Below, piece after piece: positions 1 to 41,961 of a stretch of DNA of 41,961 nucleotides (within the stretch, counting starts at the first letter, position 1; each line of letters opens with the position of its first letter). The translations under genes and the position numbers were made by a program. Source of the stretch: a virus; IMG/VR virus record IMGVR_UViG_3300010883_000096, positions 1 through 41,961 of that record; one strand, given 5' to 3'. A model generated the notes under the pieces. It worked only from the letters and a program-made list of their open reading frames with translations, had not been told where the DNA came from and did not search any database.

Positions 1-1
1 A

Positions 2-334
2 CTTAAGAGCAGAACAAAAGCTGAGTTGATACAACGAATTGAGAACTTGGTTGCGGAGGATCTCATAAAGGCCAGGATAATTAGAGAGGTTACTGCGGAG
101 AAGGGTGAGATCCGAAAGAAGTTGGATCAAGCAGGCTCGACTGCTCAGGGTTTGTTGAATTTAGATGAACTTTATAAGAAGAAGAGGATCGAGATTCAAC
201 AGATAATTAAAACTGTTATCGCTTTGAGATATCCAGGTGCGAGTCTCTATGAGCCTTGCTTAGATGAGAAGTCCGATGATGACGATATTGAGGCTGTGCG
301 TCTTCTTAGAATGATTTACAATTTAGTTGAATAG
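2..334 (+). CDS. Hypothetical protein, 5' partial
   Basis: The frame is open from base 2 to the TAG at 332-334, so the gene probably begins before the window; a TTG at 26 is the only candidate start inside it, and no ribosome binding site precedes it. The visible product is about 110 residues, highly charged and mostly helix-forming, with a cluster of Asp residues near the C-terminus (around residues 85-90). No family is recognised. The next gene follows after 9 bases, so the two are probably co-transcribed. Confidence 0.6.
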   Translation, partial: LKSRTKAELIQRIENLVAEDLIKARIIREVTAEKGEIRKKLDQAGSTAQGLLNLDELYKKKRIEIQQIIKTVIALRYPGASLYEPCLDEKSDDDDIEAVRLLRMIYNLVE

Positions 335-343
335 GAGAAAAAG

Positions 344-586
344 ATGCCTGATATTATAAAACCAAAGGAATTGACTACTTTAGAGGCTACTGAAGTACGC
401 AGTATTCCTGTGACACCCCTTCATAACAATAACAGGGTTATCGGGAATCTTCTGCTTACTTTGGATACCCATGAGACGTTGGCCCATTTAGCTAAGTCGG
501 GAGAGGAGTTACGATTGAACTGTACTCTTTTGGAGGTCGGGGAGAGGCTGGTTATAAGTAGTGTCTCAGTAGGGGTTAAACTTTAA
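344..586 (+). CDS. Hypothetical protein, 80 aa
   Basis: A short ORF starts with ATG at 344, five bases after a good Shine-Dalgarno sequence (AGGAGAAA, 333-340) that overlaps the stop of the upstream gene. The product is small and soluble, with no signal peptide or membrane segment; its second half is a run of alternating hydrophobic residues that suggests beta strands. I recognise no family. It closes the first transcription block: the next gene lies beyond a 16-bp repeat and its own promoter. Confidence 0.65.
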   Translation: MPDIIKPKELTTLEATEVRSIPVTPLHNNNRVIGNLLLTLDTHETLAHLAKSGEELRLNCTLLEVGERLVISSVSVGVKL

Positions 587-599
587 TTTAAAAAATCCA

Positions 600-615
600 G
601 TGCACACGCTTGCAC
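600..615 (+). repeat. Dispersed 16-bp motif, copy 1
   Basis: GTGCACACGCTTGCAC, with inverted arms GTGCA/TGCAC around a 6-base centre. This copy is special because its last six bases (TTGCAC, 610-615) act as the -35 of an extended -10 promoter, so a protein bound here would occlude RNA polymerase. Confidence 0.85.
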
Positions 616-638
616 TTTTCCCACTTTTTTGGTATACT
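610..638 (+). promoter_or_regulatory. Sigma70-type promoter overlapping repeat copy 1
   Basis: TTGCAC (610-615), a 17-base spacer and TATACT (633-638), with TGG just upstream of the -10 giving an extended -10. Predicted transcription starts near 645, ahead of the SD and the ATG at 669. The -35 is embedded in the repeat motif, which suggests repression or activation at this site. Confidence 0.65.
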
Positions 639-668
639 GGAAACATACGAAAGGGAGAGCTAGTCACA

Positions 669-1586
669 ATGAAAAAGAAGATTTATCAATATGGACCGGG
701 GCACCTTTTACTTGTAGAAGGCACTTACGTAGTCAATGGAGATTACGATTTGACAGAGGATGAGTACGGTGTCCTACGATGCCCTGAAGCTCCTTATACC
801 ATTGCTACCTATGTGATGCAAGCTCCTTGTGGCGGGGGCTACAACGATGTAATAGCTAAAGCACTAGAGATACTAGAGGTAAAGGATGGTCCCGTTTATG
901 TGAAACCCGAGCCAGTAGAACTCATTTACGATAGTCCTGAAGAACGTAGAAAGGCGGAGAAAGTGCCAAGTGAAGAAGAGTTAGAGAACCTTAGAGAGAT
1001 TCACACGGAACTTGCTGCGGATATTGAAGCAGTAAAGCATGAGGCTTTACAGGCTGAACTCGTGGCTAAGAAGGCGGCGATGTCGGAAGCCATGATTGAG
1101 GAGGCTAAGGAGCCTGAGGAGGAGTTTGAAGCGGAGAGACGGAGAGAGGCTGATACGAGGGAGTTAATAGAAGCAGAGCAGAAGGATCTTGATAGGAGAG
1201 TTAAGGAAGCTACAGAGGCTACAAAGACTTGTCTGGGTCCTAAGCAAGTTGTGATGGCAGGAGGGAAGGCAGCTAGTACCAAGGTAGCACCACTCCATCT
1301 AATTCCTACCGTGGGCTTAGAAAAACTAGCCAAGAGATTTGAACTCGGGATTGAGAGAAAGGGAGACAAGTCTTGGAATGCTCTATCAGATAATCAAGAA
1401 GTGTTAGACGACATACCTTTCCTGATAGATCGCTTAGGACACGTTATGTTACATGCGGCTCATCTCCGGGATAAATTGAAAGCCGGGGACCTAGAAGGAT
1501 TAAATAAGGAAGATGACGCTTCGGCTATTGCTTGGGCAGGGATGTTCCTAAGTTGTGCTATAGACCGAATGAACAAGAAAGCCTAG
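669..1586 (+). CDS. Coiled-coil protein with C-terminal DUF5664-like (dATP/dGTP diphosphohydrolase N-terminal type) domain
   Basis: The ATG at 669 is preferred over a longer in-frame start at 600 because the SD-like AAGGGAGAG (650-658) and the promoter lie just upstream of it. The 305-residue product has three parts: a small N-terminal domain (residues 1-85), a Glu/Lys/Ala-rich coiled-coil arm (about 90-185) and a helical C-terminal domain (about 205-300). The last resembles DUF5664 by the pattern LIPTVGLEKLAKRFELG, then KxDKSWN, then an RLGHVMLHAAHLRD helix and a DDASAIAWAGMFL helix. That family occurs in phage nucleotide-pool enzymes of the MazG type, which would suit the neighbouring thyX. 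The assignment is by pattern memory only, and the coiled-coil fusion is unusual. Confidence 0.55.
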   Translation: MKKKIYQYGPGHLLLVEGTYVVNGDYDLTEDEYGVLRCPEAPYTIATYVMQAPCGGGYNDVIAKALEILEVKDGPVYVKPEPVELIYDSPEERRKAEKVPSEEELENLREIHTELAADIEAVKHEALQAELVAKKAAMSEAMIEEAKEPEEEFEAERRREADTRELIEAEQKDLDRRVKEATEATKTCLGPKQVVMAGGKAASTKVAPLHLIPTVGLEKLAKRFELGIERKGDKSWNALSDNQEVLDDIPFLIDRLGHVMLHAAHLRDKLKAGDLEGLNKEDDASAIAWAGMFLSCAIDRMNKKA

Positions 1587-1594
1587 TCTGCTAG
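1581..1594 (+). other. Small hairpin at the stop codon
   Basis: CCTAG, TCTG loop, CTAGG: a perfect 5-bp stem that includes the TAG stop of the preceding gene. There is no T-run, so it is not a convincing terminator. It immediately precedes the structured region 1603-1740. Confidence 0.4.
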
Positions 1595-1602
1595 GACGGC
1601 AA

Positions 1603-1740
1603 CTCTGACCAGATAGCAAGTTAAATCCCGACTGATTGCCTAACTCAATAGTGGCGTCTGAAATTGGTGCTCTCCTTGACCTGTGAGGGCTTTCAAGGGT
1701 TGAAATAGACAGGTCCCCTGAGAATTGAATCTGGTCAGGG
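1603..1740 (+). ncRNA. Candidate structured RNA or 5' leader upstream of thyX
   Basis: No ORF fits in this stretch. CTGACCAGAT (1605-1614) pairs perfectly with ATCTGGTCAG (1729-1738), and the helix extends to 12 bp with one G-U pair. Inside it are a 7-bp stem, GACCTGT (1678-1684) with ACAGGTC (1709-1715), and nested in that a 6-bp hairpin, TTTCAA (1691-1696) GGG TTGAAA (1700-1705). A closing helix around several hairpins is the architecture of a riboswitch or small catalytic RNA, but no known class is recognised. It may be the leader of thyX, whose ATG lies 31 bases downstream with only a weak SD. Confidence 0.5.
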
Positions 1741-1770
1741 TTGCTTCTTTAACTTTAGAAAGAAATAGAT

Positions 1771-2652
1771 ATGAGTGTATTAGAAGAATTACGATGGAAG
1801 AAGTTTGACGTTCTCAACGATGGTCATGTTTGTCTCGTAGATTCAATGGGAGACGATGCCGCCATTGTTCAGGCAGCAAGGGTTAGTTACGGGGCGGGAA
1901 CAAAGTCTGTATCAGATGATCGGGGTTTAATTCGATTCCTATTGAGACACCGCCATACAACGCCTTTTGAAATGGCTGAGATCAAACTCCGAGTACGGGT
2001 TCCTATGGATTGTTGGCGTCAGTGGATTCGACACAGAACTGCCAATGTCAACGAATATTCTACCCGCTACAGTGAAGCCATTGATTCAAATCAAACTACT
2101 GATCCTGGGGAGTGGCGAAGCCAGAATAAGAGTAATAAGCAGGGAAGTGGTGAGTTCTTAGGTGAGGAAGATGGTTCCTTACTTACGGCTCGGGAAAGGG
2201 ACTTTCATGATGCAGCTACTCAGTTGTATCAGTTTCGTTTGAAGAAGGATGTGGCGAGGGAACAAGCTAGAAAGGATCTCCCTTTATCTACTTACACTGA
2301 AGCCTATTGGAAGATTGACCTTCATAACATGTTTCACTTCCTTAGTTTGAGAATGGATAGTCATGCTCAGAAAGAGATACGTGAGTATGCCACGGTTATT
2401 GGGGAGCAGATTGTAAAACCCCTATTTCCTCTGGCCTGGGAAGCCTTTGAAGACTACCGATTAAATGGTATATTTATTACAGGTCCAGAAGTAGCCTTAC
2501 TAAATTCTCTGTTAGACAGGATTTCTATGGACCCTGATTTCATTGAAGACATGGGTAAAGGTCTCATGCCTAACAAGAGAGAGTTTACAGAGTGTCTTGG
2601 AAAACTAACGAGGTTGGGAATATCTGTTCGAGAGTTATCAGGAGGAGAATAA
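1771..2652 (+). CDS. thyX: Flavin-dependent thymidylate synthase
   Basis: ThyX makes dTMP from dUMP with methylenetetrahydrofolate, FAD and NADPH in the cytoplasm, supplying thymidylate for phage replication. The family signature RHRxxxxNExSxRY is present at residues 87-100 (RHRTANVNEYSTRY), with the usual upstream helix region (RHRHTTPFEMAE, 59-70). At 293 residues it is somewhat long. The extra length lies partly in a polar stretch just after the signature, around residues 103-135, that looks like a surface loop. The ATG has only a weak SD (AGAAAGAAA). It is followed directly by an HNH endonuclease gene, and an RNA-like leader sits upstream. Confidence 0.93.
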   Translation: MSVLEELRWKKFDVLNDGHVCLVDSMGDDAAIVQAARVSYGAGTKSVSDDRGLIRFLLRHRHTTPFEMAEIKLRVRVPMDCWRQWIRHRTANVNEYSTRYSEAIDSNQTTDPGEWRSQNKSNKQGSGEFLGEEDGSLLTARERDFHDAATQLYQFRLKKDVAREQARKDLPLSTYTEAYWKIDLHNMFHFLSLRMDSHAQKEIREYATVIGEQIVKPLFPLAWEAFEDYRLNGIFITGPEVALLNSLLDRISMDPDFIEDMGKGLMPNKREFTECLGKLTRLGISVRELSGGE

Positions 2653-2653
2653 G

Positions 2654-3064
2654 GTGGCAAAGACTCTTCCATTTAAATGTCAGAAATGTGGCGTTCAATC
2701 AGAGGGTAGAGCAGATCGTGTAGCCTCTGGAAGAACAAAGTACTGTAGCCGAGCTTGTTCCGGGGCAGTCAGTAGTAGAAATCAAGCAGGTTCAGCTAAC
2801 CCTAACTGGAAAGGCGGTATCAGTGAGGATTACTACCATTATAAAAAGATACAAAAGTTACGATACCCTGAGAGACTTAAAGCTCGAAGTGCTGTTCACT
2901 ATGCCTTGAAGGCGGGAAATCTTGAAAGACAGCCTTGTGAGATTTGTGGAAAGACAGAAGTTGAGGCTCATCACGAAGATTATTCAGAGCCTTTACAAGT
3001 GAGGTGGCTTTGTCGTCATCATCACAGGGAGATTCATATAGAGGAGACGAGAAACGTACTTTGA
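2654..3064 (+). CDS. HNH endonuclease-like protein with N-terminal zinc finger
   Basis: The GTG start at 2654 follows the thyX stop by one base, and the end of thyX supplies the SD (GGAGGAGAA). The 136-residue product has an N-terminal zinc-binding module (Cys9/Cys12 and Cys31/Cys35), an NPNWKGG element of the kind seen in HNH homing enzymes, and a C-terminal HNH fold. In that fold Cys95/Cys98, the His106-His107 pair, Cys120 and the RHHHREIH segment (121-128) form the metal site and the beta-beta-alpha core. Small free-standing HNH genes commonly sit beside phage nucleotide-metabolism genes as mobile homing elements. That is probably its nature here, though a packaging or repair role cannot be excluded. 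Confidence 0.75.
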   Translation: MAKTLPFKCQKCGVQSEGRADRVASGRTKYCSRACSGAVSSRNQAGSANPNWKGGISEDYYHYKKIQKLRYPERLKARSAVHYALKAGNLERQPCEICGKTEVEAHHEDYSEPLQVRWLCRHHHREIHIEETRNVL

Positions 3065-3138
3065 AAGCCTATAAAGTCCTTGCTGAGGGTAGCCAAACCA
3101 GCGGTAGGGTTAGTGATCACCTTGAAGGTTATTAGAAA

Positions 3139-3218
3139 TGGGCTTGTTACCCTTTGTGCGTATTGCTTGCCCGGTTGGAAAGTGCCCAGTAGAGGTAACA
3201 CCAGCCGGGATTTTATTT
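3139..3218 (+). ncRNA. Candidate structured, possibly pseudoknotted RNA or terminator downstream of the HNH gene
   Basis: The 195-base gap from 3065 to 3259 has no ORF. It ends in a 9-bp stem, CCCGGTTGG (3170-3178) with CCAGCCGGG (3201-3209, one G-U pair), followed by ATTTTATTT, so it could terminate transcription. TGTTACC (3145-3151) is also perfectly complementary to GGTAACA (3194-3200), and TGGGC (3139-3143) to GCCCA (3184-3188). Both cross the first stem, giving an H-type pseudoknot or alternative folds. Earlier in the gap is a short ACCTT/AAGGT hairpin (3119-3129). No known RNA class is recognised. Confidence 0.45.
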
Positions 3219-3230
3219 GAACTTAGTATC

Positions 3231-3259
3231 TAGTCAGCATCAATAGAAAGGGGTATAAT
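3231..3259 (+). promoter_or_regulatory. Possible sigma70 promoter
   Basis: TAGTCA (3231-3236), a 17-base spacer and a perfect TATAAT (3254-3259). The predicted start (near 3266) would fall just inside the small ORF beginning at 3260, so the promoter would serve the genes from 3478 onward. The TATAAT could also be chance overlap with the SD-to-ATG interval of the small ORF. Confidence 0.4.
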
Positions 3260-3427
3260 ATGTATCTATTAGTTACCGAGGATTTAGAAGTTCACGTTTA
3301 TTCCGCTTATGATAAGTCTTGGCCGGAGTCGGTCGCAGACGGAATAATTTTCGTAATTAGAGCAAAGGATGGAGTCTTTGAAGATTTGCAGTCAGACGGA
3401 ACTTGGCTAGAAATTCCCGAAAGCTAG
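3260..3427 (+). CDS. Small hypothetical protein, 55 aa
   Basis: This short gene begins with ATG at 3260, six bases after a strong SD (AAAGGGG, 3247-3253), and ends at TAG 3425-3427, whose G is the first base of repeat copy 2. The product begins MYLLVTEDLEVHVYSAYD and continues as an acidic, beta-rich sequence with a tryptophan near each end, ending in WLEIPES. No family is recognised. The good SD, regular composition and exact abutment with the repeat argue that it is real. Its only weakness is the overlapping promoter-like TATAAT. Confidence 0.6.
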   Translation: MYLLVTEDLEVHVYSAYDKSWPESVADGIIFVIRAKDGVFEDLQSDGTWLEIPES

Positions 3428-3442
3428 TGCATACGGTTGCAC
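3427..3442 (+). repeat. Dispersed 16-bp motif, copy 2 (variant)
   Basis: GTGCATACGGTTGCAC: arms invariant, centre TACGGT. Its first G is the last base of the preceding TAG stop. The next start codon (3478) is 35 bases downstream. Confidence 0.8.
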
Positions 3443-3477
3443 TGGCAACATATCTAGGTCTTATGTTGAGGGTGAGC

Positions 3478-3744
3478 ATGGCAACAGTTCTTAAAAGTGA
3501 CTTTAGAGAAATGGAGTTTCCGCCTGAGAAGAAGAAACCTTTAGGCAAGTCCACTGATTCTTTGCCAGGATCTATTGAGAAAGTAGAGGTGATGAGAAGA
3601 CGCTATTTATTGGGGCAGGGTCTTTTCCATCCTGGGGACGCAGACGGAATTTGTCCTGAAGCAGCTAACGGAAGACATACCACTGCGGCTGAGTGGCGAG
3701 ACGCAAACGAAGAAGAGCACGAATTGATATTACATACTATTTAA
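3478..3744 (+). CDS. Hypothetical protein, 88 aa
   Basis: The ATG at 3478 is chosen because GAGGG (3468-3472) lies at normal SD distance; an in-frame ATG at 3463 would have no SD. The product is a small charged protein with a basic stretch, PPEKKKPLGK, near residue 20, a basic RRRYLLGQGLFHP motif in the middle and an acidic C-terminus. No family is recognised. It follows repeat copy 2 and leads a short run of unknown genes ending in the DNA ligase. Confidence 0.6.
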   Translation: MATVLKSDFREMEFPPEKKKPLGKSTDSLPGSIEKVEVMRRRYLLGQGLFHPGDADGICPEAANGRHTTAAEWRDANEEEHELILHTI

Positions 3745-3758
3745 GAAGGAACGAGAAG

Positions 3759-4112
3759 ATGAACGATGAATTAACTACACCTCTCCCCTCTGAAGACTCA
3801 ATTAAAGAGGCAGGCACTTGTGTTAAGAGAGACGAGATTAAGTTGCCCAGCAGCCGGATGACTTCTTTTAACGTTGCCTTGACTCAGTTACGAAATGCCC
3901 GTAAGAATTTATTGATGGTGGGACTGCCTCCTCAATGTGAGGATTCTTTAAACCATCAGATAACTGAGGTACTACATCAGTGTAACGCAATACATGAACG
4001 TTGCACAGAAGTGGCTGGTCGAAGTAAAGCCGCTGATCCTAACGAGCTTGAGGATGATCCTCGTACTCCTGAAGAGAAAGCCGCAGATGGTTCTTTCTTG
4101 AAGGAGACATAA
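3759..4112 (+). CDS. Hypothetical protein, 117 aa
   Basis: The start is the ATG at 3759, preceded by AAGAAGGA (3743-3750). An ORF reading further upstream in this frame overlaps the previous gene and is not needed. The product has a polar N-terminus, then about 70 residues that look helical (QLRNARKNLLMVGLPP, then a His/Cys-containing segment), and an acidic tail. Its first half has a heptad-like pattern. No family is recognised, and its neighbours suggest only an early-region role. Confidence 0.6.
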   Translation: MNDELTTPLPSEDSIKEAGTCVKRDEIKLPSSRMTSFNVALTQLRNARKNLLMVGLPPQCEDSLNHQITEVLHQCNAIHERCTEVAGRSKAADPNELEDDPRTPEEKAADGSFLKET

Positions 4113-4113
4113 G

Positions 4114-4353
4114 ATGATGCAGTGGTCTTTTGTAGATGCTGATTTCGGGGACTGTTATGAAGCCTCCGTGACGGATTGGATTCTCTTTGTAAAAGGCAAC
4201 AAGAATCTTGGTCAAACAAGATATGTGTGGGGAATTCATCGACGGGGCTCTCAGCATAACATTGTAGGAATGTCTCCGGAAAGTGATCTAAAGATAGCTA
4301 TGGTTAAGGCAGAAGAATTGCTTGAGCTATATCATGAGTTGCCCTTTAGGTAG
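4114..4353 (+). CDS. Hypothetical protein, 79 aa
   Basis: The ATG at 4114 lies one base after the stop of the previous gene; the SD is GAAGGAG (4098-4104) within that gene. The product is an aromatic-rich small protein with predicted beta strands in the first 50 residues and a C-terminal helix (KIAMVKAEELLELYHEL). No signal peptide, membrane segment or known domain is seen. It is translationally linked to the previous gene and precedes the ligase. Confidence 0.6.
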   Translation: MMQWSFVDADFGDCYEASVTDWILFVKGNKNLGQTRYVWGIHRRGSQHNIVGMSPESDLKIAMVKAEELLELYHELPFR

Positions 4354-4374
4354 AAAATAGATTGGACCCGTTCT

Positions 4375-5442
4375 TTGCCAATTACTTGGTGTTCCTATTG
4401 CGGGGAATTTTCACAAGACACTATTCCTAGTTGTCGGTGTGGGAGCAACGAGTTCACGACAGATAAAAATATTATAGGACAGAGGGAATTAGTCGGAATG
4501 AAGAAACGTCAATTAATGTGTGCCCCCAATGAGCAGGTTGGTTTCAAGGATCTTACTTATCCTGTGATGGCTTCTCTGAAGATGGATGGACAGAGAATTA
4601 TTTGTGGGAACCGGGATATCCATTCTAAGAAGTACAAAAGATGTGGGACTGCGGTACACAAGAAATTCCATAAGTTCTTAACTTTTGCTCATGAGCATCA
4701 ACTGGTTTTTGATGCGGAGTTATACTCCGATACTCTCACGTTTAGTGAATTAATGTCAGAGTTGGCTCCCAAGAAACATACCCTGCACCCTGATATTTAT
4801 ATCCAAGTCTTCGACATGATTCCTATGGCAGCTTGGAATGCAGGTAAAGGCTCAGCTCCCTTTGAGGAGCGATATGAAGCCTACATGAAGGTCATACAAG
4901 AGAATAATTACTTCAATAAGACTGTCTTCCCGGTGACTCACAGTTCTTTTGCAGGTCACTTTGTATTGGAGTCTTTCTTTCAGACTGCTTTAGAGCAAGG
5001 GTATGAGGGCCTGATTACACGCTCTCCCACTTCCCCTTATAAGCATGGTCGGGCAACCCTTAATGAAGAGTACATGCACAAGTTCAAAGAGTGGATCACA
5101 ATTGATGCTAAGATTGTAGGCTACGAGCAATCCACTAAGATGTTAGATGACGTTAAAGGCGGAGAACGTACCCGCGATGCAACTGGCATGTTAGAACGAT
5201 CCCATAAAAAAGAGACTCGGGAACTTGTTGAAGGAATTGGCTCAGTTAAACTTATCTCCGATGATGGTATCCGATTTAAGGCCACAAGAGCTAAGGATGC
5301 AGAGTTTCCTCTTGAGTTTATTAATTGGGAGAACAAGGATGAATTCATAGGTAAGTATGTTGAGGCTAAGTTTCAGGGGCATGGTACAAAAGATCGACCC
5401 CGTTTTGCTAGAATTACTCGTTTTAGACCTGACAAAGACTAG
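4375..5442 (+). CDS. ATP-dependent DNA ligase with N-terminal zinc-ribbon-like extension
   Basis: This enzyme seals nicks in duplex DNA through an AMP-lysine intermediate. The nucleotidyltransferase motifs are visible: motif I KMDGQR with Lys69 as adenylation site (residues 69-74), a motif III-type FDAELY (112-117), motif IV EGLITR (211-216) and motif V MHKFKEW (234-240). A C-terminal OB-like domain follows, ending in a VEAKFQ and RPRF pattern. Before the catalytic core, Cys6/Cys9 and Cys20/Cys22 form a zinc-ribbon-like knuckle. The start is uncertain: the frame has no ATG before residue 42, so TTG at 4375 or another near-cognate codon must be used, and the SD is poor. Length (355 aa) fits phage T7-type ligases. 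Confidence 0.88.
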   Translation: MPITWCSYCGEFSQDTIPSCRCGSNEFTTDKNIIGQRELVGMKKRQLMCAPNEQVGFKDLTYPVMASLKMDGQRIICGNRDIHSKKYKRCGTAVHKKFHKFLTFAHEHQLVFDAELYSDTLTFSELMSELAPKKHTLHPDIYIQVFDMIPMAAWNAGKGSAPFEERYEAYMKVIQENNYFNKTVFPVTHSSFAGHFVLESFFQTALEQGYEGLITRSPTSPYKHGRATLNEEYMHKFKEWITIDAKIVGYEQSTKMLDDVKGGERTRDATGMLERSHKKETRELVEGIGSVKLISDDGIRFKATRAKDAEFPLEFINWENKDEFIGKYVEAKFQGHGTKDRPRFARITRFRPDKD

Positions 5443-5443
5443 A

Positions 5444-5459
5444 GTGCACACGTTTGCAC
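5444..5459 (+). repeat. Dispersed 16-bp motif, copy 3
   Basis: GTGCACACGTTTGCAC, one base after the ligase stop and 14 bases before the ATG of the first gene of the glycan/methyltransferase cassette. The SD (AAGAAGGA) lies between the motif and the ATG. Confidence 0.85.
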
Positions 5460-5473
5460 AAGAAGGATTTTAG

Positions 5474-6046
5474 ATGCCTGAAAGATTAGTAGTCACCGAT
5501 TTGTCGAAGCTCTTGCTGGAATATGAGGCAGGGACTTTGACCGGCTACAGAAAATCTCATTTAGTCCGATATTTATATGCTAGGTCCCTACTGTCATCTT
5601 TTCCAGGTCTGATTCTTGATATTGCCTGTGGTTCAGGCTATGGTAGTAAGTTGTTAGCGGAGGCGGGGCATACTGTAACAGGGATGGATATCTCTTCTGA
5701 GGCCATTAAGTTGGCTACCACGCATAACAGTCATCCCGAGGTCACTTTTGAAGTTCAGGATATCACTACTTATTTAAGTCCTGAGGATGCTTTATTCAGT
5801 GGCGTAGTTTGTTTCGAGACCTTAGAGCATTTAGAGTCGGGGCAGGAGCATATTTTACATGATTTAAAAGATGCAACTCAGAAGGGAAGCCCTGTGATAT
5901 TCAGTATCCCCCTTAATCACCCCGATAAAAGATGGCATAAGAGAGCCTTCACTTGGCAGGACCGGGATGATTTAGCTCAGGCTGTTTTTAGTGACTATGA
6001 ATATCCTTCTGAGAATGGCTCTTTAGTAGTAGGGTGGAATCTGTAG
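5474..6046 (+). CDS. SAM-dependent methyltransferase (class I)
   Basis: A 190-residue Rossmann-fold methyltransferase. Motif I (DIACGSGYG, residues 49-57) binds S-adenosylmethionine, and Asp72 in TGMDIS is the ribose-binding acid after strand 2. A FETLEHL segment then ends strand 4 in the usual place. The substrate is unknown. It begins the cassette of transferases running to 12645, so a small-molecule or sugar substrate is more likely than DNA; there are no DNA-methyltransferase NPPY-type motifs. It starts at ATG 5474 with SD AAGGA and is compact, ending shortly after the core fold, perhaps truncated at the C-terminus. Confidence 0.8.
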   Translation: MPERLVVTDLSKLLLEYEAGTLTGYRKSHLVRYLYARSLLSSFPGLILDIACGSGYGSKLLAEAGHTVTGMDISSEAIKLATTHNSHPEVTFEVQDITTYLSPEDALFSGVVCFETLEHLESGQEHILHDLKDATQKGSPVIFSIPLNHPDKRWHKRAFTWQDRDDLAQAVFSDYEYPSENGSLVVGWNL

Positions 6047-6089
6047 TGCTTTATTTACTCACACAAAGTTAAGAGGAGTTTAGGGAAGG

Positions 6090-6200
6090 GTGGATATTTT
6101 AAAAGGTGAGAATGGTTATCGGGTCAGCACTAAATTCAATCCGAGAACTTGTTCTTTGAAAACGGAGCAGTCTCATATAGCAGTATGTAGAAAGACTTAA
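6090..6200 (+). pseudogene. 36-codon remnant or miniature paralog of the methyltransferase N-terminus
   Basis: The 155-base gap between 6046 and 6202 contains a GTG-initiated frame (6090-6200) whose first residues, MDILKGENGYRVSTKFNPRT, closely match the start of the methyltransferase at 7110 (MADILRGKDGYRVSGEFNRR). After about 20 residues the similarity stops, and the frame ends at TAA 6198-6200. A purine-rich AAGAGGAG (6070-6077) lies upstream. This is either the leftover 5' end of a duplicated or replaced methyltransferase gene or a short expressed peptide. The match is read directly from the two translations. Confidence 0.6.
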
Positions 6201-6201
6201 T

Positions 6202-7074
6202 ATGAGAGTTAGGTTATGTTGCCCCTGGTTTGCAGATTGGATCTACGATTTTACTTTTCTATCTTTAGAGACTTTACTTAAAACTTCTCAGTTTGATGTA
6301 GTTTTTATGTGTGATGCAGCTAAGCTAAGTGATCAAGAGATGTTAGGTTTCACATCATTGCTTAAAAAGTACCCCAATTTTTTATTCTACCAGGAGACTT
6401 TTGAATCATACGTTGAGAGGGTTGAGAATTTAACGGGTGTGATTCCTAATAAGGTTAGGAATTTAGTATCTATTTGTGGGATGACTAACATTTGGCCTTC
6501 TTTGTATCCTAATTTAGTAGAAGGGTACGACTTCTGGGGTATCTACGACATAGATGTGGTATTTGGTAGATTAGGACACTTTATTACTAATGAGGTTTTA
6601 AGAGGCCACGATTTTGTGACTTGTAGAGAGTTCGATTTTTGCCACGCTTTTTTCTTGGCAAAAAATACTTCTGAGGTATTAGATAGTTGGAAGCAATCTT
6701 TTTACCTTGAATCTCTATTGGATACTAAAGGGGAGTGGGGTTGCATCTTAAGATATTTTAATGAGGCCATCGCTTCTTTGCAGAAGTTGGGCCGAGGTAA
6801 GGTGTTAAGCCTATCTCCACTAGCGGCACGAAAAGATAAGAGTTTAATGTGGGGTCTCAGTGGGGAGTTGCTCACAGGAATTTCAAGAGTGGAGATTTCG
6901 ATGAAACATTTTCCCACTCCTCGACCAAAGAGTTGGCCTGTCATCGCCACTTATACCCCAGTTACAGAGCATTCAAATTGTAGGAGAGTAGGCTCTAAAA
7001 GTACGAAAAAAAGAGGTCGGGTTGTCACAAAAGTAGGCAAAGTGAGAAAATTTATTCGGAAGAGGCGTAAGTAG
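6202..7074 (+). CDS. Glycosyltransferase-like protein (DUF6625-like)
   Basis: A 290-residue protein with the hallmark segment FWGIYDIDVVFG (residues 111-122), which contains a DxD-type metal/nucleotide-sugar site and matches the pattern of DUF6625 putative glycosyltransferases. The first 40 residues form beta-alpha units of a GT-A-like fold. The last 30 residues are strongly basic (KKRGR, RKFIRKRRK), suggesting nucleic-acid or membrane-surface association, an odd addition for this family. ATG 6202 follows the remnant at 6090-6200 by one base, with no strong SD. Acceptor and donor sugars are unknown. Confidence 0.65.
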   Translation: MRVRLCCPWFADWIYDFTFLSLETLLKTSQFDVVFMCDAAKLSDQEMLGFTSLLKKYPNFLFYQETFESYVERVENLTGVIPNKVRNLVSICGMTNIWPSLYPNLVEGYDFWGIYDIDVVFGRLGHFITNEVLRGHDFVTCREFDFCHAFFLAKNTSEVLDSWKQSFYLESLLDTKGEWGCILRYFNEAIASLQKLGRGKVLSLSPLAARKDKSLMWGLSGELLTGISRVEISMKHFPTPRPKSWPVIATYTPVTEHSNCRRVGSKSTKKRGRVVTKVGKVRKFIRKRRK

Positions 7075-7109
7075 CCTTACAACTTATGTTAATTTAAGAG
7101 GGATTAATT

Positions 7110-7904
7110 ATGGCTGATATTTTAAGAGGCAAAGACGGATACCGAGTAAGTGGGGAGTTCAACCGGAGAACTAAAGCGGCCCTTGAGGAAGGGAATCAGA
7201 CTTATATTGAGCAGGATTTGGTTCCTTATAATGCTGCTAAGGAGCCATTTATTCCTTGGATGAAAGAGTCTATCCCGAAAGGGGCCGCTCTTTTGGATGT
7301 GGGGTGTGGTTTCGGTCGCATGATTCAACATTTAGTCCCTCCTGCGGGAAGCTATCAAGGTATTGATCTTGTAGCAGATCGGATAAATTGGTGCGAGACG
7401 CAGTTTCAAGGCCGCAAGGAACTTTCTTTTAAGCAGGTTCCTAGCTTTGAATGGGGCTTTACGGAGTGCTTTGACGCTGCTATTTGCATCACTGTTTTGC
7501 AGCATTTATCTTTAGGAAATGCCCGCATGTTTCTTGCATCCCTCTTTAAATCTCTTCGTCCCGGTGGTACAGCTTATCTGTACGAAGGTCGTATTATTGA
7601 AGGCACGATGGCTGATGCCGAGAAAGCCTATGATTCATGCCCTCCCCACATGATTCCTAAGCCACTGTCTGAGTTAGAAGCTGCGGCACCCTTTGAGTGG
7701 GAAAAAGTAGCCAACCTCAGCTATGAGTTAAAAAAGCCCGGTGGCAACAAGGACCCGATCATTACACTTGAAGAGAAAGTTGAAGATAAGTTAACTGCGG
7801 CTATTCACGAAGAAAAGACCTTCCTCAAAGATTTGACTATGGATAAGATCAAGGCTTCTAAGCCTAAGGTTGATGGCAACTCTCACAACCCCTTTGCTAA
7901 GTAG
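7110..7904 (+). CDS. SAM-dependent methyltransferase (class I)
   Basis: A 264-residue methyltransferase with motif I LLDVGCGFG (residues 61-69), a GIDLVADRI strand-2 acid, and CITVLQHL followed by LRPGG, a classic methyltransferase 11-type layout. The N-terminal 50 residues precede the fold and contain the DILxGxxGYRVS element also present in the remnant at 6090-6200. The C-terminal 60 residues are a charged helical tail (EKVEDKLTAAIHEEKTF). ATG 7110 has the SD AGAGGG. Within this cassette it probably methylates a glycan or small-molecule intermediate; the substrate is not readable from sequence. Confidence 0.8.
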   Translation: MADILRGKDGYRVSGEFNRRTKAALEEGNQTYIEQDLVPYNAAKEPFIPWMKESIPKGAALLDVGCGFGRMIQHLVPPAGSYQGIDLVADRINWCETQFQGRKELSFKQVPSFEWGFTECFDAAICITVLQHLSLGNARMFLASLFKSLRPGGTAYLYEGRIIEGTMADAEKAYDSCPPHMIPKPLSELEAAAPFEWEKVANLSYELKKPGGNKDPIITLEEKVEDKLTAAIHEEKTFLKDLTMDKIKASKPKVDGNSHNPFAK

Positions 7905-7911
7905 GGTAAGC

Positions 7912-8640
7912 ATGAACACGCCTTTTGATTTTACGATTGGAACTATCTCCGTTGATAGAGAGGAGTCTCTGGAATTGTTCAGGGACTCCTTTGTGAAAAA
8001 TACAAGCAACTCTTATAACATTGAGACGGTTCTTGTTAGTAATACTGAACCTCACATGAAGAGGCGGGAATGGTTAGGTTCTTTTAGTAACGGGAGTAGG
8101 ACACATCTTATGAATGCCATTCCTGAATCTTGTTCTGCCAACTGGCACAAGATTATGCAGGCAGCTTCAAATGAGTGGGTAATCATCCTCAATGATGATA
8201 TAGAGTTTGTGAAGGATTGGGATTTGCAGTTTATGCAGTTGGTATATGAGAAGGATTTCGGATGTTTCGGCTTGTGTTCACCCAACTCATTTTCGGGCTT
8301 TGCTATCTCTAAGACTTTTTATGCTGAACATGGCCCTTTCCGAAAAGACTATGTAACAGGAGGTCACGAGGATGAAGACTTTACATTATGTGTTGCTAAG
8401 AATAAGGGACTTCATACTTTTGCAGAAGTGCGGGAGAAAGCGATTTACTTTCTGTGGACAGAGGAAGAACGTCGTCTTTTTATCCATCGACCCGTAATGT
8501 CTTATCGAAGTAAGAGTTGGGTGAGGCAGAACAGGAATAAACCTATCTTTGATCGTTTCTGGAAGACTGTTCCCGGTCCTACTCCTGAGACATACCAAGG
8601 CAAATGTGGCAAGCATTATTTATATGTGGGGCTAGAATGA
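7912..8640 (+). CDS. Glycosyltransferase family 2-like protein
   Basis: ATG 7912 is preferred over an upstream in-frame start at 7870, which would overlap the previous gene; GGGTAAG lies just before it. The 242-residue product has the GT-A signature NEWVIILNDDIEF (residues 88-99, metal-binding NDD at 94-96) and a later GGHEDEDF (150-156) matching the glycosyltransferase 2 catalytic-loop ED motif. It would transfer a sugar from a nucleotide donor to an unknown acceptor. Its stop overlaps the start of the radical SAM gene (ATGA), showing translational coupling. Confidence 0.72.
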   Translation: MNTPFDFTIGTISVDREESLELFRDSFVKNTSNSYNIETVLVSNTEPHMKRREWLGSFSNGSRTHLMNAIPESCSANWHKIMQAASNEWVIILNDDIEFVKDWDLQFMQLVYEKDFGCFGLCSPNSFSGFAISKTFYAEHGPFRKDYVTGGHEDEDFTLCVAKNKGLHTFAEVREKAIYFLWTEEERRLFIHRPVMSYRSKSWVRQNRNKPIFDRFWKTVPGPTPETYQGKCGKHYLYVGLE

Positions 8641-9431
8641 ACGCATTAGATGAATACACTAAGAAGTTATATGGGCGACCTTTATTTTCCTTGATCTCTA
8701 TTGAGACGACTAATTTTTGTAATCGGGGTTGTAGTTTTTGTCCGGTGGGAGTAGATCGAAAAGAAGTCTCTCACTTAAGTGGTTCCCTTATACAGAGAGT
8801 CTTTTTGCAGCTTTCCGAGCTAGGATATGAAGAGAGGATCTGTTTCAATTGGTATAATGAGCCTTTAGCTGATGCGGGTCTTTCAACTTATATCCGATGG
8901 GCTCGTGAGGCTTGTCCTAAGTCTTGGATTTATTTTAATACCAATGGGGACTTATTGACGCCCAAGTTGTTAGACGAGTTAGTAGAGGCAGGGGTAAGTC
9001 TTATCCAAGTATCTCAGTATGATGGCAGTGTGTCTCCTCATATTCGAGAGATAATTGATGCCGGGATGCACTTAGATAAGCTGAAGATATCCACTAAGGA
9101 CTTTTCAAAGAAGGGAAATTCCCGAGGCGGCATCATTGAGAATCTAAATGTTACACATCTCCAAGGAACCCGATGTACTCGACCCGACTCAGAGTTAATT
9201 ATAGATTCAAACGGAAGCACTCCTGTATGTTGCAACGATTATCATGTAATTCATAATTCGGGAAATATTAAGGATCGGACCTTAGTTGAACTTTGGGGTG
9301 ACTTTACTAAAAGTGAGATGAGGTCGAAAGTTCGGATGGGAGATAGGTCAGACCTTATTTGTCAGGGGTGCAATCAGCACGATATTTCTTATGAGGAATT
9401 AGTACGTTATGCAGAAAGGTCGAAGCAGTGA
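8637..9431 (+). CDS. Radical SAM / SPASM-domain protein
   Basis: The start ATG 8637 overlaps the upstream stop by four bases. The 264-residue product carries the radical SAM cluster motif CxxxCxxC (Cys28, Cys32, Cys35 in NFCNRGCSFCP) that binds a 4Fe-4S cluster and cleaves SAM. A C-terminal SPASM-type cysteine set follows (Cys180, Cys198/199, Cys242 and Cys245) for auxiliary cluster binding. Between them lies a shortened TIM-barrel segment. Such enzymes modify peptides, sugars or aminoglycoside-like compounds. Embedded among glycosyltransferases and methyltransferases, a sugar or glycoconjugate substrate is the likeliest inference. Confidence 0.85.
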   Translation: MNALDEYTKKLYGRPLFSLISIETTNFCNRGCSFCPVGVDRKEVSHLSGSLIQRVFLQLSELGYEERICFNWYNEPLADAGLSTYIRWAREACPKSWIYFNTNGDLLTPKLLDELVEAGVSLIQVSQYDGSVSPHIREIIDAGMHLDKLKISTKDFSKKGNSRGGIIENLNVTHLQGTRCTRPDSELIIDSNGSTPVCCNDYHVIHNSGNIKDRTLVELWGDFTKSEMRSKVRMGDRSDLICQGCNQHDISYEELVRYAERSKQ

Positions 9432-10054
9432 TTATACAAGACGTAGTTAAGTTTTGTGGTACTATTCCAGGGTGGATGAATAAGGAGGAGCTATGTTGGC
9501 TCTACCTTACAGCGAAGAGTTATGATAAGCCTATTAAGTGGGTTGAAGTAGGTTCTTGGCAGGGGAGGTCCATTTTCGCTGTTGCGATGGGAGCCCCTCA
9601 CGGATCTACAATAACATGTGTAGATAGTTTTAGTGGAAATGAAGGTTCCATATCTCAGGAAGAGTTGAAAACTGGTAATCAAGTTAAAGCGGAGCTGCAA
9701 GCCACTTTGACTAAGATTCAAGAGCTACGACCTGATTTGATTGTAGGTTTATTTGAGTCAGACTCAATAGAAGCTTCAGATCATTTTGAGGATGGAAGTC
9801 TTACCGGAGTATTTTTAGATGCGGATCATTCTTATAACGGAGTTGTGGCTGATATTAAAGCTTGGGAACGGAAAGTAGGACCCGAAGGTGTTTTCTGTGG
9901 ACATGATTATATAGGTGATTGGGTAGAAGTTAGAAAAGCAGTTGATGAGCTACTTCCAGATATCGACCGTGCCACTTTGTTAGGTAACTTTGCGGGAGGC
10001 ATTTGGACTACGAATAATAGAGAGGTACACTTCAATGAAAACGTGCTTCTGTAG
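9428..10054 (+). CDS. SAM-dependent methyltransferase (methyltransferase 24-like)
   Basis: A GTG start at 9428 overlaps the radical SAM stop (GTGA). The 208-residue product has VEVGSWQGRS (residues 39-48) as motif I, CVDSFSG with Asp66, and a later LDADHSYNGVVADI followed by GHDY. This combination is typical of the methyltransferase 24 group linked to O-methylation of sugars and to glycosyltransferase loci. It has no N-terminal extension and is close to the minimal fold. Its 3' end overlaps the next start by 20 bases, so the two are tightly coupled. Confidence 0.8.
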   Translation: MIIQDVVKFCGTIPGWMNKEELCWLYLTAKSYDKPIKWVEVGSWQGRSIFAVAMGAPHGSTITCVDSFSGNEGSISQEELKTGNQVKAELQATLTKIQELRPDLIVGLFESDSIEASDHFEDGSLTGVFLDADHSYNGVVADIKAWERKVGPEGVFCGHDYIGDWVEVRKAVDELLPDIDRATLLGNFAGGIWTTNNREVHFNENVLL

Positions 10055-10856
10055 TATTGTACTTAACGAACAAGAGTTCCTTTATCAGAACCTTCTACAG
10101 CACTACTCATTATGTGATGAGTGGATTATTGTAGAGGGTTGTTGTAAAGACTACCCTACGCATAATGTTACTTCGGAGGGTTTGTCCGGAGATGCAACGG
10201 CAGAGATTATCAAGTCTTTCCCTGACCCCGATAATAAGATTAAGTTTATTCAGTATGGTTTTACTGAGAAGGACGGGGAGCATGGTAAGAGTGAATTGCG
10301 GAATCAATACGCTGCTCGGATTGAAGAGACTTGTGTTGTAGTAGTTATTGATGCTGATGAGTTTTATCTTCAAGCTCAATTGAAAGAGATTATAAAGGTT
10401 ATGAAGAGTGGTCTCTATTCTTGTTGGAGAATACCCCAACTTCATTTTTGGCGTGACTTGGAGCATATTATTGTGGGTGGTTATTTTAATGTTCCACATA
10501 ATCGAGTTTATAACTGGCGGGCTCCTCTCCTCTATGAGGGGAATCATAATCACCCTGAATTCCCTGGAGGCCCTTATTCCTACGAAGTGGGCACTTATCG
10601 AAAGAGTGATAGGTCCCTAAATCTTACCAGGAAGGGTGCTAGTATAAGTGTTCCACATTGTTTTCATTTGGGCTTTGCAAAAGGCTCTGATAACATGCGA
10701 GATAAAACAGACTATTATTTGAACCGAGGGGAGAAGGCTACTCGCCCTGAGACTTCTCAATGCAGAGAAGCTTGGTTTAACGGGAGACTTCCACTTCAGT
10801 GTGAGGTCCTTTCTTGGGCAGGAGATCTTCCAGAAGTATTTAGAGGTGTAGAATGA
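10035..10856 (+). CDS. Glycosyltransferase family 2-like protein
   Basis: ATG 10035 is selected because the protein then begins MKTCFCSIVLNEQEFLYQNL, the normal first strand and NE motif of this GT2 subgroup; a longer in-frame start at 9990 would add residues without homologous character. The metal-binding DADEF (residues 106-110) follows a VVVVI strand. The remaining 160 residues are rich in Trp, Tyr and His (CWRIPQLHFWRDLE, and a PHCFHLGFAK segment), as in acceptor-binding halves. It overlaps both neighbours. Donor and acceptor are unknown. Confidence 0.8.
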   Translation: MKTCFCSIVLNEQEFLYQNLLQHYSLCDEWIIVEGCCKDYPTHNVTSEGLSGDATAEIIKSFPDPDNKIKFIQYGFTEKDGEHGKSELRNQYAARIEETCVVVVIDADEFYLQAQLKEIIKVMKSGLYSCWRIPQLHFWRDLEHIIVGGYFNVPHNRVYNWRAPLLYEGNHNHPEFPGGPYSYEVGTYRKSDRSLNLTRKGASISVPHCFHLGFAKGSDNMRDKTDYYLNRGEKATRPETSQCREAWFNGRLPLQCEVLSWAGDLPEVFRGVE

Positions 10857-11884
10857 ACTGTGGCATCGTGGGGTGGGGAGCTTGTACAGGTAACGGAGGG
10901 TGGAATTATGAACTGTCTCGGCATTGTCCTTGGATTACAAAATGGCTTTGCCCTGCTCATCCTAAGAAGGCTTACCACGATCCTTATGTCACCGGCGACC
11001 CAAAAGTAATCAAGTGTAAAAAGTCTGGTGATACTGCAAAATACATTTCCTTCTTGGAGAATCTGGACGCCTTACTTTTCATTGAGCGACCTTACATTGA
11101 GGGTTTCGATCTTCTGGGACACGCCCGGCATTTAGGGATCAAGACAATTTACTGCCCTATGTGGGAGTGGCATTGTACGGCTTCTCCGTGGACTCGGAAT
11201 GTGGATATAATTTGGTACGTCACCAAACACACAGAGCAGTATATCGAGGCCATGTCACCTAAGAAGAGTTGGGGAGACAGCAAGTTTTATTTGCCGTGGG
11301 GAGTTGATTTAGATCACTTTGAGTTCAAGCTTCGTACAGTCTGTGAGAAGTTTCTGTTTGTGAATGGCAACGGCGGAGTCATGTTACGCAAAGGCTCAGA
11401 TACTTTGTTTCAGGCGGCTCGGTATGTACCGGAGATACCTATCCTGTTCTTAACACAGAGCCTTAACTATCCTCCTGAGATACCTAGAAATGTTGAAGTG
11501 ATCCATAAGGAGTTTCCGGAGAAGAAGGATGTGTATCAGGAGGGAGATGTATTCTTAGCCCCTTCTCATTGGGAGGGCTTAGCTCACCAGCTTTACGAGG
11601 CTCAAGCATGTGGGATTCCTGTGGTCACTACAGATGCCCCTCCGATGAACGAGTGCGGAACACCCTTCTTAACCAAGACTAAAAGTTTCCGAAGTGTCAG
11701 CTTAGGCCGACAGAGGATTTCCAGTGTGGATGCCTCTGCTAACGATCTAGCCCTAACTATGCAGACTTTGTTTGGAGAGCATATTGAGGAAGAGAGTAAA
11801 TGGGGACGGCAAAGGATGGAGGAAAAGTATAACGTGGTTACTATTTGTGAGGAACTAGGAAGTAACATTAGGTCCTTTTTATGA
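10853..11884 (+). CDS. Glycosyltransferase family 4-like protein (GT-B fold)
   Basis: A 343-residue GT-B enzyme. The donor-binding half contains KGSDTLFQAARYVPEIPILF, then EKKDVYQEGDVFLAPSHWEG, then LYEAQACGIPVVTTDAPP, the classic glycosyl transferases group 1 ending with the E-x(7)-like acid in the nucleotide-sugar site. The N-terminal half begins with CGIVGWGACTGNGGW, a glycine-rich first loop. It starts four bases inside the previous gene (ATGA) and ends with an ATGA overlap to the next. It probably extends a glycan assembled by the cassette. Confidence 0.85.
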   Translation: MNCGIVGWGACTGNGGWNYELSRHCPWITKWLCPAHPKKAYHDPYVTGDPKVIKCKKSGDTAKYISFLENLDALLFIERPYIEGFDLLGHARHLGIKTIYCPMWEWHCTASPWTRNVDIIWYVTKHTEQYIEAMSPKKSWGDSKFYLPWGVDLDHFEFKLRTVCEKFLFVNGNGGVMLRKGSDTLFQAARYVPEIPILFLTQSLNYPPEIPRNVEVIHKEFPEKKDVYQEGDVFLAPSHWEGLAHQLYEAQACGIPVVTTDAPPMNECGTPFLTKTKSFRSVSLGRQRISSVDASANDLALTMQTLFGEHIEEESKWGRQRMEEKYNVVTICEELGSNIRSFL

Positions 11885-12645
11885 AATATAGATACTGTGT
11901 CTTTCGTATAATAGGTCAGGATGTGCCTCCTCGTCATGTTGAAGGGAATTCCTTTGAAAGTCTGAAGTACCTCTTAGAGCACGAACCCCCTTTGACGGGA
12001 GCCTATAAGAAATACTACTTGCAGCACAACTTACCCCGTCTGTACCGAGAGAGGATTGAAGAGTTACTTGTTCAGCATAATTGCAGTTGGATTACGGGTT
12101 TATCTAGTTTTGCCACTTTGAATCAAAGTCGAAATTATTGTATCGAGAAGGGCTTAGAATCTGCGGAGTATGTACTACCTTTAGATGGACGAAGTTACTT
12201 TACTGAGCAGGACTGGATTCAGTTTGACCGAATAGCCCGAGCCACGAATGAAGCTGGGTACGTGTTACCTCAAGTTCAGATACCTTCTTCTAATGAAGAT
12301 CCTGGCTATAACTTTTATGAAACTGCCGTTTATGAGGGTAAGAGAGTTACTTTTTTACGGGAGCCTGCCCTAGCTTTTTCGGTTGATATGACAGTACGTT
12401 ATCCCGCTGCTACACGTTATGGTTCTGATGTGAGTAGTTGGTATCTTATGAGGGGTTTAGGCGTTCCTGGGATTTGGGATCATGTCTCACCTGACATCTT
12501 TTTGAAGACTCCCTTTTATCATAAGTTGAAATATGCAGGCTGTGTACACCGACTCTCCTCAGGCAATGACGAAGCTGATTTTAATATTCATGCTCGGAAG
12601 GCTGCTAAGAATGAAGGACTTGAAAAAATACGATCAAAAACGTAA
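11881..12645 (+). CDS. Putative glycosyltransferase (GT-A-like)
   Basis: A 254-residue protein that starts with an ATGA overlap. Residues around 78-105 (GLSSFATLNQSRNYCIEKGL followed by EYVLPLDGRSYF) resemble the N-x-x-R and D-x-D-like elements of GT2 enzymes that act on a nucleotide sugar. The later sequence contains a plausible acceptor loop. Similarity is weaker than for its neighbours, so the assignment rests on motif placement and cassette context. It is the last gene of the coupled transferase cluster, followed by a promoter. Confidence 0.5.
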   Translation: MKYRYCVFRIIGQDVPPRHVEGNSFESLKYLLEHEPPLTGAYKKYYLQHNLPRLYRERIEELLVQHNCSWITGLSSFATLNQSRNYCIEKGLESAEYVLPLDGRSYFTEQDWIQFDRIARATNEAGYVLPQVQIPSSNEDPGYNFYETAVYEGKRVTFLREPALAFSVDMTVRYPAATRYGSDVSSWYLMRGLGVPGIWDHVSPDIFLKTPFYHKLKYAGCVHRLSSGNDEADFNIHARKAAKNEGLEKIRSKT

Positions 12646-12653
12646 GATAGGGG

Positions 12654-12682
12654 TTGCAGGGTATTGACATTTTTGCTATAAT
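12654..12682 (+). promoter_or_regulatory. Extended -10 promoter within an inverted repeat
   Basis: TTGCAG (12654-12659), a 17-base spacer and a perfect TATAAT (12677-12682) with TGC upstream (extended -10). GGGTATT (12659-12665) and AATACCC (12680-12686) form a perfect 7-bp inverted repeat bracketing the -10, a possible operator. Predicted transcription starts near 12689, giving a leader of about 55 bases that includes repeat copy 4. Confidence 0.7.
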
Positions 12683-12717
12683 ACCCCTTACACCCTTCAA
12701 TTCATCTCAGTAGGAAA

Positions 12718-12733
12718 GTGCACACGCTTGCAC
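12718..12733 (+). repeat. Dispersed 16-bp motif, copy 4 (between SD and ATG)
   Basis: GTGCACACGCTTGCAC. The SD-like AGGAAA (12712-12717) abuts its 5' side, and the ATG (12744) is 10 bases past its 3' side with no other SD between. Folding of the 5-bp hairpin would bring SD and ATG to normal spacing. Confidence 0.85.
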
Positions 12734-12743
12734 TCTTGAAATT

Positions 12744-13334
12744 ATGCTTTGCGACCCTCTTTTATGTATCTTGGATTTAGAGTTCACAGACGTTTCTCTA
12801 GCTGAAGCGTCTGCCACAACTCCCCGATTGGTAGAGATTGGTTGTGTCAAGGTAAATCAAGAGTTAGAGATTTTAGATGAATTTGAAGCTTTAGTTCATC
12901 CCGGCAATTTAAGTCTCTTCACGGAGTTTAGTGAGACTTTAACGGGGATCAGTAAAGCCGAGTTAGAACAGGCCCCTTCTTTCACTGAGGTTTGGGAGAG
13001 GTTTGCGGCGTTTACAAATTTCAATAAAATCAGACTTTGTTCCTGGGGCATAGACGCAGACATTTCGGTATTGAAACATGCTTACTTTCAGCATAAATTA
13101 GGATACCCTCATAATGTTAGCCCCTTGGATGCGTTCTCTTTTTACTATGCAAAGACTGTCAGTATGGGATACAAGGTAACTTCTCGATCTCTGTCTCACG
13201 CTTGCGATAGATTTGGAGTGGTGAATAAAAAGAAGCATAGAGCTTTATCTGACGCAATATCAGTTCAAGCCTTGCTTAGAAAATTATACGATTTTGAAGA
13301 GGAGGAAGATGATTTAGTTCTGATTGAAGCTTAA
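12744..13334 (+). CDS. DEDDh-family 3'-5' exonuclease (DnaQ-like)
   Basis: A 196-residue exonuclease that removes 3'-terminal nucleotides, as in polymerase proofreading or RNase T/oligoribonuclease-type processing. Catalytic residues are visible: Asp11 and Glu13 in LDLEFT (Exo I), Asp104 or Asp106 in WGIDADISVL (Exo II) and His165...Asp170 in KHRALSDA (Exo III, DEDDh). An acidic tail (EEEEDDLVLIEA) ends the protein. A strong promoter and repeat copy 4 lie upstream; the SD is separated from the ATG by the repeat hairpin. It is probably free-standing, since no polymerase gene is in the window. Confidence 0.87.
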   Translation: MLCDPLLCILDLEFTDVSLAEASATTPRLVEIGCVKVNQELEILDEFEALVHPGNLSLFTEFSETLTGISKAELEQAPSFTEVWERFAAFTNFNKIRLCSWGIDADISVLKHAYFQHKLGYPHNVSPLDAFSFYYAKTVSMGYKVTSRSLSHACDRFGVVNKKKHRALSDAISVQALLRKLYDFEEEEDDLVLIEA

Positions 13335-13362
13335 ATACGTCACACATGGAAAGGATTGGAAG

Positions 13363-13797
13363 ATGCCTGAAGAAGGAATTTTAGCGGCGGTCAAAGGAAT
13401 GTCCTCGGATCAGAGGGTTAAGTTTCACACGAAGAGAGTAGAAAGGGAGGAACCAGGCTGCTTGTTAATAGAGCAGCTAGACACAGGTTTAAGTTCCGTT
13501 GATTTAAAAGGCGAACTTAAGCAGCACCGAAAAGCCATAAGCACCATTGAACAGAAGATACAAGTTTTTACCTGTCCCTGCTTTGTAAAGAAGTTTCGTC
13601 GTTTGGAGTTTTTAGTTGCTTCTATTGAGCAGGTTCGAGGGAGACTCGAAAGCGAAAAAAGCGTTAAGTTGAAACAGCATTTTCAATCGCGGGAAGCCTC
13701 TTTAGTACAAGACTTGAGAAAATTAGAATCAGAATTACAGAAGGTATGTGAGGAGAAGAGCGTTGAGTATAAAGTCCTTTTTAAGACACATGTTTAG
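13363..13797 (+). CDS. Hypothetical coiled-coil protein, 144 aa
   Basis: ATG 13363 is chosen over a TTG at 13324 because AAAGGATTGGAAG precedes it. The protein begins MPEEGILAAVKGM. From about residue 45 to the end it is largely helical and charged, with a heptad pattern through QHRKAISTIEQKIQ and RKLESELQKVCEEK, so it is probably a coiled coil. A Cys-Pro-Cys pair lies near residue 68. No family is recognised; it is co-oriented with three similar unknowns. Confidence 0.6.
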   Translation: MPEEGILAAVKGMSSDQRVKFHTKRVEREEPGCLLIEQLDTGLSSVDLKGELKQHRKAISTIEQKIQVFTCPCFVKKFRRLEFLVASIEQVRGRLESEKSVKLKQHFQSREASLVQDLRKLESELQKVCEEKSVEYKVLFKTHV

Positions 13798-13822
13798 AAG
13801 TTCTCCCGAAGTCGAGGTGGCA

Positions 13823-14197
13823 ATGCCTATCTGTGAGGTATGTGATAGATTTACCATCACACGCCTTAAATTAGAGCGTTTAGTTGAAGGGGATGCTGAG
13901 CCGGAGTTATTTCGGAATCAGTTAGCTTACTACAGCCGAGGAATAGATTTTACCGATTCTAACATGGTGTTCTTTATTGCCGAGTTATACGTTGTTAACG
14001 GGCAGCTTTGGGATGTTGAACATGATATAAGAAAAGGTCTAACAGGATCAGTCAATTTTGAGGTAATCGGGCGTCAAGCTGTTGAAGTTCGTAATTTGAA
14101 CACGGCGAGGGGCGAGGTTAAAAACCGACTCACAGAGTATGTGGGTCAAGCAAAGTTCAAAGATTGTAAAATGAATTATGGTGAAAAAAGGTCTTAA
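13823..14197 (+). CDS. Hypothetical protein, 124 aa
   Basis: ATG 13823 follows GAGGTGG (13814-13820), a good SD, whereas upstream in-frame starts overlap the previous gene and have none. The product starts MPICEVCDRFTITR, with a Cys-x-x-Cys pair that could bind metal, and continues with amphipathic helices (FFIAELYVVNGQLWDVEHDIR). It is soluble and has no recognised family. Its C-terminus is basic (GQAKFKDCKMNYGEKR). Confidence 0.6.
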   Translation: MPICEVCDRFTITRLKLERLVEGDAEPELFRNQLAYYSRGIDFTDSNMVFFIAELYVVNGQLWDVEHDIRKGLTGSVNFEVIGRQAVEVRNLNTARGEVKNRLTEYVGQAKFKDCKMNYGEKRS

Positions 14198-14214
14198 CTC
14201 AGGAGAAGATACTA

Positions 14215-14688
14215 ATGGATGACGATATCTTGGACGACTTTGATGACGAGATCGAAGATGACACTTCGCAGATAATGATTCAGATGTTCGGAGTTCGGGA
14301 GTTAGAACCTGAGGTACGAACAGAGTTTCAGTTACCCTGCGATCCTTATTCTCTGGATGAAGAGGATGTTAAGAAGGTACAAAAGTATCTTCAAGCTTTG
14401 GGAATTGTGTATTATCGAAGTCATGTTTATCCTGAGGGGGTATTGGTTGAGAGGGAAGGTCTTGATCTTCTGGAAGATCAAGGTTGGAAAGCTTTTAGGT
14501 TTAGCTGTATCTTAGATACCGCTACCTTTGAGCCGAAGTCTTGGACCCCTCCTCTTGATCACGAGAGAGAGAAGAGGCGTGTTCAAAGAGAGTACGCAGA
14601 GAAGCATGGAGATGATCGTTCGTGGTTCCGATGGAATGAACCCACTTTAATTAAGTCTCTAACAGAGAGCCGGGTAACTTGTAGTTAA
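14215..14688 (+). CDS. Hypothetical acidic protein, 157 aa
   Basis: ATG 14215 with SD CAGGAGAAG (14199-14207). The first 20 residues are almost entirely Asp, Glu and hydrophobics (MDDDILDDFDDEIEDD), a DNA-mimic-like acidic head. The middle contains an EEDVKKVQKYLQALGI helix and a segment with VERE followed by an aromatic FRFSC strand. The C-terminus is rich in Arg/Glu and Trp (REKRRVQREY, then RSWFRWNEP). No family is recognised. Confidence 0.6.
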   Translation: MDDDILDDFDDEIEDDTSQIMIQMFGVRELEPEVRTEFQLPCDPYSLDEEDVKKVQKYLQALGIVYYRSHVYPEGVLVEREGLDLLEDQGWKAFRFSCILDTATFEPKSWTPPLDHEREKRRVQREYAEKHGDDRSWFRWNEPTLIKSLTESRVTCS

Positions 14689-14699
14689 GGAAAATTGCA

Positions 14700-15212
14700 A
14701 TGGTGTACGTCCCCAATGATTTGGAGAGATTAAGAGTCCTGCTGGTAAAGTTGAAGAACAAGGAGGCTAAGCTAGAAGCGGATTTAGCTATTAAGGAGAA
14801 TCCGGAGTTTGAGGGAGCTATCATCTCCATGATGCTAAAGATAGCTGACATAAAGAATTACGACAAGGTTCTACGAATGTCCGTTCCTACTCCCGGTAAG
14901 TTGGAAGGGGAGATTGAGCGGATAGAGAAGGCCATTGTCTATTTTACAAATAAAGTTGTGATATCCCGAGGTAACATGAGTTCAGGTGGGGCTCGACTTC
15001 GGATCTTCTATGAGGCAAAAGTTCAAGGTCTGGAATTCAATTTGAAGTCTTTACAGGCTGGAGGGTCTCTTGAAAACTTGGGTACTTCTCAGAAAAGGCA
15101 GACTCTTCAACACGAGTTGCAAGAAGAGGTGATTTATTGGAGAGGACGTTTTGACGAGTGTGGAGTAGCCATTTTCGATCTAATCCCCTCGTTAGAGGTT
15201 TTTGTCAGCTAG
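14700..15212 (+). CDS. Hypothetical coiled-coil protein, 170 aa
   Basis: ATG 14700 with SD AAGGAAA. The N-terminal 50 residues (LERLRVLLVKLKNKEAKLEADLAI) and the segment around residues 65-85 (KLEGEIERIEKAIVYF) are heptad-patterned helices. The middle is Ser/Gly-rich, and the end contains a helix with EEVIYWRGRFDECGV. No known domain. The TAG stop shares its G with repeat copy 5, so it closes the block before csrA. Confidence 0.6.
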   Translation: MVYVPNDLERLRVLLVKLKNKEAKLEADLAIKENPEFEGAIISMMLKIADIKNYDKVLRMSVPTPGKLEGEIERIEKAIVYFTNKVVISRGNMSSGGARLRIFYEAKVQGLEFNLKSLQAGGSLENLGTSQKRQTLQHELQEEVIYWRGRFDECGVAIFDLIPSLEVFVS

Positions 15213-15227
15213 TGCACACGTTTGCAC
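15212..15227 (+). repeat. Dispersed 16-bp motif, copy 5
   Basis: GTGCACACGTTTGCAC; its first G is the last base of the preceding TAG stop. It lies 13 bases upstream of the csrA ATG, with the SD AAGGAGG between. Confidence 0.85.
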
Positions 15228-15240
15228 ACAAGGAGGAACC

Positions 15241-15441
15241 ATGCTAGTTTTATCTCGCAAGAAGAATGAGACCATTCTGATTGGAGACGACATTATTATT
15301 ACTATTGTTGATATTCGCGGAGATAAGGTTAGAATGGGCATCACTGCTCCTACTGATATTCCGGTCCATCGACGAGAAGTGTACGATGCAATCAAAAGAC
15401 AGTTAGAAGCACAAGAGGTTACAGTCAATGAAACTCCATGA
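15241..15441 (+). CDS. csrA: Carbon storage regulator CsrA homolog
   Basis: CsrA is a small dimeric RNA-binding protein that blocks or stabilises mRNAs by binding GGA motifs in 5' leaders. The 66-residue product has the full family pattern: MLVLSRKKNETILIGDDI, then IVDIRGDKVRMGITAP, then the VHRREVYDAI helix with the RNA-contacting VHR, and a short variable tail. Length is normal. A strong SD lies in ACACAAGGAGGAACC, which also resembles the CsrA consensus ACARGGAUG; autorepression through this site is a plausible inference. On a phage it could redirect host mRNAs or time phage translation. It overlaps the next gene by 14 bases. Confidence 0.95.
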   Translation: MLVLSRKKNETILIGDDIIITIVDIRGDKVRMGITAPTDIPVHRREVYDAIKRQLEAQEVTVNETP

Positions 15442-15784
15442 ACGGGAAGAGGTTAAAGACCTCTTTACACAGTTTGATAAAGTCTTCAAGGATTGTTTTG
15501 GGTCTATAAATCTTCCCATGACAGAAACCGGAATCTCTTCCGAGGGATTGGTTAACCTTGTGGTGGATCAGCAATCTTTGATTCAGGATTTGAGGCGGCG
15601 GTTCTTTATCCAAGACGCCATGCTTACTGCTTTAGTAGAACGTCTTGATTTTATGGAAGAGACTTCTTTCGCTGAGCAAGTAGGCGTTAATCTTCTACGA
15701 CATATTGAACAACTTAAGAAACTTCACGTATCTCAACAACTCGTAATTCCTCCTGTGAAAGGACACTCGCAGGACATTTTATAG
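15428..15784 (+). CDS. Hypothetical protein, 118 aa
   Basis: The ATG at 15428 lies within the csrA 3' end (14-base overlap), so translation is coupled; the SD-like AAGAGGTT is inside csrA. The product is soluble and largely helical, with EVKDLFTQFDKVF near the start and LLRHIEQLKKLHVSQQL near the end. No recognised domain. Coupling to csrA makes a regulatory partner conceivable, but nothing in the sequence shows it. Confidence 0.6.
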   Translation: MKLHEREEVKDLFTQFDKVFKDCFGSINLPMTETGISSEGLVNLVVDQQSLIQDLRRRFFIQDAMLTALVERLDFMEETSFAEQVGVNLLRHIEQLKKLHVSQQLVIPPVKGHSQDIL

Positions 15785-15793
15785 GACAATGGA

Positions 15794-16687
15794 ATGAATG
15801 CTAACGTATGGTTTTTAAGTATCTCCGGAATGCAGAAATGTGTTCGCAGGGGCCTACCTGATCAAGCTGTTATCTTGGCTCGAATCGCTTGGGACCAAAA
15901 TCCCAGGGCACTTTACGGTCGTTGTTTTACAGTGGCTTTTGAAGAGTGTGGTCGAAGTGCTTCTATAATGACACAAGTAGCTAATTTTAAGGGAGGACCC
16001 GCTGCTTGGGACGAGATAGAGGAGTTTGTACGTTTGATGGCTCGTCCTAACAGTACTTTTAAATGTAACGAAACTGTTGCAATGATGCTTTGGCTGGAAG
16101 AGAAGTCCAAAGAGGCTCCTGAGGATATTCAGAGGATAGCGGATTTATGGGAGAGTTATCGTTTTGCGAGTTATGATGAGTTGGAGTACCCAGAGGAGGC
16201 TGAGTGGCTTATTAATACTTGTGAGAGAGGCTACTCTTTAGATAAGGAACATTTAAGTATAGGCATCCCTTATCTGTGGATGAAGGACATGGCTTGTGAC
16301 TATGAAATAATTGTGGATGATTGTCCGGTAGGAGATTTATGGCGAGACTTAATTCCTTACTCTGCTTTTGATGGTCATACCCGAGTAGGCTCTTTTGCGT
16401 TAAGTTTGTATGCCAGACGGTTTCCTGTGCCCGAGTTAAAGAATCGGGAAGACTGGAAAGCATTTGTTTTTAAGCACGAGGGAATGCTAATACGAAATCG
16501 TAAGACTATGAAGCAGCCTTTACGATTCATGACCAATGAACACATCAATACAATTAAGATTGGTCCGGAAGCAATAAACTGGACTAGGATGAACGAGGGA
16601 CGAGAGTTCGTAATGGAGCGACAGTTCCCTGACGAAGTTAAATACATTCTTAATGCAGCCAAAAAATATAGAAAGGTCTCAGTATGA
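15794..16687 (+). CDS. Protein resembling the C-terminal region of RarA/MgsA-type clamp-loader-like ATPases
   Basis: A 297-residue protein without a Walker motif. Its first 45 residues (SGMQKCVRRGLPDQAVILAR, then NPRALYGRCFTVAFEECGR) resemble the helical tetramerisation region of RarA/MgsA, where a KSVRGSDPDAALYW-like helix is followed by a RRL-x(3)-ASEDIG helix. The rest is helical with many aromatic residues and no recognised motif. If the similarity is real, this is an orphan adaptor domain lacking the AAA+ module. It ends with an ATGA overlap with the following Tat-signal gene. Assignment is tentative. Confidence 0.45.
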   Translation: MNANVWFLSISGMQKCVRRGLPDQAVILARIAWDQNPRALYGRCFTVAFEECGRSASIMTQVANFKGGPAAWDEIEEFVRLMARPNSTFKCNETVAMMLWLEEKSKEAPEDIQRIADLWESYRFASYDELEYPEEAEWLINTCERGYSLDKEHLSIGIPYLWMKDMACDYEIIVDDCPVGDLWRDLIPYSAFDGHTRVGSFALSLYARRFPVPELKNREDWKAFVFKHEGMLIRNRKTMKQPLRFMTNEHINTIKIGPEAINWTRMNEGREFVMERQFPDEVKYILNAAKKYRKVSV

Positions 16688-17034
16688 AAACTAAAAGACG
16701 AGGATTTCTAGCAGCCGCAGCAGTGGGTGTTTCCACTCTCTTTACCAAGAGTGCCGACGCCGCACTTTTGAACCCCACTCGAAGACAGTTTCATGTTTGC
16801 ACTCCCCAAGGCTTGAAGATCATCCTCTTTGATAAGATTGAGCCTGGGATGAAGATTGTACAATACGATTATTTCAGAGGACGAATCCAAGGTATCGAAG
16901 CCTTCTATGTGGTGGGAGTTAAGAAGGTAGGGCGTAAGACACCTTATCTTGAATGTGACGATGTTTGTCATATTAACTGCGTAGAGCATCCTTCTAGTGC
17001 TTTGAGACGAGGAACCGCAAGAATCTACCGTTAA
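16684..17034 (+). CDS. Tat-signal protein with possible Hint-like fold
   Basis: The 116-residue product begins MKTKRRGFLAAAAVGVSTLF, a twin-arginine motif (RRxFL) with a hydrophobic core and a SADA|A cleavage site near residue 27, so it is predicted to be exported folded. The mature part has VCTPQGLKIILFDKIEPGMKI, then VVGVKKVG and CVEHPSSALRRG, reminiscent of the first half of Hint (hedgehog/intein) domains: a Cys at the splice position, a G-M/D-x-V strand and a His-Pro block. No second half is present. Four Cys residues could also bind metal. A Tat substrate is unusual on a phage genome. The ATG overlaps the previous stop. Confidence 0.6.
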   Translation: MKTKRRGFLAAAAVGVSTLFTKSADAALLNPTRRQFHVCTPQGLKIILFDKIEPGMKIVQYDYFRGRIQGIEAFYVVGVKKVGRKTPYLECDDVCHINCVEHPSSALRRGTARIYR

Positions 17035-17074
17035 AAAATTTTCACTTGATAGATGATTGATATGAAAGATTGAT

Positions 17075-18067
17075 ATGAGAAGTTTAGTTACCGGAGGGGC
17101 CGGGTTTATTGGTTCCCATGTTGCAGAAAGGCTTTTAGCTGCGGGCCATTTTGTGGTCGTATTAGACGATCTCTCGGGAGGGTCTTTAGCGAATCTTCCG
17201 GAAGGAGTTGAATTTGAAGAGGGCAGCATCCTAGATGTAACCAAAGTTGATCAGCTTTTCGAGAAGTATAAGTTTGACTATGTGTACCATTTAGCCGCTT
17301 ACGCTGCGGAGAATTTGAGTCACTTCATCAAGAAGTTTAATTATGAGAATAATTTGATTGGGTCAGTTAATCTCATAAATGCTTCGGTTAATACTAACGT
17401 AAAGCACTTTGTTTTTACCTCCTCGGCTGCCGTGTATGGTCATAGCGACACTGGATGTAAAGAGATAGAGTATCCTACTCCCTGTGATTCTTACGGTATA
17501 TCTAAGTTAGCTGTAGAAGAGGAGTTGCGGGTCAGCCATGAGATGTTTGGATTAAACTATACAATTTTCCGACCTCACAATGTCTATGGCCCTCGACAGA
17601 ATGTGGGAGATAAGTACCGAAATGTAGTTGGCATATTTATGAACTGTTTGCGTCAAGATAAACCTATGACTATATTTGGAGATGGGGGACAGACTCGATG
17701 TTTTTCTTACATAGATGACGTAGCTCCTTATATTGTAAAAAGCCCCGTTATAGAGGCGGCTCGTAATGAGATTTTCAATATAGGGCATCCTTATTCAACC
17801 ACTATTACAGGCTTAGCTGCGATGGTTGCTAGTGTTATGGGGAAGACTTGTATCGTTACGCACCTCACAGGTCGTGCCGAGGCTTCTGAAGTTGCCGTAA
17901 GTCATGGGAAGTTTAAGCAGGTATTTCAGCCTTCCGATAGTTTAGCTTTGAAGCCAGGGTTGGAAGCTATGTTTGATTGGTTGAAATCAGCCGAGGTACG
18001 AGAGTCACCTCTTATGCCTGTAGAGATAACTAAGAATCTTCCAGAGAGTTGGAGGGTAGCCAAATGA
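17075..18067 (+). CDS. NAD-dependent sugar-nucleotide epimerase/dehydratase
   Basis: A short-chain dehydrogenase of the extended type, acting on nucleotide sugars (for example UDP-glucose or GDP-mannose). The 330-residue product has the NAD-binding GGAGFIG (residues 7-13), an acid after strand 2 (LDD, 30-32), YHLAA (71-75), the TSS strand (115-117) and the catalytic Tyr140-x-x-x-Lys144 pair. Length is typical. It sits immediately before a glycosyltransferase, and more transferases lie earlier in the window, so it most likely makes a donor sugar for phage-directed glycosylation. ATG 17075 lacks a strong SD (a GAAAGATTGAT stretch precedes). Confidence 0.9.
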   Translation: MRSLVTGGAGFIGSHVAERLLAAGHFVVVLDDLSGGSLANLPEGVEFEEGSILDVTKVDQLFEKYKFDYVYHLAAYAAENLSHFIKKFNYENNLIGSVNLINASVNTNVKHFVFTSSAAVYGHSDTGCKEIEYPTPCDSYGISKLAVEEELRVSHEMFGLNYTIFRPHNVYGPRQNVGDKYRNVVGIFMNCLRQDKPMTIFGDGGQTRCFSYIDDVAPYIVKSPVIEAARNEIFNIGHPYSTTITGLAAMVASVMGKTCIVTHLTGRAEASEVAVSHGKFKQVFQPSDSLALKPGLEAMFDWLKSAEVRESPLMPVEITKNLPESWRVAK

Positions 18068-19521
18068 CTCGTATTTTATATCTACCCCATACCTCCTCTC
18101 CTGATAGATTGAGTACTGATCATAGTTATGGCTGGGCTTCAAACATCTTTGCTAAGTGGATTAAGGCTGATCCTAACGTCTCAATTTATTGGCCTGTTCC
18201 TAGAGGAGCTATTAGAAAACAGCGAGAAGCTTTTTACAAGTTCTCTGACGAGGAGTTGAAGACCCGAGTTAAGCTTATTGAAGTGGAGACGGACATAACT
18301 CAAATTTTAGAGCAGTCCACTTTTCCCAAGAAATTGATTAACCTGTTTACGTTGGATCATGGGAGATACTATTTCGACATCTTGTTTTGTGAGAAACCTG
18401 CTTTGTTAGGGTGGTTCTTTAACAATTGCAATCTGTATAAATTTCGCCGGGAAGAGATACTGACTATCTGCAATATTCATTACGCTCTGAGCAGTGAAGA
18501 TAACATTGCTATTGCTAAGGAATTTGATGCTACTTACTATGCAAATTTGGCGTTGGCTGATGCCTATCTTTTTTGCAATAGTGAGGGCACCAGTGTGGAT
18601 TCTTTGAAGCAGGTGAAGACTAACATGAAGAGATGGTTGGCCCCTTCTCTTATCTCCAAGTTTTTAGACAAGCCTCGTTGGATGAAATTAAACTCCGATA
18701 TCGAGGAATTGTCTACTGTGTATGATGAATGGGATGGAACCAAGGGAGACGGCTTCCGAGTACATTTTGGATTCAGTATTAGCAACTTGTTTCACTTTAA
18801 AGATATCTTGTCGGTCTTACAGAAAGCCCGTTACTTGATAAAGGATCTGAAGTTTATTATCACTACTCCCAGTGGAAGTTTGGGGAGAGGTGGTGCAAAG
18901 ACTGACGACTCTTGGATGGAAGTTTATTTCCAGTGTCCTCGTCCTAAGTTTTTTCAGATAGCTCTCAAGAGCCATGTCTTCGTGGCGTGGTCAGTGATAA
19001 CGGGAGGTTTAAATCACGGCGGTATTATTGAAATGGCTCGTCTGGGAGTACTTCCTGTATTACATCGTAAGTCTATTCCTTTTCCGTGGGATGACTCTTA
19101 CCCCTTTATTTTTGAGACCGAGGAAGAGTTGATTGCCCTCTTAAAGTACATTAAGGCAAACTACACTTCTGAGCATGTTCAGTTACAGATTAAGGAGAAT
19201 CAGAGGCTTATAAACGAATTCAACATGAAGTGCGGTCCCTCTACTCTGATACAGGAATTCGTCGCTTTGAAGGACGATAGACCTCATTATCCTTACAACG
19301 CTTTTTCTGCCATCTTGCCGGAATTGCCTGATAGGATTACGATGGAAGAGCTTGTTCATTATGTTAAACATAAGTCTGATCTAAAGAAGGATTTAGACGA
19401 GATCAACTTTGTTACTGCCTTCAAAACGGGAACCAAAGCTGATCTTAGGTGGTACATGCTCAGTCATGGTTGGCGAGATGTCGGAGATACAAACAACGTT
19501 ATATTTGAAAGAGAAGGATAA
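18064..19521 (+). CDS. Glycosyltransferase (GT-B-like)
   Basis: ATG 18064 overlaps the epimerase stop (ATGA) and has SD GGAGGG; a TTG at 18049 is less likely. The 485-residue product has a C-terminal donor-binding half (VHFGFSISNLFHFKDILSVL, a KDLKFIITTPSG strand, and GGLNHGGIIEMARLGVLPVL), the arrangement seen in family 4/1 glycosyltransferases, where the invariant Glu sits in the IIEMARLG helix. The N-terminal half (residues 1-200) is acceptor-binding and unrecognised; the last 80 residues are an extra helical extension. It pairs with the epimerase. Confidence 0.7.
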   Translation: MTRILYLPHTSSPDRLSTDHSYGWASNIFAKWIKADPNVSIYWPVPRGAIRKQREAFYKFSDEELKTRVKLIEVETDITQILEQSTFPKKLINLFTLDHGRYYFDILFCEKPALLGWFFNNCNLYKFRREEILTICNIHYALSSEDNIAIAKEFDATYYANLALADAYLFCNSEGTSVDSLKQVKTNMKRWLAPSLISKFLDKPRWMKLNSDIEELSTVYDEWDGTKGDGFRVHFGFSISNLFHFKDILSVLQKARYLIKDLKFIITTPSGSLGRGGAKTDDSWMEVYFQCPRPKFFQIALKSHVFVAWSVITGGLNHGGIIEMARLGVLPVLHRKSIPFPWDDSYPFIFETEEELIALLKYIKANYTSEHVQLQIKENQRLINEFNMKCGPSTLIQEFVALKDDRPHYPYNAFSAILPELPDRITMEELVHYVKHKSDLKKDLDEINFVTAFKTGTKADLRWYMLSHGWRDVGDTNNVIFEREG

Positions 19522-19522
19522 A

Positions 19523-20275
19523 ATGAGAATACGAGAAGCGGTCTTAATTGACCTAAACCGATTACATCCAAACGATTTTAATCCTAACGAAATGACTATG
19601 GCAACTTTCTCCAAGTTGACAGATGAGATCAAGGAGGATGGTTTTAAAGACCCTTTGACAGTGATACCTGCTCCACCTGAGGCTGTTGAGTTGGCGTGGC
19701 CTGATGGCGACAACTTTTTAATTATGGCCGGGGAGCATAGGTATCGAGCGGCCACTGTTTTGGAGTTGGAAGCAATCCCCTGCTACATAGAAGAAGAATG
19801 GGATGAGCTTACCCAGAAGACCAAGACAGTCCGAAACAACCTCATTCGAGGGGACTTGAACACAGGTAAGTTTACACAACTTGTTAGGGACTTAGAAGAA
19901 AAATATGAAATAGACAACGAGGCTATGGCGGAACTTATGGGTTTTGATGAGACTTCCGAGATGGTCAAGAATCTTATTGTGGAGAAAGAGCGGCGGGAAA
20001 AGACTTTTCTTGACGGTCTATTAGAAGAGTCTAAGAAAGAGAAGCACGCTGTCGAATCTATTACCAGTATCGTCAGCACTATTTTTGAAGATGCAGGAGC
20101 GACGGTAGATCAGGGATATTTGATGTTCACCTTTAAAGGGGAGCTTCACATGGTTTTGCTTATGGATGTTGCCTCTAAGAAGGCAATTCAAGACATGGTA
20201 GAATACATTCGGTTAACAGGTGAAACTGCTACCGACTTTATTCGAGAAGCCATTGATCAAAAATTAGAAGATTAG
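19523..20275 (+). CDS. ParB-like nuclease-domain protein
   Basis: ATG 19523 with SD GAGAAGG. The 250-residue product has the N-terminal ParB/Sulfiredoxin-like fold: LIDLNRLHPNDFNPN, then a DEIKEDGFKDPLTV helix and the signature GEHRYRAA (residues 70-77) that binds CTP or ATP in this superfamily, followed by a short HTH-like region (EAMAELMGF). Such genes often sit directly upstream of terminase genes in phages, as here, and have been linked to packaging or DNA modification. The C-terminal helical half is not recognised. Its stop shares its G with repeat copy 6. Confidence 0.85.
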   Translation: MRIREAVLIDLNRLHPNDFNPNEMTMATFSKLTDEIKEDGFKDPLTVIPAPPEAVELAWPDGDNFLIMAGEHRYRAATVLELEAIPCYIEEEWDELTQKTKTVRNNLIRGDLNTGKFTQLVRDLEEKYEIDNEAMAELMGFDETSEMVKNLIVEKERREKTFLDGLLEESKKEKHAVESITSIVSTIFEDAGATVDQGYLMFTFKGELHMVLLMDVASKKAIQDMVEYIRLTGETATDFIREAIDQKLED

Positions 20276-20290
20276 TGCACACGTTTGCAC
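20275..20290 (+). repeat. Dispersed 16-bp motif, copy 6
   Basis: GTGCACACGTTTGCAC between the ParB-like gene and terS; its first G belongs to the preceding TAG. SD AGGAGAA lies between it and the ATG at 20301. Confidence 0.85.
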
Positions 20291-20300
20291 AGGAGAATTT

Positions 20301-20918
20301 ATGTCGTTAATAGAAACCTTGAAGGATTTAGACGTTGTATCCTCGGAGAGTTCTTCTGAAGGGCTTTCCGAAGAAATGATTCTTATCGAAGATGACATGC
20401 TTCGTAAGCAAGCACAGGTCTATGAGATGCACGAATTGCAGGGAATACCTGTGTCCGGAATTGCTGCGGCATTTGAGGTAAGTCAAAGCACTATTTATAA
20501 CTGGATCAGTGAAGAGAAAAGACGCTTTAGGGAAATCTTAGAAGTTCAGCCCAAGGCGGAAATCATCTCTGACTCCCTCCAGTTTCTCGGTAACTTACGA
20601 CAGATGGCTCTGTTTGAATCTAATCAAAGTGAGTCTTCTGTAGATGTTGATAGTTCTACTGGTATTGTATCTAAGAAGCCGGGAGGCTACATACGTCGAT
20701 TAAAATTCATGACTTTAGCTAAGAGTGTAGAAGCTTTACGCTTAGATTTGATGAAGGATACAGGAGTTCTACCCAAGGTTCCTGAGCATATCTACCACTC
20801 TCTGGGAGATGAGAAGAGGGTTGTGGGAGAAGGAACAGAGGTGGCAGAGGAAAGAACTGCCGAAGAGATAGCTACAAATATTACACGATTGATTACAACG
20901 GGAAGGGCTTTACCTTAA
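20301..20918 (+). CDS. Probable terminase small subunit (HTH protein)
   Basis: A 205-residue protein upstream of and coupled to the large terminase (TAATG overlap at 20916-20920). It has a helix-turn-helix (IPVSGIAAAFEVSQSTIYNWI, residues 49-69) after an acidic N-terminus, then long helices (RRLKFMTLAKSVEALRLDLM) and a disordered Glu-rich tail. Small terminases bind phage DNA with such an HTH and oligomerise through the helical region. The position makes this the best candidate; the sequence itself is only generically HTH. Confidence 0.75.
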   Translation: MSLIETLKDLDVVSSESSSEGLSEEMILIEDDMLRKQAQVYEMHELQGIPVSGIAAAFEVSQSTIYNWISEEKRRFREILEVQPKAEIISDSLQFLGNLRQMALFESNQSESSVDVDSSTGIVSKKPGGYIRRLKFMTLAKSVEALRLDLMKDTGVLPKVPEHIYHSLGDEKRVVGEGTEVAEERTAEEIATNITRLITTGRALP

Positions 20919-23683
20919 TGTCTATTTTAACTGAGTTTGAAGGTTTGCCTAAAGACGAGTTAAAGAGAATGGAGATGCTTCTTGAGATAAAAGAAGCTCG
21001 TCTTTCTTTTGCATTAGATCATCACGTTAATACTCGTGGTGATAGAATGGACTTTACACATTTTCCTCATATTCGTTCTCTCTACGAGTCTGTTGCAGCC
21101 CAGATTGTTTTACAAGGTTCAGTTCAGTCATTCAAAGCTGCTCCACTTGACAGTTTGGTGCATACACCGGGAGGTTGGCGAACGATGGGGCATCTGATGG
21201 TAGGCGATTTGGTATCTACGCCTAACGGGGAGCCTGCCCACATATCTCAGATTCAGCCCCGAGGTGTTCAACCTTTAATTAAGTTCACTTTGGATGATGG
21301 TAGGGAGCCTGAGACTACTGAGGATCATAGGTGGAAGGTGCTTAGAGGTACGCAGCGTAAGACTTTGAGTAAAGGTCGAAAGTCCCTTCAATGGAATTTA
21401 GCTACAAAGTTTGAAGTTCTAACTACCCATGAAATTATGGAGGCTATGGCAGATGGAACTCAACGATTTACAATACCTGTTCCGGAAGTTGAGGTGGAGA
21501 AACCCGCTTTGGATGTTCCTTTGGACCCCTACTTTGTAGGGTTGATGCTTGGTGATGGGGAGATACACGACCCCAATATTAGGTTTATCTCCGAGGATAC
21601 TGAGTTAGTGATTGCGGTAGATAAGGCTGTCTTTGATTTTGGTTTAGAGTTGAATCAGTATAAATATACGGCTAACTACTCTTTTAAGATACGTAATCCC
21701 GGCAGTCAGGAATTAGGACCTAAGATATTACGGGATAAGTTTGACGAGATAGGTTTGTTAGGAACTTACAGTGATACGAAGTTTATACCTCGGCAATATA
21801 AAGAAAGTTCGGTTGATCATCGTTTGGCTATTTTACAGGGAATTCTTGATACTGACGGTGCTGCCTGCGATCACGGAGGCGTGACTATTCGATTGGCCTC
21901 CGAGCAGTTAATTAAGGACATTCAAGAGATAGTGTGGTCTTTAGGAGGAGCCGCCAAGTACACTCAACGTGAGACTTCTTATACTAAGGATGGCAAAAAG
22001 ATTAAGTGTAAAGACTGTTATCTTTTAAACATATCTATGCCTTATCCTGTAGATTGTTTTCGATTGGAAAGAAAACGGGAGAAGTTATCACATAATCATC
22101 GTCGTGTCCGAACGTTGGGGGCAAAAATTGAATCAGTTGAGTATTCAGGCGAGAGTGAAGTTCAGTGCATCGTATTAAATGATGATGATCATCTTTATAT
22201 TATGGATGATTACGTGGTAACTCATAACAGCGAATGGGCTATCATTGATCATCTATCGGCGGCTTTTTGTGGTCTGTCTATTTTCTTCGTAGTGCCCAAA
22301 TTTGAGACTCGAACCACTTACGTACAGAACAGAATCAATCGTTGCGTAGAGAATGTTCCTGAGTACAAGAAGATTATGGGCAGTGGTTTCTTCGACTCGG
22401 TAGCTTTGAAGTCTTTCGGCAAGGGAACAGTTAAGTATGTTGGCTCTAACGTTATTGCTGACTTTACCGAATTCCCTGCGGATATGATATTTGTAGACGA
22501 ATTAGACGAATGTAATCAAGAGAATGTTACCTACGCTTTGGATAGAGTGAGGGCCTCACCTTATCAGTTTAGACGGTATCTTGCCAACCCTCGTGAAAAA
22601 GATACTGGCATAAGCGTTTTGTTCCGAGAGTCAGATCAGAGGGAGTGGGCCGTACCTTGTCTATTCTGTGGTAAGTATGCGGAGATGGATTGGTTTGAGA
22701 CAATCACCTCTTCTTTACAAGATAACAAGGGAAACGTAATTGACTACCAACTGAGAGATTCAGAGTGGGAAGTAGGCTGTGGCCGAGATGTACATGCCAT
22801 TTGTCCTTCCTGTGAGGGAGTTTTAGACAGAGGCAGTTTGAAGGGCCGGTGGATACCTCATAATCCCACTTCTGCTATTGAGGGGTATCATATTTCTATG
22901 CTATGTAGCTTGATTAATAGTGTCTCCGGAATGTGGACACAGTTCTCTTCTGCCATAGGTGATCCGGTTGCAATGAAGCATTTCTATAATTCTAGTTTGG
23001 GCTTGCCTTACAGTGCGGCGGGAAGTAAGGTAACTACTACCCTACTTGACAGATGCGTAGAACCTTCGTTTAACTTTTCACATTACGAAGACTTTTCTTG
23101 TATCGTGGAGAATGAGCACCCTGGACCGTGTAGTATGGGAATCGATGTGGGCAAGAACTTCGATGTTCGTATTTCTCACGTGGGTTCTAGGGGAACTCGG
23201 AAAGCTGTGTTCATAGGTAAGTTTAGGTCTGCGGAAGAGATTTATAATCTTGTTGATAGATATAACGTTGATGTTGGAGTTATCGACTTTGGACCGGAGA
23301 CTAGGTTAGCTCAAGAGATACAAGAGAATGCTAACTGTGATATGTGGCTATGTCGTTTTAAGGGAGAGGGAAAAGAGACAAAGAAGAATTTAGATTTAAA
23401 CAATAGGATTGTAAATATTGACCGAACAGAGGCTATGGATAAGTCCTATGCTGAGATGGTTAACAGGAGAAATCTTCTACCTGAGAACTACGCAGGTATT
23501 TTGTCCGGGGTGTACGTGCAGGAAGTTTGTATGCCGGTGAGGGAGATAGTTACTGATAAGAAAGGCAACGCTCGTTACACTTGGATTAAAGGGAAAGATC
23601 ACCATAGACTTGCTGATACCTACGATACCTTGGCTGCTGAGATGATCAAAGAGACCATCTTAGATGAAGTGTTCGTCAACTAA
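20918..23683 (+). CDS. Terminase large subunit precursor (GpA-like) with internal intein
   Basis: A 921-residue precursor that should splice to a 557-residue packaging motor. The N-extein (1-73) ends QGSVQSFK, the first part of the ATPase P-loop; the C-extein (438-921) starts SEWAIIDH, completing it. Walker B is MIFVDELDEC. A GpA-like zinc-binding patch (CLFCGKYAEMDWF with later CPSC) follows, then a nuclease domain with Asp-rich motifs GIDVGKN, VGVIDFGPET and DTYDTLAAEM, which cuts concatemeric DNA. It starts with a TAATG overlap to terS. In the reconstructed P-loop (GSVQSFKS) the usual Gly before Lys is Phe, which is unusual. Confidence 0.92.
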   Translation: MSILTEFEGLPKDELKRMEMLLEIKEARLSFALDHHVNTRGDRMDFTHFPHIRSLYESVAAQIVLQGSVQSFKAAPLDSLVHTPGGWRTMGHLMVGDLVSTPNGEPAHISQIQPRGVQPLIKFTLDDGREPETTEDHRWKVLRGTQRKTLSKGRKSLQWNLATKFEVLTTHEIMEAMADGTQRFTIPVPEVEVEKPALDVPLDPYFVGLMLGDGEIHDPNIRFISEDTELVIAVDKAVFDFGLELNQYKYTANYSFKIRNPGSQELGPKILRDKFDEIGLLGTYSDTKFIPRQYKESSVDHRLAILQGILDTDGAACDHGGVTIRLASEQLIKDIQEIVWSLGGAAKYTQRETSYTKDGKKIKCKDCYLLNISMPYPVDCFRLERKREKLSHNHRRVRTLGAKIESVEYSGESEVQCIVLNDDDHLYIMDDYVVTHNSEWAIIDHLSAAFCGLSIFFVVPKFETRTTYVQNRINRCVENVPEYKKIMGSGFFDSVALKSFGKGTVKYVGSNVIADFTEFPADMIFVDELDECNQENVTYALDRVRASPYQFRRYLANPREKDTGISVLFRESDQREWAVPCLFCGKYAEMDWFETITSSLQDNKGNVIDYQLRDSEWEVGCGRDVHAICPSCEGVLDRGSLKGRWIPHNPTSAIEGYHISMLCSLINSVSGMWTQFSSAIGDPVAMKHFYNSSLGLPYSAAGSKVTTTLLDRCVEPSFNFSHYEDFSCIVENEHPGPCSMGIDVGKNFDVRISHVGSRGTRKAVFIGKFRSAEEIYNLVDRYNVDVGVIDFGPETRLAQEIQENANCDMWLCRFKGEGKETKKNLDLNNRIVNIDRTEAMDKSYAEMVNRRNLLPENYAGILSGVYVQEVCMPVREIVTDKKGNARYTWIKGKDHHRLADTYDTLAAEMIKETILDEVFVN
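21137..22228 (+). mobile_element. Intein with LAGLIDADG homing endonuclease inside the TerL Walker A motif
   Basis: Residues 74-437 of the precursor (364 aa) form the intein. It starts with Ala (AAPLDSLVHTPGGW), so it is a class of intein lacking the usual Cys1/Ser1. Block A is followed by GDLVSTPNG, and block B is TEDH (134-137). Two LAGLIDADG motifs occur: VGLMLGDGEI (207-216) and LAILQGILDTDG (303-314). The C-terminal blocks are DDHLYIMDDYVVTHN, with terminal His-Asn followed by Ser+1. The insertion point lies between the P-loop Lys and Ser, a functionally essential site where precise splicing is needed for activity. Confidence 0.93.
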
Positions 23684-23713
23684 AATTACAGAATTTACTT
23701 AATAGGTGTATTT

Positions 23714-25474
23714 ATGTCGGACGTAGAAGTTTTAAAAGAAGGTCCTCTTCACGACGCTATGTTAGCTAACGCTGAAAAAGAGGGTGAAGAAGAGACAATT
23801 GAGGAAGTTCATATAGTTGGAGAAGATGGAGAAGTAGTAGCAAATAACTCTGATATTATGAAGGCTTTGCTTAATCAGGGTATGCGGGGCTTTGATACAG
23901 AGAGGATTCATAAAGAAGCCGAAAATAGTCATCTCATAGATGTGGCTAAATCTATTGTGGATTCTACTACACAGACTCAGACAGAATTGGGGGACTCTGA
24001 TTTATCCACAGCTAAGTTTGTTCAACCTCCTTATCCTCCTCAGCTACTCTCTGATTTCTTAGAGGTTGATCCTGTTCACTACAGGTCAGTCGTCACTAAG
24101 GTTAATGACAGTATTGCCCGAGATTATGAACTCTCTGCAACGGAGTCCGTCAAGATTGAGGGAGATGATTCTTCGGTTGGGATTCCTGCCGCAGAGCTTG
24201 CTTTACAAGTCAATGCTGTTGAGGAGTTTATCCGAACTGCTAATGACGTTATTGGCTTTAAGGGAGTTTTGTTTAGAGCCGCAATGGATTATGAAGCTAT
24301 TGGGTGGGGTGCTTTTGAAGTAGTACGCTCCCGAGACATGAAGATTCGATATCTTGCTCATGTGCCTGCTCAACGTCTTAGAGTGTTGCGGGGCTGGAAG
24401 GGTTTTGTAGAAGATCTTGGTAATAACAAATTGAACTATTATCAACCTTTTGGTCGTAAAGTCAAAGCTGTTGGCAGGAAAGATGTTGTAACAAATAAGG
24501 TTCCTTTTTATGATCCTCTGAAAGATGGGGAGCTTGCTCCTAGGGGAGGGGCTTTAGAGTGGAATCTTATTGACCGGACGAACGGGAAGCCTCTGGGAAG
24601 TTCTACTATAGGGGGTGATAAGGTAGCGAATGAGTTACTGTGGGTTCCTAAGCACCATAGTAACACTATTTACTATGGGTATTCTGATGTTGTTCCGGCT
24701 GTTACTGACGTTATAGCTAATGCTAAGATCAGGGAATTCGTACTTCAGTTCTTCGAGCACAATACTATTCCACGGTATGCTATTATTGTGCAGGGAGCCA
24801 AGTTATCTGATAAGGCTCTGAAGGCTATTACTGAATATTTCAGTACTCACGTTAAAGGAAAAAGTCATAAGACTTTGATTATTCCTTTGCGTAATAGCAA
24901 CATGAAAGTTACTTTTGAGAAGCTTGCTACGGATGAACAAGAGGGTTCTTTCCAGCAAACCAAGAAGAATAATTCTCAAAGCATTATGACCGCTCATGGC
25001 CTATCTGCGGCTTTGTTAGGCATCAACGATGCGGCTAGTCTAGGTTCGGGAAAAGGCTTGTCTCAAGCTGAGATTTATAAGGATAGAGTTGTCACTCCTT
25101 CTCAAAGTCGATGGGAAGAATCTCTGAATCTATTGTTCCAATTAGGTCTAGGTGTAACTAAGGTTAAGCTTAAATTTGACCCTCTGGATATCCGAGATCG
25201 TGAAGCGGATATGCGGCGATTCACTCAGTACCTTGATAGAGGTGTATTGACAATTAATCAGGTATTGACTGCTACGGGTCTTGGCCCTCCGGTTAAAGGT
25301 GGAGATAGAAACTTTATACGATTAGGAAAAACTCTTGTGTTTGTTGATGAGTTGAATGATATGAAGAGTCCTAACCCTAATGAGGGGTTGACAGATAAAG
25401 GCAATCCGGGCGATAAGGCTCAACCTAAAGGCAGAGAGCCCTTTGATAACATTGAAGGAGGGAATGAAGTTTGA
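23714..25474 (+). CDS. Phage portal protein
   Basis: A 586-residue protein forming the dodecameric portal through which DNA enters the capsid and to which the tail attaches. Recognised by position after terL and by the core pattern of PBSX/DUF935-type portals: VDPVHYRSVVTKVNDSIA, then AAMDYEAIGWGAFEVV, then a HSNTIYYGYSDVVPAV and FFEHNTIPRYAIIVQGAKLS stretch. A Gln-rich segment (EQEGSFQQTKKNN) and the C-terminal stem and crown follow. The acidic N-terminus (1-60) and the charged C-terminal tail are probably disordered. ATG 23714 is only weakly preceded by AATAGG. Confidence 0.9.
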   Translation: MSDVEVLKEGPLHDAMLANAEKEGEEETIEEVHIVGEDGEVVANNSDIMKALLNQGMRGFDTERIHKEAENSHLIDVAKSIVDSTTQTQTELGDSDLSTAKFVQPPYPPQLLSDFLEVDPVHYRSVVTKVNDSIARDYELSATESVKIEGDDSSVGIPAAELALQVNAVEEFIRTANDVIGFKGVLFRAAMDYEAIGWGAFEVVRSRDMKIRYLAHVPAQRLRVLRGWKGFVEDLGNNKLNYYQPFGRKVKAVGRKDVVTNKVPFYDPLKDGELAPRGGALEWNLIDRTNGKPLGSSTIGGDKVANELLWVPKHHSNTIYYGYSDVVPAVTDVIANAKIREFVLQFFEHNTIPRYAIIVQGAKLSDKALKAITEYFSTHVKGKSHKTLIIPLRNSNMKVTFEKLATDEQEGSFQQTKKNNSQSIMTAHGLSAALLGINDAASLGSGKGLSQAEIYKDRVVTPSQSRWEESLNLLFQLGLGVTKVKLKFDPLDIRDREADMRRFTQYLDRGVLTINQVLTATGLGPPVKGGDRNFIRLGKTLVFVDELNDMKSPNPNEGLTDKGNPGDKAQPKGREPFDNIEGGNEV

Positions 25475-25493
25475 CGTTGTTTAATTTACCCTG

Positions 25494-25522
25494 TTGACAA
25501 AAATAGGCTAATATAGTATAAT
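25494..25522 (+). promoter_or_regulatory. Perfect consensus sigma70 promoter
   Basis: TTGACA (25494-25499), exactly 17 bases, TATAAT (25517-25522). This is the ideal bacterial housekeeping promoter. Predicted transcription starts near 25529. It drives the prohead protease and capsid genes, or a short RNA ending at the terminator at 25548-25590. Confidence 0.9.
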
Positions 25523-25547
25523 ACGATATGTAACGATAGATCTCCTT

Positions 25548-25590
25548 ATTCCGAATGATACGATACTCAGTTGTTTCTTCGGAATTTTTT
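25548..25590 (+). terminator. Terminator/attenuator-like hairpin just after the promoter
   Basis: ATTCCGAA (25548-25555) pairs perfectly with TTCGGAAT (25578-25585), with a 22-base loop and then TTTTTT (25585-25590). It lies only about 20 bases downstream of the predicted start, so it would yield a transcript of about 60 nt unless anti-terminated. The long loop makes it a weaker terminator than normal. Confidence 0.6.
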
Positions 25591-25613
25591 ATATCTTGAG
25601 AGAGGATTTGAAC

Positions 25614-26990
25614 ATGCCTGCTGAGATTATTCGTGAAATTGTTCGAGGCTCTGTGCCTATGGTTACGGAGATCGACTCTGAGACCGACGAAGTTGTTAGC
25701 ATAAAGGGATTTGCCTCTGTGGAGACGGAGGACCGTAGCGGCGAACTGGTGCCCCCTGAGGAGTTCAATTTGGAGCAGTTCCTCGTTTCACCTGTTTTGC
25801 TGGTTAATCATGAATTCTGGCGGGATGGAAGCGGCAACAATATTTCCGTAGGGAAAGTGGCCTCTTTGCATGTTGCCAAGTTGGAGCGTATTCCCGGTGA
25901 TAAGGAGAACTTTTCCGTTCGGGATGTGAAGACGCGAGAGGTGATTAGTAAGTTCCCTCGGAATAAGATTCCCAATCTTCGACATGGGGATCGAGGACTT
26001 TTTGTATTTGCGGAAGTCACACAGCCTGAAGTAGCCAAGATGATCCAACGTGGTGAGCTAGGTGCTTTCTCTTGGCGAGGCTTAGCTCAAATTGAGTCTA
26101 GGTTTAATTCCGAAACGCAACGAGTTCAAAAGGTATGGAAAGACATTGATCTAATGGAGATCAGCGTTGTTCACATGCCTGACAACATCAATTCTACTTT
26201 CGCGGTCGCTTCTAAGTCGGCTCATATTGTAAAGCTTTACAAGAGTTCTTTCAAATCTCCTGGGGATGTGAAGGACTACTTGCAGCATCACAATCTTAGT
26301 TGCGATGCTGTCGCGGAGAAAGATGAGGCATACTACTGTCGTCAGCTTCATTCAGACCGATTAGAGCTAAATAAGCTATCCGTTGTAAAGATGGCCGAAG
26401 GCGTGGATATTATAGTAGGACCATTAAAAGACGATACTGAAAAAACTGTAGACGCTGATTTCGTTAATGACTTGGCAGGAAAATTCACGCCTTTGTCACA
26501 AATATCTAGTACCGAAAATGAGGAGAAGCCCATGTCTGAAGAGACTAAAACAGAGGTTGAAAAAGCTGCTGAAGCAGAAGCGGCTCAGAAGAAAAGTGCG
26601 ATGGAAAATTTCATTGCTGATATTTCAAAAGCTAACCAAGCTGCGTTGCAGCCTATTTTGGAGCAAATTTCAGATGCTATGAAGTCGGTGGCTTCTGCTG
26701 TAGTGTCTCTCGCTCCTCCTGCCAAAGAAGAGACGATTATCGAGAAGAAACCAGAAGAGACGATCCAGAAAGATGCTTTGGCTGAAATGCAGGAAGTCTT
26801 GAAGAATACTCAAGATCAACTTACTGCTGTTCAGAAGCAAGCTGAGGCCGCTCAGGCCACTGCAACATCTGTTGCAACCACACCCGCTAGTTCCAGCACG
26901 GAACGTGACGAAAAAGTGGAAACTCAGAAATCCACTTCTGTCAATCCTAATGACATTTTTAACGAAATGTTTAATCAGTTCGCAGTTTAA
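25614..26990 (+). CDS. Prohead protease with C-terminal scaffold domain
   Basis: ATG 25614 (MPAEII) follows AGAGAGG; a TTG at 25596 is less likely. The 458-residue product begins with an HK97-type prohead protease (S78-like) domain: SIKGFASVETEDRSGE, the catalytic His66 in LLVNHEFW, GAFSWRGL with Ser153, and DLMEISVVHMP. A middle domain (about 200-290) is unrecognised. The C-terminal 150 residues are an alanine/glutamate-rich helical scaffold-like tail with Gln-rich repeats. The protease would cleave itself and the scaffold during capsid maturation. An internal start probably also yields the scaffold alone. Confidence 0.85.
   Translation: MPAEIIREIVRGSVPMVTEIDSETDEVVSIKGFASVETEDRSGELVPPEEFNLEQFLVSPVLLVNHEFWRDGSGNNISVGKVASLHVAKLERIPGDKENFSVRDVKTREVISKFPRNKIPNLRHGDRGLFVFAEVTQPEVAKMIQRGELGAFSWRGLAQIESRFNSETQRVQKVWKDIDLMEISVVHMPDNINSTFAVASKSAHIVKLYKSSFKSPGDVKDYLQHHNLSCDAVAEKDEAYYCRQLHSDRLELNKLSVVKMAEGVDIIVGPLKDDTEKTVDADFVNDLAGKFTPLSQISSTENEEKPMSEETKTEVEKAAEAEAAQKKSAMENFIADISKANQAALQPILEQISDAMKSVASAVVSLAPPAKEETIIEKKPEETIQKDALAEMQEVLKNTQDQLTAVQKQAEAAQATATSVATTPASSSTERDEKVETQKSTSVNPNDIFNEMFNQFAV
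26532..26990 (+). CDS. Nested in-frame scaffolding protein (alternative start within protease gene)
   Basis: An ATG at 26532 lies in frame with the protease (its residue 307), immediately after AGGAGAAGCCC (26521-26531), a strong SD in the right place. The resulting 152-residue protein (MSEETKTEVEKAAEAEAAQK and onward) is helical and Ala/Glu/Lys-rich, the composition of phage scaffolds. This mirrors lambda, where Nu3 is made from within gene C. Both products would assemble the procapsid; the protease form would co-incorporate through the shared tail. Confidence 0.6.
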   Translation: MSEETKTEVEKAAEAEAAQKKSAMENFIADISKANQAALQPILEQISDAMKSVASAVVSLAPPAKEETIIEKKPEETIQKDALAEMQEVLKNTQDQLTAVQKQAEAAQATATSVATTPASSSTERDEKVETQKSTSVNPNDIFNEMFNQFAV

Positions 26991-26998
26991 ATCTAATC

Positions 26999-27014
26999 GT
27001 GCACACGTTTGCAC
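26999..27014 (+). repeat. Dispersed 16-bp motif, copy 7
   Basis: GTGCACACGTTTGCAC, 22 bases upstream of the major capsid ATG, after the protease stop at 26990. The SD GAGAGAGG lies between it and the ATG. Confidence 0.85.
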
Positions 27015-27036
27015 TTTTTAAGAGAGAGGTTTATGT

Positions 27037-28038
27037 ATGTCTAATGAAATGACCCTTCCTTTGAAGGAACTTGTTCAGAAAAGTGCGATTGATAATACGA
27101 GTTTGCCCAACTCGATTATGAGTCGTCAGCAGTCTGATCGTTTTATTGATCTTGTGATCGATCATTCGGTTTTGATGAAAAGCGTTCGAGTTCGACGAGT
27201 TAATCACCCTAAAGGTGAGATCAATAAGTTGAACTTGGGTTCTATTGTTACTGAAGGGGCACACACTACAAGTAGAGCGACCACACGGACGCCTACTGAA
27301 GATGTGGTGCCTTATGACATGGCGAAGTATCGAAGTGCTTTTGACCTTGGTGGTGACTTCGTTGAAGACAACATCGAAGGTAGTGGCATTCGAGATACTC
27401 TTCTCTCCATGTTCACAAAGAGAATTTCGGTTGATACTGAAATCGCTGGTATCGAGTCAGACTTGACTCTAGCCGTTGGCGATGCTCAGAGCGACGAAAA
27501 TAATCTCTTGGGTGTTAACGAAGGTTGGCAACGTATTTTGGAAGCCAATGTTCCCGCTGCTCAACAAGTTGATGCGGCGGGTGCGGCTCCTTCCAAAGAG
27601 TTGTATTACGCAATGAAGAGAGCTATTCCGGCTCGATTCCGCGTTGCAATGCCTGATTATCGTTGGATCACTCCAAGTGGTCCGTTCGATAAGAACATGT
27701 TAGATTGGTCTCATCGTGAAACTCAAGGCGGAGATCGAGCCTTGGCTGATGGTAGTCATCCTGGTCCTTGGGGCATTAACATGCTTGAAGTTCCTCTGAT
27801 GCCTGAAGACCTGTCTTACGGTACTGCTGGAACAGATGGAAGCCAAATCTGGCTGACACCTCTTCAGAACTTGATCGTGTTTATTCAACGAGAGTTCACA
27901 CTCGAAGTTGAACGTAAGCCTCGTCAGGACAAATTTGAATTTACGATTCACTTCCGTCTTGACTTTGCTATTGAAGATCCTGCTATGGTTGTCATTGCTG
28001 ACAACGTTAGTCTGTCTGGCAATGATTACACTGCATAA
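27037..28038 (+). CDS. Major capsid protein
   Basis: A 333-residue protein between the prohead protease and a terminator, the canonical location of the capsid gene. It shows an extended, charged N-arm (1-60), a beta-rich segment (LNLGSIVTEGAHTTSR), a long helix, and a P-domain-like spine helix around SGIRDTLLSMFTKRIS. A late strand-rich region ends in FEFTIHFRLDFAIED. Assignment rests on context and fold-like pattern, not a strict motif. The ATG is at 27037; repeat copy 7 lies upstream, and a strong hairpin terminator after the stop gives it a defined high-expression unit. Confidence 0.85.
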   Translation: MSNEMTLPLKELVQKSAIDNTSLPNSIMSRQQSDRFIDLVIDHSVLMKSVRVRRVNHPKGEINKLNLGSIVTEGAHTTSRATTRTPTEDVVPYDMAKYRSAFDLGGDFVEDNIEGSGIRDTLLSMFTKRISVDTEIAGIESDLTLAVGDAQSDENNLLGVNEGWQRILEANVPAAQQVDAAGAAPSKELYYAMKRAIPARFRVAMPDYRWITPSGPFDKNMLDWSHRETQGGDRALADGSHPGPWGINMLEVPLMPEDLSYGTAGTDGSQIWLTPLQNLIVFIQREFTLEVERKPRQDKFEFTIHFRLDFAIEDPAMVVIADNVSLSGNDYTA

Positions 28039-28041
28039 GTC

Positions 28042-28077
28042 AGGTGCAGGTTTGGTTGCTTGGTGCACCTCTTTTTA
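28042..28077 (+). terminator. Rho-independent terminator after the capsid gene
   Basis: AGGTGCA (28042-28048) with TGCACCT (28064-28070), a perfect 7-bp stem with a 15-base loop, then CTTTTTAA. It is placed 4 bases after the capsid stop, as expected for the end of a highly transcribed capsid message. Confidence 0.75.
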
Positions 28078-28084
28078 ATACGTT

Positions 28085-28120
28085 GGAGAGGCGACTGTTC
28101 GATTCAGTCAAACCAATTTT
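28085..28120 (+). promoter_or_regulatory. Ribosome-binding region with hairpin between SD and ATG
   Basis: GGAGAGG (28085-28091) is followed by GACTG TTCGATT CAGTC (28093-28109), a perfect 5-bp stem with a 7-base T-arm-like loop, then 11 bases to the ATG at 28121. No other SD is present, so folding the hairpin would shorten the SD-ATG distance from about 30 to about 12 bases. Confidence 0.5.
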
Positions 28121-29236
28121 ATGTTTAGCCATCACACCAATCTGAATGAGCCTTTGACTTGCCTGAACAGTCCTCCCGCTAAAGTTTGTCTGAAGATGGT
28201 GGGAGGTATTGGGGATTGTATTATTGCTTTAGGTGGGGCGGCGAAAGCATTATCTCAGCAGGGCTATGAAGTTACTGTATCTTGCCGAGAGTTTCAAAAA
28301 CCTTTAATTACTCACATGAGTGGAGTCCATTCTTACGTTTCACCCTCGACTCTCAATGATCCTAGTGCAAGGTCAAAGTTTGACGCTTTAATTGATTTTG
28401 CTAAAGTGTTTAATTCAAGGCGAGCTTTGAAATCGGGTGGTTATTATCGTTTAGCTAGTGAGAGATTACAAACTTCTTTTGGACCGGGAGAATTTACTTT
28501 TCCTCGAAAAGAGATCTATAAAAAAGTTGTCGCATTACATGCAGGAGCAAGTAATTTTAATCGATGTTGGCCCATAGATAAATGGACACGCTTAGCTGAA
28601 ATTTTAGTGGGAAACGGATACACTGTAGCTTGGCTTGGGACTAAAGATGATTTTGGATTTAATGCTTCTCGTGTATTTAAACTAAGTGATGTTACTGACG
28701 ATTTAACTCTTCAAGCTCAATCTCTAGCCGGATATCATTACTTTATTGGAAATGATTCTGGCTTTGCTCATATTGCGGGAGTCTTGGGGATACCGGGGAG
28801 AGTCATTTTTTCTGTTATTCATCCTGACGATGTTATCTCCTTTTACCCTAGTCTTTCCGGAGCACACTGTTTTTCAGAAGACAATCAACCAAGTTTGAGT
28901 TTATACCCTGACGATGACAGGGCCGAAGCTAATATGAAAGAAATTTCAGTAGAAGATGTTTTGGAAGGAACTCCCTTTAGTGCAGACGTTTGCACTCCTT
29001 TAGACAGGACCGCAGGGAAGAAACTACGCTTGGGAGTCTGTGACGTATCGCAGGAAGTAGTTAATTATTTACAAGAATACTTTGAGATTGTATCCGAAGA
29101 ATACGACTTACTTTTAAAGAAGGAAGAGACTTGCTATTTCATACATTCTGAAAAAGGCAAGGCTCAAGTGCTAGGCTCTAATCCTGAGTCTATTAGAACT
29201 GCTATTCGAGAAATCTCAAGTACTATTAATACGTAG
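28121..29236 (+). CDS. Glycosyltransferase family 9-like protein (heptosyltransferase type)
   Basis: A 371-residue GT-B enzyme of the ADP-heptose:LPS heptosyltransferase group. Visible features are KMVGGIGDCIIALGGAAKAL near the N-terminus (the GT9 first glycine loop), ALHAGASNFNRCWPIDKWTRLAE in the middle, and HYFIGNDSGFAHIAGVLGIPG (the conserved donor-site segment). Residues 287-292 are encoded by a variant copy of the dispersed motif; beyond them is an extra 80-residue domain not typical of GT9. It stands apart from the main transferase cassette, right after the capsid terminator, and probably decorates a phage or host surface polymer. Confidence 0.82.
   Translation: MFSHHTNLNEPLTCLNSPPAKVCLKMVGGIGDCIIALGGAAKALSQQGYEVTVSCREFQKPLITHMSGVHSYVSPSTLNDPSARSKFDALIDFAKVFNSRRALKSGGYYRLASERLQTSFGPGEFTFPRKEIYKKVVALHAGASNFNRCWPIDKWTRLAEILVGNGYTVAWLGTKDDFGFNASRVFKLSDVTDDLTLQAQSLAGYHYFIGNDSGFAHIAGVLGIPGRVIFSVIHPDDVISFYPSLSGAHCFSEDNQPSLSLYPDDDRAEANMKEISVEDVLEGTPFSADVCTPLDRTAGKKLRLGVCDVSQEVVNYLQEYFEIVSEEYDLLLKKEETCYFIHSEKGKAQVLGSNPESIRTAIREISSTINT
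28980..28995 (+). repeat. Dispersed 16-bp motif, copy 8 (intragenic variant)
   Basis: GTGCAGACGTTTGCAC lies inside the GT9 reading frame (SADVCT), at the boundary between the GT9 core and its extra C-terminal domain. Arms are perfect; the centre differs at one base. It may be a fossil intergenic junction. Confidence 0.6.
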
Positions 29237-29245
29237 GAGTTTGCA

Positions 29246-29542
29246 ATGACTAGTGCCGGAACTGATGCTTTAACCACTGCGGTAGCTACAATTTATAGAG
29301 AGACCGGAGGCTGTACCGAGATGATGATTCATTGTCTTACAGGCTCCACCAGTCCAGCTTTAATTCATATTGACGGTTTGCACGACGGCGATGCTGATAC
29401 CGGGGAGTATATTCCAATAGTAAAGGGTCAGACAATAACCTTCCGGATAGGGAATCTGGGTATCAAGAGAGTATATGCAAAAGGTGACGGAGGAAATGCT
29501 ACGCTCAATCATGGTGTAGTATCTCGTTTTGTAGGATCGTAA
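29246..29542 (+). CDS. Hypothetical protein, 98 aa (possible virion decoration protein)
   Basis: ATG 29246 with SD AGGAG (29234-29238). A small Thr/Gly-rich protein with strong strand potential (ALIHIDGLHDG, then QTITFRIGNLGIKRVYAKGDG) and no signal peptide or helix. That composition is typical of capsid decoration or baseplate beta-sandwich proteins. It lies between the GT9 gene and the putative lysis genes, close to the capsid gene. No family is recognised. Confidence 0.6.
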   Translation: MTSAGTDALTTAVATIYRETGGCTEMMIHCLTGSTSPALIHIDGLHDGDADTGEYIPIVKGQTITFRIGNLGIKRVYAKGDGGNATLNHGVVSRFVGS

Positions 29543-29585
29543 GTTTAAACCGTCAAGTGAATTTGTTTAACTGGAAAGTATATTT

Positions 29586-29876
29586 ATGACTTCCGAGATA
29601 TTTCAATGGCTTCAGATTGTCCTTGGCAGTGGCATTCTATTTGCCGCTCTCAAAGTATCTTTTAATCTCGGCTCTATGAAGACCGACGTTAAAATACACA
29701 GCACTCAAATACCCTCCATTTTTAAAACTGTTAATGCAATTGATACTAACGTAACTAAGATGGATGTTAAATTAGACAGTGTTATCATTAGACAGACGGA
29801 GCATACTTCGGATTGTGACAAAGATCGTAAGCGATTAAATAAGGAAGTAGCTGTTCTTTCCTCAAAGGTAAAGTAA
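29586..29876 (+). CDS. Small membrane/coiled-coil protein (holin-accessory-like)
   Basis: A 96-residue protein with one N-terminal transmembrane helix (residues 8-25) and then a Lys/Asp-rich coiled-coil region (KTVNAIDTNVTKMDVKLDSV). This architecture matches XhlA-like or holin-accessory proteins. It starts at ATG 29586 and is joined to the lipase gene by a TAATG overlap (29874-29878), and a second small membrane protein follows the lipase. A lysis role is inferred from that arrangement; a structural role cannot be excluded. Confidence 0.5.
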   Translation: MTSEIFQWLQIVLGSGILFAALKVSFNLGSMKTDVKIHSTQIPSIFKTVNAIDTNVTKMDVKLDSVIIRQTEHTSDCDKDRKRLNKEVAVLSSKVK

Positions 29877-30667
29877 TGTCATTAGAACTACTTTTGGCGG
29901 AAGTAGCTTTTGCTTCTTATCTTGAATCAGACGAAGTATCGGCTCAGATAAAAGACCGTACCCCTTTAACTAAAGTGGATTTCTTTTCAATTGAAGGCTG
30001 TGAGGGAGTTGTTGGCTCTAATGAAGATTTATTAGTAGTGGCTTTTAGGGGAACTGATCCAAAGAGTTTATTGGACTTGATGACTGATATAAATATTGGT
30101 CAAGTCCGAGTGAATTATGGAGCAGTGCACTTGGGAGCCTATACTTATTTTAAGAAGGTTGAGACTCTTCTGTTTGATTTAATACGGGATCATCATGACA
30201 ATTCACAGGACATAGCTGCTTGTGGTCACTCCTTAGGTGGTATGATAGCAAGAATCTTTTGCTGCGAGTATGACGAGATACAGTCTCACAAGAAGTCTAT
30301 AAAAATGTTAGCTGACTTCGGTTGTCCTAATACAGGAGACGCTTATTTTGATGCTAAGTTAGATTCTGCCGTAGAGACCTCACTGCATTTTGTTAACAAT
30401 TGTGATTTCTTTGCTCGGAAACCTAGTCAACGATTAGCTCGATATTTAGGACTTGATTACACTTCTCCTAGAGACGTACATTACTTCTCTTTTACGGGAA
30501 GACTGATTACAAATCCTTCAAAACTATTTAAGTTTGTAGATAGGCTCAGAGGACAACTCTCCAGTTTATATTCTCACCTGAAAGAATGGTCCTTTCCGAC
30601 ACCTGCCGGGCTTAAAAAACATAGCATGTATCGAAATCTTCAACGAATGCGGAGGGCCTTTAAGTGA
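29876..30667 (+). CDS. Class 3 lipase-like alpha/beta hydrolase
   Basis: A 263-residue protein with the lipase class 3 pattern: VVAFRGTDP (54-62, oxyanion region), the nucleophile elbow GHSLGG (117-122, Ser119), the downstream FGCPNTGD, and Asp177 (NNCDFFARKP) and His202 (DVHYFSF) as probable remaining triad members. No signal peptide, so it must be released or exported by neighbours. It sits between two small membrane proteins and is coupled to both (TAATG and GTGA overlaps), suggesting a lysis module in which it attacks membrane lipids or a lipid-containing envelope layer, as LysB-type esterases do in mycobacteriophages. Confidence 0.8.
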   Translation: MSLELLLAEVAFASYLESDEVSAQIKDRTPLTKVDFFSIEGCEGVVGSNEDLLVVAFRGTDPKSLLDLMTDINIGQVRVNYGAVHLGAYTYFKKVETLLFDLIRDHHDNSQDIAACGHSLGGMIARIFCCEYDEIQSHKKSIKMLADFGCPNTGDAYFDAKLDSAVETSLHFVNNCDFFARKPSQRLARYLGLDYTSPRDVHYFSFTGRLITNPSKLFKFVDRLRGQLSSLYSHLKEWSFPTPAGLKKHSMYRNLQRMRRAFK

Positions 30668-30888
30668 AGTTACCTTTTAAGATTCCTTCTTTTGACAGCC
30701 TGCCTTGGAAGTTAGCCTTCTTTACAGCTTTTATGATGGGGATTAATTTACCCATTATTTTTGGGTGCCATCACTACGATTTTGATTGGGAAGGTGAGAT
30801 TAGGCACAACATATTTATTACCGTAGCAGGTGCGTTGTATGCGTACTTTAATGTGGTGAAGAAGAAAGTTAAACGATTAGATAACTAG
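30664..30888 (+). CDS. Two-helix membrane protein (holin-like)
   Basis: A GTG start (30664) overlaps the lipase stop (GTGA). The 74-residue product has two predicted membrane segments (about residues 15-36, LAFFTAFMMGINLPIIFGC, and 50-66, IFITVAGALYAYFNVV) and a basic C-terminal tail (KKKVKRLDN). That size and topology is the class II holin pattern. With the lipase upstream it is the best holin candidate in the window, although sequence alone cannot show pore formation. Confidence 0.6.
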   Translation: MKLPFKIPSFDSLPWKLAFFTAFMMGINLPIIFGCHHYDFDWEGEIRHNIFITVAGALYAYFNVVKKKVKRLDN

Positions 30889-30898
30889 GAGAAGAAGG

Positions 30899-31684
30899 AT
30901 GAACGACAAGACAAGGATATTTCTACTGTTAGTAATGTTTGGGATACTCCTGATCGTTACTCAATGTCAGGCCCAGAAACTAGCCATCACTGTTAACATC
31001 GAAACGGAGAAACCTGAGACCTCTGTAAAGCCGGGAGTGCTAGTCAAGATTGCTGCCCCTGAGCTGAAGCTACCACAGGACCAATACAAGTATGATTGGA
31101 GATTAAACAATCCTCCAAAAGAGTACAAATTTGCTGAGTGGATTTTTGAAGATGGGAAGTACATTGTCTTCGCCTCTGCCATCCCTGGCAAGTACGAGTT
31201 TGATTTAGTTGTTGTAACTGCCGTAGAGAAAGTAATCACTGTTGAGAGAATACAGCATAGTGTGATCGTCTTGGGTACAATAGTCCCTGATAAGCCAAAC
31301 ACCGGAGACACCTCACCAGACACCCCTGAAGGCCCCTCAGCCCCTCCTGAAGGCCCTTCCTTTGGATTAACGACCCTTACTACCCTTTTGGCTAACAAGG
31401 TCAATGACGAGACTACAGCGGCTCTCCTTGCAAGTGCTTATGAGTCTGTTGCAGGAAGAATTAAATCTGGATCAATTAAAACATCGAAGCAAGCACAGAC
31501 GGCTATTGTAAAAGCTAATCGTTCTGTCTTAGCTAACGGAGAGACAAAGGAAGCTTGGGAGTCTTTCACCAGAGGATTGAACGCTGAATTCGGCAAACTT
31601 GCTAAAGCTGGAAAATTAGACTCTGTGACGAACTTACAGGTTATTTTCTTGGAGGTGGCTGCTGGACTGAGAGGTGCGAAATGA
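30899..31684 (+). CDS. Secreted protein, 261 aa
   Basis: ATG 30899 with SD GGAGAAGAAGG. The N-terminus (basic, then FLLLVMFGILLIVTQCQAQ) is a signal peptide; a Cys precedes the predicted cleavage point but the -1 Gln does not fit a lipobox. A beta-rich domain follows (about 27-130; strands PGKYEFDLVVV and ERIQHSVIVLG), then a Pro/Gly/Ser linker (PDTPEGPSAPPEGPS) and a helical C-terminal domain (about 160-261). No family is recognised. It may be a periplasmic partner of the holin/lipase unit; a spanin is possible but would need a membrane anchor. Confidence 0.6.
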   Translation: MNDKTRIFLLLVMFGILLIVTQCQAQKLAITVNIETEKPETSVKPGVLVKIAAPELKLPQDQYKYDWRLNNPPKEYKFAEWIFEDGKYIVFASAIPGKYEFDLVVVTAVEKVITVERIQHSVIVLGTIVPDKPNTGDTSPDTPEGPSAPPEGPSFGLTTLTTLLANKVNDETTAALLASAYESVAGRIKSGSIKTSKQAQTAIVKANRSVLANGETKEAWESFTRGLNAEFGKLAKAGKLDSVTNLQVIFLEVAAGLRGAK

Positions 31685-32643
31685 TATTCAAACCTCAAGC
31701 CCTATGGACATCATCTCAACCTTTCCTTGCAAAATTGGAGTTACTGTTCAATCTTGGGTATTTTGTTTCTGAAGAGTATCCAGAAATAAATGATAACACT
31801 CGACTCAAGATACTAAACGCATCTTTAACCGAAAAAACTTCTGTTGTTATTGAAGCCGTAAAAAAATTCCAAAACTTTTACCTTGAAGAATACAAGAGGC
31901 AGTTCGATGGATTACCGGCTGTTGACGGAATCTTCGGAAACAAGACAGCACAGACGGCTGAGAATATGCTTGCAAATCGGTACTGCAATCACCCTGATAT
32001 TTCTCCTATGGTTCAAGGTAAGGGGTTGAGGCGTTGGGGCTTCAAGGATGTTACTTATGGACACGAGCTTCAAAAACTACCTGAAGTAAATGGAGCCTTA
32101 ATTCATAAAGCCTATGTCCGTGCGGCTGAGTCATGGAATAAGATCTGCGGTCTGGAGGCTAAATACATTGAGCGAACAAGCGAAGCAAACATCCAAGCTT
32201 ACGCCCAGAGAATTGATGGTCGAGGCGGCACGTTGGCGTGGTCCTATCTCCCCGGCAACGGTGCTGGAAGAAGCACACAACTTGAACAGCGGTACGATAC
32301 AAGTGACCGTTACACAAACTACTCTTTTGCCGAAGAGGTAATTAAACATGAATATGGTCACGCTCTTGGTTTTGATCATGATAATGGTCAGGATAAGAAT
32401 GGGGCTAAATCTATTATGCACGCTTCTGCCATTGGCATTCAAAGGCAGAATCTAAATGATATCAAAGGGGCAGTAAGTCGCTATGATAAACCTTCAGTTG
32501 AAGTTCCTACTACGCCTGATGGTCCTACTCCCGATGTTCCGTCTCCCGAGTCTCCCGTTTATGGAGGGGAATTTACTCTCGTAGAAGCTGATGGTAGAGA
32601 GAGAGTTTTCCTTGAATTGACCAAAGGAGATTGGGTAGTATGA
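31681..32643 (+). CDS. Matrixin-like metalloprotease with N-terminal peptidoglycan-binding-like domain
   Basis: A 320-residue zinc protease. The metzincin signature HEYGHALGFDH (residues 223-233) supplies the three His ligands and catalytic Glu224, and SIMHAS with Met246 is the Met-turn. Residues about 55-100 (a FQ-rich helix, then VDGIFGNKTA) resemble a PG-binding-1 domain, the same order as in matrix metalloproteinases. A Pro/Asp linker (PTTPDGPTPDVPSPESP) and a short tail follow. No obvious signal peptide is seen at the start. It may act in virion entry or lysis by cutting host surface protein. ATG overlaps the previous stop (ATGA). Confidence 0.85.
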   Translation: MIFKPQALWTSSQPFLAKLELLFNLGYFVSEEYPEINDNTRLKILNASLTEKTSVVIEAVKKFQNFYLEEYKRQFDGLPAVDGIFGNKTAQTAENMLANRYCNHPDISPMVQGKGLRRWGFKDVTYGHELQKLPEVNGALIHKAYVRAAESWNKICGLEAKYIERTSEANIQAYAQRIDGRGGTLAWSYLPGNGAGRSTQLEQRYDTSDRYTNYSFAEEVIKHEYGHALGFDHDNGQDKNGAKSIMHASAIGIQRQNLNDIKGAVSRYDKPSVEVPTTPDGPTPDVPSPESPVYGGEFTLVEADGRERVFLELTKGDWVV

Positions 32644-33419
32644 TACTCAATACAATTACAATTTGGCTTGTTTTAGCTTCGTCGGTACTGGCTCAGGATG
32701 GGGTGTTGCCTACATCTTCGGATTGGGTACTTCCTAAAACTGAATCTACTTGGGTTATTCCTCAAGCTAGAAAGGAGGTGATCTTCTTTTCTGCGGAGTG
32801 GTGTGTTAACTGCAAAGTAATCAAGAAAGAAGTATTACCTGTTTTAATTGACGCCGGATGGAAAGTCGGCACGAGTGAAGATTCTGAGATTAGAATTGTT
32901 GACATAGACAAGTCGCCAGAACTTTGGAAGCAATATGGTTCTGAAGCTGATGGCCTCCCCCAACTTGTCTGCGTCTATGATGGGGAAGTGATCAGAGCTT
33001 TACGCTCTGGTTGCTCTACCCCTCAGGATGAGTGGGGAATTGGTTGGCTTTATAAAGGGAGGGATGAACGCCCAGAACCGAAACGTGAGTTAGTCACAGC
33101 ACGAACAAGTCATGCTTATCCACTGAGAGGGTCTTGGTGGAGCGTGAATGGTGATTGGCGAGCAACTAGAGGGGAAGTCATTAACCACCTTTTGACAAGT
33201 CCTACTCATACCTTAGAGAAGAACGAAAATGGGGATTGGGTAGAGAGCCGGTTGATGCAACATAGAGCTAAGATTAAACGAATGAGTAGAGCCGAAGCTC
33301 AAAGCCTTCATTCCGATCATCATGAAAATAGGGTTGATTGGGTTAGGTTGGAGTCTGAGAGAGTTACTCTTCTTCAAAAAGTACAACGTAAGGTACAACA
33401 ACAGTTGTGTCCAACATGA
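32640..33419 (+). CDS. Exported thioredoxin-like protein
   Basis: ATG 32640 overlaps the metalloprotease stop (ATGA); an upstream TTG is less likely. The 259-residue product starts with a signal peptide (MILNTITIWLVLASSVLAQD, cleavage after SVLA). Residues 47-130 form a thioredoxin-like fold with the active-site pair WCVNC (Cys55/Cys58) and the cis-Pro region GLPQLVCVYDG. A Trp-rich C-terminal domain follows (SWWSVNGDWRATRGEVINHLL), then a basic helical tail. It would catalyse disulphide exchange outside the cytoplasm. Proximity to secreted proteins suggests it helps fold them. Confidence 0.8.
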   Translation: MILNTITIWLVLASSVLAQDGVLPTSSDWVLPKTESTWVIPQARKEVIFFSAEWCVNCKVIKKEVLPVLIDAGWKVGTSEDSEIRIVDIDKSPELWKQYGSEADGLPQLVCVYDGEVIRALRSGCSTPQDEWGIGWLYKGRDERPEPKRELVTARTSHAYPLRGSWWSVNGDWRATRGEVINHLLTSPTHTLEKNENGDWVESRLMQHRAKIKRMSRAEAQSLHSDHHENRVDWVRLESERVTLLQKVQRKVQQQLCPT

Positions 33420-33459
33420 CCTTAATTAATCGATTTTGGCAGTTTGTCAAACAATTCGA

Positions 33460-33475
33460 GTGCACACGCTTGCAC
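33460..33475 (+). repeat. Dispersed 16-bp motif, copy 9
   Basis: GTGCACACGCTTGCAC, 18 bases before the ATG at 33494 with SD AAAGGAG between. It starts a new block after the metalloprotease/thioredoxin pair. Confidence 0.85.
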
Positions 33476-33493
33476 TCTCAAAAGGAGCAACCG

Positions 33494-33943
33494 ATGAATA
33501 CAGAAGCATTAGCAGAAGATTTAGCTTTACGATTAGAGATGATTGAAGAAGATTCTCCTCTGGGTGGATTTTCAAACAGACTGGACGAAAACTTAACTAA
33601 GAGAGATGTGCCTCTTCAGTTTGGTTTCACAGCATTACTTCCTGTTCTCGTTGAACTCTTCGTCGGTCTATTAGGAGATTGTTTTGGTGCTGAGGACGAT
33701 GACGAAGAAACAGCCGAACAATTTAGAAGCCCTAAGACAATTCATCGAATTGGTCTGAGACGAAAGATCCGCATCGAGATGTTTGATCGAAGTGGTAGGA
33801 AGTTTCGTGAAGGCAATGGAAATGAAATGGTCTCTGCTCTGCTGGCGACCGGGAAAGAATCCACTCAAGATGAAGCTTTAGTTGTTGTCAAATATGTTCG
33901 CAAAAATGAAGTTCCTACGGATAATTCAAGTTGGGTAGTATAG
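33494..33943 (+). CDS. Hypothetical protein, 149 aa
   Basis: ATG 33494 with SD AAAGGAG (33481-33487) is preferred to an in-frame start at 33407 that would overlap the previous gene and read through the repeat. The product has an acidic N-terminus, a hydrophobic helix (FTALLPVLVELFVGLL, about residues 49-64) that could be a membrane segment, an acidic loop (GAEDDDEETAEQ) and a strand-rich basic C-terminus. No family is recognised. It is the first gene of the block leading to fibre-like proteins. Confidence 0.6.
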   Translation: MNTEALAEDLALRLEMIEEDSPLGGFSNRLDENLTKRDVPLQFGFTALLPVLVELFVGLLGDCFGAEDDDEETAEQFRSPKTIHRIGLRRKIRIEMFDRSGRKFREGNGNEMVSALLATGKESTQDEALVVVKYVRKNEVPTDNSSWVV

Positions 33944-34687
33944 ATGGCTGATCTGGTTTTAACAATCCGAGATAATGCAGGTCGAAAGGACGGTGATCCC
34001 TTCCATCCGTGGAATGACCGTTCTATTCGACAGAAGCGTATTGAAGACTTGGTTTCGACTGAGAAGGCAAAAAATCCAGGCAGTTTTAAAGATACAACCA
34101 CCCTACTCTATGATTTCTATCTGAGGTTTTATGAGTTCAGGGTCGAGCATTTTGGGGATTCTTTTCTGAAAATCACACAGGCGACCGGAGAGGTTGAAAA
34201 CGTAACTGATTTGAAACTTGTTCAAAACATGGGTCTTTATATTGCCAGAAGAAAAGAGTTTGGGAAGGTTCCGTTGTTTCTGGAGAGCAACAAGACGATC
34301 TGCTTTGGTGGAAACATCGGAATTGATTTGAATGGTATTGAGGATTTTTGGAATGTGGCTGAAGGTAAGACAACACGCAAACGAAAGGACTTTCAGGAGG
34401 TCTTTTATAATACGCCGATGCTAAAAAATTACCTAGTGCTCGACATGCAAGACTTCGACGATGACAGAGCACTCCAAATCATAGAGAAGAAGACTAAGCC
34501 GCACGACGATGGAAAAGGTGGCACGTTCGATGCTGACGAGTTAGAAACCAAGAGGACAATTAATTGGCAGGCTGATTTAGGTATCGGTAGAGCGACCGCA
34601 GATAAGATCAGAGACAAATCCCAAAAGGTCGAAGTGAAACGCGGTCGTCAATACAACATTAACACGATCCTGGAATCAAAACCGTAA
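33944..34687 (+). CDS. Hypothetical protein, 247 aa
   Basis: ATG 33944 directly follows the previous stop (33943). The first 60 residues are charged and helical (RSIRQKRIEDLVSTEKA), then come alternating aromatic-rich strands (LLYDFYLRFYEFRVEHFGDSF) and a basic, Lys-rich C-terminal region. No signal peptide or membrane segment. No family is recognised. The two genes that follow encode beta-rich structural proteins, so it may be a virion component or chaperone. Its stop overlaps the next ATG by one base (TAATG). Confidence 0.6.
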   Translation: MADLVLTIRDNAGRKDGDPFHPWNDRSIRQKRIEDLVSTEKAKNPGSFKDTTTLLYDFYLRFYEFRVEHFGDSFLKITQATGEVENVTDLKLVQNMGLYIARRKEFGKVPLFLESNKTICFGGNIGIDLNGIEDFWNVAEGKTTRKRKDFQEVFYNTPMLKNYLVLDMQDFDDDRALQIIEKKTKPHDDGKGGTFDADELETKRTINWQADLGIGRATADKIRDKSQKVEVKRGRQYNINTILESKP

Positions 34688-35958
34688 TGGCTAGAACAAC
34701 AACAACTCGATTTTCGCTGTACTATGGTGGCAGGTCTGCGGACGCTGTTACTATCAGTTCGGCATACGCAGGGACGGACGGAACAATTACGTTATCTGCT
34801 TCTGTGCCTGCTGGTGTTGTTGTAGGTGAGACGATTACTGATTCAGGTGGCAACACCTATTTGATTACTGCACTACCCGGTGGCTCTGATTTAACTTGCC
34901 AAGACTTCGATACTACGACTGATCCGGCCACAGGAGCAGCAACAATCCAAGAGGCTTATCAAAGTGCTGGGGCATGGGAAGCTGATTTAGATGCTGCGGT
35001 TAACACCGAATGTCTAAAGGCTGGAGACACATCAATGGGTGAATGCAGAAGTGCGGTTACGTTCGCTGCGGGAGTAACTATCAACAGCGGTAACTCTCTT
35101 GGTTTAGCTGCAACAAAATTGACGGCACTCAGCGGAGAAGAACATGATGGGACTGCGGGTTCCGGTGTTTTGTTCACCGCAACAATTGACTTCCGACCTA
35201 ACGTAGCTGGAACAGTTAGCTTGCTTGAACTGAGTAGCAACGCCCAAATCAACAGCCTACTCAATTCGTCGTTAGGAATTATTGAGAGAAACATTGTTCA
35301 TGGGAGAGGCAGTGTAGGTTCAATTGTAATAAGGGCATCAAATAAATACGTCCACCGAAACATTATTTACAATATGGTGAATAGTGGTTCTGGAAGTTCT
35401 GATATTCAAGGAATCTATTTCAATGTAACTGCTATTTCTCCTGGGATATTTGTTCGAAGCAACACAATACATGGCATCACAAGAAACACATCTGTAACAG
35501 CAGGTTCTTATGGAATCTATTCCGTAGATGATGCCGACGAAAACATCCAATATAACATCGTTACGCAAGTAGATGGCAGCTCCGGTGGTTCGCATGATTG
35601 CTACAGCCAATCAGCACCTTCCAATGCGGTAATGGATCACAACATCGCAAGCGACACAACAGCAAGTGGAACGGGTTCTGCTGATTCAATCGACCCTGCT
35701 GATTTATACGTCAACACGACCGTGGGGTTTGAAGACTTGCACCTAAAGGATGGGGCTGATTCAAACGCTCTTGAAATTGGTGCTGGTCTCGGAACAACAA
35801 ATGGTGTCAATATCGACATTGATGGAACTGATGTTGACGATTTAGGTTTAACTTGGGACGCCGGGGCACATCAGAAATCAATAACATCCTTTGTTCCATT
35901 CCCTCACCCGAGAGGTTTGGTTGGTGGGATGTTAAATCATAGCGGAGGAGCATTATGA
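34687..35958 (+). CDS. Beta-helix-like fibre protein
   Basis: A 423-residue Ser/Gly/Thr/Asn-rich protein without a signal peptide. The central half is a series of short strands separated by turns (VIRASNKYVHRNIIYNMV, then GIFVRSNTIHGITRN and a NIQYNIVTQVDGS run), the rung pattern of right-handed parallel beta-helix proteins such as pectate lyases and many tail fibres. No catalytic motif was identified. It probably belongs to the virion surface or a host-recognition appendage. ATGA/TAATG overlaps couple it to both neighbours. Confidence 0.7.
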   Translation: MARTTTTRFSLYYGGRSADAVTISSAYAGTDGTITLSASVPAGVVVGETITDSGGNTYLITALPGGSDLTCQDFDTTTDPATGAATIQEAYQSAGAWEADLDAAVNTECLKAGDTSMGECRSAVTFAAGVTINSGNSLGLAATKLTALSGEEHDGTAGSGVLFTATIDFRPNVAGTVSLLELSSNAQINSLLNSSLGIIERNIVHGRGSVGSIVIRASNKYVHRNIIYNMVNSGSGSSDIQGIYFNVTAISPGIFVRSNTIHGITRNTSVTAGSYGIYSVDDADENIQYNIVTQVDGSSGGSHDCYSQSAPSNAVMDHNIASDTTASGTGSADSIDPADLYVNTTVGFEDLHLKDGADSNALEIGAGLGTTNGVNIDIDGTDVDDLGLTWDAGAHQKSITSFVPFPHPRGLVGGMLNHSGGAL

Positions 35959-37820
35959 GCGTTAAAGGTGGAGCGACAAACGTAACAAGGTATTTCATGG
36001 TTCGGCTTGTAGCTGACGGGACGGCTGCAACTGGTTTAACTCCCGCAACATTTGATATGCAATACACTCGTAATGGTGCCGCTCCTGCTGCTAAGGCTGA
36101 CGGTTCTGCTCTTTCAACAACTGCCGACGCTCATTCTGATAATGGGATCATAGAAGTTGATGCGACCGACTCTCCTGGCCTCTATCGGACGGACTGGCCT
36201 GACGCTGCCTTCGCTGCGGGTGTTGATGATGTAATGCTTCTATTGACTTATGACGCAACAGTGTTTGCAGAAGCTTTGCGAGTAGACATAGATCCGCCTG
36301 TTAATGTGGTTGCCGTTAGTGCTGATCAAACCGCCGCCGACAACCTTGAATTGGCTTGTGCTAACTACTCTGCGACAAGGGGCTTGACCGGAACAGCTTT
36401 ACCTGCTGCGGCTGCTGATGCTATCGGCGGGCTGCCAATTAGTGACGCTGGAGGTTTAGACCTTGATGCAAAACTGGCAAACACGAACGAAATAACCGTT
36501 GCTCGAATGGGTGCTTTAACTGATTGGATTGATGGAGGCAGACTTGATGTGTTGCTTGATGCTATTCCAACAACAGCTATGCGTGGAACTGACAGTGCGG
36601 CAACCGAGGTCAAACAAGATATTATTGACACCAATGTAGTCACTTTACTCTTAACTACTGATCGCATTAAAAAGGTGGTTTGGTTCGATTCTGTCAATGG
36701 TGCTTCTGGAACAGATGTAGATATTAACGGTAGGCAAGACAATCCTTCAGATACAATTGCTAACGTTCTTACAATGGCTGTTGCTTTAGGGACAAACATT
36801 ATCAGGGTGGTTGAAGGTTCTACTTTAACTCTCGACGCTGCAACTGAAGGTTATCGAATTATTGGTAAAAATTGGACTTTAGCATTAGGTAGTCAAAGTA
36901 TTTCTGGTTCTTATATCGAAGGTGCTACAGTTGGAGTGAGTGGAATTTGTACCGGTGCAATTAGACCTGTGTTTAAAGATTGTACTTTAGGAACACTGAC
37001 TGCTCCACCTTGTGGATTTTATGAGTGTGGTTTAGATTCTGGTCAAGTGACTGCTGGTTCTGCTGGCGTGTTTGTATTTGATAATTGTCATAGTAGAATT
37101 GCTGGAGTCAACTTTCCTCTCTTCAATGCAAGTGATGAAATCGTTGATCTTTCTGTAAGGCATTACTCAGGCGGATTTGGATTATCAAATTTCACTGATG
37201 CTACTTCTGATGTTTCAATCGAAGCTAATGGAAATGTCAGTGAAGCTGTAACTTGTACTGCTGGAACTTTAGTGATAAGAGGAAATGCTACCCTTACCAC
37301 AGCAGGTTCAATGACAGTTTCTGACAATGCAAGAATTGATATAGATCAAATTAACCAGCAAGCAGACTTAGCTCTCAATGATTATGACGGACCCACAAGG
37401 GTGGAAGCCACTACTGATAAAGATGCCATTATTACACAGGGTGACTCTGCCTGGGTAACAGCAACAGGATTCAATACAACAACTCCTCCGACTGTAGCCG
37501 CAATTGCTGATGGAGTTTGGGATGAACTTACCGCAGGTCACTTGGTAGCTGGAAGCTTCGGGGTAGCAGTGTCGGATATCCTAGTGGACACCAATGGTCT
37601 TCATGATGGGGCTATACCTGAAATTACAGGAGCCTCCGACGTACCCGCGACTCCTACGTTGGTGCAAGCCGTTATGTTAAATTATATGGATCTACGTAAT
37701 GATAGTCAGAACACTGCTACTGAACGTAGGGTTCTCAATAGTGCTGGAACAGAGGTATTAGACGCTACTATGTCAGATGATACTACTACCTTTAGTCCTG
37801 GCAAACTCGGAGATGCGTAG
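35955..37820 (+). CDS. Large tail-fibre-like or tail-associated structural protein
   Basis: A 621-residue protein, Ala/Gly/Thr/Asp-rich. The N-terminal 110 residues resemble a beta-sandwich that begins VKGGATNVTRYFMVRLVADG, then a module with TRGLTGTALPAAAADAIGGLP and ISDAGGLDLDAKL, an organisation I have seen described in phage virion proteins. A later region (about 230-480) has beta-solenoid-like repeats, and the tail ends with VWDELTAGHLVAGSFG and LRNDSQNTATERRVL. It probably forms a fibre or capsid/tail appendage. It starts with an ATGA overlap. Confidence 0.65.
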   Translation: MSVKGGATNVTRYFMVRLVADGTAATGLTPATFDMQYTRNGAAPAAKADGSALSTTADAHSDNGIIEVDATDSPGLYRTDWPDAAFAAGVDDVMLLLTYDATVFAEALRVDIDPPVNVVAVSADQTAADNLELACANYSATRGLTGTALPAAAADAIGGLPISDAGGLDLDAKLANTNEITVARMGALTDWIDGGRLDVLLDAIPTTAMRGTDSAATEVKQDIIDTNVVTLLLTTDRIKKVVWFDSVNGASGTDVDINGRQDNPSDTIANVLTMAVALGTNIIRVVEGSTLTLDAATEGYRIIGKNWTLALGSQSISGSYIEGATVGVSGICTGAIRPVFKDCTLGTLTAPPCGFYECGLDSGQVTAGSAGVFVFDNCHSRIAGVNFPLFNASDEIVDLSVRHYSGGFGLSNFTDATSDVSIEANGNVSEAVTCTAGTLVIRGNATLTTAGSMTVSDNARIDIDQINQQADLALNDYDGPTRVEATTDKDAIITQGDSAWVTATGFNTTTPPTVAAIADGVWDELTAGHLVAGSFGVAVSDILVDTNGLHDGAIPEITGASDVPATPTLVQAVMLNYMDLRNDSQNTATERRVLNSAGTEVLDATMSDDTTTFSPGKLGDA

Positions 37821-38071
37821 TGGCTATTGACACTAAAGCAAAGAGAATGGCGGCTCGAAGGAGCCACTTGGTTCTCCCTGATGGGGGTATTGAGGTATTT
37901 GATAGAGTGACTATTGCCCATTTATACCCTCTTACAGTGGTGGTAGTTCTTACCTCTAGTTGTGGGAGCATTGAGGTTTATCAGATAGACGGATTTATTT
38001 CCATAGGAAGTATAGACGGAAATGTTTCAATTGATTCCATTAACGGTCTTATAGGTGTATCCGAATGTTAG
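37820..38071 (+). CDS. Small beta-repeat protein, 83 aa
   Basis: A GTG start at 37820 shares its G with the preceding stop. The first half begins MAIDTKAKRMAARRSHLVLPDG, and the second half consists of short isoleucine-rich repeats (CGSIEVYQIDGFISIGSIDG, then NVSIDSINGLIGV) spaced about 7-10 residues, which would build a small solenoid. It overlaps the next gene by seven bases. Its position immediately before the connectors indicates a virion protein; no family is assigned. Confidence 0.55.
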   Translation: MAIDTKAKRMAARRSHLVLPDGGIEVFDRVTIAHLYPLTVVVVLTSSCGSIEVYQIDGFISIGSIDGNVSIDSINGLIGVSEC

Positions 38072-38385
38072 TACAACTCGGTATAAACGAAAATAATTTA
38101 ATCGAGTGGGATGAGATGATTAATCCTGCCGACGATACTTACGTAAATGATGCCACAGTTACTTTTACTTTGGTGGATTCTTCGGACGTAGATGTTCCTT
38201 CTGCTATAGGACTTTCCATGTCTTATGTTGCAGCCAGTGATGGTAAGTACCAAGGAACTTTACCAAAGGCGGTAGCGGCTACTTTGACACAAGGGGCTCA
38301 GTATTCTCTTGAGGTTACTGCCACCGGGACGGTTGAAGGATTCAGAAAAATAGCTTGTAAAGCATCTTATCATGGAGCAGAATAA
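38065..38385 (+). CDS. Hypothetical structural protein, 106 aa
   Basis: ATG 38065 overlaps the previous stop by 7 bases. The 106-residue product looks like a single immunoglobulin-like or bacterial Big-type beta-sandwich (strands ATVTFTLVDSSDVDV, SMSYVAASDGKYQGTL, and AQYSLEVTATG). It is coupled to the connector gene by TAATG. A structural role at the head-tail or tail-spike interface is the simplest reading; no specific family is identified. Confidence 0.55.
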   Translation: MLVQLGINENNLIEWDEMINPADDTYVNDATVTFTLVDSSDVDVPSAIGLSMSYVAASDGKYQGTLPKAVAATLTQGAQYSLEVTATGTVEGFRKIACKASYHGAE

Positions 38386-39101
38386 TGGGTAATTACGCAA
38401 CAGTTTCGGAAGTGAGAAGCTTTGTAGTAGATGGGTGCTTGGTTGATTTAAGTGCTTATGATGATGTTCGCATAGGTTTAGATATTGACTTGGCCGAGTC
38501 TTTTATTGAAGGCGTCACCAATGATATTTTCTATTCAAAGACTGAGACTAATCTGTTTGACGGTAATGGACTTACCCGATTATTTTATATGCCCTTGATT
38601 GCTTATCCGATTATTGCTTCAACTTCAATCACGGAAGTTGATATCGATGGGACTACAGTATTAGATACTTTCGTAAAAGACGATGACTTTAAGGAGTATC
38701 CTCACTACATTGAGACAGCTAAAACTTTCGCAGGTGATACTGCTAGACGTAGATTTGGGACGGGTGGAAAGTGGCCTAAAGGACAGAAGAATATAAGTAT
38801 TGTAGGTACATGGGGACGAGCTACTACTCCCAACGAGATTGCCAGAGCTACGATTTTATTGACTTTAGAGAGTCTTGTTCCTGGTAGTGTTGGGATGCGA
38901 CCCGCTGGAATCCACGAAGCTGCATGGGATGACTTTCGCATTAAAGTCATTGAAGGTAAAAGTGGGGATTTTCAATCTGGGGAGTTGACAGGATACCAAG
39001 AAGTTGATATACTAGTGAGAGATCACATGAACTGGGTAGATATGTTTAACGTTGTCCCCGATGAAAAGCAGACTTTTGACAACACTTTAGTAATTGATTA
39101 A
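38385..39101 (+). CDS. Head-tail connector protein (gp6-like)
   Basis: A 238-residue protein whose N-terminus (ATVSEVRSFV, LAESFIEGVTND) resembles HK97 gp6-type adaptors that bind under the portal ring. A strand-rich middle (TNLFDGNGLTRLFYMPLIAYPI) resembles a conserved connector pattern, and a C-terminal helical region (ARATILLTLESLVPG) follows. It begins a run of typical head-tail and tail genes and is separated from the capsid gene by about 10 kb. ATG 38385 overlaps the preceding stop (TAATG). Confidence 0.8.
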   Translation: MGNYATVSEVRSFVVDGCLVDLSAYDDVRIGLDIDLAESFIEGVTNDIFYSKTETNLFDGNGLTRLFYMPLIAYPIIASTSITEVDIDGTTVLDTFVKDDDFKEYPHYIETAKTFAGDTARRRFGTGGKWPKGQKNISIVGTWGRATTPNEIARATILLTLESLVPGSVGMRPAGIHEAAWDDFRIKVIEGKSGDFQSGELTGYQEVDILVRDHMNWVDMFNVVPDEKQTFDNTLVID

Positions 39102-39107
39102 AAGGAA

Positions 39108-39123
39108 GTGCACACGCTTGCAC
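39108..39123 (+). repeat. Dispersed 16-bp motif, copy 10 (between SD and ATG)
   Basis: GTGCACACGCTTGCAC. The SD (AAAGGAA, 39101-39107) abuts its 5' side, and the ATG at 39132 lies 8 bases past its 3' side with no other SD. Hairpin folding would restore normal spacing. Confidence 0.85.
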
Positions 39124-39131
39124 TTTAATTT

Positions 39132-39539
39132 ATGGGAAGTAAGATCCCTTTATATGGAATGGTTCATCGGATTGACCTCTTTAGGTTAGTTCCTTCCGAT
39201 GATGGTGCAGGAGGGATACTCACTACACCCAAGATTTTTTCGGAAAGTGCTCGGTGTAGAGTAACTACTTTATCGGCTGAGGAGTCTCAAAAGTCGTATG
39301 GACTAGACTCGGCACAGCACTGGTTGGTGATTCTAAAGAGAATTGTAGATATTGTTGAAGGGGACGATTTAGTTTGCCTCTCTGTAAATTCAATGTCAGC
39401 TCCTATTAAGAGACGAAATTCGGAGAATAGTCTTTTCTATTATAGAGTATTGAAGGTTAAACTTCAGCAGGATGACTTAGGGAAAGATCATCACATGTCA
39501 TTAGTTCTTGAAAAAGAAGCAGTGGAGACTGATACATAA
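39132..39539 (+). CDS. Head closure / head-tail joining protein
   Basis: A 135-residue protein with a strand-rich pattern (VHRIDLFRLVPSDDGAGG, then RCRVTTLSAEESQKSYGL, then HWLVILKRIVDIVEGDDLVC) typical of phage head closure proteins (SPP1 gp16/HK97 gp9-like small beta-barrels). The gene order connector - this - gp10-like - terminator - tube is the standard head-tail order and supports the call. The ATG at 39132 has no conventional SD; AAAGGAA lies on the far side of repeat copy 10. One-base overlap with the next gene. Confidence 0.7.
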   Translation: MGSKIPLYGMVHRIDLFRLVPSDDGAGGILTTPKIFSESARCRVTTLSAEESQKSYGLDSAQHWLVILKRIVDIVEGDDLVCLSVNSMSAPIKRRNSENSLFYYRVLKVKLQQDDLGKDHHMSLVLEKEAVETDT

Positions 39540-40021
39540 TGGCTGCAAGATTAAAACTTTCAGCCGATGTATCGTCTATGCAGATAGAAGGGTTTAGTTT
39601 TCGTTTTAGAGAAGAAGTACAACAGGCTCTTATTGAGGCTTCAGATGAGATTTTTGTTCCTGCTATTAGAGATCAACTTGAAAAAAACAAGAGTATTTTT
39701 ACGCGAGCGTTATACGAATCAATAGATACAGTTGAGGGGCAAAGTACTTTTAGCCAACTGTCCATCCGTGTGGGATCTGAACTATCTTATGCTATGGGAG
39801 TTGAGAAAGGTCTTCTTCCTCATACACCAGAGTTTGAACGGTTACGTGAATGGGTGAAAGTAAAGCTTGGATTGTCTGGACCTGATGCCCACCTTGTAGC
39901 GATACGAATATCCAAGTCTATTAGAGAGAAAGGAACTCAGCCTCACCCATATCTGAAGGATACAATTGACGCTAACGAGAAGATTTTTGCCCAACGAGTT
40001 TTCAGTAAATTACGACGGTAA
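39539..40021 (+). CDS. HK97 gp10-like tail completion/neck protein
   Basis: A 160-residue protein beginning at ATG 39539 (TAATG overlap). The signature near the C-terminus, REKGTQPHPYLKDTI, resembles the conserved GTxPHPFL element of HK97 gp10 family proteins, which help join head and tail. A long helical N-terminal half (REEVQQALIEASDEIFVPAIRDQL) fits the family. The order between head closure and tail terminator genes supports it. Confidence 0.8.
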   Translation: MAARLKLSADVSSMQIEGFSFRFREEVQQALIEASDEIFVPAIRDQLEKNKSIFTRALYESIDTVEGQSTFSQLSIRVGSELSYAMGVEKGLLPHTPEFERLREWVKVKLGLSGPDAHLVAIRISKSIREKGTQPHPYLKDTIDANEKIFAQRVFSKLRR

Positions 40022-40025
40022 CTAA

Positions 40026-40490
40026 ATGTCTCATAGAATTTTGATTGGAAATATTGCGACTATCCTTAGGGCTGACACTGGTGTGGGCTCTTTGGTAGCA
40101 TTGACCAAACATAATACTACTAAAAAGATACTTAGAATTGCTAGAGATTCGCCGGATGTGAAAGGTATGGTTCCTTTCTTAGGTATATTTCTACAGCAAT
40201 CGGTGGCTGTTCAACCAGATGTAACAAGGTTGCAAGTAGCAAGAATTCATTTTAGATGCTATTCTTCGGATGAGATGGTCTCGGTGGATATAGCTGACAG
40301 AATGGAATCTCTGCTTAAGCAGGATGATACAGATACCGAGCGTACTTACTTGAATTTTACAGGCAATGGCGTGAAGAATCTTTCTACTCTTCTTCGCCCA
40401 CGGACAGGAGCACGATTCGATGACGATACAGATATATGGCTGTCCTCAGTCCAAGCAGACGTTTATTGGATAGACGCTACTTGTCCTTGA
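40026..40490 (+). CDS. Tail terminator protein
   Basis: A 154-residue protein located between the gp10-like and tail tube genes, the position of tail terminator proteins in siphophage/myophage operons. The sequence (SHRILIGNIATILRADTGV near the start, then DEMVSVDIADRMESLLKQ, then IWLSSVQADVYW) has an alpha-beta alternation compatible with the family, with no specific motif. ATG 40026; no strong SD, but the previous stop is only 5 bases upstream. Confidence 0.6.
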   Translation: MSHRILIGNIATILRADTGVGSLVALTKHNTTKKILRIARDSPDVKGMVPFLGIFLQQSVAVQPDVTRLQVARIHFRCYSSDEMVSVDIADRMESLLKQDDTDTERTYLNFTGNGVKNLSTLLRPRTGARFDDDTDIWLSSVQADVYWIDATCP

Positions 40491-40516
40491 CACATAGTTT
40501 TAACTAGGAGTTTATT

Positions 40517-40999
40517 ATGGCTTTAGATGCCGACAACATTATCATCGGGGCCGCAGAGGTCTCACTTGATGGTACAGATGTAGGGCATACTACGGGAGGA
40601 ACCTCCTTTAGGTATGAACCTAGTTTTTCGGATATCGAATCTGATCAAGCGGTTGGAGTTGTCCGTAAGGCAAAAAACAGCGAAAAGATGTTTGTAGCTA
40701 CTCAGATGTTAGAGGGAACTCTGGCTAATCTGAAGCTTGCAATGGGCCAACCCGCTACCAACTTGGTCGGCTCTACTTTAACAATTGGGTACAATGATAG
40801 TTGCTTTATCGTTGAACACTCTGTTATCTTGGTAGGTCCTAGCCCAAGTTGTGGAACACGAACAATTACGTTCACGAAATGTGTTTCAATGGGAACTCTT
40901 GAATATCAAATGCAGAAGGATAATCCTTCTCAGTTGAACCTGGAGTTGGAAGTCTTGAAAACAGACGCCGGAATCTTCGGCACAATTGTTGATAGTTAA
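40517..40999 (+). CDS. Major tail tube protein
   Basis: A 160-residue protein with strands in pairs (NIIIGAAEVSLDGTDVGHTTGG, FRYEPSFSDIESDQAVG, then NLKLAMGQPATN) typical of tail tube proteins, where an N-terminal loop and a beta-sandwich stack into the tube. It follows the tail terminator, matching conserved order. ATG 40517 has an SD (TAGGAG, 40506-40511). Confidence 0.7.
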   Translation: MALDADNIIIGAAEVSLDGTDVGHTTGGTSFRYEPSFSDIESDQAVGVVRKAKNSEKMFVATQMLEGTLANLKLAMGQPATNLVGSTLTIGYNDSCFIVEHSVILVGPSPSCGTRTITFTKCVSMGTLEYQMQKDNPSQLNLELEVLKTDAGIFGTIVDS

Positions 41000-41028
41000 G
41001 TTCTAACTTAGAGAGAGGAGGTGATCTT

Positions 41029-41247
41029 GTGGCTTCTAGTGAGTTCGGATCATTAATTGACGCTGAGTTAAACAGTCTGAGTATTAGTACTCAGGAGCAA
41101 GTTGCTACGTTCAGGGCGTTACCCTGGGAAACTGGCGACATGTCAACTATGTTAGCTAGTCTGAAAACAAGCACTGGTCAAGCGTGGGTATCTCGTAAGA
41201 GAGTTCGACACGACACCATCCGTTTGTTAAAAGAAGGTTCTTTGTAA
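41029..41247 (+). CDS. Hypothetical small protein, 72 aa
   Basis: A GTG start at 41029 is preceded by AGGAGGTGATC (41016-41026), a perfect 11-base match to the 16S rRNA 3' end, which probably compensates for the weak codon. The product is acidic and helical (SLIDAELNSLSISTQEQVATF, KTSTGQAWVSRKRVRHDTIR), with no recognised family. Given its place between tail tube and later tail genes it may be a tail assembly component. Confidence 0.65.
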   Translation: MASSEFGSLIDAELNSLSISTQEQVATFRALPWETGDMSTMLASLKTSTGQAWVSRKRVRHDTIRLLKEGSL

Positions 41248-41255
41248 GATTAATA

Positions 41256-41271
41256 GTGCACACGTTTGCAC
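41256..41271 (+). repeat. Dispersed 16-bp motif, copy 11
   Basis: GTGCACACGTTTGCAC, 8 bases after the preceding stop and 28 bases before the ATG at 41300. The SD (GAGAGGAAA) lies between. Confidence 0.85.
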
Positions 41272-41299
41272 TTCACCTATTTTTTGAGAGGAAATACAG

Positions 41300-41677
41300 A
41301 TGGTTGCGACTTACGCTTACACTAACTTGGCCGGAGGGTTCGGAGACTTCACTGTTGTCAAGAGTACTCCTAGTGGAGCTATTGTTGTCTTCACTATTAC
41401 TGACACAGCGAATCTGCTCACCAATGATCCTAAGATGATTCGATCTGTCTTGGCAGACGCAATTGATCAATGGATCGCTTTGGAACGAGCTGACCTGGAT
41501 ACCAACGGCGACAGTGCTGTTAAAGGTTCCAGTGAGTTCGATGGAGTCGGAGACGGTTTCAGTGAGTTCGCTTGGGACTTCGATGACAAAACTGCGACAG
41601 TAACATTGACTGCCTTGACGAACATTAGTTCTACCGGCAACCTTACTGTCAGCATTCCTTACGCAGACGTTGTATAA
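41300..41677 (+). CDS. Hypothetical tail-region protein, 125 aa
   Basis: ATG 41300 with SD GAGAGGAAA. A Thr/Val/Asp-rich beta protein (VATYAYTNLAGGFGDFTVV, IVVFTITDTANLL, then TATVTLTALTNISSTGNLTVS) with a helical middle (RSVLADAIDQWIALERAD). It follows repeat copy 11 and precedes a gene in the tail-chaperone position. It is likely a virion protein; no family is recognised. An out-of-frame ORF at 41256-41438 is its shadow. Confidence 0.6.
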   Translation: MVATYAYTNLAGGFGDFTVVKSTPSGAIVVFTITDTANLLTNDPKMIRSVLADAIDQWIALERADLDTNGDSAVKGSSEFDGVGDGFSEFAWDFDDKTATVTLTALTNISSTGNLTVSIPYADVV

Positions 41678-41707
41678 GGTTAGCCTTTAAAAGGAGTTAG
41701 AGATACG

Positions 41708-41961
41708 ATGAGTACAGACGATACGATAAAAGAAGAGACCTTAAATTATGAAACATCTGAACTAAACGAAGCCGCGTTCTTATGGACTCATGAGGATGTC
41801 GTGGACTTACAGAAGCTTGAAGACAGTAAGCACCGGCAAGGAATTATTGACTTCAAGTTTCTTGTTCAGATGGATAAAGCTGCATTTGCAAAACTTATGT
41901 GGGACTATGCGAACTCCAAAGCTCGTGTAGACCCGCATAAGTTTGTTGCAAAGCAGAATCG
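41708..41961 (+). CDS. Tail-region protein, 3' partial (possible tail assembly chaperone)
   Basis: ATG 41708 follows AAAAGGAGTTAG (SD AAGGAG, 41691-41696) and the frame stays open to the window end, giving 84 complete codons. The visible part begins MSTDDTIKEETLNYETSELN and is acidic and helical, with KHRQGIIDFKFLVQMDKAAF and AKLMWDYANSKARVD segments. In many phages the gene between tail tube and tape measure encodes a tail assembly chaperone; here only position supports that. The end is beyond the window. Confidence 0.6.
   Translation, partial: MSTDDTIKEETLNYETSELNEAAFLWTHEDVVDLQKLEDSKHRQGIIDFKFLVQMDKAAFAKLMWDYANSKARVDPHKFVAKQN

Follow-up and report, generated by a model that had tools for sequence, protein, structure and literature searches.

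An intein with class 3 residues and a LAGLIDADG domain in the P-loop of a GpA-type phage terminase

Among mycobacteriophage proteins, the terminase large subunit (TerL) is the one that most often hosts inteins, and its P-loop is a known insertion site there: of the TerL1 inteins, which occupy sites a-e, TerL1-a is inserted after the invariant Lys and before the Thr (PMC5050341). The inteins of this set that group with the class 3 intein DnaB-b are TerL1-c and TerL1-e, neither of which is in the P-loop (PMC5050341). Class 3 inteins are defined by a noncontiguous Trp-Cys-Thr (WCT) triplet at positions B:12, F:4 and G:5 (PMC5050341, PMC7664689), which occurs in no other class (PMC7664689). In their mechanism the block F Cys attacks first and residue 1 is no nucleophile (PMC5222942), and they generally lack the Thr of the TxxH motif (PMC6195587). 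These four sources supply the class 3 definition and mechanism used below.

Class 3 inteins in a P-loop are known in DnaB (PMC6195587). The mycobacterial examples, MsmDnaBi1 (6bs8) and MchDnaB1 (6rix/6riy), share with the intein described here Ala at position 1, the WCT triplet, the block B His and a Thr-His-Asn end, and in MsmDnaBi1, as here, the insertion is in the P-loop and Ser+1 doubles as the Walker A Ser (PMC6195587). MsmDnaBi1, however, is a mini-intein without an endonuclease in a bacterial helicase, whereas the present intein has a full LAGLIDADG domain and is found in a GpA-type terminase with a Walker A motif that lacks GK; the TerL1 inteins, by comparison, have a host of the Terminase_1 family. 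Class 3 inteins with LAGLIDADG domains are found at GK followed by Ser or Thr in P-loop NTPases of, for example, Klebsiella phages Miami and N1M2, Pseudomonas phages PhiPA3 and EL and Mycobacterium phage Phrappuccino. These match the full 364 residues at 30-35% identity, with the same WCT triplet and the same junction of Lys with Ser, Thr or Cys, but they are mostly in helicases or other terminases with a canonical GK rather than FK. The yeast V-ATPase intein PI-SceI (VMA1 intein) shares the HINT plus LAGLIDADG architecture but is a class 1 intein (Cys1) and only about 15% identical.

The sequence studied (the window) is positions 1-41,961 of the IMG/VR virus record IMGVR_UViG_3300010883_000096. 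The terminase gene, its parts and its two neighbours are all on the + strand. ORF analysis gave a frame of 921 codons at 20918-23683 with no internal stop. Its extein parts exceeded the cut-offs of both Pfam models for GpA-type terminases, GpA_ATPase (PF05876; 4.2e-16, 59.8 bits, cut-off 25.6) and GpA_nuclease (PF20454; 5.7e-5, 22.9 bits, cut-off 22.5), and matched the PHROG family phrog_675, terminase large subunit (3.8e-65). The gene is flanked by a likely terminase small subunit gene directly upstream (20301-20918), encoding a helix-turn-helix (HTH) protein of 205 residues with weak matches (E about 0.005) to phrog_3218 and phrog_2538, and by a portal gene (23714-25474; Pfam Phage_portal, 2e-16). 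The gene that immediately precedes the probable small terminase, at 19409-20275, encodes a ParB-like nuclease/partition protein (phrog_26387, 2e-32). Sugar genes are present near structural genes (10853-11884, 17075-18067 and 28121-29236); they encode a glycosyltransferase, an NAD-dependent epimerase/dehydratase (Pfam, 4e-52) and, directly after a capsid-like gene, a heptosyltransferase-like protein (Pfam Glyco_transf_9). A tRNA search of the window found none.

The 921-residue product is a TerL interrupted by an intein, and the interruption falls exactly between the Lys and Ser of Walker A (GSVQSFK↓SEWAI, the arrow marking the intein). The N-extein (20918-21136, 73 residues) ends in IVLQGSVQSFK, the first half of the motif. 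The intein comprises precursor residues 74-437 (364 residues, Ala1 to Asn364), starting AAPLDS and ending VVTHN, and is encoded at 21137-22228; a preliminary description had correctly recognised it but had given it the coordinates of the whole precursor gene. The C-extein (22229-23683) begins with Ser+1, the Walker A Ser, and contains the nuclease domain as well as DMIFVDE, which resembles a Walker B motif, as judged from the Pfam and PHROG matches and the ortholog alignment (A3).

When either the extein or the intein served as a single query sequence against viral contigs, only a near-identical sister contig was matched, and a degenerate pattern and alignment queries were needed to reach orthologs. 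The degenerate DNA pattern, IVLQGSVQSFKSEW, which represents the P-loop without the intein, matched nine viral contigs, all of which encode uninterrupted terminases. The alignment-based search gave twelve viral loci with TerL orthologs, the intein being present in none of the twelve (about eight distinct sequences when duplicate contigs are allowed for). These orthologs are 56-58% identical to the spliced window terminase, and in all of them Ser-Glu-Trp directly follows the Lys in a contiguous VQ[S/C][F/L]KSEW. The empty site thus defines both junctions with single-residue precision, and bears out the proposed split of Walker A between Lys and Ser. Few parts of the protein are as well conserved as the insertion region, in which I63-Q70 and F72-W76 are invariant in A3. 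The segment was also considered as a genuine TerL domain, which the preliminary description had named as the finding that would overturn it; comparison with intein-free TerL at the same site ruled this out, the segment being precisely absent. An intein in the P-loop of this terminase is therefore confirmed, far beyond chance, because the intein has many phage homologs and its site is empty in intein-free orthologs. No relative was found when the spliced terminase was compared with the PDB using phmmer or when genome_contigs was scanned with the TerL alignment, and a structure prediction for the whole precursor (pLDDT 38.6) was unusable for placing the intein in the folded terminase.

The Phe preceding the Walker A Lys had been remarked on as unusual. 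The residue is real but is no anomaly, as it is Phe in the intein-free orthologs found, or Leu in one of them (L040). More distant relatives, Geobacillus phage GBK1 and Bacillus phage Curly, have Glu at this position (RQVEKS). On the sequences compared, the deviant Walker A thus characterises the terminase group as a whole and is not specific to the window gene, and the idea of an oddity induced by the intein was rejected, Phe being the family norm.

One ortholog, L046 (IMG/VR 3300009537_001754), carries the same intein at the same site, with the junctions STQSFK↓AQSV...VVTHN↓TEM. It is 60% identical to the window in the intein, 59% in the N-extein and 51% in the C-extein; within the intein the N-splicing, endonuclease and C-splicing parts are 64%, 60% and 62% identical. 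A third copy, in the sister contig, which is cut at one end, is 99.9% identical to the window in DNA with two small gaps, and at such identity a count of synonymous and nonsynonymous changes is uninformative. The intein is therefore polymorphic for presence and absence among TerL orthologs, and as most of these are without it, it must have been gained or lost within the family.

By tblastn, 767 phage records contain homologs of the intein, and in 674 of these records the match covers 80% or more of it; scanning viral contigs gave at least 585 confirmed relatives. The 79 sequences counted here are the window intein and the 78 relatives nearest to it; these were chosen by similarity to it, and the fractions describe its neighbourhood rather than class 3 inteins as a whole. 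The junction is Lys followed by Ser, Thr or Cys in 74 of the 78, with a canonical P-loop, GK followed by Ser or Thr, in 68, and the host proteins are terminases, DNA helicases, primases and an SbcC-like protein. An FK preceding the junction is confined, among the 79 sequences, to the window and L046. In a quick tree these two form a pair (support 100) within a 15-row group of moderate support (90) that is mostly in terminases of other families. N-junctions without a P-loop Lys were seen in L083 (2501-3598), L093 (2495-3532) and L122/L124 (2480-3616), where the intein follows VICY, FLPG or GPRG; either these relatives depart from the family's preference for P-loops, or their boundaries have been misplaced.

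Some relatives deserve separate mention. A 29% identical intein in the terminase of Acidovorax phage ACF1 (L006, 208-3432), inserted at GPARTGK↓T, has Cys1 together with a complete WCT triplet, giving it both possible initiating nucleophiles. Inteins of the same class 3 family were found in TraD-type coupling proteins of plasmid pKAZ5 (KR827394; L126, 2501-3607) and of the Methylorubrum extorquens AM1 megaplasmid (L127, 2501-3595). They are about 36% identical to the window intein, with the WCT residues visible, and split the P-loops of these conjugation coupling proteins (GTTGSGK↓T and GTTGAGK↓T). Plasmid pKAZ5 is a conjugative IncC plasmid whose intein-bearing gene is annotated simply as traD; four more enterobacterial plasmid records have the same match without annotation, and a literature search for intein, TraD and IncC together found no paper. 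The PHROG families phrog_36964, phrog_19299, phrog_15 and phrog_510 match the intein itself (21137-22228) and seem to derive from proteins that contain inteins. Such profiles could mislabel any protein with a similar intein as a terminase or primase.

The two LAGLIDADG motifs that had been reported are present: VGLMLGDGE at 21536-21562 and LQGILDTDGA at 21833-21862. In a profile alignment D140 (first motif; conserved in 77 of the 79 sequences), K215 (21779-21781; 78 of 79) and D240 (second motif; all 79) face D218, K301 and D326 of PI-SceI. These, with K403, we take to be the catalytic residues of that enzyme, so three of the four are matched; K313, kept in 76 of the 79, fits K403 in spacing but is outside the aligned block. 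Pfam Hom_end scored 21.0 bits against the intein, just below its cut-off of 21.1. An AlphaFold model of the intein (37 aligned sequences, pLDDT 93.7) showed a HINT domain with a LAGLIDADG domain, and the best PDB matches given by Foldseek were structures of PI-SceI (E 5e-18, TM-score 0.70 by query); other intein endonucleases ranked next. The homing endonuclease thus looks intact. It is probably still active, and the suggestion that the element may be mobile is plausible.

Another reading is that the intein is fixed: still able to splice, but with an endonuclease that no longer cuts, and inherited vertically with terL. This departs from the explanation preferred here in the homing step only. 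The roughly equal divergence of intein and extein between the window and L046 would suit long residence, as would the terminase hosts of the nearest other inteins in the tree. Intact catalytic Asp and Lys residues and an endonuclease part conserved at 60% argue against it, as does the lack of the intein in most orthologs found, and we regard a fixed intein as possible but rather unlikely.

The intein has HINT blocks A, B, F and G, and its terminal His-Asn is followed by Ser. Block B (TTEDHRW, 21314-21334) provides T61, H64 (79 of 79 sequences) and W66 (78 of 79); block F (VQCIVL) provides C344 (22166-22168; 79 of 79), which aligns with the block F Cys of 6bs8; and block G (22220-22228) provides T362 (77 of 79, Ser in the other two), H363 and N364 (both 79 of 79). 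W66, C344 and T362 are at B:12, F:4 and G:5 and so form the WCT triplet, which is also complete in each of the 17 phage-set sequences examined, and the profile can be aligned to class 3 inteins of known crystal structure, 6bs8, 6rix and 6riy. Ala at position 1 is found in 48 of the 79 sequences, with other residues in the remainder. The TxxH motif, T61-E-D-H64, retains its Thr, as in 11 of the 79. The element is almost certainly a class 3 intein that splices at the junctions with K73 and S438.

The WCT triplet, with an internal Cys as the initiator, explains Ala1. The preliminary description, which can be said to be partly supported overall, was right about Ala1, the TxxH motif and the terminal His-Asn. 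It had treated Ala in place of Cys or Ser as an oddity, and the class 3 assignment, through WCT and C344, corrects this. The conserved splicing residues also speak against its reservation that they might be nonfunctional.

A role for the intein as a control point can be envisaged, in which the packaging ATPase is withheld until conditional splicing, with timing or stress sensed through the class 3 Cys chemistry. The splicing domain has no Cys besides C344; C244, C291, C294 and C307 are all in the endonuclease part. There is no equivalent of Cys48, the redox-sensing Cys of MsmDnaBi1, and this lack of the partner Cys of the mycobacterial switch makes a redox switch of the DnaBi1 form unlikely and counts against the redox form of the proposal; a control point of any kind seems very unlikely. 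A class 2 intein, in which Ser+1 would attack the N-terminal junction directly, bypassing Ala1 with no internal Cys involved, would be consistent with Ala1, Ser+1 and the retained Thr of TxxH. However, W66, C344 and T362 are near-invariant whatever residue is at position 1 and WCT is found only in class 3 (PMC7664689), so that class 2 is highly improbable. A degenerate element unable to splice, being either a pseudogene or two halves acting as separate polypeptides, is scarcely credible: Ala1 might be read as decay, but the 921-codon frame is open, all catalytic residues are kept, and the intein of L046 is conserved like its exteins with splicing and endonuclease parts alike, as expected of a working element under selection.

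The class 3 reading suggests the following course. After translation of the GpA-family TerL precursor the HINT fold would assemble, and C344 would attack the Lys73-Ala1 peptide bond to give a branched thioester. Ser+1 would take over the N-extein, N364 would cyclise with assistance from H363 to release the intein, and an acyl shift would restore the native loop sequence, ...QSFKSEW..., so that the packaging ATPase becomes active. The endonuclease domain may cut the intein-free terL of co-infecting relatives at the conserved P-loop coding sequence, and repair would then spread the intein. Both splicing and DNA cutting we infer from the sequence, its conservation and the pattern of presence and absence among orthologs. 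There are sound grounds to expect that the packaging motor should function only after the intein has been excised.

None of the papers covered by a search of one open-access library describes a GpA-type terminase with a class 3 intein. The window intein is a clear addition to a known and widespread kind, and gives a residue-exact case, with both empty and occupied orthologs, of an endonuclease-bearing class 3 intein in a GpA-type terminase without Gly before the Walker A Lys. It shows the P-loop junction of Lys with Ser or Thr to be the usual site of its relatives, and supports the published view that phages are the reservoir of class 3 inteins.
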